Origin: Trichuris trichiura
Taxonomy: Eukaryota > Nematoda > Enoplea > Trichinellida > Trichuridae
Assembly: GCA_037903355.1 (NCBI GenBank)
Contig: JBAJFE010000005.1
Span: forward strand, 3,286,001 to 3,350,000
Length of the DNA stretch: 64,000 nucleotides
Direction: 5' to 3'
Position 1 is the stretch's first letter. The number at the start of each line of letters is the position of its first letter. The translations under genes were made by a program, and so were the position numbers. The notes under the pieces are model-generated. The model was not told the origin of the DNA. It made no database searches and worked only from the letters and a program-made list of their open reading frames with translations. This document shows positions 1 through 64,000 of this stretch, one piece after another.

Positions 1-1700
1 TCATGTCTCTACTTAGCCCTTTGCCGTTAGCTTCAGAGAAGCTTGTTTTGTTTCTCGAGTTGGATCTTTGTTTTCTGTAACGTTGGATATGTTGTTTTCG
101 GTACTTTACAGCGCGTTTTGTCAGAATATTGGCATGGCAGGGTTTAATCTTCCGGTAGTGATATTCACAAACAGCGCTATTAGGAAAAAGCGGTTTTCTT
201 TTTGCGTTAAAATTATAGCTTACGGATTATGTAACCTGCACACATGTTAAATTTTCAAATGATTACGGTAAGTAATATTATTGTCCTTCGTTAAGGAAAG
301 TTTCACGTTCCAGCTTCTGCGTTTTTTGCTTTTTCGCTTGCTTTGGCGAAAGAAGTCTGGAAAATCGTTCGATAACGATCGGGTGGCTTAATGGAAGCAT
401 TAACAAAGGACCTTGTTCGTGTGCAAGCAGCTTTGCTAAATTATTTGCGTAGGTTTGATTTTCGCCTGATTCACTCTTCGGAGAAGCAGTGCCATGCGCA
501 GGCTGAATTCACTGTTGACACGTACTTACAAATTTGAATTTTGCACCACTCATTCTGGTAAAGTTCCTGCAGCTTCATTGCTGACGGCTTAAATAAGTAA
601 GTAGCTTTCTTGTTGCAGTTGATTACTGGTTTTCGTGACCCAAAAAGCTGCATGATTTTCTCGTTGTTTTTCGATTGAAGTTGTATAGCTAAACGTAGAT
701 TAGCTCGTCTTTAAATCCATTCAGTTGTTGCTCAGGCGCTAAATCGTTAAGGCGAAAAATTATTATCTCTTTAGGGAGGGCTAACGGTCTGTCCAATGAA
801 GCCTACTGTACAGCTGGTCCCTCGATATTGCTTTTCCAAAAGAATTGTCCTTCACGATAGTAAAGCTTAACTGGCTTAACGCGCGTAAATTTTAATGGGG
901 ACTAATTTTTCTCGACTGCGACAAAAGCTCATTGCTAACAGATTTTTCACGCAAGCAATAAATGCTGAATTACCACCATGTCCGGGTAGTACAATCCATC
1001 GACATATAATAATGAATGGAAAACTAGCCGATTCATTTTGACGTGCAAACGACCTGATACAACAAGTACGTTAGCTGCGCTGCACCCAACTGCAGTTGGT
1101 TAGAATAGTCGGCAGCACTCAGTGCCACGCGCACAGTATGGCAAACACATGCAGGTGTAGCGAGCTGTGGAAATAACAGCATGCTATCGTTGCTGTCGCC
1201 TTCTCTAGTAGAGTAAACATCTCGTTCCATTCGCTATTTTGTCTTTCACGTGCTGCCGACGAACTTCTTTTTCTACTTCAAACGGGCGGACCAACCAGTC
1301 GAAGCACGTCATGCCCGAAGCGCACCCGGACGGCGGTCTGCTCCAGGCAGAGAGGTAGAATTGTGCATCACTTCCTCCAATGTTTGTATTCCGTAGGGAC
1401 TTGACGACAGTGGCCAATTTGCTCACGCCATAGTGTCATCTCTTTTAGCAAAGTCACAGGTACCAGTGACACACGTCGTCGTCTTCGTTGGTAGATACAC
1501 GTTTGGGCTCAAGAAACTAAGTTGAAAAGTTTACGCAACTTTATCGCCGATCAAAGTTTGCACACGCAACTGACTCACCGCTGCGAACCGTAAAGTTCTC
1601 TCAACAGTGCGCAATGGTTAGAAGAGTAGTAGTTCTATAAGTGCGCCCCGTTTTTAAAAAGCGTCAATCGCTTTAGACTTCCAATAATTCGACCTTAGAA
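1..1700. other. No confident gene (left flank)
   Basis: I recognise no gene here. The only stretch with some coding character is a minus-strand open frame at 1205-1423 with a basic, helical-looking end (residues such as EVRRQHVKDKI). It has no ATG in frame and no family resemblance, so it could be an exon or chance. The DNA just before 1701 contains the 5' flank of the CRB3-like gene, including a possible trans-splice acceptor (CCTTAG) at about 1692-1698. Confidence 0.4.
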
Positions 1701-1919
1701 ATGGCTCCCGCGGGGCCATCGAGCGGGGTAGTTGCCGCCATTGCCGTTTGCTCCGTATGCGCTGTTGTCCTTGTGGCACTTGCCGTATACTTTGCTTACA
1801 AGAAAATTAAGCAGAGAAGAAAGTGCGAAGGTCAGTACTGGCCAGCCTATGAAGAAGAGAAGAATTGCGGACAGAATTTGCCTCCTTTACCTCCTCCGGC
1901 CATTGAGGGATTGATCTGA
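1701..1919 (+). CDS. Crumbs/CRB3-like single-pass membrane protein, 72 aa
   Basis: This is a 72-residue protein with a short N-terminus, one transmembrane helix at about residues 9-33, a basic stop-transfer stretch (KKIKQRRK) and a proline-rich cytoplasmic tail. The tail matches Crumbs in order: a FERM-binding-type motif (EGQYWPAYEEE, residues 43-53, compare EGTYxPSxEE in CRB3) and a C-terminal PDZ-ligand-type end (PPPAIEGLI; Crumbs ends PPEERLI). Crumbs tails recruit PALS1/PATJ and PAR6 at apical membranes to set epithelial polarity. There is no long EGF/laminin ectodomain and no signal peptide, so this is a minimal CRB3-type form, or the last exon of a longer gene. CCTTAG lies 2 nt before the ATG and could be a trans-splice or ordinary acceptor. 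The arginine of the ERLI motif is replaced by glycine. Confidence 0.7.
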   Translation: MAPAGPSSGVVAAIAVCSVCAVVLVALAVYFAYKKIKQRRKCEGQYWPAYEEEKNCGQNLPPLPPPAIEGLI

Positions 1920-2938
1920 TTGTCTCCTTGAAGAATGACCAAAATAGGAAAGCGCAGGCAGTTGCTCCGGTGGGACCAAAACCTGTTCAGTCGAGAAACG
2001 GGTACTTCTTACTTTTACTCCGTACCGGTTTGCCCGTTTCCTTCATTGAGAACCAGTTGCGTCTTCAACGATTTGTTGACTGTGTGTTTTGGAAGAGAGT
2101 AAATCCCAACCGGTCAAGTTTATAAGCTTCTCTCGTCACTTCACGTCTCCTAATCCCTTGTACATTCTCTTCTGCTCACTATTGAACCTGCTTTTCAATG
2201 CTTGTACTTTAATTTTTATAGCATTTACAACTATCGCTTCTCAATCTATAAAAATACACTTAATTCTATGATTGTCTGATCGTCCACACAAGACTCCTAT
2301 TTTCTCTTAGAATTCAGGGTTACATGGCTTCTGCTCGTGGCTGTCAGATTTCAACGTCTACTCCATCTATTGGCTGCCAGCGAACCGACATGCTACATTT
2401 CTTAGCGCGTAACTAGCGACCGCAGTCGTTGTACGATAAGCTTGTTCAAAAACTGGTTTTCTGACCCTCAATGCCTTTTCCATTATGCTGCAGAATGGTG
2501 TGACTAGTTAATTCAGTTTAATTTACCACCAGTTCTCTCGTAACCTCAATATGCGCTGCGTAAATGTATTACTACCGTTCCGGTCGCGTTCCTGTAGTAG
2601 TAAAAGCCTCCGCGGACGAAGCGCAGTCATGTACGAAACAGTATGCGCACGTTGCTTTGTCATTCTATACAAACTGTTGCATACTTAACATTATTTAGGT
2701 CTTTGGGAATAAAATTAAATTACATTGACTCGGTCGCAGGTGAAACTATGATACACTTATTCTTTTTAATGCTGCAATTGATGTAGTCGCATGCTTGTTA
2801 AACTCTTAAGTGCGTATCATATTGTCTTTACTCTTCAAAACGACTTAGCCAATGAAAAGTTCTTTAAAAAAGTACCATAAGGGTCGAAGCATTGACTGGA
2901 CAAAAGAATTCGTCTAAGGCTCAAAGACAAAAAACAGA
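1920..2938. other. Intergenic, no gene seen
   Basis: AT-rich spacer between the CRB3-like gene and the convergent COQ3 stop codon. Open frames here are short and have no coding character. It should hold both 3' ends; AATAAAATT at about 2708-2716 could serve as a polyadenylation signal on the plus strand. Confidence 0.5.
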
Positions 2939-3778
2939 CTAACCTTTGATAGCGCACAAAGCATAGTGTATGCCCGTATAAGCGGTCCAAAACCATTGGT
3001 TTGTAAGCGGATTGTAAAGAAAACCGTGGATCATTTTGACGGCGCAGTTGTGGCGTTCGAGCATCGATTTTAAATCTTCCGGTGGCGTAAACTTTTCCCA
3101 GTCGTGAACGCCTTTGGGCACAAGGCCAAGTACATTCTCGGCAACGTATACTGCCAGAAAGCGAGCCAGCTGCGTCTTGTTCATCGTTGTATAAAATAAC
3201 AGTCCACCTGGTTTAACCAGTTCGACGCTCTTTTGGACAAAATGCTCCCTATTGCCGACGTGTTCAAGAACTTCGGAAGCAACAAAGGCGTCAAACTGGG
3301 CAACTCCGAAAACTTGAGAAAATGTGTCAATATCGGCAACGGCATATTGCAATCGTTCAGCGACTTTACTGTTCAGCTTTGAATGTTCCTTTGCTACTTG
3401 GACGCTTTCCAAATCTGTATCGGCTCCGTATACTTTGGCTCCCAATGTAGCCAGTCGTTCGCTTAACAACCCGCCACCGCAACCAACTTCAGCTATGCTT
3501 AGCCCCATTAAAGGAGTAGCGCTTTGGATAGACGACTTAACCAAATGCAAGCTGACAGCGTCGCGTATCCATGGAACACGTATACCATTCAAAGAATGCA
3601 GAAGCTTAAAAGGACCGGCCGGCTGCCACCATGTTTTGCTGAGTTCGGCAAATCGGCGCATCTCCTCAAGGTCACGAGTTGAGGAATCTGCACTATTTTG
3701 GGCCATGGAAAAAAGACGAAAAGAAGCGCTAACGCGAAAACGATTCGAACAAAATCTAACCAGCGACCAAGTTGACAT
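2939..3778 (-). CDS. COQ3: Ubiquinone biosynthesis O-methyltransferase, mitochondrial
   Basis: Intronless 279-aa frame. COQ3 is the SAM-dependent O-methyltransferase that acts twice in coenzyme Q synthesis on the matrix side of the inner mitochondrial membrane. The N-terminus (about residues 1-25) is rich in R and S with few acids, as in a mitochondrial targeting peptide. The family signature WWQPAGPFKLLHSLN is at about residues 50-64, SAM motif I (IAEVGCGGGLL) at 95-105, and the post-motif ASEVLEHVG at 167-175. Length fits the family. Its ATG is only 27 nt after the NDUFA6 stop on the same strand, so it is probably the third cistron of a BRK1-NDUFA6-COQ3 unit. The sequence TTGCGCTAG just before the start (cut at 3786/3787) is a good trans-splice acceptor. 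Confidence 0.93.
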   Translation of the reverse strand: MSTWSLVRFCSNRFRVSASFRLFSMAQNSADSSTRDLEEMRRFAELSKTWWQPAGPFKLLHSLNGIRVPWIRDAVSLHLVKSSIQSATPLMGLSIAEVGCGGGLLSERLATLGAKVYGADTDLESVQVAKEHSKLNSKVAERLQYAVADIDTFSQVFGVAQFDAFVASEVLEHVGNREHFVQKSVELVKPGGLLFYTTMNKTQLARFLAVYVAENVLGLVPKGVHDWEKFTPPEDLKSMLERHNCAVKMIHGFLYNPLTNQWFWTAYTGIHYALCAIKG

Positions 3779-3785
3779 AGTTGAA

Positions 3786-3796
3786 ACTAGCGCAAC
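3786..3796 (-). promoter_or_regulatory. Possible trans-splice acceptor before COQ3
   Basis: On the minus strand TTGCGCTAG ends 8 nt before the COQ3 ATG and lies inside the 27-nt gap after the NDUFA6 stop. With so short a gap there is no room for a separate promoter, so a spliced-leader acceptor is the simplest way to give COQ3 its own mRNA 5' end. This is inference; no leader sequence is visible in the window. Confidence 0.35.
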
Positions 3797-3805
3797 GGAC
3801 GAGCT

Positions 3806-4250
3806 TCAGTTCTGGCCGGAAAGGAATTTGGACATGAAGTCAGTAGGCTTCTTCTCCTTGTATTCTCCAAACAAGACGTTCAGTAACACATTGCCGGGAG
3901 TCCAAGCTTGCTCAACGCTGTACAATTCTTGTTCTGCTTTATGCACTAGCATATCAATGATTCGAATATCTCTGATGTGAGCATTTTGCATGAACTGTGC
4001 TTTTATCGCGTCATGCAATTTTGCTTCGGGCAAGTGTAAACGATAAAGGTAGTTCAGCGTAGGAATGAACTTAGTCCTTAAAAGTAAAAATTTAGTACGT
4101 CTACGCGCTGTATGCAATAGTAAAAACGAACCAACGTTTATAGACTGCGAGTACGCGGCAACGGGCTTCTTCGGGGGAACGCGAGACAATAGGCTTAACG
4201 CTTTTGGTAAACGTTTTACCTGTAAGTTGAGTACCTGCTCGAAAGCTCAT
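3806..4250 (-). CDS. NDUFA6: NADH:ubiquinone oxidoreductase subunit NDUFA6 (B14, LYR family)
   Basis: Two exons, 4132-4250 and 3806-4076, joined across a 55-bp intron that ends TTTTAAG; the joined protein has 129 aa, against 128 in human. It is an accessory subunit of mitochondrial complex I that binds the acyl carrier protein. Family matches: KSVKPIVSRSPEEARCRV near the N-terminus, an aromatic YKRW at the exon junction, NAHIRDIRIIDMLVHKAEQE in the middle, and DFMSKFL near the C-terminus. The LYR tripeptide is replaced by VYK (RVLAVYKRW). The intron interrupts the Trp codon. The ATG starts 2 nt after the BRK1 stop, and COQ3 follows 27 nt after this stop. Confidence 0.9.
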
Positions 4251-4252
4251 AA

Positions 4253-4611
4253 TTAATTTAGCGCGCCGCTCCTGACAACCTGAAACGTTTCCTTGTATAA
4301 ACAGTACAGAGTCCAAAGTAGCGCAAGTAAATTGTCCAACTTACGCTAGCTTCTAAAAAGTCTATTTTCTTTTCCAAAGCATTCAATTTCTCGTTCATCA
4401 ACGCAAACTTGTGCCGGCACGACAGTTCTGCAATGCAACATTAGAGACAAGAGCCAAAGACAGCCGTTTCGCACTGACCAAAGCTCGTCAGGAAATCTGC
4501 AATCTTTTTGACGTTTACGGAAAAGACGTTTATAAACTCTCGATTGTTCCAATCTTCTTGCAACTGTGCTGCAACGTCGTTTCGCGAGCTGCCAGCGTAA
4601 CCACCACTCAT
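4253..4611 (-). CDS. BRK1: BRICK1 / HSPC300, WAVE regulatory complex subunit
   Basis: Three exons (4479-4611, 4345-4427, 4253-4291) give an 84-aa helical protein; human BRK1 has 75. It is the smallest subunit of the WAVE/SCAR complex that drives Arp2/3-dependent actin branching. Matches to the family are dense: QLQEDWNNREFINV, then VKKIADFLTSFELSCRHKF across intron 1, then LMNEKLNALEKKIDFLEA. Introns are 51 and 53 bp with GT/AG ends. The last exon encodes a short divergent tail (ETFQVVRSGALN). Its TAA is 2 nt upstream of the NDUFA6 ATG, so the two cistrons almost overlap. The last exon is the least certain part; its acceptor is TATACAAG. Confidence 0.87.
4280..4291 (-). promoter_or_regulatory. 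Possible trans-splice acceptor for NDUFA6 inside BRK1 exon 3
   Basis: On the minus strand AAACGTTTCAG ends about 30 nt before the NDUFA6 ATG, within the last coding exon of BRK1. If used by a spliced leader it would separate NDUFA6 from BRK1 while destroying the BRK1 message, as in operons that lack an intercistronic spacer. Inference only. Confidence 0.3.
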
Positions 4612-5901
4612 AACAACATTAAACGTCCAGCTGGCTTACAGTAAGGCAACCGAAAACTAAAAACACCTGCGCATCATTTTTTTAAAAAAATGCTGTTACT
4701 GTCATGGTGAACTTAAATTTTGCGCAAGAACTGCGAATACTGGTCGTTAGAGTAGCTTCAGAATTTAAAAATTTATTGCCAAACGACAGAATTTATGGGG
4801 AATTATTAAATCTGCAATGCATAATGTTTTTTGGAATTATTGTTTTCCGCCAATATTTTAAAACGCGTTAATTCAAACCTAAAGAGAGCGAGTTTTAAAG
4901 CGGTGTTTTGGTGCTGCCATTTAGCGCTCAAACCTGGCAAGCTGCTTACAGTACGCCAGAGAATGCAGGTTTTGCTATGCGAAAACGATGCTGCCTTGTT
5001 CTTTCTTTATTATTAGACATGCTTGCAATTCGGTTTTATTTTAAAGTATTTCTAAACCAAAATGTAATACTTAGATTTCGGTTAAGCTTACGAAAAAGGA
5101 TGGCAGGATGGAGGTAGAAGATTACAGTATGTTTTTATTCACGACAGTACTGTCCTTCACTTGTCTATGCTTAATCCAACGTGTAAGGGTTTTGCTCAGG
5201 TTTAGATTTAAATAAAAACAGAAGAAAGTGGGAAGCATTTTCTTGGAACCTGCATTTTGTGGCGTACGGTAGAATAATGTAAAGCGCTCTAGTGCTCTGC
5301 TAACGTGAAAGATTGGGCCTCGAGTACTACTTAATATTTTATGCCATTTTCAAACATGCAGAAACTTTGTTAACTAGTTCTGATTCATTTCTGTTTGAAC
5401 CTACTAAATGCACACGGTTAGCAGGCATTCAATTCGTGTTAGAAAAGCACTCAGACTCCTTTAGCGCATTATAAAGAATCAGTTTTCATGAATTTTTTGC
5501 TTTCTCATTATTTCGTTGCTGCAGATATGCCGTTGAAAAGGAGTTTGTTTTAATACGGCGACTAAGGTTGGTTTTGTTCTTCGAAACGCCACAAAAGCGC
5601 AGCTGCAATTCACTTTTATTAATGCTGAGAGCAAAGGCAGTATTGTACCTAATGTAATTTAGGCCTATGGTTACGGTTATTGCTCTGTTGTCACCGTAAG
5701 ATCTGCCTAAATTTATTGCTTAAATATGTATTCTAACCGATTAGCATTCAATTTTTCATGTACTGATCCCGCTGAAGCAAGAAGAAGGAAACTGCAGTGA
5801 TTTTCCTGATAATTACCTGAACATCATACTGTACTGCCAACGCGTTACTGTTTCTTGAGGGTGCCGAAATTTTGGCTTAGTTTTTTCGTTCGTTACCGAT
5901 C
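4612..5901. other. Divergent intergenic region (BRK1 operon / RPL10A)
   Basis: About 1.3 kb between the start of the minus-strand BRK1 cluster and the plus-strand RPL10A start, so it should contain both promoters. Frames up to about 70 aa are present (for example at 4831 and 4908) but none resembles a protein. Pyrimidine-rich TTTTTTCGTTCGTTACC directly before the RPL10A ATG may be the 5'-TOP-like leader expected for ribosomal protein mRNAs. Confidence 0.5.
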
Positions 5902-6915
5902 ATGAGGTTAGGCGTCTCTCGTGGCTTTTATAACAAGTTTTAGCTTTTTTATTTTTTAGCAAAATCACCCGAGACGTCTTGATCGATGCAATAAACACGG
6001 TACTGCAGGGTGCCGAGAAGAAGAAGCGGAAATTTCGCGAAACCGTTGAGCTGCAGGTCGTTCTAAAGAACTACGATCCACAGAAGGATAAGCGTTTCTC
6101 GGGAAATGTTCGGTGCGTATATAATTTGGTCTTGTAGATGGTACGCGAATGGCTTGTTGTCGCGATTCCATACCATATGTTTTTGCTGTGTCGAAATGAT
6201 GAAAACTTCATGCACCACGCAGAATAACCCTGTTGATCAATTCCCTAGTCTGACTAGCTATTCAAGCTTCTTGTTTCTCTTGGTTGACGTTGCAGATTTA
6301 CAGTATTGCGCTTACAGGTTGAAGTACGTGCCTCGTCCGAGAATGACGGTGTGTATTCTGGGTGACCAACAACACATTGACGAGGCAAACGCGAACAATC
6401 TGCCAAGCAGGGACGTTGAAGCTTTGAAAAAATTGAACAAAGACAAAAAGGCAATCAAGAAACTCGGTTCCGACTTTTTTGATTGTCTGCTTGCAGCCTT
6501 TAAATAGGCGTTAATCTTTATAGCTAAATCGTATGATGCCTTCTTGGCATCCGAGTCGCTTATTAAGCAGATTCCACGTCTGCTAGGTCCCGGATTGAAC
6601 AGATTAGGAAAGTTTCCAACGGTCGTTTCTCATAATGAGACCTTGCTAAGCAAAGTGGAGGAGGTGAAGTCCACGGTGAAATTCCAAATGAAAAAGGTAA
6701 CTCTTATCGTGTCTTGCTCTACTGTCAATTTTCTTATTATTCAGGTACTTTGTTTGGGCGTTGCCATTGGACATGTCGGCATGTCAACGGACGAACTGAT
6801 GAGCAACATTGCTTTGGCGATCAACTTCCTGGTTTCCTTGCTGAAGAAGAACTGGCAAAATATTCGCTGTATTTACATCAAGTCAACAATGGGCCCATCC
6901 CAGCGCATCTACTGA
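5902..6915 (+). CDS. RPL10A: 60S ribosomal protein L10a (uL1)
   Basis: Five exons: 5902-5906, 5960-6112, 6318-6466, 6524-6696 and 6745-6915, with introns of 53, 205, 57 and 48 bp. Together they give 216 aa, against 217 in human. It forms the L1 stalk of the large subunit, next to the E site. Near-identical blocks include [64 protein letters not shown] and [13 protein letters not shown]. The first exon is only ATGAG followed by GT; spliced to CAAAATC it restores MSKITRD, matching the family start. An unspliced read of exon 3 into intron 3 ends at a stop, so the intron at 6467 is required. NAE1 follows 219 bp downstream on the same strand. Confidence 0.95.
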
Positions 6916-7134
6916 TGCACTTTGTTTATCGGCCAAATTAAACGATGTGTTGAAAATGTCTTATCGAGCTTTCACGTGGCTATATCCCTATCCCATACTT
7001 GGCCTAACTTGCAATAATAACCAAAAATAGATGTCAAAGAATTATTAACATAATTTTTCGTGTAAACTTTCGCGGTATCTGTTTAGATGGAATGTTCCGC
7101 GAATACTCGTTGGCTTAACGATTAGTTTTAAGAT

Positions 7135-10100
7135 ATGACTTTGGATGTTGTACCAAATGCTGAAGCAGATGAATTGTTGGAGTCAAGGAAGTTGGTACGT
7201 TACGATAGACAACTTCGTCTTTGGGAACACCACGGGCAGGATAGATTGGAAAAGGCGCGAGTTTGCTTGCTGAATGCAACTGCAACCGGCTGCGAGGCTC
7301 TGAAGAGTCTTGTTTTGCCAGGAATTGGCAGTTTCACCATCGTTGACGGTGACAAAGACGACTCGGAGAATGCGACGAATAATTTTTTCCTCGACTTTGA
7401 TATGTCCGGTCAGCCAAAAGCTAAAATCGCCAGCGAACGTCTAATGGTCAAAGATAACGGTTCGTCGAGTTCATTTATTGGTTTATTCTTTCTTGCAGAT
7501 GCTGAATCCCGAAGTTGTGGGCAACTATGTAAACGAAAGTCCGGAAGAGGTGTTTGCTTACAATCCGCACTTTTTTGACAATTTTTCCGTTGTCATTGGA
7601 ACGAATCTCAGCGAAAGGTTTGCGCACACCATTGGCGAATACCTTTGGTTTAGCCAGATACCTTTTTTGCTATGTAAATCGTACGGTCTAGTTGGATATC
7701 TAAGAATTGCTGTACCCGAACACTGCGTATTCGAAGCTCGACCGGAAAATCCGTTCACCGACTTTATGTTGGACGAAATGGCGGTTCCGCTGCTTCAGTT
7801 TGCCGACTCGTTGGACATAGATGGCATGAGCTACGAAGCTTTCAAAGGTTTACCTTACCTTCTACTGATCGTAAAGGCATTGGATCGTTGGCGTTTGTGC
7901 ACCGGTAAATTAAATGCTCTTCCCGAAACGTCAGAGGAAGTCGAAAGCCTTAAAGTTAGATGTCTTTGTTTGTATCTTTTCTTGCGTCTATTTGGAATGG
8001 TCTTTTAGGCATGTTTGGAGTCCATGGTAAAATGCGAAGGCCGAGATGCCGCGGAATCCATTAGTACGAATGTTGTTGAAGCGTTGGCCGCTTTAAATAA
8101 GTGCGTAGAACGATCAGAGATTCCGGAAAATGTATGGGATGTGTTGAAAAATCCGTGCGCACACGATCCGCAGTTGAATTGCAACTCGTTCTGGATACTT
8201 GTTCACGCATTGAAGTGTTTTGTCGAAAATGAAGGCGATGGTCGCTTGCCGCTGCGTGGCTCGTTGCCTGACATGTCGTCGGATACTGACTTGTACATTC
8301 GTTTGCAAAATATTTACAAGGATAAAGCCCACGCAGACGCTCTTATCGTTCATAACTACGTTTTGCAGTGCATTGCTCAATTGGGAGAGTGCGAAGATGT
8401 GCCACAGATTACCTTCGAAGAAACAAAACGGTTTTGCCGAAATGCCGCTTTTCTACGTGTCATCAAAGGCCGCTCTCTTAAACAGGAATTTTCCAAAGGT
8501 TTGAACTATTCTGTTCCATTACTTTTCTCATAGTGCCATAAGCAACTTTTCGTTAATAATATTCTCTTTTTGTGAGCAGACTGAAAGATGAAAGTAACTG
8601 TTACGCAGGGCAAAGTATTCTTGGCATTCGAATTTATGCGTATACGTCAAACAGGAGACAGCTCGGGTGTCCCAGCCAAAGTTGACTTTCCAAGGGGGCT
8701 CATTGTCAACGCAGGGAAAACGCTTTCAAAAAAAACCGAGTTTCCATTATCATTGTACGCCGACGACTGAGCCAGATTGTCCTGAACACTCTTCTCGCCT
8801 TATCTTTTGTCGTTGCAATTAAAATTGCCCTTTTTGAAAGCGTTTTCCTTGCATTGACCATCAGAACAAGAACAGGCGCGTAAAACGTTAGTCTCTGTCA
8901 TATTAATTTTTCCTGCGCGTAAGTTTTGTTATCTTTTCATACTGTCAGCTCTGTTTTCATAGTCGCCTTTATCGTAGATCAGATGTACTGTAATTTTGAG
9001 GATGAAAACCTGCGTACCCGTTACAAAACAGTGTAAAATAAACCGTGCTTCTTCTATGTGAATTAACGGTAGGTTTAATTAACATGTTAATAGTAAAATG
9101 CACGAAAAAAGCTTCTATACCTTTAGTCCTGCGAAAGCCTATATTCTTCAGGTGTTTATTAGCGAGGTGACATCAGAAGGCTCTTCTTTCATTATTTCAC
9201 CGCTGAGGATGAGTGGCAGAAAAACTCGAAAGCTTCGGTTTGGTTACCTTTACATTGAATGATAAGCAGGGTGACCTTATAGTAAAATGTTTTACTATGA
9301 AAAGCTACGAACCCTTTAAGAAAAGCTTTGTCTCCAGAGGCTGCATTTCCGCGAGGTTGTGTTATAGTAGTTCGATTTAAGGGTTTTCTGCCTTTTTTGA
9401 CTGATAACTCGCGGGTTTAAATGTATAATTCTTGTTTGAACGATTTCCCACTTTTCTTTTGGATAACAGTGATTCGAGGGTATTTATAGGTCTTATTATC
9501 CGAAAAGTTTTGCGCTCTAAGCTTCGTTCTTTGTCAACATCTGTTTGTTACGTTTTTCTTTGTGCGTTTAATAGTAATTCCATGATGCGTTTATGGATGT
9601 TCTGTTATTTAACGCTAAAAAATGAGATGTGAAGTCCTGAATGGTTCATGTATAGGAGAATATTCCAAAGTTCGATATGTTTGAGGACATTGAACATGGA
9701 ACTCGACTTGCTCCATCAGCTAGATGTATTATTAAAAAATTTGGCTATTCTTGGAATAAGTTATTTCCATAAAACAAGTAAAAGCTGTAGATTTTGAAAT
9801 AGTGTAAGAATTGCCTTTGTTGCAGATGGCATTTTTTGGGCTATCCCCGCGCCACCGTCTGTCTCCGCAATGCCACATGGACTAAGTATTGTAAGGGGTG
9901 CGACTTCACGTTGGTAAACTTAGACAAGAAATTACCTGTTGAAATATACAGGTGTGAATTTATAATTGATGAAAACAAAAGAAGAGTTTCTAATAAAAGC
10001 TAAGGATATCACGAGAGTGATAAAGAAGATAAATAGGGCAGAGAAATGATATATGCACCGCAAATCTGTTAATATGAATAAATAAGCCGTTATACTTAAA

Positions 10101-11576
10101 GAAAAACAAAGATAAGGAGAGAGAGAGAGAGAGATAAAAAACTTAATAAAGTAAGCAAACATTGTCTTACAGTTTTTGGTCGACATTGTTGTACTTCATT
10201 GCTGCCCTAAGAAGTACTTCAGGTTTATGAGAACGTGTATAATGTGCCTGCGGTGCACTTAAGCACAACAATATGTATACGATATTGTGAGTCAAAGTTT
10301 CTAATATCGTTTGTTCTTTTTAGTTCTTACCTTGTCTAGGTAATGCATTGTTTTCCGTTTGTTCCCCTTTCTTATCTGTTTTCATTATATTTCTTCCAAG
10401 TTCCTTAAGTTGTACGTTTTCTAAACTCTTCTTTTGCTTTCACCAATCCTTAATTTATATTTGTACGTTTTCGCAGCTATTTGTTTGAACTTTCAAGCTT
10501 GACACCCCCACTCCATGTGATAATCAGTCCAAGTAGCATTGCGGAGACAGACGGCGGCACCTGCGTTATCTTAGTACATCTGCCTTAGGATGCTATCCAC
10601 AACGGCAGGAATCTGTGCATATTTAAAACATAAATGTACAGTACGGTTAAGGAATGTCAGGATTATGTTTAAAAAGTTATAATTATGGCTATAATTCTAA
10701 TTGTTGTTGTAAACAGGCAGATGTTCCCTTATTTGAACTGCCTCGGAATACTTACAGCTTTTAATCGCCGAGGTGGTTTTACATGTTAAAAATGCTTTGC
10801 TTGATATCCTCCCTAGGTTCAAAGTATAGCCGTTTTTGAAAACGGAGGGACTTCTGTGACAGCTGCGTTGCTGCTAAAGCTGATTGTTGCTAAAAAGAAT
10901 TGGAAGGAAATATTTTGAAAGTCATACAGCAAAACGTTTGCTCATTTTCAAAAGGGCCTACTTATTAACCGTTAAAAGCTGTTTCTTTGGGAAAAATGTT
11001 TTATAAACTGAGTTTAAACTGTACGTGGGATAAAAATGCTTTCGGGTTAGAGGGTGAGATAGGTATTTTTTAAACTTCAGAAGGCTTGGCGGGTTATTTT
11101 TTCTTCCGAGCATAGAGAATGCCACGTAGTTTGCTAGAAGTAACGAAGCTTTCCGAATTTTTCTTATTCCTTCGTCCAGTTCAGATGCAGCAAACGCGGC
11201 GCTTATTGAAAGCGAATTGAAGGGTGAAAATAGATTGATGATATGGTATCTTCTGCTGCGAGCGGCGGAGCGTTTTCGCGCCGAGAAAGGCCGCTATCCT
11301 GGAACCAACGGTATTCCGGTGGATCTTGACAAGAATGATTTGGCCGTTCGATTTGAAGGCGTATTGCATTCACTTTCCACCATCAGGGTGACTTGCCCAG
11401 AGTTGATACAGGAAATGTGCCGTTTTGGAGCGGCTGAATTGCATTGTGTTGCAGCAATCGTAGGCGGATTGGCGGCTCAAGAAGTTGTTAAGTTGGTCAC
11501 CGGCCAGTACATACCAATTAACAATACGTTCGTGTATGATGGCCACAGAGGTGATGGTGACGTGTTTGAACTTTAA
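7135..11576 (+). CDS. NAE1: NEDD8-activating enzyme E1 regulatory subunit (APPBP1/ULA-1)
   Basis: Four exons (7135-7446, 7499-7954, 8009-8498, 11185-11576) with consistent phases give 549 aa; human NAE1 has 534. NAE1 pairs with UBA3 to activate NEDD8 for cullin neddylation, and it lacks the catalytic cysteine. Recognisable blocks: KLVRYDRQLRLWEHHGQDRL at the N-terminus, LVLPGIGSFTIVDGDK, the SQIPFLLCKSYGLVGYLRI region, SFWILVHALKCFVENEG, LPLRGSLPDMSSD, and the C-terminal EMCRFGAAELHCVAAIVGG. Introns 1 and 2 are 52 and 54 bp, but intron 3 is 2,686 bp, which is extreme for this locus. TTTTAAG lies 2 nt before the ATG as a possible trans-splice site, and RPL10A ends 219 bp upstream, so the two could share an operon. 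Confidence 0.94.
8499..11184 (+). other. Large intron 3 of NAE1
   Basis: 2.7 kb of mostly T-rich noncoding DNA between GT at 8499 and the TTCAG before 11185. It includes a GA microsatellite at about 10118-10134. The two longest open frames, at 8588-8770 (+) and 9932-10186 (-), match nothing in NAE1 or any family I know. The short word GCGGAGACAGACGG (about 10541-10554) recurs inverted near 9855, which suggests an inserted repeat spanning about 9830-10560. Confidence 0.6.
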
Positions 11577-11914
11577 CTAGCTTCCCATTCGCATCCTTTG
11601 TACGACATTTATGCTATTGATTTCCAACTTGCTTGTTTTGTTAGTATCATTTCGTCTGCACTTAGTAAAGTGCTTTTATTCGTAGTCGTACTCCATGCAG
11701 TAATTGACTTACATTTAATTTTTGCTACTTGATCTGTTTATTACGAAAAAAAGCGGTAAAAACGTACGACGGAAAGAATGGCCAAGTAGCATTTCGCAGG
11801 TAGCTTTATTTGTTAAACGTATAGCACATTTTTCTACTTATCTGATACCACCTTGATGTCTTTAGGTTCTTTATGTCTTTTCAAGTGAGCAAAAAAGTGG
11901 GATATAAGCCGATG
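11577..11914. other. Convergent 3' spacer NAE1 / NUDT9
   Basis: 338 bp between the NAE1 stop on the plus strand and the NUDT9-like stop on the minus strand. It holds both 3' UTRs and nothing that looks coding. Confidence 0.6.
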
Positions 11915-14295
11915 CTATCCCAAAGTAGCCGCACCAATCGCTATGGAAGTGACTGCCAGTGCTGTTCGAAACAGCATGAATCGATATCCCGGAGTTCCGA
12001 CTTTAATTTCCAAAAGTAAGTTCTTAAATCTTCTTGCTAATTGTGACGTCTTTGCCGTATCAGATTTAGCCATTTGCTTTCTTATTTGCTTGTGGAAGAA
12101 TTCTCTGTCGAAAATTGTCCAGGTAAGATTGAACGGGTTCGTTGTTGGTTGGAAATCAATCAATCCAATGTGTTCGTATTTTGGATCGTTTATTTCAAGC
12201 AACCTCATCTCAATCCATGCATTATCCGTATTTCTTTGGTCGGTGAAATATCCGCGATAGAACTACAAATAAACGCAGGTATTGCACGCTTGGGATGTAT
12301 AGTGTTTTTATTCACTGTTTGCTTTTAGCATTTGGGATGCATACTACTCTTCGTATGCCTTTGCGACTTTCCTTACGCACGAATGGCCTAACCCCTCGAT
12401 GGTTCATTTTATGGCAAATCGGTAAGTTTGCTGGCATAGTTTAGTTTACGCATCTTCATGAGGGAATTTTCGCTAAGGCAAAAACATCAAACTCTGTCGC
12501 AGCTAACTTTTCAATGCTACTGAAGTGGCGCAAGTTCGTCTGCTGCCTACGCTACAGACATATCTTTTCTGGGTTTAGCACAAAATCCAGTAGCAAACCG
12601 GAAATACCAAAAGAAAGTATTTTCATTTTGTTTCGGTATTTTCGGTTTGCGACTTCGCTTTTTCGTCCGGTTAAAGCTAGTTTACTGTTTTAAAACTGAT
12701 GCGATTAGACTGATTACTTTAACGCGTAGGCTAAATAGTGTGACGTCAAATTTTGTATTTTGACTTTCGCAACAACGTTGCCCAGAATATCTCGTCGAAT
12801 ATGCAGATGTTGAAAAAACAGCGGACAATTCGGACCGATGAATTGCTTAGGAACACCAAGCTTTGCACGGTCGTTAGAATGCGTTTTCGGAGAATAATTA
12901 GATGAAAAAAATTCTCTTCGCGTATCGACTTTGAAAGTTGGAATTTTGCTCAAGTACAGCATATTACGGACATACCATTTTTGAATAGGTTTAACAGCTT
13001 CAGCGGATAACCACAGTTAGCAGTGGATAAACGTGGTTATTTGCTGAAAAGCGTTACAGTTTAGCCTAAAAACAATAAAAAAAAGTCTTTTTGTTCCAAA
13101 ATAATGATATAACGCCTTAAAAGAGTTGACATATTATTTACGAAATAATACCATCTCTTTAAGAAGAGCTACGGTTTCAAAGGTTTAACAGCTTAGTAAG
13201 AGAAATTGATTAATCGATTTCAGTGGGCTACGTTGTTGTGTTTGTTACTTCCATAACGACCAAATCCGTGTCTGTGCAAATAGGACTTACTTCGACGCAA
13301 CTGTTCTCGACAACCTTCATCATTTCTTCAACGTATGCTCGCTTGTACTTTTCCCTTAATTTGGTTCTCAGCATTTGAAGAATCGGTTTAGGAATGGGGT
13401 TTTCAAGAGGATTGTCGACGAATACCTGAAGTCAGAATGTTTTTGCGAATCGTTAGGCATTTTGTTATAGAAAAGCCTTACGTGAGGGTAGTCTGGTAGT
13501 TCATATTCTTCCACCGTTGGCATTACGGCATATTCACGTGGTTTCTTACCCCTAAAATATTGTAATTACATGCAGTGCTGTAATGTACACGCATTCGTTT
13601 ACGTTCTTCAGACGTTTTATTTTACATCAACTTTGTTTTTTTCTCACTAAGAAATGAAGTATACATGTTTAGGTTGTTTTACATACTGGGCCCATTTTGG
13701 TTTATCAGTTCCGTTTTGTTTACATAATAAGTTACGATTATTGGAACTGTAAGCGTATAGTTCACTTACGCATCAATCGTTTCATACTTCTTATGACTGT
13801 ATTTTAATTCTTAGATTGTATGCGCGCGGTTGTACCGGACATTGCTAGCCATGAAATTATTGTACAGCATATAGAATAAGGGAAGCGTCTTACCTGCTTA
13901 GCATGACGTAAACGAGATGATTTGGGCCCCAGCGATTCAGGTCTCCTCTTCCAGCTATTCCGGTTCTTCCTTTCGGGTTAAGGGGTCGACTGTTGTTCGT
14001 CATATATATCTTTTGCTCGCCGCCTATGATCTTAGGCATTCGACGTCGATCTATAGGTCCGTCGAGTTCATTAAATTGGGGATGAAAATTTTCATCGCTG
14101 CAAATTGATGATAAAATATTTTTCCCGTCCTTTGTTGGCTTACCTTATGTCAGGATCACAGCTGTTTTGCTGTGAGTTGCATTCCCTTGTGTATGTAAGG
14201 GGATGATAATTGGGCATACTCTTCGCCCACGGTCGACTACTAGAGGTAACTTCTACTCTGGCGATCTGAAGCGCTAGAACTTCGTATCTGAGCAT
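11915..14295 (-). CDS. NUDT9-family (ADP-ribose pyrophosphatase-like) protein with degenerate Nudix box and hydrophobic tail
   Basis: Five exons: 14144-14295, 13894-14097, 13482-13551, 13291-13425 and 11915-12262. Phases agree and give 302 aa; human NUDT9 has 350. Family signatures in order: NYHPLTYT near residue 33, DPDISDENFHPQFNELDG at about 48-65, NPKGRTGIAGRGDLNRWGPN at about 91-110, YRGYFTDQRNTDNAWIE at 189-205, and LTWTIFDREF at about 234-243 (compare the NUDT9/TRPM2 C-terminal block). NUDT9 hydrolyses ADP-ribose to AMP and ribose-5-phosphate. Here the expected catalytic stretch (PGGxVDPGE...REFGEE) reads PHVFVDNPLENP...RTKLREK at about 141-170, so the catalytic Gly and Glu residues appear lost and the protein may bind rather than cleave. 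A 51-residue C-terminal extension ends in a hydrophobic stretch (279-302) that slightly resembles the COX7A membrane helix. The start is the first ATG of exon 1. Confidence 0.8.
12263..13290 (-). other. Intron 4 of the NUDT9-like gene
   Basis: 1,028-bp intron between exon 4 (donor GTAAGTCC) and exon 5 (acceptor TTTGTAG). It contains an 82-codon minus-strand ATG frame at 12714-12962 that resembles nothing known and is not needed for the NUDT9 alignment. It also contains plus-strand GT/AG-like signals around 12277-12423 that lead to no coherent plus-strand protein. Confidence 0.5.
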
Positions 14296-17200
14296 TGTAT
14301 TTTCTCAAAGTAGTTACCTTTGTGTTTGGGTACAATTTTTCGAAAAAAAATCCTCGAACGCTGCTCAGTAGCACCTGAAAGATGGAACGCACTGTCTCAC
14401 AGTTTTGTTGATATCTATTTGTTTCTCTAAGTACATCCGCAGGTCCTGTGTCTACGTCGTGCTGACGTAATCTTTACAGAAAATTGAGTAAATTCTACGA
14501 GGGGAACACTTGTCCATTTAAGGCGAGAGTAATTACGCATTTTGGAGTGTAATTTTTCTTTTTGCTGACTACTTTTGAGGATGACTCAAACATCCTTTAA
14601 TCACGGAGTCACTGGTCTTACTACACTTTCGAAGAGGCCTTTTCAAATTAATTTTTACACTCCTATGTTGTTTAGTAAAATTATTTGCTCTTTTGTATGT
14701 ATGCAACTTACCAGCTGAAAAAGAAAGTATGCCAGGAAATAGTGTGAAAATTTACGTTCTAGTAGAGGCATTATTTGTCAACTTGCCGCAGTGTTAAGCC
14801 GCTGGTTTTATACGCTTTTCCGTCGCTTTGTTTACCATACAGCCTCGCTGATCTACACGTGTGGCAGTTAGCATGAAAAGTAAACATAGTTGTTATCCAC
14901 TTTGTTCATTCACAATTAAAGGTTGCATTGGTTTTCACGCTCTGATCTGTTGTTCTAATTTAATGAGCTCTAAGGAGGATAGCTATTGATAATTATGAGA
15001 TCTTTAAATATTATGAGTATACGGTACAGTCTGCGTTCCAAGGGCACAACTGAGATTGTTGTCGGCGTCTGAGATTACGTAAGCAAAAGTTGAAATTGTC
15101 CAGTGTTGCGCTGTTATTTTCACTTGATGCTCATGTTTAAGAAAACCGTTCAACTGTTTCAATCTGTCTTGCTATTCTACCTTGTGCATCTTGATTGCAT
15201 TTCCTTAATATCTTCCGGTACGTTCGACTATTTATTAATCTAAACTTTTAAGTCTGAGCAGTGAATGGACTTGTGTATTCCAGTACCTTTTTTACTTCAA
15301 ATAGCGGTATTTTGCGGAGGCAGTCGTGAAGGTGAATGTGCGTCGTTTTTTCTGAATGAAAGTGGCACTTGTTCACTTGTCATCATCGGAGTCCCATCAA
15401 CGGTTTATCTGAATGATGAATCAGTAAAGCCGTGACATTAGCTTTTAGTGGTTAACTCGCAACGTGCTGCTTTAAGTGTAGGCATATTGAAATAGCTCAA
15501 GCTGATTACTAAATGCAGGAGTTCTATCATATGCTTGCAGTGAGTTATAGAATGTCCGTTTACTTTACAGGTTGTAGCAGCCCGGATAGAATTGTGGATA
15601 TGATTCGCGTAAATGCCGAGAAAGATTCTTTCCACTTCGACGCTGCAGTTTACTTTTCGTGATCCATATTTCACTTTTTTAGCCCATGCTTAATACGAAC
15701 AGTTTTTTGTTTGACAATCTGCAGCATGAAAGTGGGCCAGCTGGCATAATTCTGCCTCTTCTCTACTATTGAATGTTCACGTTGGCTGGAAAAAAAGTAG
15801 AAAAATCGCAAAAGGTGGGCGCAACAGCCAGGCTGGCGCTTCAACACGTCCTATTAGTAAATTATAGCAATAATCGAAACGAAGGTGTATTGGCGCGGTA
15901 GGTTATTTTTCTGTAGAATGTAGTTATTCTCTGTACATCGTACTCATGCATAAGAATCGTCTGCTTTGCCAGAGCTTATAATTCTGCAAGAATTGACTTC
16001 TGTTATGAAAAAAAATGGATCTGGAAACTATAAGCTCAGCACGGGATTCGAAGAGGATTGAGTTTATCATAAGGACACCTTGGAAGTTAAACGTAAATAT
16101 AAAATAGATTTGCAGGACACAGCATTATAATTATAATGCTTAGTACTGAAGAAACATTTCCGGCAATGGAAGCAATGCTCACCGAAGTGAAAGCCTTCAG
16201 AGCCTTATTTTGACTAGCGGTGGTATCATCAACTTACATTCACGAGAGTCTTTGTTAGCTTTAAAGAAAAAACAATGAAAACTACCAAATAAAACAGGTT
16301 GTCATACGGTCCGCTGAAAATTACACGGCTTATTTGCATTTAGTATTCACCGCACCGTTTTTCGAAAGTAGGTCGACAGACAACCGCATTGAATTTTCAT
16401 CTTGGCGCAAAATGAGTCTTAACGGTGCATCTTTTATACGGATTGGTTAAGTCTCAATAATAACAGCATATTCTACTCTACCGTCAGAGAACAGGAATGC
16501 CCGCTTGAGCCGATTGAAGAAGGAGCACGACTTAAATACGGCTGAAGCGTGTTAACCGTCGCAATCTGCAAATAAACAGCAGTGAGTTGGGTAAGCAGAT
16601 GCAGTCATTCATTCCAAAAACTTAATCGTATGACTAACTTCCGTCTGCTGTAGAACTGGGCTAATTAAACCGTAACCTTCATTTGCTTCCATTCCGTTGT
16701 CCGTCTTTCTGACGAGTCAATAGTTCTACGTTTCCAGCGAGCTTTTAGCATAACCAACAATGAAAACTTGAAGGAATAAAAAAAATATTGGAATCTAGTC
16801 AGAGGGGAACAGCTCATAGGTGTGCATCCAAGGATTCGTATAGCAATGTGAACTTCATCCATTGAAATACTATTCGTTCCTCCAAGAAAACCTATCTTGT
16901 CAGTGATACTTCTGCAACATTTCTTGTCCGCACGAAAATTCACCACTAAGCAGAAACCTTAGCTTACTACCATTCATTCTTCTCTTGATAGCATACGCTT
17001 ATTTTCCATGAGCAACGTAATCACTCAATTATTACCCAAAGAATTATCTTTACTTTAACCAGTTACTGCCACTGTAATTTGCATGGAAATACAACCATCT
17101 GCTAAACAAACAAACGGCAAAGTCAATAATACGCTAAACTCAAAAAACCTTCACTGTTAAATCGAAACAACAAATACTGTTACGCATATTAATTATTTTC

Positions 17201-17307
17201 CGATTTTTTTCTCCCTTCATCGTAATGGGTTTTAAAATTTTTTTTGGAAATTTTTTACGGCTTTTTAACCCGTTTTTTCATATAACGTTTATTGCTGTTA
17301 TAAACGT
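14296..17307. other. Gene-poor spacer
   Basis: About 3 kb upstream of the NUDT9-like gene without any frame that resembles a protein. Frames such as 15438-15674 (-) and 16665-16946 (-) are short and have random composition. It should contain the NUDT9-like promoter. Confidence 0.45.
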
Positions 17308-19327
17308 TCCGCATTTTCTGATTTTATCAGTACAGAAATGAGTTTAGAGATAAGTCATTGGCAGCTAATCAGACGTAGATAAAATTGACTGACTAAAGGC
17401 CGACTCGCTCAAAAATGATCATTTCCTTGCGATAAATCGCTGTTAGATAAATACTCAGTAGAACATTTTCAGAGATTAAGTAAATAGAAACATTATCATC
17501 CAATGATAAGTTTATCTTCATTTTACCCATTTTTCTCAGTCAGCGCTGTACACTGAAGCCGTTGCAATAGTGTTGAACAGTCGAACGAGGCAGTATCAAC
17601 GATTACGTTGGAACATCATCGTCCGTAGTGGCATTTTCGGCGTTGCGGAAGATACAGTAAGTGTGACAATTCGTTGTATAAATTTTTCAGTCATTGCACG
17701 TAACTGCGTGTTCTAATGTAAATTATATGGGCTCTCTGCAGTGCGCATACGCGAAAGCAACGCTTACTGCCAGTTGCACTCACATGTTTTTTCGTGAAAT
17801 GTAAGCACAAATTGTGACTGAGCGATATCTTTTCTGCAACTCCGTTGATGGCGAGCAAATCAAATATGTGTCTATAGAAACAATATTGGAGCATAAGTCG
17901 CTCCAACTGAAAATGTCATTCTTATAGGAAATTATTCATTCAATGAAGTGAACAAATGACGATGCCAACGTTTGCGTGCTTTATTCACAATGTAAATATT
18001 TTGTGAGAAAAGTTATTTTATGTGACGGATCTGTGTATCACCGATAAGAGTGAACAGTAGACAGCCGCTTAGAAATTCTTCAGAATTGGACAGTTGATTG
18101 GTCATGAAGAGACTGCGTAGACAAAGCGCTCGTCTACATATTTACGTACTCAGAAAAAAACAACACATTGCACATTGCGAAAGCCCCAAAAATAAAGTAA
18201 GTGGCATACTTTTTCGTTTTGTTTATGTTCAAATATGGCAATGTCCATCTGCAATTTTGTTTTTTAGATGATCGAGAAAATTGGTTGGTTATATTTATCA
18301 CTTACACTCATTTTATTTACTGTTGCATTCTAACGGTATAGTATTCCGTTTGCGCTACTATCTTTATCTGTTAATCTGCATCTGCCACAAAGCTTAGCGG
18401 TGGAACACAGCTGTATATTTTAGCCTTACTGAAAGAAAGCATGAATGTTTCGGCAAAATGTCTTCACAATCTTCCTTATTTTTCCAGTGTAGTTACGAAA
18501 TGAAGAAGACTGCTGGAAAGTCGACCATTTCATTCTTGTTTCAGCGAATGTTAAACCGAAAGTTGTACAAATTTATTAAACACTGCGAAATGACAAAATG
18601 CGCGTAATTCATTCTCGCAAAGGGACACGAACAGGATGAATGCCATTAAAAGCGACGTTCCCGAAGACAAAGTAAGTATATTATTTTTCTTTCATTACAC
18701 TTCTGAATTCTTTAGAACGTCTATGCAGTTACAGTTAGCGCTGTTGTTTAAATGTTTTTGCTAGCGAGATAAGTTGTAAACATAAAGGATGAAAGGAAAA
18801 TAAATCCAAACCCTTTTTCATGTGTATTGGCCGTAAATGTTTAGAGGTATAAGAGTACCCAAATGTTTTCCCCCGTCGCAGTTTCCAAACGATTCGACGT
18901 TGTGTTATGTTAATTGTGCTTACCTTCATTTTCAATGTATTTTTTGTACTAAGGTGTTAAGTTGTTTAAATAGATCAGGAACAGCTTTTTATCATCAGAT
19001 TAGCCGTAGCTGCTTAAACCTAATTGCAGCTCATTTACCAGCAGCGTTTCCTTAAGATTTTGTTTCAGATTTCAAGATAAAAAAAGTAGTCACGAGATAG
19101 TAGTTCTCAACTGTTAAGATATATCTCTCAACTAGAAGGCTATCCCAAAAATTATTAATCCATTATACTGTTACGTGGTTTTTCAGAAACATGATTTCTC
19201 GACTTACCTCCTTACTGTTTCTCTTTACTTTCGCGTAATTAGAGAATACTGACTAATAGCAATTCTTTCCATGTAGTCGATTAGTTACGTTTCCTTTCGC
19301 GTGCAAACAATTTATAGCAGAAACTAT
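17308..19327. repeat. Left arm of a large inverted repeat (about 10 kb apart)
   Basis: 17308-17660 and about 18668-19327 match the reverse complement of 29497-29855 and 28862-29495 respectively, at a level I can follow by eye nearly throughout. The left arm carries an additional ~1-kb segment (about 17660-18667) with no counterpart on the right. Its two ends both show a GAAGA(T/C)A(C/A)AGTAAGT exon-donor word, so the extra piece looks like an internal duplication or insertion between two donor sites. A shared terminal coding-like segment ending IAAHLPAAFP-stop (about 19005-19055) follows a good acceptor (TATCATCAG) in both arms. Confidence 0.75.
17540..17656 (+). CDS. Candidate exon of an unknown gene, left paralogue (partial)
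   Basis: 117 nt flanked by TTTTTCTCAG and GTAAGTG, open in phase 0 for 39 codons (contains EAVAIVLNSRTRQYQRLRW). The inverted copy at 29497-29616 keeps the same splice sites, frame and most residues, which suggests a real exon. I do not recognise the family. Further donor-terminated short frames start with ATG at 18104 (ends before GTAAGTGG) and 18637 (ends before GTAAGTAT). They may be alternative first exons, but this is speculative. Confidence 0.35.
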
Positions 19328-19784
19328 TCCGGCTGACAAATCTATATACTATATAAAGTTTTCTATTCTATATTCAAATCCGTTGGTTAATGGCAGAACA
19401 GCAAACGTGAACCAATGTTGAAACAACCTTGGACAACAGACAGAAGAATATGCGCATTGTCCCACTTATGCATGGTTTGAAGTTGATCTTTGATTATCAA
19501 AAAACAGTAACATGTACCGATGGATAGTGAAACAAGCTTGAACAACGAAAGAAGAAAATGTGCGATGCCCTATTATGGAATTTGGCACTTGGATGATAGA
19601 AATGAAAAACAGTAACAGGCATGGACAAATGTCAAGCATGGACAACAGATGGAAGAAGATTAAAACTTTGGAAGCCAAAATCCAACCTGAACATCCTCTT
19701 TAAAATTGTAGAGTGCACTTTAAAACCATCAATTGCCGTATAAGTTCACCTCCACGTAAAATCCCACCCTTTTTTGCTAGTTGA

Positions 19785-19827
19785 ACCGCTGTTGATGACG
19801 GGCACTTAAACACCCGGAACCTCCGGT
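19785..19827 (+). ncRNA. Degenerate hammerhead-ribozyme motif
   Basis: ACCGCTGTTGATGACGGG, a loop and CCCGGAACCTCCGG follow the hammerhead order seen at 47316, but with two extra bases in the CTGATGA core and GGAA in place of GAAA. It is followed, as in the better copies, by TCCGTAA and, about 95 nt downstream, by ACGGTCCTGTA (the element 3' motif). Probably an inactive old copy. Confidence 0.45.
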
Positions 19828-20622
19828 ATGCCTTTCTCTGTGATTGGCGAGATCTAGTCCGTAAATTAAAAAGATAAGACTTGTAATCATGAGAGTCTAC
19901 GGTCCTGTAGAGAAAAACTATGTTCAGTTACCCAGTTAATATATATCGTACTAATAAGTTCTTGATTTCTTAAACAACCAAAGCAAACGTTTTACTAACG
20001 GACCAACTGATGGCTGAGCAGCTATTAAGGAAAATTCAGAACAGTGTTATACGTTAATCTGTGAATTTTTCTTAACTGCTCATCCATCCGTTGGTAGGGC
20101 GTTTGCTTCGATTTATTTCAGAAACCAACAACGGAAAAGACAAAATGGCGTACGAAAACTCTATCACGAGAATCTTCACACCCGTTAAGAAGCAGTCAGT
20201 GTTCAAGATCATTGCAATAAAAGAAATAGTGTTATTCAGATCGTCTGTAAGAGAATGCATACCTTGCTATAGCGCCGCATAATTTTTTATCTACTTACTC
20301 GGGCAACAAGTACTGCAGGAAAATGTATTCTTTAAGACATATATAGAGCACTCAGGACCTGTTCATGTACTGTTATTAGCGTTGAAAATAAATCTTTTTT
20401 CATGTATTTAAATAATCAGTAGTTGGGACCGAATCATGAAAGTAATAACATTTTTGCATTGATTTGATTAAATGGATGAAAATGCTGCTCGATGTGTAAG
20501 CCCATGAATAGAGTTAGCGTTTTTTGACAGTCTCCAACGCAGCTTAGAATTCTTATTGTTAGGGTACGCTGAATTTGCTCATTTTTCTTTCTTATATGAT
20601 TTCTTGATATGAGACTATAATA

Positions 20623-20774
20623 TTTCATAATGAATGGGCGTTAATCATTATATTCATAGCATATTCATAATTTAGAACCGCTGAAGACGGGTCTCGAATG
20701 ACCCGAAAGCTCCGGAGAAATAAACGTTTTTGACGGGACTTGGACTCCGTAATTAACGCCCATTCATTATGAAA
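20623..20774 (+). mobile_element. Hammerhead element with terminal inverted arms
   Basis: A perfect 23-bp inverted repeat (20623-20645 against 20752-20774) encloses a hammerhead motif at 20677-20716. The same architecture, arms flanking a hammerhead, occurs at 47219-47468 with longer arms. No open frame is present. I read it as a small non-autonomous retroelement or a solo terminal repeat of a Penelope-like element. Confidence 0.6.
20677..20716 (+). ncRNA. Hammerhead ribozyme motif, CTGAAGA variant
   Basis: Order: ACCG (stem I 5' side), CTGAAGA core at 20681-20687, CGGGTC/GACCCG 6-bp stem II with a 6-nt loop, GAAA, AGCT, C as cleavage base at 20712, then CGG (stem I 3' side). The A in the core replaces the usual U of CUGAUGA, which would weaken catalysis. 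Stem III is only the AGCU palindrome, so activity would need two RNAs pairing through it. Confidence 0.7.
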
Positions 20775-22039
20775 TTTTTTTTTATACACTGACTACGAAC
20801 GGACACAAAGTCAGATAGTTTTTTATGTTACTATAATTTTACGATATTAAACGGCTTAATTATGATTGAAGGGTTCAATACCATCAAAATCCTAACTTCA
20901 CTAATACATTAACGAAGGAATTCAATTGTTTTACAAAGTAATTTCTTTGTATCTGTGGCAAAAACATCAATAATATGGCAGATATGAAGAAACTCGTCAT
21001 TATATGCTTATTCAAATTCCTCCATTCAGTAAAAGCGGAGAAGTCGGCCATTCCTTCACGTGAGGTGATACTGACGGCTAATTATATTCTGTTTTTGTCC
21101 ATAAGTATTAATGAACACTTGAAGTTAATAGTTTTTAACATGAAACCTGCAGAGAGAAATAATTATCTTTGCGTTGAGGAAAAGTATTGCCTTGTTATAG
21201 CGTGACTAGACATTTGTTAGGTCACTTCCCTCTTCTGTACCCATTACATTGTTTCATTGACAGTCAGGAACGTATTGAGCAAACCGAGTGCACGTAGAAA
21301 ACGTTAGTGACAATTTTTCTTTAGAGCAAATTTTCGCTTAGCTTTGACGGTATCGATTTTGGCAGATTACCCGTTGTCAAAAATTTATTATCGAGTAATT
21401 AGTACGGAGACGCGTCAGCTTTGTTGTCCAGTTATAAACGTCATCAGACAGGAAACTTAATTCATGTCACACTATTTTTCCTATTGAAAATGTATTTTTT
21501 TTCTATTCTCTAAGACGATCTTTTCGATTCTTTTCACCCACCTTCTGGCGGTACTGTGCGACCAAAAATGTAACTGCATCGTAAGAGTTTTTTGTAAACA
21601 ATCTACTTTTTCATCTGTATTTCACTTGTTTGATGTCCTTCGTGCAAGAAAGCTGAACAGTTGTCCCTCTGAAACGCTTTTTTCTGTCATAATTCCAAAG
21701 GCCATCTGAGCCCTCTTCTAAAGGCTACTTTGAATTCTATTCGCTGCAAATAGTTCTATCACAAAAGTTATTCAGGTAATATATCATTTCAATAAAAGAA
21801 AAAGCGTGTTATTCGCATTGTGTGTAAGAAAATCCGAACCTTCGTACAGCGCCGTACAATGTTTTGTCTGCTTATTCAGGCAACAAGTTCAGCAAGAAAA
21901 TTTATTTATTCAAACAGGTATGGAGCACTCAGAAGTTTTTCAGTACCGTCATCAGCATTGAAAATAAATCTTTTTTCGTGTAATTTATTAATCAGTAGAT
22001 GGGTCCGAGTTGTGAAAGGAGTAACACTGCGTTAATATG

Positions 22040-23560
22040 CGTCAACATGCGTGAAACCATGGTGACATATAACCGCCGCTTGGCAAAAACATCTTGACGC
22101 AGCGTCAAGACGTTCCTTCGCGCCTGATCGTAGCAAACATCTGACTGCCAGGTGCAAATCCATCTTCATGCAGCTTCAAGACGTTCCTTCGCGTCTAATC
22201 GTGACAACGTCAAACCGGCAGTTCCAAATCTATTTGGACGATGTGTCAAAACGTTCTTACCGCCAAATCATAGCAGCATTCAATGTCACGCGACGAACTA
22301 TCTTAACGCGGCGTCAAAAAGTTCTAAGCTGAAGCCGACAAGAGTCGAACCATCTTAACGCAGCGTCAAAATGTCACTTCAAAATGGCAGACGTCGATCC
22401 GTCTCGACGCGGCGTCGAAACGTTGCAAAGTCAAAACGTGCGTAAAGTCAAAACGGCAGACATCGATCCATCCATCTTGGCGCAGCGTCGAAACGTTACA
22501 ACGTGAAAACGTCAGACAGCAGTTCATCTTGGACCAGCGTCAAAACACTGCAACGCCAAAACGTTATAACGTCAAGTCAGCAAGCGTCGAACCACTTCGC
22601 CGCGGCGCCAAAACAATGCAACGTCAAACCGTTGTTACGTCAAGTCAGCAAGCGTCGAACCACTTCGCCGCGGCGCCAAAACAATGCAACGTCAAACCGT
22701 TGTTACGTCAAACCAGCAGGCGTCGAACCACTTCGCCGCGGCGCCAAAACATTGAAACGTCAAACCGTTGTTACGTCAAACCAGCAGGCGTTGAACCACT
22801 TCGCCGCGGCGCCAAAACATTGAAACGTCAAACCGTTGTTACGTCAAACCAGCAGGCGTCGAACCACTTCGCCGCGGCGCCAAAACATTGAAACGTCAAA
22901 CCGTTGTTACGTCAAACCAGCAGGCGTCGAACCACTTCGCCGCGGCGCCAAAACATTGAAACGTCAAACCGTTGTTACGTCAAACCAGCAGGCGTCGAAC
23001 CACTTCGCCGCGGCGCCAAAACAATGAAACGTCAAACCGTTAATACGTCAAACCAGCAGGCGTCGAACCACTTCGCCGCGGCGCCAAAACAATGAAACGT
23101 CAAACCGTTGTTACGTCAAACCAGCAGGCGTCGAACCACTTCGCCGCGGCGCCAAAACATTGAAACGTCAAACCGTTGTTACGTCAAACCAGCAGGCGCC
23201 GAACCACTTCGCCGCGGCGCCAAAACATTGAAACGTCAAACCGTTGTTACGTCAAACCAGCAGGCGTCGAACCACTTCGCCGCGGCGCCAAAACAATGCA
23301 ACGTCAAACCGCTGTAACGTCAAGCCAGCAAGCGGCAAACCATCTCGACACGGCGTCAGAACGTGCGTAACTTCAAAATGCCAGATGTCGTAACATCTTG
23401 ACGTGACGTCGAACGGGGGATCGTCAAAACGGAAGCAGTCGATCCATCTTTAATCGGCTTTAAAACGTAACTTTGAGTCTAACATTTGTATAGCGAAACT
23501 GGCGGGCAGCGATCGATCTTAACGCAACGAGAAAACGTTCCTGCGCATCAAACCGTTAGA
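22040..23560. repeat. Degenerate GTCAAAACG-rich repeat field around a 68-bp satellite
   Basis: The whole stretch is built from variants of a short word like GTCAAAACG spaced with GC-rich patches. At its centre, about 22561-23330, it becomes a homogeneous tandem array with a 68-bp period (unit starts near 22621, 22689, 22757, 22825, 22893, 22961, 23029, 23097, 23165, 23233). Roughly 11-12 units are present, differing by a few bases each. The edges decay into diverged units. Because 68 is not a multiple of three, the open frames across it repeat with frame changes and are not genes. Confidence 0.93.
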
Positions 23561-23867
23561 ACGCCAAAGTGGAACGCGCTGATATATTCTGATGCTGCAT
23601 TAAACTTTACATGCGAGGCGTCCTGTCACGATGTCAAACCGGTGCGTGTTAGATCTATCTTGAAGCTGTTTCGAACCGTTAAATTTTTCTACTTGGGCGT
23701 AAAACAATTCTTTTTCAAGCGTCACGTTAAGGTGAGAGTCCGCTTTAACTTGAGCCACTGTGCATTTGAACTTGCGGAGGTTTCACCTTAACGCGACATC
23801 AAGCATATGTGCTGTTGCAGTTTCCAGTTCCTTTCCGTTTATTTTCTAAGTGCCAATTGCCGGAATT

Positions 23868-24290
23868 TTAATGTTCTTTACATTCAGGCTTTGCATTCTC
23901 CTTTTCAATGCTCACGAATAGGCTGCCAAACTTTCTTAAACTCTCAACCAGTAAGGTGATATTACCAGCATACCTTGAATTATTAATATTCTTTCCCGCG
24001 ACTTTCATTCCCCAGTTCGGTTCTTTTAATTTGGCGTTACTCGTAATGGAATAAGCATGAAAACTACGGATGGGAAACTGCCGCATTCCTTTCCAAACTT
24101 CAGACCAATTCGTTCTTCCAAGCACTGTTCTGCTTGCTGCTTCTTTGATTGGTGTACAAGTTTTTCACGAAAAAGGTAAGATGAGCTGGCACTCCCATAC
24201 ACTTGAACACTTGCCACAGTCTGTTATGATCCACACAATGAAAACCTTTGTTGTATTTGATAAATCAAAAACATATCGTCTTTTTACGAA
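23868..24290 (-). pseudogene. Decayed non-LTR (LINE) reverse transcriptase fragment
   Basis: Across shifted minus-strand frames I can follow the common LINE reverse transcriptase blocks: FHCVDHNRLWQVFK, MGVPAHLTFFVKNLYTNQ, then GMRQFPIRS, EEPNWG-like EPNWGMKVAGKNINNSRYA, NITLLVESLRKF. The usual YADD reads YAGN and at least one frameshift and several stops interrupt it, so it is dead. It abuts Penelope-like fragments on its right. Confidence 0.75.
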
Positions 24291-24459
24291 ACTCTTGCTT
24301 TCTCCGTAATCCAGCAAATGTTGGCAATTGCACTCGTACTCTTAAACACTACCGGAAACCAACCTGCTCGTTTGGTGACTGACGAAGAGCAAAGTGTACA
24401 AGAGATAGTGTACAAACCAACAAAGAGGAAAAAAAGTTTTCAAAAAACTCTTACGCAGG

Positions 24460-25092
24460 CTACAGAAAGGAGGGATGGGACGGATGCGAATGCATAGATG
24501 CATTATTGCAACTCTGTTTGAATTGTAATTTTCGTGCGGAAATATCCCGAAAGTGTAAAAACCGTTCTTCTTTTTCGTCTTTTATAATTACGCAGATGTC
24601 GTCCAAGCACTTTTCGAAAAAGCGTGGAGCAATTTGTCTACCCACCGTTTCAAATATTTGTCTTTCAAAATCTTTGATGAAGATTTCTGCTAAGAAAGGG
24701 GATCACGAACTACCCATAGAGACACGGCTGGATTGGTTGCAGAACTTGTTATCAAAGAGAAAATAATTGTTTTCCTGCATCAACGAAGACATTAGCTTAA
24801 TAATATGAACGGATTTAGTTTAGTTCTGCTGAAGAGGTTTGTATCCGCATTCAGGAGATTGTATGGTCTCTAAAGTATCTGCGATTGGAATGCTATGGAA
24901 TAATTCTTTCACGTAGTAACTAATCCAAATGACAGTTTCGTATTTCATTGACGAAGTTTGGCTATTTTTGACGAACCACGGTTCTTTACCAGTTAGAAGT
25001 TTGACGATCTGTTTTAAATATCGACTGAGTTCGCTTGTGTTACTGTTAATTCTAGAGAGCGTGGACCATAATTGGACGCCCGGTTCGTGCAC
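24460..25092 (-). pseudogene. Decayed Penelope-like element reverse transcriptase, minus strand
   Basis: Two minus-strand pieces: 24820-25092 with INSNTSELSRYLKQIVKLL and EPWFVKNSQ (the Penelope-type HKPxxPLRPIVSTINS...K block), and 24460-24645 with IAPRFFEKCLDDICVIIKD, the catalytic region where the usual YVDD reads CLDD. The central part is missing or scrambled. It is head-to-head with the plus-strand copy that begins near 25291. Confidence 0.75.
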
Positions 25093-25290
25093 TTTTGGAA
25101 AACCATTGAGCTTAGGGGGTCAATACGTCGTCCGATTTGTCAGATGTCAGACACTTGAAATACATAAGTGTTAAAGCGGAACTTATACAAGCACAACTAA
25201 ACTTTCTGCTGAAATACATAGACAATGGAATCTTATCCAAGTGATTCCTGTTAAAGTTGGGTCAGGCTGGATAATCACTGCAAGAGAATC

Positions 25291-26730
25291 TTGTTCTCAG
25301 CTGGAATGTCTCTATTAAAATATACAATAAGATGGCGCAGACCAAAATTGGCAATAATACGAACTGATTACATGTACGCAATTCGTTTCTTCAGAAGATG
25401 GCTAAATAACACACTGGACGAGGCATTGGTCACACACATTGATTCTGCTATAACAAGAGTTTGCACTGCGCAAAAACAGGTATTAAAAAGAAAATTTGAT
25501 ACTTTTCAGATTAGGCTCACGACGACATCTTTAAACTCCCTCAGAACTAACCCACACCGAACTGCTAAATTAAAGCTGGATAAAGTGGTAATAAAGCGTA
25601 TCCTCTTCCCTTTAAATGAAAATGAGAAGACGATACTAGGAAAAGGGTTGAAGCTCGTGCTAACCCCAGAAAATCACCTTTTTTCGACATCATTATTTCA
25701 GTTAAAGAAAGACTAGCTTCCATTGACCTGCAGAAGGCCATACAAATTAAGCGTAATTTGTCTAAGCTAATCTTAGGTCATCGCTTCAATACCATTCTGA
25801 ACTTATGCCGATACGACATAAACTGCCAAAGTCAACTTAAAAAACAATCCAACAGAATTAGAACCAAAGCAGATAAAGGGAATAGGAATGTTCTACTTGA
25901 CAGAACCACGAAACATTGAGAATATGACGGCCATTTTAAACACTATTAATTATACACCTTTACCAACTGACCCTATGGAAACTTCCAGAAAAATCTTCGA
26001 TCTCTTCTCATCACGTAGGAAAGCAAATTATGAACGCATCTTAAGTTCGCGCCGAAGTACAGAGCCTCTGAGCTTTATGGTTTTCCAAAAGTGCACAAAC
26101 CAAGTGTACCATTAAGGCCAACAGTCTCCACAATTAATAGTACTACAAGTGAATTCAGTCGGTATTCAAAAAAGGTCATTAAACCATTAGGTGATAAGGA
26201 ACCGTCCTTCGTCAAATATAGCAAAACGTTTGTCAACGAAACACAAAACTACACTTCGATTCAGACGATATTCTAGTTAGTTACGACTTGAAAGAACTAT
26301 TCATTAACACTTGAATTTTCGGTACTCTCGAGACTTTATACAATTTCATCAATGCAGATACAAACTTTCTCAGCAGAATTAAATGAAATCCTTTTCATAT
26401 TATCAAGCTATTGTCTTTCTGCATGCGAGAAGACAATTATTTTCTCTTTGATAACAAGTTTTACAAGCAGGCCAGAGGAGTCCCTATGGGCAGATCATTA
26501 TCCTCTGTTTTAGCAGAAATCTTCAATGAAAAGTTCTGAAAGACAAATATTTGAAACGGTGGATAGACCAATTGCTCCACGCTTTTTCAAAAAGTATGTA
26601 GACGATATCTTGGTGGTAATAAAAAATGGAAAAGAATAACACTTTCTACACTTTCAGGAAATTTCCGTACGGAAAAACAATTCAAACATGAAAATCTATG
26701 GTCCCGTACCAAAACGTTATATCGTCAATG
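25291..26730 (+). pseudogene. Decayed Penelope-like element, plus strand
   Basis: A frame at 25291-25716 gives the N-terminal region (PLNENEKTILGKGLKL, then PENH, typical of these elements). After stops, KVHKPSVPLRPTVSTINST continues at about 26088. Then EPSFVKYSKTFVNE, ARGVPMGRSLSSVLAEIFNE near 26470, and KYVDDILVVIKNGK near 26590 follow, so the catalytic YVDD is intact although frames are broken. At least four stops or frameshifts make it non-coding. Near 26688-26730 it reads ATGAAAATCTATGGTCCCGT, the same 3' motif found after the hammerhead copies at 47430 and 62740, which ties the two kinds of element together. No GIY-YIG endonuclease is recognisable. Confidence 0.82.
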
Positions 26731-26945
26731 CTGCAATTAATTCAAGTTCAACACCAAAAATAGATGATTTTCTGGAACTGTTTTGCTTTTCCCGTAATCC
26801 AGCATATGTTGGCAATTGCTACGGAATTCTTCTTGTAATTGTCGAAGGTCAAAGTGCGCAAACCAACAGAGGGTAAAAAACTATTTCACGCGAGCTAGAG
26901 AAAGGTGGCGATGGGATAATGCTTAGATACAATATTGCAACTAAC

Positions 26946-28861
26946 TAAAGGCTCAATACTACTATTCAGTTCTCTCCTACCTAACAATATTTCAACCTCA
27001 ACGGGAGCTCAGAAGGGATAACTCATCGATACCACAAGCTGCAATCTCTCCCGCACATACTCACTTATTGCCTTACCCATTAGCTCGTCCCAAACCTGTC
27101 AACCCTTCCAACCTTATGCTGTACCATCTACAAGTCATTTCCGCATACATAAGAGTGGGACAACACAGCAGCGCATCTACCAAATCCTGTTACTTATTCT
27201 CACTACCTTAATCTACATGGGGGGGGGGGTACATTGCTGCGGTCTATGCAGCACTCAGTTCAGTGTCTGCTGGGCAGTGTCTCACGCCTGTGTCATTGCC
27301 CAATGTTCACTGTCCCTTGTGCTCACACAGGTCTCACGACATGCGATATGCAGCAGATAAGAAATAAGACATCCGTGACGGAATATTGTGGTTGTGTCCT
27401 AACCTGTTCGGACAGCGCCTTGATCCTGCCTCCCAATTTTTTAAAGAAGGACGGCGGAGCCGCTATCCTCTGCATGCACTTTATCTGAAGTAATATGTAT
27501 CTCGTTTGCCTTACCCTCTGGAGTCCAATAACTAAACCCACTATTCTTTAGAGTGGATGTGAACCCGCATGCCTGCTGGAACCTATAGTGCCCACCTTCA
27601 CTCTGTTACTCTCTTTGCGCAATGATATTCTTCTTCTTTTCCATTTTTCTCTTGGTTCTGTTCCTGCTGTTGTTGCCGTCAGTATGGCTGTTATTCTTGT
27701 TCTCCATCTTCCAGTTTTCCAAGCATCTTCTGACTGGTGTCATATATCCGCGGCTGTAGTTCTTAAGTATAGAACCATGAACCCTCTGAAGGGTGGACTG
27801 TAACCGTCATAAAAAAGACGCGCGAACTAATATTTTACTCGCAGAACAACACTAAATGGTGGCGTAGAACACCTGTTAACGAGATCAACAAACTCTTTCT
27901 TCAATGTTTCTCAACGTTTTCATGGCTGGTCAGGTCCCGTCGTCAGCAAGTCAGCAATCTCCTATTTAAGCAGTTCTCCAATTTTTCTAAACAGGGAATT
28001 CTTCTTACACGAATTCAATTTGCTATAATGCACTTATCTTTTGTAGAACAGTGATCAATGAAACCACGTATTCATTTCTTAAAACCGGAACTATAAACAT
28101 AAAACTAACATTACTTCATTTGATATGGGCAACATGCGAGCGCCTCGTCTCATGCCATGATATGCATACATGCGGAAGTTGCGTCTGAAATTCGATGCGC
28201 TCTATTTGTTTTCTTTTAAATTCTTCCATAGTCATTTCGTGATTGTGCAACTATGAAGAAGGAATGTTTATCACAAAATTCATTTGCTACAAGGTGATTA
28301 CTTGATCTGGAACAGTCGCTTAGGGAGTCGTATCTCCATATTGGCAGACTAATACAATGAAATTGTACTACTAAAACTCTTCTTTCACACGTATCAAAAA
28401 ATAAATGTTTGTCCACATCTTTTCATATCCTTAAATCAATGAATTTCGGCTTTATGCCACTTTCCCGAATGGGAAACATTCGCTAGAGTCTAGTAGCTAG
28501 ACAGTTTTATTTGCTAGGAAGGGAACATCTTGTCCTAATGGCATAGTGCTTTCCTATTATCAGTCTAAAAGAGCAAAAGTAAATTTCTGCAACTTCAACT
28601 TTATTCGTACAGCAACAGCAGGATGTAGTCTTCATTTCCGTTTCCACTTTACCATTGATTCATCTATAACGACAGAACCAGACGAGTATGGAGAGCTCCG
28701 AAAACCACTGGTGGAAACTCGTCTTCTTCATAAGGTTAGCTGATACAGTGAATAACACTTCCACATGAAGTCACGAATAGCAACAAACAACACTTGTGGA
28801 TTAAAAACAAAGTACTGTGTAAAACATAAGTGCGAGTAAATAGACTTGTGCACTAGAAACT
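26946..28861. other. Gene-poor repeat-like stretch
   Basis: No confident gene. A run of about ten G lies near 27221-27230. Around 27040-27500 composition shifts to CT-rich, GC-richer DNA with open frames on both strands (for example 27234-27488) but no recognisable protein. It may be another old mobile element. Confidence 0.35.
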
Positions 28862-29855
28862 TCTCAGCTATAAATTGTTTGCACCCAAAAAAACCATAAC
28901 TAACAGACTACATGGAACGAAGCGCTATTGGTCAGTACTCTCTAATTTCGCGAAAGTAAAGAGAAACAGTAAGGAAAAGGTGAGTCTAAAAATGATGTTT
29001 TTGAAAAACCACGTAACAGTATACTGAATTATTAATTTTTGGGACAGTCTTCTAGTTAAGAGATTTATCTTAACAGTTCTGAACCATCATCTCGAGACTA
29101 CTTTTCTTATCTCGAAATCTAAAGCAAAATCTTAAGCGAACGCTGTTTGTAAATGAGCTGCAATTAGGTGTAAGCAGCTACGGCTAATCTGATGAGATAA
29201 AAAGCTGTTCTTAATCTGTTTAAACAACTTAAAACCTTGGCACAAAAAATACATTATTGAAAATGAAATTAACCACAATAAAAGAACACACTGCCAAATC
29301 GTTCGGAAACTGCGATGGGTGAAAATACAATTCATACACATGAAAAAGTAGATTTTGATTTATTTTTCTTTTAGGTCCTATGTTAGCAACTTATCACGCT
29401 AACAAAAGGATTTACGCATCAGCGCTAACTGTAATTGCAGCTATCTGTGCTGAAGAAGAATTCAAAAGTGTAATGAAAGAAAAACAGTTTACTTACTTTA
29501 TCTTCCGCAACGTCGAAAATGCCGCCACCGTCGATGATGCTCCAACGTTGTCGTTGATATTGCCTCGTCCGACTATTTAACACTATTGCGACGGCTTCAG
29601 TGTACGGCACTGATTGCTGAAATTGGGACAAATGAAGATAAACTTATCATTGGATGATAATGTTTCTATTTGATTAACCTCTGAAAATACCCTACTGAGT
29701 ATTTATCTAACAGCGACTTCTCGCAAGGGAAAGATCATTTTTGAGCGAGTCGATCTTTAATCAGTCAATTTATCTACATTTGATTAGCTGCCAATGGCTA
29801 ATCTCTAAGCTCATTTCTGTATAGATAAAACCGGAAAATGTTCAAAATGCGCAAT
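28862..29855. repeat. Right arm of the large inverted repeat
   Basis: Reverse complement of 17308-17660 plus about 18668-19327 (see the left arm). It lacks the ~1-kb insert of the left copy. Similarity stops abruptly near 28862 and 29855, which marks the ends of the duplicated unit. Confidence 0.75.
29497..29616 (-). CDS. Candidate exon of an unknown gene, right paralogue (partial)
   Basis: 120 nt between CCAATTTCAG and GTAAGT on the minus strand, open in phase 0 for 40 codons (contains EAVAIVLNSRTRQYQRQRW, then IFDVAEDK). It differs from the left paralogue by several substitutions and one codon, without a frameshift. A shared later segment ends IAAHLQTAFA-stop near 29135. Function unknown. 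Confidence 0.35.
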
Positions 29856-30760
29856 AGTATTTGTTGGTTCGGTTTGAAAGTGAAAATTGACAAACGTTAA
29901 GCAATTCTATTAGCGTCTACGTCGTTAAAAGTAGTGTTGTTGAGAAGTTCGTAAAACTGCAGCGTCGTGGAGCAATACTATGCTACTAATAAAGATAATA
30001 AGTTAATAGAAAACTGGTTAGAGGTGTTGTCAGGAGAACTGAATTAGGTTAATAAACGTACTGGTAATATCAGAGGTTTTTTTCCGTTCGCGCCTGTATT
30101 TTGATCATATGCGACTGACTGGAACGTTCAGCGTCGAAGTTGTTTTAAATTTAGATAAATGCAATGCACATTGGGAGAAAATGAATAGAATGGATTAGTG
30201 TAGCACTTTTCAAATTATAATCGGAAAGGTGGCATCGTAATGTGGCTTCTTGGAAATGCAATCGATTTGAAAATTTCTCATTTCGAAGTAGAGTTTCTTC
30301 TTACCAACTGAACGTTTCTGTCTTTCTGTTTTTAATAGAATTCGGTTTCACCGCTGTGTTTACGAACTTTTAGGTGTACATTCCAGGAACGCAGGTTTAA
30401 ATTTTCGAGAAAGTACTGACAACTGCTTTATTTTAATTGCTTAATTTATGAGTTCCTTTCCTGTGCTTTGAGCGATGTTGTGGAGCTTGTGCTTGTGCTG
30501 ATAAAAAAGCAAAAGACCCAATGCGTTATGACATATAACCAACACGGGTTCATGCATGCGTTTTGAAGTGTGCAGCTACGCGGCCGTAATCTTCCTCAAT
30601 CGAGTGGAAATATTACACCTACTTCATTGTCAACAGAATGACATGGAATCATCTGCCTATCCCTATGCGAACCAACTTTCAATGTTTACTATTTAAGCTG
30701 CGTTAGCAATATATAATTCACGACTCACAAGTTGCGAAAGCGGTATTTGAATTTCTAACA
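29856..30760. other. Spacer, no gene seen
   Basis: About 900 bp upstream of the candidate secreted protein gene. No open frame of note and no recognised repeat. Confidence 0.45.
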
Positions 30761-32189
30761 ATGAATGTACTGTTTGCTCTATTTTTGTTTGTCCATTTCT
30801 CTAGGGAAATGCGCGGATTAAAAATTCTTGATCTACTCAACGGCAAAGGCGCGGAGGAAATAAGTGAACAGGTGAATAACATTTAGTAAGCAATGGGAAA
30901 AATGAATTATTAGTGAATACTTTGCATTTCTGTTAATTCTTTACTTCTGCACAGTTGCTTTTTCTTACTAAAACTCCAAATTTCGTTCGGCTGCTGTTAC
31001 CCCATTTTGCCAGTTTCAGCGTCTTTTCTGTTGAAGCAGTACAAAATTCTGAAACACAAGTGTTGAATCACCAAACTGTACTAATTTCTCCTGCTCGTCA
31101 TGGTTGGTGTTTGCCATCTAAACCCAAAGTAAAGAAGGCGAACATTGATGTTTGTATAGTCCTTACACTTAGGTTTATGTGGCGCACATTAACTCTGCAG
31201 AAAACAGGAGAAAGTACTGAAGTTTGGTGGTTCAGGAATTTATTTTTCAACTTGAAGGGACTTGTCATTGTTAAAACAACGAGACAGGAGCTCTTCCAAA
31301 GCTCTGAAAACAATAAACGTTGCGCTGTACAGTATTTCCAATTGCTACTTATCAGTTGGCCGGCGGAACATTTCTTTCCTTCAAGTACAGACATTGAAGG
31401 TGACGAAAATGATAAGTTCCGTCAGTGAAAAAAATGAAGCAATACCGACTAGTTACGGAGTACACAGTTTTCCTTTTACTAGAATACTTAACAAAATATT
31501 GCCTTTGCATTTATTCGTCATTAAGACATCAGATTTCATTTTCAGTATGACCTGAAGAAAGCATCGATGACAAAGTATTATCCAGACGTAAGTACCTTTT
31601 ATTGATATCGATAAAACGAAGATTGAAACATGAACGTTACATGCTTGTCAGTCGACTAATGCGTAAAATACAGAACTACGTAGTTTAAAGTTCAAAAACA
31701 CTGGTCGTTTGGGATCCACCATAAATAATTTACGTAATCAAATATATTCCGTTGCTGCATAACATTGAAAAACTGTTAAAACAGTGGAATGCCTATGTTT
31801 CTGAAAAAAGTTGCAATGCTATTTACTAGAACGCATTGTCATACAGAGTATAGTTTAATGAGACAACCAGGAGGCAAAAATGACTTGAACGAATTCATCT
31901 ATTATTGAAAATAACATCGGGAAGCCGCAAGGCGGAAAATATTTTCAAAACTAATGACAGTAAGGTAAACGTTTTCATTAGCTAAATGAACAGGGCAGAG
32001 GGAGACGCTAGAATTTACTGTGCTTATTTTGTTTTACGAACGAACATGCGTACTTTCGAATTTCAGCTAGCTGACGAGTTTGAAGAAATAGAGCAAGTAT
32101 GCGAACAGAAATGCCAAAGAAGTGTAATGTGTGATTGCTTCGTCATAAAGCGCTTGTACGAACTCTGCCTTGCAGAATGCAAATTGCAG
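30761..32189 (+). CDS. Hypothetical secreted six-cysteine protein (3' end uncertain)
   Basis: Three exons, all in phase 0: 30761-30871, 31546-31587 and 32067-32189, each with good GT/AG borders (for example CATTTTCAG before exon 2 and GTAAGTACC after it). Exon 1 begins with a signal peptide (MNVLFALFLFVHFS) and continues LKILDLLNGKGAEEISEQ. Exon 2 is YDLKKASMTKYYPD. Exon 3 is cysteine-rich with spacing C-x3-C-x5-C-x-C-x9-C-x3-C, a pattern that could form a disulfide-tied helical hairpin. I do not recognise the family. The end is unclear: reading through the last donor stops at 32327, while an alternative acceptor near 32352 gives a short tail ending at 32403. Introns of 674 and 479 bp are longer than in the conserved genes. 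Confidence 0.5.
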
Positions 32190-35100
32190 GTATTGTTTCG
32201 GTTTCTGTACCATTTTAGTTTTGCGGTATTTAAACATCGCTTACTTGACGACCACTCGAACAGTCGCATTCTGGATGACAGAGTACTGTCGACGTATTTT
32301 ACACGCGAGAAACAACATGTAATTTAAATTTAATTTGAACAAGGCAATACTCTGTCATCCGGTTGGACTTTACCGTCGTTCTTCTGCGGTGACAATAAGA
32401 AGGTAAATATTTTTCATAGAAACTATTTAATATGAAACTTTGCGTTGAGGCTTATGATGTAGACCGCAGTGCCGTTGTTTGCAACGATTGCATCAGGATA
32501 CTCACGTTAACATAATAGCTTGGAAATTCATAAGCTTTAAGTTATCATTTCAATAGGTTAAACCTTTTAATTCGATGTAAGGTGAACACTGGAGACGACT
32601 AATAAAGAATAAACCTCCCAAACCGAGACAATGGTTGCCCATTCTGTTCTTTCTGCTTCATATGTTTTAGTATTAAACGCAATCTTTACTGTCCTAATGT
32701 CTACGCAAAGCTCAGTTTATTCATTTAAAAATGAATTCTTTATCATAGTGAACATTTTTTGTGCAATTAAATAACCAACGACTATTATATAATTAGGTGG
32801 GCAGCCACCGGTAAAATAGTGACCGCAGCTGTAGTAGATGCTTAATGTACCGTTTAAAGTCATCCTTGATTTCTTCGTTTATTAATAATCACAGACTCAT
32901 CCGTCGGTTGTGCACTCGTTCGTTAATGGCTACTGTTTTCAATCGGCCGGAAAACCGTTTCAGAAGCCATAATTGGAATAAGTTAAAATTATTTTTAAAA
33001 AGAGAACAACCATCAAAAATACCTTTACCGCATTGTTACTAACATCATTGTACCAGTTGGCGCCGGAACTCTTTACAGGAGCCTACTTGATATTCGTTTA
33101 AACATGATTTTATCTAAATATTCATTTAACTTGACTAGGCATGAATTTTTGAAGATAATCACGTGCAGTAATACTCATTTCTTAACAGGATGCGGCAAGG
33201 CTATGTGAAAAGCAGAAAACGTCGAAAAGATTAACCAAAAACGGCACAACCGTTATAGTAAGGCAGCCATTATGTATGAAGTAAGATGGGCAACATTTCC
33301 GCCTTATGTGAAGTCAATAAACAAACGAAATGTGAGCGCATTTGTTTTGTAGCTTGAGCGATACCAGCCAAGACAATTACGCAATGCCAATGATAAATGG
33401 AAATACGTGAGAGCTATATGCCTCTCTTGTAGCTCAATGCAATTAACGTATAAAATGTCACGTGACTACGTGAATAGAGAACAAATGTTAAACCTGTCGC
33501 AGCCGTGTAGGATCAAAGCCGCTACAAACCAATAAGACGCCTATGGATACGAATGCATTGGGGTGAAAAATCAGTACACGACATGGGCTTACACAGTTAA
33601 TTTTTTTAATAAGGTAGGTTATTACTGTTAATTTTTAAAATAAGATAACCCGACCAGGAATGCGAAACAGCGTGAAGCAAGTGAATATGAAAGCTGTTTC
33701 GTTTACATCACGCTGGAACGAAAGCAGATATCATATTGAAATTGCCCTTTTCTTTTTCTTCCTGTCAATATCACCAGCGTCAGATGTGCTAAAGGACGAG
33801 TTTCTATCTGTAAGACCTTTCGCATTATTCCTCACTCCGTGCAATTTTCTCCTGCGCATTTCTTAATGCCTTCGAACTGCTTTTTCCAAAACGTGTCAAC
33901 CACATTAGAGCGTTCCTGCTGTACCTATTAATATATGCGCTTTATTCAGCAAAGACTACGATGCAAGCTTGGCAGAGAGCTGTTATGAGGTATACAACAA
34001 TTATGTTTTCTCCACTACGCAAATGCGCAAAACTATTGGACGCTTTTCTCTGCGCCATAAGCAACATAATGTACGCCTGAACGAATGCTTTTGATCACAT
34101 GACTAAAAATGTATAAACAAATAGTGAAACTTTCAATGGGCTTCTTTCTAATTTTAAACTCACACCTACTGTTTCTCAAACGCATACAAGGTGGAAGGAG
34201 CATAAGCACTTTTGGGCACAGACATAAAGAGGGCCACGTCTTTTCGCAGTAAAACGTTCTTGTTCTTATTCTTATTTTTCATAGTGATGTGTCTTTATTA
34301 CGGACCGTATCTCATATCATTTATTCTTATTATAATTATCATCAGTTTCTGCAATCTACATAGAATCTGATGGTCTAATCGATCAATTGGTGAACGTTCA
34401 TACGAAAGAGCACAGGTATATGAATGACGCTTTGATACTACGAACCATATTTTGGGCTAACTGTTCAATGGAGCGGATCAGAATGACCACTGCTCAACCA
34501 TTGAATGAAAAGAAATTAACCAGTGCATAATACGCTGTACTAGGATCCTCGTGTAAGTTACAAGAAGCAGCTTTGCAACGCAAAAAAGGAATTGCAGATC
34601 GAATGTCACAGCACAAAGTGCAGTACATTCCGTAACAGCCTTACTGATGATTCTTCCTTTGTTTCAGATAATGATGGACTAATTAGTCTACCATGATGAA
34701 ACAACGTTTTAGAAATTAAGGCTTTTTTTCTAATGTTATCCCTTTCCTATTGACGCACAAGTAAAGATTGGTTTACCCTTATTAATCTATGCAATGATGC
34801 ATGCTAGCGGTTTCAGTCGGATTTTCAACCAAGATAAGGGAAAGTATAACCTACGTTGTTGGACGCATCAAACAGAAATCGAAAGCTCTTCCATTCCATT
34901 GTGCCACGGTAATTAAGAAAGCCACATGATGTTATGCGTCGTGTCAGAATCGAAAGTCTCCAGTTAATACAAAGGCATAAATGGATTGAACAAAAAAATC
35001 CGTTCTTTGATGTGCCAAACGAACGACGAAACGGAATTTTTGTTCGGAAGATCAAAGTCAATGTTATATGAAATTATCCTTCCATGCAAATGTTATGATA

Positions 35101-37437
35101 TTCTTACAAAAAGCGCGCCAACAATTACGCCTTAAGAAGAGCTGTTCATTCCCAAAATGCATTCCTCACATTGCCGTCCATTCAAAGCCTGTTTTCTATG
35201 CACTAACATAACGTCAAGAAGGTAACAATTCGACTTTTTAAAAATTAAACGGAAAATGCCGTAAAAAGCACTGGTAAACATTACAACAAACAGAAAAGTA
35301 GACTACTAAAGAACGCCAACTTTTTGCGGCAAATTTTCAACGTCACGAAATAGGCAAGTCAGGCTTTAAGTAGGTTACCATTGGTTACGGAAGTGACCAC
35401 GTCATCGTGACAGTAAAAAAGCAAACTAAAGCATTCAAATTAGTTTGCCCACTATCTAAGTTGAAAAGATTTACGAGATAAGGCTGACACGCAGTGCCAT
35501 CCGAAAACCGCTCCAAAAATTACAAAGAGACGAATGCAACGCCTTCGTGTTCATTCGAATAGAATCAAATGGACAAAGTATCATTCAACTGCTCAAATTA
35601 ACAGATTCTCTAAGCTAAAGTGATGTAGTCTCTTAAGCGAGAAACACTCAGGAAGTACCTGGCAGAACACGTCTGCAGATATGAAAACAACTCGCTTATA
35701 ACACAAAAAAATAAATAATAACTTTTTGGGCCCTACCATTTGAAGATTTCAAAACTAAAATTTAAATCTGATAGAACAGTTCCTTTGAAACAAAATTACC
35801 CGCTGACAAAACCACCTACGCGCTTTGACAGGGTTATTTAAATTACCGGCCAGCATCAAGGCTGCACCTGTCATGAGTTGCTCTTGGCGAAAAACAACAT
35901 GGAATTCACTATGCAAAAAAAAACGTCAACTTCACATTTCTGCTGCTGATACTCAAATGCAGAATCAGTATAAAAATATAGAGTATGGCTCATACAGTTG
36001 AAATTGAATATGGCACGCTTGCATAACAGAACATTCAAAATATTCCAAAGGAAGATGCGCGCAGCGCCGCTTTTGGAATTTTGACTGTTCATTCAACCAT
36101 TACCTTCAATGTTGCGCCACACTGTACGAAGAGTCAATAAAGCATTACCGCGAAATCGATTTCAGGATTTGGTAGTACTTTCAATCTAACACAATTTATC
36201 TTCTAGCTTCCTAATGTCAATAATAAAAAGTACAGTTGCCTTCGTCATCGAGATAACACACTCTTACTATTTAACATGGAGGACACTTAAACTACTCTCT
36301 TTAATTATTCAAGAGGCGGCAAGTATGCAAAGCATCTGGCACAAAGAAATGACGTCACATCATGTCTTCATTAAAATCGAGTATTACGTACCTGAGTGTT
36401 CCTCCTCCTACTTAGTTCTCTCTTCTTAAAAGAAGTATGCGTGTACAACAGTTTACCAAAGCGGTAGTAGTCTTCATTGCAGTATTTAAACAGCTTCTTA
36501 ACATCATAGCTAACGAAGACTACATTAAAGAAAAAGCTTAAAATTTGAACTTCATTGCAGAATTCTCTATTGCTATTCCAAAAAGGGTGTAACTCTTTTT
36601 CTGTTGGGCAGCGCTTATTGCTGCTAATAGTAACCTAAGGCGACTTTTAAAATCTGCCAGATTCAAAGAATAAATATAGGCAACTCATGGTCGCCACGCC
36701 TTTGACATTTTTAGGTATTTCCCGAAATCAAAAAAATAGCTACACCAGTCATCGACACTTCCTACAAGTTTAAGTCACAACGCGAAGCATAAATTCAAAG
36801 ACCAAATGATAAATGTTTCAAACGGAGCGATGCGACGTGAAAAAAAACTGCTATCAATTTATTAATTTTCCCAACAAATATACGGATCTGTTCATAATGT
36901 CAGGTGTGTGGAACATGCGGAGAAATTTCAAATTGACTCTTCAGGTTAACTCATTCATTCATACTGTAACCAGACAAAGTAAACCCATTCGAGCGACTAT
37001 GTCGGCGTTTGCCTAATTTGTTTTCGCCATATTGGTTCTATATAAAAATAAAAAATTGCTTTCCATTTGAAGCGCGATACACCTAATGAATTCATTATTC
37101 GTCTGTTTTCTTATCTCATCTATGCTCAGCAAAACGACCAGCAAAGGACTGACTCCATGTATTTCGACATGGTGCGCTGAATATACGCATGACGAGGTTA
37201 GCCATACTTTTCCCGTCATAAAATGTATCAATAGTTACACAAAGAAAATATTAACAGTTTCATTGCGCAATGATAGCAGCTTTTGCTGCTGAACGAAAAG
37301 TTCATTTGCGTAGTCCGCGCAGCATTCACATCGACCTTAATCCTTCATCAGCATGTAGAGAATATACCAGAAAGAGAGGAGGGTGAAAATAACGCTTTTG
37401 ATATGAGATAGAGATTACTGGCAGTTCAACGTAAAAG
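32190..37437. other. Gene-poor region
   Basis: Over 5 kb without a recognisable gene. The most protein-like frame is a 65-codon ATG frame at 32845-33042 (+) with a basic, Ser-rich N-terminus (MYRLKSSLISSF) that could be a mitochondrial presequence exon, but no continuation was found. The plus strand is conspicuously A-rich from about 33 kb, in contrast to the T-rich left part of the window. Confidence 0.35.
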
Positions 37438-37834
37438 ATGGAAATAATAATCCAAAAAATCATTGGCATTTTTTGCCTTCTACTGTGGACGGGTTACAAG
37501 TTGCAGTTGTTTATTTTTCCAATTCTCTTATCGTGCTCTGTTTTTGCCTAATTCTTGTTACGTCTCCTCAGTGGTCGGTACTTTTAAAGAACGTTATCAG
37601 TTTAACTGGCAATCAAAGTTTGAAACTTTCACCAACGTCACAGCTAATCGTCGTCGCGGGAATGAGATAAAACAAAATTACAGCAAGAAACCACTACAAA
37701 GGTTAACCCGTTCAGTAGATAACAAAAATGCGATTGATTCCTTTAGTTGCCAACGACTTGCTGCTTATTTTAAAAACCTCATTCGTCACCGTGTTGCAGC
37801 AGAAAACATTTGTTGCCTTATAAAGTTACGCTAG
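37438..37834 (+). CDS. Hypothetical secreted protein, 105 aa
   Basis: Two exons, 37438-37492 and 37572-37834, join in phase across a 79-bp intron that ends in CTCCTCAG. The product starts with a hydrophobic signal-like stretch (MEIIIQKIIGIFCLLLWT) and continues as a basic protein with few cysteines (NRRRGNEIKQNYSKK in the middle, ENICCLIKLR at the end). No family is recognised. Support is limited to the signal peptide, splice phase and length, so this could be a chance model. Confidence 0.35.
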
Positions 37835-40800
37835 TCCAAGTCCTGCGCAAAACAAAACTTTCCCCCAAAATCAATAAGCAACCTAACTTTTGCTACAAAA
37901 GACAAATGGAAAGTTTCTTCGGCTGTTAGTAAAACTACTTGACTGATTAAAGTTTTCGTACAGTCCCGTTTGTTGTTTTAGTACGCCGTATCAAAAAGAC
38001 AGATTTTGGATACTCATCCAGAAGTAAGTGAGAGAGCATTGCATTTATTCCTTCCGCATTAGCGTTAAGCTATTTCAAACCACTACTGCTTAATACATTT
38101 CTTAGCAGTGAGGCAGTTAGCTGCCGTGCAGAATACGTTGTTACCAGCTAAATGGGCTTTACTTCTGCGTTACTGAAGGACAAAAGACAAAAAAGCGCTT
38201 CCCCTAAATGACTGGAAAGGTAACAGAAAAGACAAACGAATGTAATTGATTATTTTAGCATACACGGTCATTTCAAGTGCTGGAACAACTGTGCGCTGAG
38301 AAATGTTGCAAAAAGTTGCAAAAACTGTGCTTTGCCACAAACAAATACAATTGTTGTTTTTCTAAATGCTTGCTAAAGGTAAATAAATTCTATATGCATA
38401 TATATAAATGCATCAAACTCTTTTTTAAAAAAGAAATTTAAAACATGCCGAATGAATAACAATGCACATATATAACTATTATTTGTCAACTTTACTGCCT
38501 GCTTGTTTATTTACTTTTATCATGATGGCTTTACCAATGTAGTCAGACAGTATTACTGACTCTTAACTTGAGGGAAAGAAAGCTTTTCGAACGCACTTTT
38601 TCCTATCACTGGCGCCAATACAGCCGCTCTTTAAAAGTGTTTAAGTGGGATTCTTACGAACGCGAACAGGGATCCTACCGTGGAGACAACATGATGAAAG
38701 GCGCCCATACCACTATGCTGTCATTCTTTAAACCAATTCAATCTTCGCTAATTGTTCATTTATATTTTTCCGTTCAATATAAAAGTTGCCATACCACCGC
38801 CATATTACAACTTACGCGTGATACAAAAACAATTTTTTTTACTAAGTATTCGCTAATCGCCCGAACTATTTACTATCCGTGCAAACATTTTTGCTGAATA
38901 AGCTTTTATACGATTTTAAAGGTAGTTTCCCCACAAACTAAATGGTTTTAGGCTACAAAAGCGCTTGAATATGCGACGAGCAGATGCGATGAAGACAAAG
39001 ACAAATTGCTACAATCCACTAAAAAATAAACGTTCATACAATAAACGCTGTTCGTAATATGAAAAGCGTTCGGCACAATGGAAAAATGAACCAATAGGAA
39101 ATCTTTTCAGTGGGGAATCAATAACTCTTAATCGTTAATCGAGGTTCTTTATTTTGGACATTCAAGCAGCACGTCACTTGACTACAATGACCATTTTATC
39201 GGTTAACACTGCTTACGTTAGAATGAGAAGCAAAGAAATCATAAAATGAATACAATCATGAAATTACTAACAAATATAAATAAATATATATGCGCGGTTT
39301 TACAAACGACTAAATGGGAATACCTAAAAGCTTACAAGTAGCATTGCTGATATTTCAAACAATACGAAATACTGGAAATATGACAATTCAATGCCAGCTG
39401 TTCTTTTCTCGTCCCTAATCGATCTCAAGAAGTTGAGGAAAAGCAGAATTGTCGCCGCGACGGGGCAACACGTTTAACGGTTTCTCTCAGTTTTCCCGCT
39501 GCCAAACCTGATGGCCAATTGTTGAACACAAAATACCACTTAAACAAATCTCGCGGGAAGAACATCAAAGAGCGAAATTCTGAGGCAAATATTATTGCAT
39601 TTTGCAGAGCAGCCTTTTTGTTAAACAAAAATACGCTTCAATTCAAACAAGTGAAGCATTAAAACCTTATGTGACTTGCCATCAGCATAAAAAATGACCA
39701 TATGCCAAAGAAGGATTACGTAACAACTGAAACCATACAGTGCCGTCCAGAACAACCCCACTTTCTATCGTATAAGCACTAATAAAATAGCCGCCTTTTA
39801 AATAAGCACAACTAGGAAGAAGAAATGCTACTCACGTAGCATTGCATTCGACTTTGTGAGAAGAGGCATCATTCTATCTTTGAAAGCTTAAGAACACTAA
39901 AAACCGTACAAAGCACTGAGTGCTGCTTGGAAACGTAGTGCAAGTTCGAAACGCAAGCAAAAGAAGTCTCTCAAATCAATTAAAAAAGCTGCTGTTTATC
40001 TAGCTGTTCTACAATCTATCCAACTAATCGCGAAACCTTTAAGAGAAGGGCAGTCCACAAAAGGACTTCATGTGGAGCTCTTGATGATTTTTTTTTAAAT
40101 TTTCATTTTTAATTATAAATAATACTGTTCCATTCGTTAGTTCAAGTTCAACAACCAACCCACTTTTGAAAGATTGCAGCCATTGAGAAAGCCTGAGCCA
40201 CTGTTTAACAATAGTAGAAAAACATTTTGCGACGTGTAAAACTACAAAACTTGAAGGAATAGTATTTGCATAAACTATGGCGAACCTCAGCGAAGACAGC
40301 GCCGCATTAATATGCAAAAATAGAAACCGCTATTATTCAACCGATTCATTCTAACCGAACAAAGTGGTATGTTAGAAAAGACACAAAATTTTTCGAGACA
40401 AAAACCAAACGGAAATTCGTTAAATAGGATCAAAAAAGAAAATATTTAAAAAACGACTTACCGACTGATCCGCAGCATTTGTCATGGGAAGTTTATTTTT
40501 CACGCCAAACTAGCACAGCTTTACCTGGAAAGCAAAACAAAAAAACAATAACGCTGCATTCCTTATTGGACTAAAACAGAGCTTCAACATTGCTTCAACA
40601 ACAACAGCGGACCTATTTCGCTGTCCCTTTTGCAGCGCAAATTTTCCACTTGCTTTAACAGTGTACTTATCGATTATTAACAGAAGAAACTTGTTCGGAT
40701 TAAAGCAAAAAAAGGCCAAAGAACGATACAGCCGGATTAGCTGAAATCGCATTGATCAAAAGTGCTTCTACGCTTAACATTAGTTCGTTTAAACGGAAAC

Positions 40801-42887
40801 ACTTGATTCCGAGTAAGGCTACAAAAAAAGAAACTTTGCTTTTCTGTAAATCGAGCAGTTTCAATAAATAATTAATACGTCGATGATGAAGTAGTCATTA
40901 AATATACAACAATATGCGCAGGAATGTATCTGCCAAAAATTAATGCACCTACGAAAACCTCGAATCAAAGCGGAACCTTCAGCTCACAATTTTGACATTA
41001 CGCTAAAAGATGGTAAACAAACGAGCAGCAGTTATCAAGTGGTCGATAAAAATGGCTATAAAACACCACTTCATTCATACTTCGCTTCATCGACTACGTC
41101 ATTCGCAGTTCAATCGTCTTCCCGAAGCCTCATCTACGTTAATTCTTTGAAAAATGAACTCACGAAATTGTTTTATTGATATACACATTTCCCATTCGAA
41201 TTACGAGACATCAAGAAAATCGGTCTTCACATTTTCAGTTATTTCTTTTCTATACGCTCAGCACCAGTTGCTGTCTTGCCACATGACCAAACGATGGAAG
41301 AACAAATTTCGGCGCGGTAATGCAAATGTTCTTGGCGAAAGCTGCTTGAAGGATAGACTATGAGCGTAATAATGATCAAATGTATCCACGCATACAATTG
41401 AACCACGGCGCTTTTCAAAACAACAAGGAACGAAGCTCCATTAGGGATACTGTTACTTTTTTTATCGCCACATTATAGCTATGGGGATATAAGTTGAAAA
41501 TACTTTCGTTACGTCAGAGAAGCTACAAGACCACCACCAATTACTGCATGATAGAACCAGAAGCGGCTAGAAAATGTTGAAGTCATTACTAGGGATATTT
41601 TACTACTCTTTTAGCTTTACTTGTCTAGTAATTAACAACATAAACTTTGATAAACATTAATTCCCCCTAGAATGCGAGAAATCATAACTTCACTTGTAAA
41701 GTTATGCGAAACGCTTATAGGGCGCATCGATTGAGAACACCATTGCCGCCATTCATAAGCAACTATTACCAAGAAGGATAATGTCGTCAATCAGGAACGC
41801 GGATGAAAACACGTATGCTCATACGGAGAGCAGTGAACGCAATCTTGCTAATATTGCATATGCGGAATTCCATCGTAAGGTTTATGCCCATTTTTGGCTA
41901 ACAATATATTTTACAATAGCTCAGCGGAAAGCTAAGCAACACTGTTGAAACTATTTCAACTGAATGCCCCACAGACAAAATACAGCTTGAAAATCAATTT
42001 TACCTTCAAACATAACCGGCTGGGAAGCCAACAAAGTTCCTTTGAAAAATGTCATTCCAACTAAGTCGCTGACGTCACGCGTGCAACGGACTTCATTTTA
42101 CTAAAACCGCAGATAAGAATAATCAGCCTATTTTCCGCTATGTCACCCAATGCAAAAATTGAGCTTACCAAATTTCGAACGCAAACTCGCGCGAAGGATC
42201 AATTGCCCCAAGAGTGAAAGCAACCTTAAAAAGTCGCTGGCTTAATTGCGGCCAAACTTAAAAGGTAAAAAGTGGAGTTGCATACGAACTTTTGAGGACA
42301 CAGTTTCCCTTCTCATTAAAACGACTTGCGTTAAAGCACTTCAAGCTGCAATACACTACGAGAGGAACATTCCTTAAATTAATTAGTTCGTTTGAAACCT
42401 TAGCTGAGGTCATTAATAATAATACTTAAGCGTCACTACTGATAAAAGCATTGCGCGCAAAGGTAAAAGCTTAATTTTTTCGCAACAAAGACAATAACTC
42501 AGTTTTTTTTTTCAAACAAGCATACGGGCACCACATAGGATGGCTATTAGTTGTCACACTCATTAGAGATCGAGTATGCGGGTTCAATAGTAACAACCTT
42601 TTCGAAAACGTAAAAAAACAGGGTCGATTTGCCTATACGGCAAACAATAAGAGCTATTAGCCATTCAAAGAACGCCACTTCGCCTGCAGCCGTCGAAAAT
42701 AAAAGCAAACTGTCGAATAACAGTTGCGGATGACGACCGCCCGCCATCGCCTGGCATTTCTTAAGGCGATGAATCAATGGGAAGCAAAAGCTCTTGCATA
42801 TGCGTATTCGAGCAGGAGGGACAAATAGCCGGAACGGAGAAACTCTCTGAAACGATCGCCTGTCCATAAAAAGTAAACAATAAAGAA
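37835..42887. other. Gene-poor region with two weak open frames
   Basis: No recognised gene. A 78-codon ATG frame at 40943-41179 (+) has balanced composition (KPRIKAEPSAHNFDITLKDG) and may be an exon. A 106-codon ATG frame at 42547-42867 (-) begins 20 nt after the stop of the two-pass membrane protein and has two hydrophobic stretches. It may be a second cistron, or merely that gene's 3' UTR. Neither resembles a known family. Confidence 0.3.
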
Positions 42888-43288
42888 TTAAAGTATACTG
42901 TGAGCGGCAGGTTGCTTTGCGACCTCAAGAAAAAAGTCGGCTTTCGTTCCGCCAGATTTCACCGACTTCGAAACGCAACTGGACAGCGAAACTGAAAAAA
43001 GCACCGCTGAGCACAGCTGACAGCCTACAAACGTCGCTAAATACCAAAAACGGCGATGAGTAGCCCTAAGGAGACCAAAAAAGTCATTATGCCAACCAGT
43101 CGAGCCGCCTTCGTAAAACTTAATTCTGATTCGTAGTAGAAAAACCCGTAACAAGTGAGGAATATGCTAACCAGCAAAAAGGTAACGAAAAAGACCAACA
43201 GCAGACGATACAATCGAGGCATTGGAGTTGAACGTAAACGATACATAACTACTCTTTGCCGCCGGCGGCTTCCAATGGATCGCACCAT
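42888..43288 (-). CDS. Hypothetical two-pass membrane protein, 115 aa
   Basis: Exons 43045-43288 and 42888-42991 are joined in phase across a 53-bp intron ending TTTTTTCAG. The protein has a basic N-terminus (RSIGSRRRQR), two transmembrane helices (about residues 27-51, and 64-84 across the exon junction) separated by a short loop (YYESELSFTKAARLVG), and a polar tail (KSVKSGGTKADFFLE). Both termini are probably cytosolic by the positive-inside rule. The unspliced frame would stop just after helix 2, and the intron adds 33 residues. No family name is assigned. Confidence 0.6.
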
Positions 43289-44210
43289 TGTGTCTACACT
43301 AGAGAAGTGTCTCCTTTGACGCCTACATTAGGCGGCGAACGCAGAAGAGCAAGTTGTACTTGCCGAAAACTAAATTTCGCAATTCAAAACTTCTTCAGTC
43401 CTTCTTCGGCATGGCCATTGATTTTTGACCGCCGCTCGTCGACTCCGCTAATTCAACCATTCGACCTCTAAAACCACTTGGCATTGTGCTCGCACAATCT
43501 GTCCAAATAGAGATCCCACTTCCGGCCTATAGGCTGAAGCGACTTCCTGGCAAAACGAAGTTAAACGCTTTTTCTTCGCTCATCGTCGATGCAGCTTGAA
43601 TCCCCAACGTATGTGGGCTCTTCGCCTGCTTGTCGACCAAAAGAACTTCCAACGATTCCATGGTCAGCCAAGTGCCGTTAAGTTGAAAATATTTTGGCGG
43701 GAAAATACAGTACACAACAGACTTGCAGGTACAGGGAAAGTCGCCCTGAGAGGCACTGCTCCAAAATTGATTCACCGGCTAAAACCGGCAAGGAAAAGGC
43801 TGACAACTCATTGGACGTCGAAAGTTGAGTACGATTGGTTGCCGCATGATTAAGCGGGCTAAGAGAGGCAAGTTGCCGGAAGAAGGGTACGTTCTGATTA
43901 AATTACAGCGCAGATGTATTCGCATTTATTTCATTAGTGTACGCACCACTCACTTATCGCCTAAAGACGTTCTAATGGATAGTGCTCCTTTTAAATGCGA
44001 CGACTCCAACTTACGTATTCAGCCGAGTCATAGTTTGCACATGGACATTGGCCACTAGCGGCAAAGGTAGGCAAAAGAGTTGTTGGTGAGGTGAGCGCGC
44101 GGCACATTTCCCTATTAACCCGCGGTTCAAAGGCGCTTGTGGACGTTGCGGTATCGCAATCTCAATTCAAAAGAGAATAGCTAAACATGCTAATTAGTCA
44201 AATATAAAAA
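43289..44210. other. Unresolved, partly coding-like minus-strand stretch
   Basis: Minus-strand frames between 43527 and 43800 look protein-like (for example QLNGTWLTMESLEVLLVDKQ, ending at a stop at 43527), but no ATG or phase-consistent exon chain could be settled. I report it as possible terminal coding sequence of an unknown gene, not as a model. Confidence 0.25.
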
Positions 44211-44745
44211 TCAGTACGCCTGTTCTTCTAGTCGTTTATCCATTTCATCATCTGAAGCACAAAGCAGTCGTCCCTGAGGGCACTGACGGAAATTCGTTTC
44301 AACATTGATTTCTTGTTCGCATGGGACTTCTTGCCTTTTCTGAACCGCAGCCATGCAGACCACGTGATCGCTGAACAGTGTCCCAGCGGGACTGCTGGCA
44401 AAACGACCATCGACCTTTCAGCGCCATTCCGTCACTGCATTATCTTCTATTGCAGGAAAAGCCTATTGCTAATAGCGACTATGGCTTACCGGCTGCGTTC
44501 GTACGTCTTATAAAGACAAATCTTCCGTCAAGAATATTACTAATAATATTAATATTCAGCGTAGCGAGGCAACCGGTTTGAAGAGTCCATTCATGCCGCC
44601 AAGTCAACGGCTTCCACTAGCTTCTTGTTCACGATCAATCATTTAAGGTCGCACGGTCGATAGGGCGTTCTTTGGAAAAGTCAGAGAACGTATACTCTTT
44701 TGACGCATATCCCAAGGGGCTTCGCGTGTCCAGCGCAGTTCATAG
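44211..44745 (-). CDS. Unknown protein, two 3'-terminal exons (partial)
   Basis: Exon 44655-44745 (acceptor CGTTGCAG; YELRWTREAPWDMRQKSIRS) joins in phase to 44211-44414 (acceptor GCTGAAAG). The latter is an open run of 67 codons ending in a stop, with protein-like composition and four cysteines (SDHVVCMAAVQKRQEVPCEQ, then FRQCPQGRLLCASDDEMDKR). Upstream exons probably lie at 44880-45150 on the same strand, where a minus-strand frame contains FRLYFEPTCGDWTDKLTLLH, but the joining phase is unclear. The 5' end is not found and the family is not recognised. Confidence 0.4.
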
Positions 44746-45780
44746 CTGCAACGGCGATTGACCAAAATAAGACAATCGACTACCGCCGAGGGCAACTTAT
44801 CAAAAAAAAAGCATCAGACGGCTGCTTAGGTAAGGTCGCTCCAAAATGCCTTGTCACTTTCGCCGGCAGGAGGCAATCAATATATAAAGCGCTCTTCGTC
44901 ACTACGGCAAAGAGAGGAGGAAAAATTAACCACATTTGCAAGTCGATGCAGCAAAGTCAACTTGTCCGTCCAATCTCCACAAGTGGGTTCAAAGTACAAG
45001 CGGAATTGGGACTTCGCGTCGGCTATCGATACGCCCAGACGTTGCGCCGCGACAAAACCGTTGGACAACCTATTGGCTACGTTAACGCTTCGAAAGTAGG
45101 CTCGGGCGCAAAGTGCCGACTTTGGGTCGGCTTTTGCACTTTAATCGCCACCTAAGCTGCGAGGATTTTCAACGCCAAAAAGATCAATGCAACTTTTCGT
45201 GTTCAATTGGAGACGAAGACAACGGCCATTCCAACCAGCCCAAATGCCGGCGCACAGGGTGCCATCGGGTTTAGATATATTATAAAGCTGTGATCGGCAA
45301 AAAGGTTAGTAAGTCGGCTATTCGGGAGCATTAATTTCGCATGGCGCAACCGTATACATAATATTAGTATTATTAGTGCGATTCTACTTCTTCTTCTTCT
45401 TCTTGAGTTGGATGAGAGGACTGAATCAGTTGAGACTAAAGCCTTTCAACTGGCAGCTAACGCAGTGTATAATGCCCGGATGGCTATTTAGCCGTCGGCA
45501 TACGCGTTGCCAAGCATTCAGCTGCTATCTTTTGCCCAGCAATTTACCGGAACGAAAGAGGTTTCGTAAGTTGTAGCATTGAGCGCCTTGTCAACGTCTC
45601 CTGACGTCAACAAGGAGAAAGAAAGGCGAACGTAAGGAAACCGCCATTGGACGAGCCAAAAAGTCCAATGATGAAAGTAAAAATTGCAAAAATTTTTTCA
45701 GGATTGCCGCAAAGGGCTCGCGCCAAAACCCAGGCGACAACCAACCGGCTGGCGTTTGGATAGGTACAGCCACAAGCTCT
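44746..45780. other. Upstream exons of the minus-strand gene and channel promoter
   Basis: Contains a probable minus-strand coding stretch (about 45140-44880) belonging to the gene ending at 44211. A 151-codon plus-strand frame at 44700-45155 overlaps it and looks like its shadow. A TTC microsatellite lies at about 45389-45403. GGTACAG at 45762-45768 may be the 5' acceptor for the channel gene. Confidence 0.35.
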
Positions 45781-48700
45781 ATGCGTCCGGTATTGGTCAC
45801 CCTCTTGTGCCATTTGATCTGGAAACTATGCCAGGCGCGATGGGACGCCGAAAGTCGCAACTGTGCCAACGATTCGTCAATAATAGACATCATCATCAAT
45901 TCGGATACAAACAACAAACATCGAGTGCCGGATTCAGCCGGCGTAACGGTTTTTGTTGAATTTTGGGTCCAGGAGATTAGTTCGGTTTCCGAGCTGACGT
46001 CCGACTTCGAAATGGACATGTACATCAACGAGATGTGGCTCGATCCGACGCTACGGTTCGACTCGCTCAATCCGTGCAAGCACAACATCACTTTGACGCG
46101 GGAAATTTTCGACAAACTTTGGACGCCAAATTCTTGCTTCATGAACAGCAAGATGGCGTCGATACACGATTCGCCTTTTCGCAACATTTTTCTGATGGTT
46201 TACTCCAATGGCACCGTATGGACCAACTACAGGTAAGCATAGACTTCAACTATGACGTCAGTGTGACGAGTGGGTGATTTAGGGTGAAGGTGAAAGGTCC
46301 ATGCAATATGGACTTATCTTCTTTCCCGTTGGACGCTCAAAATTGCTCGCTAATATACCAAAGTTTTAACTACAACAGGGACGAGGTGAAAATGCGTTGG
46401 GGCAAATCGAAAGTGCTACAATCGAAGCAATTTAGCCTGCCGGATTTCGACTTGGTCGGCGTAACAACCGCCCAAGAAACGCACGTGAGTACTAGTCAAC
46501 AATGCGCGCGTACGTCCGCACGTTTTTAGCATGCTTTCAATCAGCAGTAGCAGCATGTTGAAAATGCGCTTGCACGATGTTCCCTCCCACTGGTTGGAGG
46601 GCACAAAGTTCAATTAGCATTTTGCCCGCGTTGAAAGTTCAATTGTCACCTCGCGCCCTAAGCGTAATGGCTTCATGCATTATTCAACATCAACTTGTGG
46701 GTGTAACCAGAGGTAATCATTGACGCGCGCCTACTGAAAGGACATATGTTAAGCGTAAAAGTGACCATGCAAAAGTAGCTTCCGGCTTTCGCGTCTCGGT
46801 TGAAAGGAGACTAATTTAAAATTACGCGCAAAGAGCCCACTTCCAATGGCAAGTACGAAATTGTCAACTTTTACTATACCGCTTCGTCGAACGTTTCAAG
46901 ATTTTATGTTCGCCTACCCCCTCAGGCATAAGTGGAGTTACATTTTGCCTTAGCTAGGAAAAAGCAGCATAAACTCTTGAAAATAGCTGGTTTCGTTTTC
47001 CGGATGGCATTTTCAAAAGTAAACAACTCTGGTCACAACATTTAAGATCCTAAAAAAAACCCAGTGGACTATTAGTCCCTTCCATTTACAATCACCAATC
47101 GATAATGGTACGTGAAGAAGGTGCAACAACTCGAAAGTACATTTAAGCTTACCGTAATGCACCCTATCCATCATCTACGAAAAGAAGTGCCAATCATTTT
47201 TTAAAAACGCTGAACTAGTTTCATTTTGGCTTCTTTTGTACGGATTTTCTGTGTCCCGTTGAATAAACTTTTATTAATAAACTTTTCTTAATAATATATT
47301 ATACGTCAATCCTTAGACCGCTGATGACGGGTCAAGTTCGGACCCGAAAGCTACGGACATTTTATTAAGAAAAGTTTATTAATAAAAGTTTATTCAACGG
47401 GACAGAAAATCCGTACAAAAGAAGCCAAAATGAAATTATTTGGTCCCGTACGAAGACATTATATCTTCAAAACGCTGAACTAGCTATTTATTCGCTAATT
47501 TTTAAATTGATGCATGTCTTCAGCTTAGCTTTCTTAAAAGGAACTAAGGAATAGGTAACGTGCAGAGAGTTGGTGTGACAAGCGCACACATCGGCATATG
47601 ATACAATACTTCCATAAGGATTAGACGGGAAAAAAAGAAAGAACGTAAGCATATATTTTGCCAGCTAGGCAAAGGGTGAGAAAAAAAATTAGTAAAGTGA
47701 GGGCAGCCCTTCGTTGGCTAAGGGAATAGCATATTTTTGTCTCTTGGAGGTGTATGCACCCAACTTAGGCTTTAAGACTTAGCCGGTCCCTATTCGACTG
47801 CAGCTCCAGCCGTTATATCATACTGAGATGATTAGCATACCTTTAAATCGATTGCTTCGTAAAGGTGGAGTAAAGAAGGAAAAAATATTGGACCAATTAG
47901 CGGTCGGTGACGAATTTTCGGGACAGGTTGCCGCAAGGAGGCAAGGAAAAAAGAAAGTACTTAACTTGTCGAAAAGTTAACCGATATATCGACTTTTTAA
48001 AAAGTCACTTAAATGAGATTGATGTCTGTTGATTTAATTGAATTTTGAAACGGTCAAATTGTGTTGCGGCGCAGTCCCAAAGCGGAAGTTAAACAATCAA
48101 TAAACAGCGGCTGGGCGAAACGTTTTCCAACGGCGGAAAAACATCGGAGCAAATTTTGCAACTGCAGCGCCGGTCCATCGTTACCAACTAGCCGCGGGTC
48201 GCCTTACCCTCATTTCCATTAGTTAAGTTCACTTTTTTCAACCGAAAGTGCTTAGTCGAGCTGAGACGGAGCAAAACGGTCCCACATAACTCGTAGGGCA
48301 ACAAAAATGAAGTAATACTACTTTTGAGCTTGCAGGTATGAAACGTATGCAGTCACTTCAAATATCCCAACTTCGTATTTTCAAAGGGAACATTCATTGG
48401 GAAGTTGCAACGTCACTGCCAACGTATAACTGCCCGGTTATCTTTTTAGAATATAAAGTAACGATTTTCATTTAACCAATGCACCATGATTGACCACTGA
48501 GATTAATGATACATCGCAGAATGACATGCTACCTCGATGAAAAAGTCATTTGTAGACGAAGGACAATGACGTTGGAAAAGGGCTATTCACAAAGATAATT
48601 TGTCTTCAATGGTTGTTCCTCTTAGCAATGATTGAAGATCGCTGGTGTCCCAAAGCAAGTGGGACATAATACGCCAACTTAAAATAGCAAAGAATTTAAA

Positions 48701-49608
48701 ACTTGTGCTACAGAGTAAGCTGTCTTCATCAAAAGACTATTCCCTATGTCACACTTGTCGCCCGGGATTGAACTCAGAACATTCATCTTTCAAAATAATT
48801 CCTGTCCGCGTTTTTGAGTAAACAAGCTGGAATATCTGGGCGTACAACCACTGGAAGCTTAGATGTTTGAATAATTAAGCTGCTACGGATAAATATCCTT
48901 GACGAATGAAGTACATTGAGCCTAAGTATATTGTTCTTTTAGATATCACCAGCGGGCGTTTGGGACGAACTCTACGTGACATTCACTTTTCAACGACGCT
49001 ACATATGGTACATTTTACAAGCATATATACCGACTTATCTAACAATATTCATCAGCTGGGTGAGCTTCACACTTGGTCCGTACGCCATACCTGCAAGGAC
49101 AATGCTAGGCGTCAACTCACTCCTAGCGATGATTATGATGTTCGGTAATATTATGCGAAATTTGCCCCGCGTCAGTTACGTCAAAGCAATTGGTAAGGTA
49201 ACGAATGGAAGGAAATGTACCAACACGACCAACGCTGTGCGCTTTTAAGATGTCTGGATGTTGGCCTGTATGACTTTCAATTTTTGCTCACTGCTTGAAC
49301 TGGCGATCATAGGTTACCTGACAAAGAATACGTCGCCTAATGAGCAACCGAAAAGGCAACGAACGGGAGCTCAGTCGCCTCAAATTCCTTTGGTACGTCA
49401 TGCGCTGCGGTTCACAGCTGCCGACGGTCAACGACAGTCGTCGACAAGGTTGCCAACGTTTGGACGTAAAACCTGCCTCCACAATTGCTGGTCAATGCTC
49501 AGTCCGGTCTACATGGCCGAGCGGATTGATGCCGCTTCGTGTTTTGCCTTTCCTGTCCTATTTTCTTTGTTCAACATCGCCTATTGGAGTTACTACATGA
49601 AAGCGTAG
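45781..49608 (+). CDS. Cys-loop ligand-gated chloride channel, acetylcholine/amine-gated (ACC/LGC-46/MOD-1-like) subunit
   Basis: Four exons (45781-46232, 46283-46484, 48943-49192, 49250-49608) with consistent phases give 420 aa. A signal peptide ([13 protein letters not shown]) precedes the ligand-binding domain, which has the family's [19 protein letters not shown] block and the 13-residue Cys loop [15 protein letters not shown] (about residues 158-172). Helix M1 starts at [12 protein letters not shown]2 begins [15 protein letters not shown]; the PAR at its inner end marks anion selectivity. M3 follows VSYVKAIDVWM. A ~70-residue basic loop leads to M4 ([16 protein letters not shown]). The [17 protein letters not shown] stretch fits the nematode ACh/serotonin-gated chloride group better than GABA or GluCl types; the ligand cannot be told from sequence. 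Intron 2 is 2.46 kb and holds a hammerhead element. Confidence 0.9.
47204..47483 (+). mobile_element. Hammerhead element with ~75-bp inverted arms and 15-bp target-site duplication
   Basis: The 250-bp element at 47219-47468 is bounded by the direct repeat AAAACGCTGAACTAG (47204-47218 and 47469-47483), an apparent target-site duplication. Inside, 47219-47293 is the reverse complement of 47363-47437 apart from a 2-nt indel, and the hammerhead motif sits between the arms. The right end carries ATTTGGTCCCGTAC and TTATATCTTCAA, shared with the Penelope-like copy at 26.7 kb and the element at 62.7 kb. The near-identity of the arms and the intact repeat suggest recent insertion. There is no coding capacity. 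Confidence 0.8.
47316..47356 (+). ncRNA. Hammerhead ribozyme motif, canonical core
   Basis: GACCG, CTGATGA core (47321-47327), CGGGTC/GACCCG stem II with a 7-nt loop (47328-47346), GAAA, AGCT, A as the base before the predicted cut (47353/47354), then CGGAC. Stem I pairs CCG/CGG plus an outer G-C. All core bases of the CUGAUGA...GAAA hammerhead are present. Stem III consists of the self-complementary AGCU, as in hammerheads that work as dimers. This is the best copy in the window. Confidence 0.82.
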
Positions 49609-50896
49609 GAGTTAAGTAAAGCAGACCAAAGAGCGAATCTCAAAAAAGCTACATCAGAAGCAGCGCATACGCGCAAAGCGCTCAAGCAATAAGCTAACGA
49701 ATAAACCTACGGTGCATTAACCCTCGTTGCGGGCTGCTTCAAAAGTTCCGTTAAATTATCTACCAGACCGACCTAGCAGAGCTACAGAAAAAGGGCCTAA
49801 TGAATTTTAACCATTTATTCCAACTGGTTTTCCCTCCTGTTCTAAATTCCTTACGTTTGAAATAGCAAGACGTCTTCGCGCATTTCATGACGGAACCTTG
49901 CCGACGAAAACGGTATTTCAGCAAGAAAATAAAAATAACCACTTTTAAAGGAACTACGCACTCTTCAGACACTGCCTGCAGTCTTTTATCATCTACAAGT
50001 AGTGCATACAAAAACGTTGCCAGATTAAAAGCACTTTTTGAATATGAAAGTCCCATTTTACCCAGCAGGTTTGTATTTTGGATAAAAGAACTTGATTATC
50101 CTGAAAAGTTCTACAGTAAGCTGTTCATGGGAGGCGAGCCTTACGCTGCTGAAGAACAAAGCATTTAAAAAGTTATTTGGAAAGCGTGCTTTGTTCGCAT
50201 TGTTAAACTGCCCATAAATATGGCAACCGAATTCATCGGAAGACAGGAAATTTCGTCACAAACGAGCAGGTGGTTTTCTGTTTAAATGAACCTGAAAATC
50301 ATACTAGCGGAATATCGTGCAGCCTACTACATATCATAAGCAATTTTTTCTCAAAAGAATGACAAGCTGGAGGAAGAACTCTGGTCGCCCTACCTCAACT
50401 TTACATAACAAAGTTAAATCTTCCGAAAAAGGTAAAAGTCGCATACTCGAAACGGTTACACAATAAGGAAATTTCCTACCGTTACAAAAAAAACTTTTGA
50501 AATTAGCAGCCGTAATTTATAACTAAAAAAGATGATAACGAAGTATTAAATTAACACTAATGGTCTAAAAACACTCATATCTATAATATTAATAAACGAC
50601 TTTAAAGTTTAAGCATATTGAAAATTTCGCATGTATTTAACTTAGAAAGTGAAGTGCTTTGCATATTTTTAGATTCATTTGCATATGGATGGCTCTTCAT
50701 TTAAACCACTTCCTTCGAGCATATCCCATTCGTTCGTGTATAAGTAAAAACCTGCGTTCTCGCATGTAAATACATTTTTTTCAACCCCTTTTTCGCTCTA
50801 CATAACTGCCTATATGCCGCGTACAGGTGCAAACAAAAGAATGTCATTTATTCAAGACGCATAGCGCAGAAAGATAACGCGTTACAACGGCTGCAG
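49609..50896. other. Spacer downstream of the channel gene
   Basis: AT-rich DNA with only short frames (for example 49887-50168 +) lacking protein character. It contains the channel 3' UTR. Confidence 0.45.
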
Positions 50897-51133
50897 TTGG
50901 CTGTTGCACGGTTAGAAAGAAGGTGAAATTTTCGAAAGGAAAAACAACGAAGTTCGCAGAGGACTTTTCCGGACACCCATTGGTCAAAGTTTCAAAATGC
51001 AAAGTCACCAACAGCCTGATCAAATGGGAGACCACGTGGAAGGTAAGTTTAGCCAGCTAAGTAACATTGCGGAGCACTTAGCTTGACCACATTTTAGATA
51101 CGGTATGGAAAAAGCGGGCCCAACTCGGGATAA
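50897..51133 (+). CDS. Hypothetical basic protein, two exons (5' end missing)
   Basis: Exon 50897-51042 (acceptor GGCTGCAG) gives about 48 codons of lysine-rich sequence (VKFSKGKTTKFAEDFSGHPL, then KVTNSLIKWETTWK). A 55-bp intron with GTAAGT and CATTTTAG follows. Exon 51098-51133 in phase ends in a stop (IRYGKSGPNSG). A different frame of the second exon stays open to 51212 (EKAGPTRDKEMHKGLKHLGK) and is also protein-like, so the true joint is uncertain. No ATG exon was found. It converges on BET1. Confidence 0.3.
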
Positions 51134-51196
51134 GGAAATGCACAAGGGCCTAAAACACTTGGGAAAGCCGAAAGTTGGAAAGAGAGCCCTTAAATC

Positions 51197-51940
51197 TCAC
51201 CGCCGCAGCATGTAGTACATCATAACAAAAACCATAAAAGAAAAAAGAATTAAATAAAGGGTGAATCTTGCACTTCCCGATCTGCTAATAAGGCCAAGCC
51301 GACGCATTGTAGCTTCGAGAACATTTCTGCCGCTCTCAAAATGGTCTTCTAAACCGCCCAGTTCTTTGTTCTGACGACGCACCTCATCGCCAATGTCGAT
51401 TGTTAACTAAGAGATAGGCTTTGTTCAAAACGCATTGTTCGCAATGGAATTAACAAGCTTGCTTATCTTCTACTAAGAGGGAAAATCCTTAGCCTTAACA
51501 ATCATACCACGGAAGTAAAGAAATGCAACTGTACGGCCACCTACGCCGCCTTGCACTAATAAGGAAACTGACAAAAAGCATCATATACTCTGTTCACCAG
51601 GACATACGTATTATACAACCCGTGCACCAGAAAGCAAGCAACAAAACAATTGATTAGCAAGCACCTTAACCGCTTAACCAAACTAATAAAGAGCTATTTT
51701 TCTGGAAAGCATTTCTCATAAGAAAGAAGCACCAAGAGCATTTATTTTTAAAAATTTGTACGTACACTTTTGAGGGTTGTTACTTTGTGCTTCAAATTAT
51801 CGACCATTTGATCATTATCGCTTTCCAGATAATGTTGCTTCGACATGCCTGCGGCGCTGCTCGAGCTACCTGCAACCAATTAATCAAGCTAATAGGCGCG
51901 GCAAGAAGAAATAAAGTAAATAAATACCGGCTCGGTACAT
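51197..51940 (-). CDS. BET1: BET1 SNARE, ER-Golgi vesicle fusion
   Basis: Three exons (51928-51940, 51766-51869, 51197-51406) with consistent phases give 108 aa; human BET1 has 118. BET1 is a Qc-type SNARE on ER-to-Golgi carriers that pairs with syntaxin-5, GS27/membrin and SEC22 or YKT6. Matches: the start MYRAG (human MRRAG), the SNARE helix VDNLKHKVTTLKSLTIDIGD, EVRRQNKELGGLEDHF, then RNVLEATMRRLGLISRSGSA, and a C-terminal membrane anchor (LYLILFSFMVFVMMYYMLRR). The first coding exon is only 13 nt, followed by a 58-bp intron; the second intron is 359 bp. The glycine/tyrosine-rich N-terminal linker of vertebrate BET1 is shortened. Confidence 0.92.
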
Positions 51941-54018
51941 GCCAAAACTCGAGGAACCTTCACCAAGCTCGCACTTCAACCAGAAAAGTGCTAACGCGCG
52001 GACCTATCACACTTGAAATGACAAGTCATCACAATGTCAAAACTCTTTGATCTGCAGGTACATATTTAATGAACATTTTTCACTTTACCCAACGGAGAAA
52101 AGCAAAGCTGCGTGCCTAATAAGCGTTTAGTAATTTATTAAATTATAGACATATCGTTATTTAAGACTATAAAAGGAAATAAAAAATGCTACGCTATCTT
52201 TTCACTTGAGAACGAAAGAAGCTTACAACTTCTGGGCAATCTCCGCTCTAACGTTTTGTTACAAGAATATGTACAGCCAAATGCTCAAAACAAAGCGCTT
52301 GGACGCTACATAGAGTCGTGCTTCTTGCTTTCAAAAGTTATCGTAACCAAAGGAGAACCGACAGGCCTGTTACACGGTGCCATTTCAAACTGAGATGCTC
52401 AATGCTATCAGAACCCTTTGTTTGTTACGGTTAAACTAAGCTGGGACTGACTCGCATCATTCTCTAAGTGACCTACTAATAATTAATTTGACGGTACTTC
52501 AGTTTTGTAAATTATAACCTGATTATCATTACATGTTTTTGGCATTTATGTTTTTCCATTCCCATTTTGTAAAGACGAAGTTACTGTTATGTTTTTTAAA
52601 TTAATTCTAGTAAGCAGGATGTGCTGACACAAATATGGATGGCCGGCGAAACTATACCGGGACTGATTAAATCGTGACCATTTACAGAAAGCTGAAAAGA
52701 TTATCAGGTACTTAGAGCAAATATTGTTTCTACTTTTCGAACTGATCTTGCAAATGGAACAACTGGCGCTAAAAGCTCAGCGCGCGCGCATAGTGCTTTC
52801 AAAAAAAACACTTTAAAAATCGCTTATCCGCATTTCGAGTTGCTTTCTCTACGCGCGTCTTTTTTTCTTTACGCTTCAACGAAACCGAGTTTTCAAAAAA
52901 AACGGGTTTCAGCCGACAAGTTGAAGCGGCAAAAGAAAAAATGCACATGAAGCGGCAAAAGAAAAAATGCAACAACTATTGCTGAACAACGTCTCCGCAA
53001 GCTGAAGAAGTCGTTTCCGCTTGACGGCAAGTTATCAACGGCTATTAAAATATGTCGACAAATGCAGCGAAATGCCAAAGTTGAATTCTCATTTGGCAGC
53101 AACAACAACAAGTTAACGCCCAACGAAAAGGCTCGCGGCGAAAAAGGAAGAAATTAAGTATTCCATGCCTAAAGCTGATACTGCGCTAACGAAGCCACCC
53201 TTTTTTGTACGTTGACACGAAAGGTTAGATAAAGGAAGGAGACGTGTATTCAACTTGACAACTTTTCGGTCGCTTTAAACGCGCCAACGGAATAACTTGT
53301 TTTCCCGTTGGCCGGTAGGCCACATTTAATTCGCTCCTTTTAAGGCGCTGTCTTATCATATGACTCCAAGCGACAGTGAAGTAAGTACCACTTTTTCACC
53401 TTTCTTAAACGAACAATTCGGGCGCATAATTATTTTTTACTTCTCTCTACGAGCGAGACGGTCCTCCCAACTTTTCAATGATAAGTGCTTGCTTTACGTA
53501 ACGATCTTTTTTCTTCCTCCCAAAAAAGCAAAGGAGAGCCATATTTCGCGAGCTAGTTCTACTTCCAGTTTTATTAATACAATGCATAGCTATTACTGCG
53601 GCAAGATTCGATGTTGCCGGTCAGTTTGCCCTAGTTTTCCCGTAGCAACAATACTCGATACTATGTATAGAATAGTCTATTGGAACCCAACTGCTTATCT
53701 TGCTATTGTCCCGCTTTGCTAATTTAAATAATCAACTCTCCAACGCGCATTGTCAAACTTAAACCTTCAAGGATAGCAGATACCTTAAGTCGTGGCGGTA
53801 CATTAGCTTTTTTGTTTCTTTTAAACGATTGGATGTGAAAAAGCATTGATTCAACAAAGCCGGATAAAAGAGCGAAAATTGCTGCTCTGAAATTACAGCG
53901 CTTTTGACGGGGTCTTCTAGGTTAACTATTCCTTCTTTTCAAATAGGCATTCCTCTCTGGAGACGGTATTATCCGTGCCAAAGCGCAGTGCTGCTTGAAG
54001 TGGTGACCGCCAGAATGC
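51941..54018. other. Gene-poor, with one coding-like plus-strand stretch
   Basis: A plus-strand frame open from 52951 to a stop at 53157 reads as a lysine/glutamine-rich helix (TTIAEQRLRKLKKSFPLDGK, then KICRQMQRNAKVEFSFGSNN). It has no in-frame ATG at its left end. A 23-bp tandem duplication just upstream (52923-52945 and 52949-52971) creates an in-frame TGA. It may be an exon or a broken gene. A short ATG frame at 53360 ends in a GTAAGTAC donor. The rest looks noncoding. Confidence 0.35.
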
Positions 54019-54470
54019 CTATTTTCCGCCTAACCACCAAAATGCGCTGTCAGCATCGTTTGAAGAAGCTGTTCTGAATCGGTTGGTTAAAAGTGATTTG
54101 AAATGTGCTGGAACTGGGTCTTCGCCTGCAGGTGGCGTAGGAAGTGGAGAAATTTGAACCAGTTTTGGAAACGCGTTTTCTATAGCCCTTTCCTCTCCAG
54201 CGCCGCTTCGATTGTCTAGCGCGGGCAATTCGCTACACCTTTGCTACGACCAAAAGTACGAACACCTTGTGGTTTCCAATCGGCATTGGATGAGTCCGCA
54301 TTTCCTATTGGTCTCATTTAACAAAAATATCCAATCAACAATTAGCCTTAAGAGCGTTAGACGCATCAAATTGTCCAAAGCGATGTTTTCTTCCAAAATA
54401 GGCGCTCATTCTTTTAGCTGTTGCCGGTGGTTGAAGAGCGAACCTGCTCCAAGGTGTTGCTTGACCTAAT
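54019..54470 (-). CDS. Possible peptide-precursor-like gene, minus strand (uncertain)
   Basis: A minus-strand stretch from an acceptor (TTGGTCGTAG) at about 54250 to a stop at 54019 has protein-like composition (FPKLVQISPLPTPPAGEDPV ... SSNDADSAFWWLGGK). Further upstream on the same strand, about 54385-54414, a frame reads AKRMSAYFGRKHRFGQ. This is a dibasic KR, a five-residue peptide, then G-RK, the layout of an amidated neuropeptide cassette. The two pieces could not be joined in phase, no signal peptide exon was found, and the opposite strand is also open in part. Low confidence. Confidence 0.25.
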
Positions 54471-54571
54471 GTTTCCACCACCGATCAGCTGCATTAATAG
54501 CCAGTCATCAAATTGCTTCGAACGGTTTTGCATCTGACGTATAGAATTGGTAGGCGCCTACTGACCCAAAG

Positions 54572-55414
54572 ATGAACTTATTCGGCAGGTAAGCTTCTTT
54601 GATGCCAATATGCCAGCATGTCTTCAACAACATTGTCAGTCATGCGGGCTGATAATTCTCACTTCTAACTATCATTATAATTTTTTCAGCCTATTGGTGC
54701 TGCTTGCATGCTGCAGAACCGCTGCATATCGAATTCAAGTAGTTAAATGCAACCCGGGATATCGAATTTCGTCTATTTCAAAAAAATCAGCGAAAGGGAC
54801 TTACGGTTACACGGCTGAATGTAAACCGTTTGTGGACGACCCGAAAAAAGTTAAGGTAAGTAGTTGCACGTACTCTTTTGCCGCTCTCTGAAGCTCTGCA
54901 TTAACTAATTAATGTTAAACCACCTAATGCCTCTAAAAAAAAGTACATTAATTGAAACTAAGGAAAAAGTATTTCCTCTTTTCTTGAAATAAACGTCAGC
55001 GGGGGACCAGCAAGTCTATCGGACGTATCCTAATCTCGCATTTCAAGCTCTATAGGCTTTTAAGAAGAAATATAGCCGACGTGTCAGCTGCTTCAAGCAT
55101 AGAACTGATATCTTGCGTAGAAGTAGCTCCGGCTGCCAGGAGTATGCATATTTCGAACTGCTGCCTAAAAATGAGGTTATGAACATGTACCCGCATAATT
55201 GTTTCAACGATGTCAACCTAATGTCAGTAACAATTGCCTCAACGACCTTATGTCATAAGTCTGTTCCTTTTTCTAAAACTAGGATATCACATGCACCTTC
55301 GGGACGACGTCAAGCTGCGATGGTTCACTGGCCGGATGTAAGGATCACCCGGATGCCTGGCTAGGAGGCGTCAAAATAGTCCCTTACGAATTGGATACGT
55401 CAATTGATCTGTAG
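54572..55414 (+). CDS. Secreted eight-cysteine protein of unknown family, 158 aa
   Basis: Four exons: 54572-54588, 54690-54855, 55065-55226 and 55283-55414. All junctions agree in phase with good borders (TTTTTTCAG, CTTTTAAG, AAACTAG acceptors; GTAAGC, GTAAGTAG, GTAACA donors). The 5-codon first exon plus exon 2 create a signal peptide (MNLFGSLLVLLACCRTAA). The mature part has eight cysteines, in contexts such as VVKCNPGYRIS, TAECKPFVDD, VSCFKHR, SGCQEYAYF, HNCFND, ITCTFGTTSSCDG and AGCKDHPDAWLGG. It has no membrane anchor and is probably extracellular with four disulfides. I cannot assign a family. The exon structure makes it one of the better-supported unknown genes here. Confidence 0.65.
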
Positions 55415-55531
55415 GCAGCTGATTCAATTGTCACATAATTGAAAGACCAATTGCAGCTTGATCCCCCTATGCTGCAATGCCAGCAATGTCCTCGTTCATG
55501 GAGATAAATGTCGCCAGTCAAGAATGACTAG

Positions 55532-56094
55532 TCAAGGCCAACAACTTTCGCTCGAAACGAAAGAAGACGAAGTTATTCAGGGACTCTCTTGTCGCGTATC
55601 CCGAACAGAAGCAGCCGGAAGGTAAGTAGCCTGTTGTTGTTGCTGTTTTGGGTGCCAAAGGGCACAATATCGAAGACGCCCGTGAGTAGGTGGACAAAAG
55701 AAACCGGTTTTTGTCAAAGTTCACTTTCATATCCAATGGCCGGTTTGAGATTGAGCGTACGGCGAGTTTCGGGTCAGTCGGGATTCGATCAACCGATCGC
55801 ACAAAAAGCTGTTCGTACAACTATCTAGAACGCGTGCTATTAATATTTTCGGTAGCAACCGATATTTGCGCACTCAGATTAGGCAGAAGAATGTGGCGCA
55901 CTTAAGTGCTGCCAGCAGTCGGTGGTCGAAAACGGAAACCTGCCAACTGTATGAACATTCGGTACCTTCCTTTTAGAGTCTACGATGTGCTGCTGAAGAT
56001 ACGCGCTTGTCGGTTCGAATTGGAAAAGGAATGCTGCAACAAGTACATGATAGGCTATTTCTTGCACAACTTTTTGAAATCGAAAGAAAGCTGA
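55532..56094 (+). CDS. Hypothetical Arg/Ser-rich protein, four exons (5' end missing)
   Basis: A phase-consistent chain: 55532-55621, 55690-55833, 55878-55921 and 55977-56094, with introns of 68, 44 and 55 bp, the last ending TTCCTTTTAG. The product is basic and Ser/Arg-rich at first (RRRSYSGTLLSRIPNRSSRK), then FTFISNGRFEIERTASFGSV, and ends in a cysteine-containing helix (VYDVLLKIRACRFELEKECC). Other frames in exons 1 and 2 are also open and an ATG frame begins at 55524, so the model is tentative. No family recognised. Confidence 0.33.
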
Positions 56095-56781
56095 GCTAAA
56101 AGAAGCCAGAAATGACAACAGACAGACATTGGGCCGTTCGCATTTCCTTAGCGCAGGTGGAACATTAAAAGCGGTCATTTGTCCAGCTTCATTGACGCGT
56201 GTCACCTGCCTTCTATAAGGCGAAGCCGTAGTGACCCATTCCTTGTCCATTTCGACAGCTGCCTCTTTAGTATAATCGTAAAATAACTGTTCCGTATACA
56301 AATGAAAAACAAAGCGCAAACATGTTCTTCTTAAATTCCACCAATGATGAATAATCATTATTTGGACAAAAGCTACCCAAAAAGTCGAATTGCAAGTTGG
56401 TAAGACTTTTTCTCTTCGAAGGCAGAGTAGTCGCTTTAATGCACCCTTTCGCTACGGTGCTAATAAATCCTGAACGCTTTTTATTGCAGCGCGATGGATA
56501 ATATTATTTTCCTATCAAAAAAAGTTAACTATGGCATTCGAAGTCTATTTTCTCAAAGCGAAGGAATTCTTACGACTTCATTCTGCAACACACCGACCAG
56601 TCACGAAACTAGACTTGCAAGACAACTTTCCAATCAGCCTATCATTGGCTGCTACCGCGCCTTTCTGGCAAAAAGTTCACAGTACTCAACAAACATTTAA
56701 ATCTTCATCGTTCTTAAAACTTCAATGCACTGGCACAGATGATCAACGCGATTAGGTTTCAAACCACCGTCCAATAAAAAC
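56095..56781. other. Unresolved; competing open frames on both strands
   Basis: A minus-strand frame through about 56100-56358 contains LFYDYTKEAAVEMDKEWVTT after a possible acceptor (TACGGAACAG). On the plus strand an ATG at 56494 follows a good acceptor (TTTTTATTGCAG) and opens 68 codons. Neither could be tied to a family or completed. Confidence 0.3.
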
Positions 56782-57012
56782 TTATTTCAACACGTAGCTT
56801 TTCATATGCTCGTAGCGACCGTGAGAGTGAAACTTCTGAACAGAGATCCAACAGAAAGGAACTACGAACGAACCGAAACACCGAAAGCCAATGCTTAGGT
56901 ATTGTTTCGGATGACCACCTAATCCCGTCAATAGGTATCTTGCGCTCGCAGGGAATTTAACCTCAATCAAATGTACACCAGGCAACCCATCAGAAACCTT
57001 CAGCGACACTGC
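56782..57012 (-). CDS. Unknown protein, terminal exon (partial)
   Basis: A minus-strand frame runs about 75 codons from an acceptor (GGTTATAAG, near 57015) to a TAA at 56782. Its composition is protein-like and aromatic-rich (SLKVSDGLPGVHLIEVKFPA, then RYLLTGLGGHPKQYLSIGFR). No ATG is present, so upstream exons are expected on the minus strand beyond 57013. Those were not found. Family unknown. Confidence 0.33.
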   Translation of the reverse strand, partial: AVSLKVSDGLPGVHLIEVKFPASARYLLTGLGGHPKQYLSIGFRCFGSFVVPFCWISVQKFHSHGRYEHMKSYVLK

Positions 57013-59900
57013 CCTTATAACCAGTTAAATTATGAGGGAAAATCAATGCGGTAAAACGAAACACCCCAAACAGGAACCGGATAGAAGCCACTGGCGACAT
57101 GCGTCACCATCAAATAAAATTAAAACAACCTACCAAACAACAAAATGATAACGCAAGCACAATGCCAGTGTGCCCTTTGGTTATTTGCAATGTCGTCCGT
57201 GTACAACTAATAAACGCCTACTGAAGCCATTACGAAAAAAGTCATTGCAGCAGACACCCAAACTGGGCGAGCTACGAAAGCCGTTCGTTTTTCACCTAGC
57301 CATTGAACCTGCGAATCACTTTAAACTCTTCCTATCAAACGACTACTTCCGTCGGTTGCAATCAGTTTACCGCTGTCGTTCGACGAGATAGGCGGCGTCA
57401 TAGTTAACTTCAGTTTCCGTATTCGGACTTGACCAGCTTCGCTCACTACGATATGCTGACCACGGATTACCGCTATGACAATGCGATACTATGAGCGGTC
57501 ACCTAATGATAGTACGAAAGTTCGAAGTGCGCAAGACAGACACCCTTCACCATACTTCAAATTGGACAAGAACAAGCTACACCAATTGAAGATATTCGCA
57601 GCCAAAGCGGCATTGAAACTCTAATGGCGCACGGCCTAACCACATCGTTTAATCCAACATGTCGTCATCAACACTTCCCGGCCAAAAGATATCGATGTGG
57701 CAGATGGCGCTTAAGCTAAACCGATTTGCCGCCAAAGGGCTTCACTTGATTAATTGGACTACGTTCGACGGATCGGCAAAAATTTCCCGTCCTTGCACCC
57801 TTATCCGTACACTGGAAACATGATTTATACACAATTGAAAGAATGATAGAAGACGTGGTTCCATTGGCACCAACGCTTCACCAAAGAGACTGCACGAAAT
57901 GCAACTGAAAGGGAACCATTTCCAAAATATGAAGCGGTTAGGAAGGCATAATGGAAAGATAAACCCAAAGAAAAGAAAAAACAAGAAAAAGAAAACAATA
58001 TTATGCTAACGATAGCGCATATGAACTATTCAAGATGAGCTCCTCAATAGAAGGAAACCATTTAACGATACGACGTACAATCGCAAGTCGTCGTGAGCGA
58101 TGACCACTATTCAAAAGATATGAGCGTTGTGGACAAGTTGATTCAAAGAAACAAACGAAGGAATGATGAGGAAGCTTATGATGAGAACGAATAAAAGATA
58201 TCGACACCTCGCCAGACAGTGGCAACGGAAAATGGCACTTCGTGGAGAAACCTTCAAGGCAAAACACCAGCAGAATCAATTTCAAACAAAGCGAAAATAG
58301 ACCGTAAGAAAGATGGAAAATGTTCGAACAAAAACGTCGTCCAACCCTGAACACCTTACGTACACACGGTGGAAGTTCGGAAGAATTTTTGATGCCTGAA
58401 CCTGCAACTCGACTAGCCGAAATATTTATGCAGAAGAAACAGTAATATCGATGGGAGCTTTCTAGAGCAAAAAACTTCAATTACTCATCACCTCAACTAC
58501 GCTAACGCACTGAAATTATTCAAATAAAAAAAACACATTTCTTTGATGTCGCTCAATGTATTGCAAGCAGCCGCTGCCCGTGTAAGCGTATTTTAAGTTT
58601 CAACTTGGAACTCGAAAAGCTTTCAACTAAAAGTGTAAACCGCCAAAAGGAGCAGCATCTCGAAGAAGCGAACAAAATGCTCGAACAGCGCAAAGAGAAA
58701 ACAAATTGGCCCGTTTAACCTTTTTTTTGAAAATTGCTACTCCGCAAACTGGTCAATTTACGCGGGACGTGTCGTAAAAAAATGTTCAACTTTCGCATAC
58801 AAAATACTAGTAATCAAGTTCGCTAACTTAAAAACAGAAAACGCTAGTTTGTGCGACGGATAAAACTTCTCATTGCAACTATGTCATTAGTGTTCGTTAT
58901 GGCAGAAATGCCTTTTCGTTATATTTAGCAATTTTAAGCCTCGGACGGTCGCATCCGCTCTTGACCCGTCACCAGCGTTATAACAAGGATAAGAGGTCAG
59001 CACTGGATGCTTAATACAAACGATATAATTATACTGTCCGCTGCTAAAGCAACTTTAAACATTCACGACTAAAACTACAAACAACTTAATTGACAGTTTC
59101 ATAATCAGTATACGCTTACGCTAACCGCAACGTCGCTGTAAACTTCGCGACACCTAATGATCCCATTGGCTACCGATTATCAAATTTCATTGGATAAAGT
59201 TGGACGCGAACACGCTCAGAGCAACCTATCAAAATCCAGCCGCTTCTGACTCACCAGCTAAAGCAGCGAATCGCTTTACACTACTGCCTACGTGTTGACC
59301 ATTTTTAGCAGCCGCGTTCATTTTTGCGCTTTCGCTTGACGATAACGGCTGTGCTGTCATTACGCTCCGTATTTTTCTTGTCCGTTTGACTAACTACGAT
59401 ATCTGTCACCGTGAATAAGCGCTGGTGCCAATGCGTTCACGTGGCAGCGACTTTGCAACGAAGCAACGGAAGCTTCACGACCGATAGGATATGACGATAT
59501 GCCACGAAGGCGGAAGTGCTCGCCAATGATGGAAGGTCGTACAATTGGCTTCCTGTGGCCTGAAGGTATTCTTGAAGCGATTGGCACTTAAGCTAAGCGA
59601 ATTGGCGGAAGATCATTCCATGGCGAGAGTTCAAGTTGGAAGAACTGAACATATTAGTAAACAAACGCATTCGACCTGCTACTCGTTAGCAGACAGGTCA
59701 ACTGCGACTTACGGGATTGATAAGATGGAGCGCCAGGAACAACGTCGCGAAAGATATCGCAGAGACTGGAAGATATGGCTCAGCCGAAGAAGGCGTATAA
59801 CCAGGGAGCCCTACGATATTGGCTACATGGACCGGCGGTGCTGGCCGGGGCGAAAGATATGTCTTCCCAGTAGGGCATGCTTATGTGCCTGCTGGTAGCT

Positions 59901-59920
59901 GAAGTAACAGCTGTTACTTC
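59901..59920. repeat. 20-bp perfect palindrome
   Basis: GAAGTAACAGCTGTTACTTC is its own reverse complement. A related imperfect version (GAAGTAACAGGTGTTACCTC) is at the matching position of the second internal repeat, at about 60199-60218. It could be a dimeric protein-binding site or just part of the repeat. Confidence 0.8.
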
Positions 59921-61014
59921 TGATGGATCGTAGTCCTTAGAAGTCAACCAGCAACTTGCTGCTTCGAAAGGACTGCGATCCTCCAAGGCAGTTACACCTG
60001 TTACTTCGAAAGAACTTTGTACCCTGATATAAATGATATTTTCCCTGGTTTGTCAAGGCAAGTCCGCTGTGGCCCGGACACTACCGCCATACTATTGGCG
60101 CAAGAGAGAGATAGGATGGTCCTGCGGAATGGCGCGTCAAATCTGGGCCAAAGATATTTGAGCCCAGGAAGGCATGTGTGCCTGCCTTCCGATGGTTGAA
60201 GTAACAGGTGTTACCTCTGATGGATCGTAGTCCTTACAAGTCAGCTTGCAACTTGTTGCTTCGAAAGGACAGCGATTGTACAAGGAGGTAACACCTGTTG
60301 CTTCGAAAGGACTTTGTACCCTGATGAAAATGGTGTTATTACCTGGCTTTATGAAGACAAGTTCGAAGTTCAAGACAGTGAAGAATGTACGTTTTATGAT
60401 ACGATACTTGGACGTACACGGCGAACAGCAAACAGCACACACGATAACACCAGGAATCGTTCCGAACGACTGTATAAACGATACAAAGGAACTGTGGATT
60501 TCTCTCAAGTCACGAAAGAACTTTGACGGTTACATGTATGGGAAGAAGTATGGCGCAGCGTGGATCTTACAACGCGAAGGAAAGAAACGGCGAAAAGTAG
60601 TATACCTTTGTTAATCGTATTGCTCTTGTTGCGACGAAGTGATTTAAGTTAAAAATGTTTTTGAAATATGGCTGTTGTTAAGCTGCGAGAAAATTCTCTA
60701 GCGGCAGCAGCGCTTTTGCGATCTCTGCTTCAGACATAATAAAGGCGCTGAACTCTGATGTACAAACGTATCCTCAATTCAAACTGCCAACGCACGCGCA
60801 TTCGCGGCACAGCGCTTCAGCTTCAACTCTGTTGTGGTATAATTTTAATCCTAAGAATTGAGACAGGACTGCTTCGTTTTTTTCAACTTGTTTTCAACCT
60901 TTGACACGCCAAGCTAGGACAATTCTGTCCGTTTTTGTAATCCTAAAAGCTTGCCGAACCAGCGGTTCTAAGAACGTTGGAAAATTTGGTGTGCGACCAG
61001 TAAAATAATTTCCA

Positions 61015-61052
61015 AATCTGGGTGCTAGTACCTTTGGATGGGAGACGCAATT
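61015..61052 (+). ncRNA. 5S rRNA-like fragment (box C region), pseudogene or SINE head
   Basis: AAATCTGGGTGCTAGTACCT followed by TTGGATGGGAGACGC resembles the internal-promoter box C and 3' half of 5S rRNA (GGTTAGTACTTGGATGGGAGACC). The 5' half is not recognisable, so it is a fragment or a 5S-derived SINE, not a functional gene. Confidence 0.45.
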
Positions 61053-61833
61053 TTCCGCATCTGTCCCACCTTTTTAGAGGAATAGGAATGCTGTGGTCTC
61101 CTGATGAAACAGTGGCCCGTTAGAAGGCTAACGAACTTTAATGCGGCGTCAATATCTGCGCGTCAACTGCTATTTGTGTCTAGAAAAAGTAGTCGCAACG
61201 TGAATCATAGGCTTCAGCGCATAGTTTCACTATCGAAATGTACATGTTATCATTGATCGGACTTTCGCACGGTGGGAGGTGACAAAACGTTTTCCTGCGG
61301 GATAACGTAGCGTACCAGATAAACAAACCCTGCTATGATTTAACAAATCAAATGACACATTCTTTGGTAAGATGAGACAAGCCACAATCGATGTTTGTTG
61401 AAAGCTTAGCTGGGAACGGCTACAGTGGTCTCTGCGCGTTTAATTATATTTGGCCTTATCGCGTGACGCTGATTCATTGCTGGCACTAACAGGAACTGAT
61501 CCTCATCTAGCGAACGCCGTGTTTGTGTTGCCGTGTAGTTGGCACAGGCTCGCGTTGTCCATTCTCTCGATGGTCTTCGTAAGCGTCGAAAACTTTGTGG
61601 AAATATGGCTATTCGAACGCCAGTCTCAGCTTACTGTACATTGTCTATAAAACGTTTTTTAAACGCTTATTGAAGAGTAGGTTTGCCTGCTTGGAAATAT
61701 TTGAGAAAGCAGAAAAGCAAAGTCGCCTCCTCACTGGGCAGACACTCAAAATGGGCCAGTTACGAACGCCAGTCGTCTTGAAATAGCATTATTACGGACA
61801 GAGTTCCGTTTAATGTGCCATAAAATCTTCAAC

Positions 61834-61874
61834 TCCGGAGCTTTCGGGTCATCTGAGAGCAGTCTTCAGCGGTC
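61834..61874 (-). ncRNA. Hammerhead ribozyme motif, minus strand, imperfect stem II
   Basis: On the minus strand ACCGCTGAAGACTGCTC, a loop, GACCCGAAAGCTCCGGAG. The core variant is CTGAAGA, the GAAA and AGCT are intact, but the 5' side of stem II no longer pairs fully with GACCCG. It is followed 3' by GTCCGTAATAATG, as in the other copies. Probably inactive. Confidence 0.55.
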
Positions 61875-62623
61875 TTAAATTAGGAATATCCGTTTAGCCA
61901 TTCGTTTATAACCTAACCAATGAACCTGCGAATCACTTTAAACTCTTCCTATCGAACGACTACTTCCGTCGGTTGCAATCAGTGCACCGCTCTCATTCGA
62001 CGAGATAGGCGGCGTCATAGTTAACCTCAGTTTCCGTATTCGGACTTGACCAGCTTCGCTCACTACGATATGCTGACCACGAATAACCGCTATGACTATG
62101 CAATACTATGAGCGGTCATGTAATGATAATACCAAAATTCGAAGTGCGCAAGACAGACACCCTTCAGCATACTTCAAATTGGACAAGAACAAGCTACACC
62201 AATTGAAGATATTCGCAGCCAAAGCGGCATTGAAACTCTAATGGCGCACGGCCTAACCACATCGTTCAATCCAACATGTCGTCATCAACACTTCCCGGCC
62301 CAAAGATATCGATGTCGCGGATGGCACTTAAGCTAAAGTGATTTGCGACCAGAGGGCTTCATTTGATTAATTGGACTACATTCGACAGATCTGCAATAAT
62401 TTGCTGTTGGTGTACCTTTATCCGTACGTTGGAAAAATGATTCATACATGATTGAAAGAATGATAGAAGACGTGACTGCATTGACGGCAACGCTTGACCA
62501 AAGACACTGCAAGAAATGCAACTAAGAGGGTACCTTTTCTAGAATATGAAGCAGTTAACAAGGCATAATGGAAAGGCATATCAAAAAAGGGGAAGAACAA
62601 GAAAAGGAGAACAATATTATGTC

Positions 62624-62796
62624 AACGATAGGATATACTTACAACTTAAGACCGCTGAAGACTGGTCTCGATTGACCCGAAAGCTCCAGAGTTTTTTCAC
62701 ACATAAAAACGGGAATCTATCCGTAATAAGGATTTTCATTATGGAAACATACGGTCCCGTACTAAGAAACCACGTCTTCAAAACGATAGGACATAT
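62624..62796 (+). mobile_element. Hammerhead element insertion with target-site duplication and an empty site
   Basis: About 145 bp (62637-62781) is present in the right duplicate but missing at the matching point of the left duplicate (about 58003-58015). The insertion is flanked by AACGATAGGATAT on the left and AACGATAGGACATAT on the right; the empty site reads AACGATAGCGCATAT. The insert contains a hammerhead-like motif at 62651-62690 and ends ACGGTCCCGTAC...GTCTTCAA, as in the 47.2-kb element. Compared with that element it lacks the left inverted arm. It must have inserted after the 4.6-kb duplication. Confidence 0.85.
62651..62690 (+). ncRNA. Hammerhead ribozyme motif in the recent insertion
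   Basis: ACCG, CTGAAGA, CTGGTC/GACCCG stem II (one mismatch), GAAA, AGCT, C, then CAGAG. The core is the A variant and stem I is weakened because CGG has become CAG. The copy may have been inactive when it inserted or decayed since. Confidence 0.6.
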
Positions 62797-64000
62797 GACC
62801 TATTCAAGAACAGGTCCTCAATACAAGCAAGCGGTTTAATGATACCAGGTACAGTCGGCAGTCATCATGAGCGATCACCACCATTGAAAAGATATGAGCG
62901 TTGTGGACAAGTTGTTTCAAAGAAACAAACGAAGGAATGATGAAGAAGCTTATGATGAGAACGAATAAAAGATATCGACACCTCGCCAGACAGTGCCAAC
63001 GGAAAATGGCACTTCTTGGAGAAACCTTCAAGGCAGAACGGCAGCAGAATCAATTTCAAACAAAGCGAAAATAGACCGTAAGAAAGGTGGAAAATGTTCG
63101 AACAAAAACGTCGTCCAACCCTGAACACCTTACGTACACACGGTGGAAGTTCGGAAGAATTTTTGATGCCTGAAGATGCATCGCGACTAGCCAAAATATT
63201 TATGCAGAAGAAACAGCAATATCGATGGGAGCTTTCTAGAGCAAAAAACTTCAATTACTCATCACCTCAACTACGCTAACGCACTGAAATTATTCAAATA
63301 AAAAAAAACACATTTCTTTGACGTCGCTCAATTTATTGCAAGCAGCCGCTGCCCGCGTAAGCGTATTTTAAGTTTCAACTTCGAAATCGAATAGCTTTCA
63401 ACTAAAAGTGTAAACTGCCAAAAGGAGCAGCATCTCGAAGAAGCGAACAAAATGCTCGAGCAGCGTACAGAAAAAACTAATCGGCTCCTTTCGCTTTTTC
63501 TTTGTAAATTGCCATTCTGCAAACTGGTCAATTTACGCGGGACGTGTCGTAAAAAAATGTTCAACTTTCGCATACAAAATACTAGTAATCAAGTTCGCTA
63601 ACTTAAAAACGGAAAACGCTAGCTTGTGCGACGGATAAAACTTCTCCTTGGAACGACGTCATTAGTGTTCGTTATGGTAGAAGTGCGTTTTCGCTATATT
63701 TAGCAATTTTAAGCCTCGGACGGTCGCGTCCAGTCTTGACCCGTTACCAGCGTTATAAACAAGGATTGGAGGTCAGCATTCGATGCTTAATACAAGCGAT
63801 ATAATTATACTGTCCGCTGCTAAAGCAACTTTAAACATTCACGACTAAAACTACAAACAACTTAATTGACGCTTTCGTAATCAGTACGCTAACCGCAACG
63901 TCGTTGTAAATTTCGCGACCCCTAATGATTCCATTGGCTAATGATTATCAAATTTCATTGGATAAAGTTGGACGCCAACGCGCTCTAAGCAACCTATCAA

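Follow-up and report, generated by a model that had tools for sequence, protein, structure and literature searches.

A young Penelope-like insertion with head-to-head arms in a channel gene intron of Trichuris trichiura, and relatives that suggest the use of two RNA template stretches

The insert at positions 47219-47468 of the window (the whole stretch of 64,000 nucleotides of Trichuris trichiura DNA analysed here) belongs to a Penelope-like element (PLE) of the GIY-YIG type that is resident in the genome, of which it is a dead, young copy truncated on its 5' side. The copy itself is ordinary, while the family to which it belongs gives a partly new argument on PLE insertion and on the purpose of the hammerhead: the related inserts suggest that one insertion can be assembled from two stretches of RNA template, placed head to head. 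The reading favoured here, with a probability of roughly three in four, is that the two 3' ends at a staggered cut each served as a primer for reverse transcription, on template stretches of their own, and left a dead, truncated PLE insertion.

The insert consists of two inverted arms, assigned by BLAST and by junction and allele readings, which meet head to head around a junction filler, att (47298..47300, junction reading). The left arm (47219..47297, minus strand) is an antisense piece of the pLTR with allele CGGGACACAG and without a tail, and covers about +6 to +84 of the reference copy relative to the hammerhead cut, its exact match stopping about 8 nt short of the cut. The right arm (47301..47468, plus strand) is a sense piece of the pLTR with allele CGGGACAG, which begins about 52 nt upstream of the cut, carries the hammerhead and ends at the end of a tail, a ~40-nt extension after CCAAAATG (47432..47468, plus strand) whose first bases, AAA, are common to the left arm. 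An inverted-repeat search recovered the arms (51 nt at 94% and 40 nt at 95%) that had been noticed in the sequence-only reading, but not the equal architecture implied there, since only the right arm has hammerhead and tail. The RNA of 280 nt from 47204 to 47483 is predicted to fold into one long hairpin at -129.7 kcal/mol, as compared with a shuffle mean of -48.4 (z -16.9).

On both sides the arms are flanked by a copy of AAAACGCTGAACTAG (47204..47218 and 47469..47483; sequence and flank comparison). The 15-bp direct repeat described earlier is therefore present, but only the 11 bp of CGCTGAACTAG are certain target sequence, and the target-site duplication (TSD) is given as 11-15 bp because AAAA, which at the start of the left copy may equally be element, also ends the tail in many other copies. 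Apart from these ambiguous bases, the repeat does not behave as a part of the element, in that other inserts carry different direct repeats at the same position. The right arm differs from the nearly full-length reference copy by a single 2-nt indel (98.85% identity by BLAST) which recurs elsewhere, and the two arms of the insert differ by this indel as well, with no private differences between them; since the right arm is near-identical to the reference and no private arm difference is seen, the insertion can be taken as recent, as previously supposed.

The minimal hammerhead (47318..47356, plus strand), delimited from the sequence, the core search and the structure scans, has a core reading CTGATGA...GAAAGCTA/CGG, in agreement with the core first recognised within 47204..47483. 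It is composed of stem I, CCG/CGG (47318-47320 with 47354-47356), the CTGATGA box (47321-47327), an unpaired extra C between A9 and stem II (47328), a stem II of 5 bp, GGGTC/GACCC (47329-47333 with 47341-47345), GAAA (47346-47349), the palindrome AGCT (47349-47352) and H17, here an A (47353), with the predicted cut at 47353/47354; the position names (A9, H17, 15.2/16.2, the catalytic G of GAAA) follow the standard hammerhead numbering. The whole corresponds to the type I hammerhead set, namely CUGANGA, stem II, GAAA, an NUH triplet and stem I. The sixth base pair formerly attributed to stem II would take the G of GAAA, which is needed by the catalytic core. The AGCU has no loop, so that stem III is lacking in cis and is possible only in trans, and its absence is a plausible reason why the proposed covariance check returned no Rfam hammerhead, neither at the gathering threshold over the whole window nor at E<=10 on stretches of 401 and 69 bases, in a search confined to the window and this copy. 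Taken literally, and for the Rfam models and this copy, that is the outcome which the sequence-only reading had named first as refuting. An additional nucleotide at the place of the unpaired C, between A9 and stem II, occurs in a viroid hammerhead, and minimal type I variants associated with PLEs were reportedly described by Cervera and de la Pena in 2014.

The core is found in the genome beyond chance, as the 39-base sequence has 194 matches with at most 3 mismatches (reversed control 0) and a looser motif with GAAAGCTACGG has 375 (control 0). A structure scan of the collected loci, in which the letters of stem III, H17 and any nucleotide added before stem II were left free, gave 124 matches in 38 entries, corresponding to 36 distinct sequences, and 0 in three shuffles; a single C stands between A9 and stem II in 35 of the 36 (the remaining one has T and a damaged stem), and G at H17 occurs in 0 of the 38 entries. 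A scan with the boxes only yielded 68 distinct sequences, some of which are chance, five shuffles giving 39 matches. A few of the 68 have G at H17 (e.g. two GCTG) and these are without full stems, and double changes are seen in stem I (CCG/CGG, TCG/CGA, CCA/TGG, TCA/TGA) as well as in stem II (GGGTC/GACCC, GGAAC/GTTCC, GGGAC/GTCCC, GGGCA/TGCCC). When 15.2 and 16.2 were left free, and only the C that follows CTGANGA and the GG next to the cut site were kept fixed besides the boxes, the 72.7 Mb of the genome were found to contain 2,800 motifs (control 2), sharing the build CTGANGAC...GAAANNTNNGG and spread over several PLE subfamilies; together with the 194 core matches, this shows that the unit at 47219-47468 is no special element of its own.

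The palindrome in these 2,800 motifs is AGCU in 2,197 and ACGU in 399 (control 1), together 2,596, with 38 for the two other G/C combinations together and 166 for the rest, counts which are not independent events, as the ACGU family may represent one ancient swap. Since adjacent bases cannot pair with each other, the exchange of AGCU for ACGU would fit a pairing between two RNA molecules. PLE hammerheads are said to "cleave RNA as dimers" in the title of a 2017 article by Lunse. In fold predictions, the monomer favours by 3.6 kcal/mol a 6-bp stem II that consumes the catalytic G (-14.0 vs -10.4 with the core free), a dimer joined by AGCU in trans gains little (-23.3 vs -20.8 for two core-free monomers), an unrestrained hammerhead dimer prefers another duplex (-31.8), and the stem I pair probabilities in the whole unit are 0.16-0.26. 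The predicted folding does not favour the active form. Activity of this ribozyme in cells is doubtful.

The genome-wide copy count suggested at the outset gave at least 112 matches to the 47219-47468 unit (40 of 466 candidates scored; 72.7 Mb, 62 contigs), in addition to the core matches given above. The retroelement origin was borne out and can be specified as PLE, since RVT_1 is present in five of the ten ORFs tested near other copies (L032, L034, L038, L044, L050) and a weak GIY-YIG match lies downstream of the reverse transcriptase (RT), as expected for an EN+ PLE, with 22.9 bits against a cut-off of 22.6 in the L038 ORF and 19.8 bits, below the cut-off, in that of L032. These frames lie outside 47219-47468 itself, which is a 250-bp truncation. 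With the protein encoded by L038:7299-8981 as query, 719 of the 7,988 candidates scored are relatives at E<=1e-3. Those that score best are proteins of Trichuris suis and T. muris, identical at up to 79% of positions over 52% of the query length, which makes the nematode host suspected from the sequence alone plausible. The SL1 leader was looked for and not found; Dorylaimia are not known to have a canonical SL1, and its absence is compatible with a Trichuris-like nematode. A nearly full-length copy, L050:1420-4326, which has a piece of pLTR at one end, broken ORFs in the middle and a hammerhead-bearing 3' pLTR at the other end, was taken as the reference copy and compared by BLAST with 54 locus records. 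Read in the RNA sense, its 3' part shows the end of the ORF followed by the hammerhead, pLTR sequence of about 80 nt, ATG and the ~40-nt tail, which doubles as the start of the next ORF.

Some of the loci have features of their own. In C9:6405001-6455000 (L031-L034), repeated units made of PLE and BEL/Pao pieces (Peptidase_A17, integrase zinc domain, DUF1759) are arrayed with a spacing of about 13.7 kb among the first three, and hammerheads are located at 6409089, 6422816, 6436545, 6444056 and 6451580. In C2:1-20000 (L035, L036), at the beginning of its contig, one head-to-head insert occurs twice in opposite orientation, at a distance of about 14.4 kb, a layout that resembles a large inverted duplication or a fold-back of the assembly. 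At L039:6578-7487, each of the six frames has long open stretches that overlap those of the others, as in a stop-free repeat, and a 187-aa open frame of the window with a repeated motif (RRGAKT, HFAAAPK; 22328-22891) looks like a degenerate tandem repeat.

Paired head-to-head arms were found in 30 of the 54 locus records; the other 24 are single-armed, diverged or mutual copies, or have their partner outside or cut by the stretch, and they include L067 and L070, which look head to head, the L031-L034 array, and L036, which mirrors L035. Exactly one arm is tailed in 27 of the 30 inserts (both in 2, none in 1), the tail lying on the left in 12 and on the right in 15. The flanks match over at least 9 bp in 26 of the 30, vs 10 of 870 mismatched flanks of different inserts; these matches are about 9-18 bp long, ambiguous end bases included, and 23 are clean once the microsatellite cases L030 and L046, and L049 (match away from the ends), are set aside. 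It should be kept in mind that 23 of the 30 inserts stem, directly or via the neighbourhood, from the search with 47219-47468, so that the sample leans to its shape; the remaining seven come from a core-pattern list (some taken wide because the partner was already listed), and six of these have exactly one tail. The copy at 47219-47468 combines all three features: an inverted pLTR partner, a tail on one arm and a short TSD.

The same orientation prevails among neighbouring hammerheads. Among the first 100 matches listed in each of three genome-wide searches, those at most 200-300 bp apart are head to head in 36 of 38 cases (GAAAGCTACGG 10/11, GAAAGCTCCGG 16/16, GAAACGT 10/11), the other 2 being on the same strand and none tail to tail. 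Up to 1 kb, again among the matches listed, the head-to-head fractions are 15/16, 18/23 and 11/14, respectively, with 2 tail-to-tail and 3 same-strand cases for GAAAGCTCCGG and 1 and 2 for GAAACGT. The architecture, previously regarded as unusual, is therefore the dominant one among the close neighbours listed for this genome, and it is also described in rotifer PLEs (PMC3846280). Single-armed copies exist as well (L009 and L031, repeats read by eye).

The outer ends of the head-to-head inserts are two reverse-transcription starts, one with and one without the tail. At the inner side, 25 of the 60 arms of the 30 inserts have their end between -58 and -44, counted from the cut, in a 15-nt zone, AGTCATACGTC, upstream of the hammerhead, which is possibly the transcript start or the pLTR end. 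The idea that arms end as a rule at the ribozyme cut was considered and rejected: only 5 of the 60 end at +6 to +8 (47219-47468, L002, L003, L006 and L038), all of them retrieved with 47219-47468, a search that favours this arm-end shape for at least the first four. Exact junction patterns searched genome-wide returned three short inserts with an arm ended at the cut (47219-47468, L006 and L003), with three different junctions, none with both arms so ended, and one ended at about +22; L002 is a further insert with an arm ending just inside the cut, with one mismatch to the exact pattern. The majority of arms extend across the hammerhead, so that reverse transcription does not usually start from RNA that has been cut.

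A further source of evidence is the comparison of alleles between the two arms of one insert. Among the 22 A1 inserts given (the A2 subfamily being left out), 17 were readable on both arms; six of these disagree at known variants (47219-47468, L003, L038, L039, L043, L045) and 11 show no disagreement. At two polymorphic sites (an AC indel, and G/A at +54) the arms of one insert are discordant in 6 of 34 cases (17.6%), vs a permuted mean of 22.0% for re-paired arms, 22% of the permutations lying at or below the observed value, with the qualification that informative sites are few, that AC/ACAC could be slippage, and that the sample was partly chosen by likeness to 47219-47468. This discordance is near the re-paired rate, and the within-insert pairs may be said to look like independent draws. 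An automatic count gave a recurrent arm difference in 11 of 29 inserts (L054 left out), five of which are doubtful owing to arm ends or ambiguous alignment (L012, L027, L051, L056, L069). The arms of L039 differ at five sites, four of them recurrent, and no difference over 20-142 compared columns is seen in L004, L005, L006, L035, L040, L041, L046 and L049. A single cDNA that snapped back would leave the same alleles on both arms; some inserts differ, which argues that two stretches of template were used in at least a part of the insertions.

The insertion most likely proceeded as follows. The element protein would cut the two target strands at staggered positions and leave 3' overhangs of some 9-18 nt, from each of which reverse transcription would be primed on a separate stretch of the element's RNA. 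One of the strands would start at the tail site, the other about 40 nt closer to the ribozyme. Running towards each other, these first strands would then have their ends joined, with a small filler or overlap, so that inverted arms come to lie between TSDs; at 47219-47468, one strand would have stopped just short of the hammerhead cut, while the other would have crossed the hammerhead and ended about 52 nt upstream of the cut. This picture is directly supported by family membership, the TSD, the head-to-head arms, the single tail per insert and some discordant arm alleles. We infer the order of the steps, the priming by 3' overhangs, the joining, and the use of two RNAs; the two stretches could instead be two pLTRs of one tandem RNA. 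Counted against two-sided priming are the single-armed inserts (L009, L031), the lack of arm disagreement in most readable inserts and the three tail-to-tail neighbours within 1 kb among the matches listed. In a study on Anolis, the PLE protein cleaves and extends both strands, and two adjacent internal start sites bound the tail (PMC11167929). The same study reports no start-site difference between strands for the enzyme in vitro, so that, as far as it goes, it leaves the one-tail rule unexplained (PMC11167929). Searches of the literature on twin priming, both-strand priming and head-to-head PLEs brought up no paper with the two-template reading, the subscription literature being mostly outside reach.

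Among the alternatives, the one with the greatest weight, and still an improbable one, is a self-primed hairpin, in which a single cDNA would fold back, either onto itself or onto an antisense template, before being copied, so that the inverted arms derive from the same template. Self-priming has been proposed for the inverted repeats of rotifer Penelope elements, whose junctions hold palindromes (PMC3846280); some junctions are near-palindromic here too (GACGTC in L004), and the eight inserts named above as free of arm differences are as this model expects. The discordant A1 inserts, which disagree at about the rate of unrelated arms, and the five differing sites of L039 speak against it, as does the restriction of the tail to one arm in 27 of 30 inserts, which is not expected from simple copying back. 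An origin as a DNA transposon or MITE with terminal inverted repeats would account for inverted arms and a TSD, and has a nearly negligible probability, given that the arms are 5'-truncated copies of the PLE pLTR, with variable inner ends and, in most inserts, one tail.

A small retrozyme, a kind named in the sequence-only reading, i.e., a non-autonomous hammerhead retroelement with circular RNA amplified on its own, would agree with the size of 250 bp, the hammerhead, the A+T-rich sequence and the TSD, and is nonetheless very improbable: one minimal hammerhead with inverted arms is found where metazoan retrozymes have direct tandem repeats around canonical hammerheads (PMC7229834), close neighbours are head to head in 36 cases and on the same strand in 2 among the matches listed, and similar short copies each have their own junction, looking like independent truncations and not like a replicating family. 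Equally hard to sustain is the idea that the ribozyme hairpin has been domesticated, or has taken on a regulatory role, and acts on the pre-mRNA of the host gene by cutting or regulating it. The insert lies in an intron of 2.46 kb (46485..48942, plus strand, its gt...ag limits deduced from the reading frames) in the gene of a Cys-loop ligand-gated channel, whose exons around 45583-46484 and 48943-49608 encode Neur_chan_LBD and Neur_chan_memb, one of them with GABA-rho and GluCl structures as best matches; insert and hammerhead are on the same strand as the gene, the core is intact and the hairpin is long. On the other side, the insertion is young and bounded by a TSD, stem III is missing in cis, and the folding predictions for stem II and stem I disfavour an active form. 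The Anolis PLE hammerhead, moreover, cleaved only when protein was added (PMC11167929). Regulation of the host channel by the insert is thus unsupported, and the predicted ribozyme is probably of no consequence to the gene. A microRNA-like hairpin was rejected, as Rfam miRNA models match far below their gathering scores and long hairpins score on such models.

A further and rather speculative proposal, to which we give a low probability, is that PLEs conserve the hammerhead chiefly for linking RNAs into dimers, the loop-less stem III palindrome (AGCU or ACGU) pairing two element RNAs and feeding a two-template insertion, with cleavage secondary. If true, this would explain the uncut hammerhead in most of the inserts examined and the separate-template arms in some, the conservation of the palindrome and not of its parts, and the insertion by Anolis hammerhead mutants, which still insert in vitro (PMC11167929). 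The role of the minimal PLE hammerheads is called a mystery in PMC7761336.

With the EN+ PLEs known from the Penelope families of Adineta vaga and from Anolis PAc (Penelope/Poseidon clade), the present family shares RT and GIY-YIG domains, a pLTR and a short TSD, as well as an inverted pLTR at the 5' side and a tail of ~31-40 nt on one inverted pLTR, as described in PMC3846280 and PMC11167929. It differs in its host lineage and in its very short inserts, and the evidence from arm alleles for two template stretches and the count of tail asymmetry are from this genome; the TSDs of rotifer PLEs are 8-10 bp (PMC3846280), as against flank matches of about 9-18 bp here. Like the minimal type I hammerheads of PLEs (PMC6155905, PMC7761336), those described here lack helix III in cis and are located in the pLTR, and they may be set apart by the extra C in 35 of 36 sequences and by the ACGU family. 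Metazoan retrozymes are likewise small, non-coding retroelements with hammerheads, but they are direct tandem repeats with mostly canonical hammerheads and circular RNAs (PMC7229834), whereas head-to-head arms with a minimal hammerhead are found here. The family thereby bears on both the origin of the inverted repeats of PLEs and the purpose of their minimal hammerheads.
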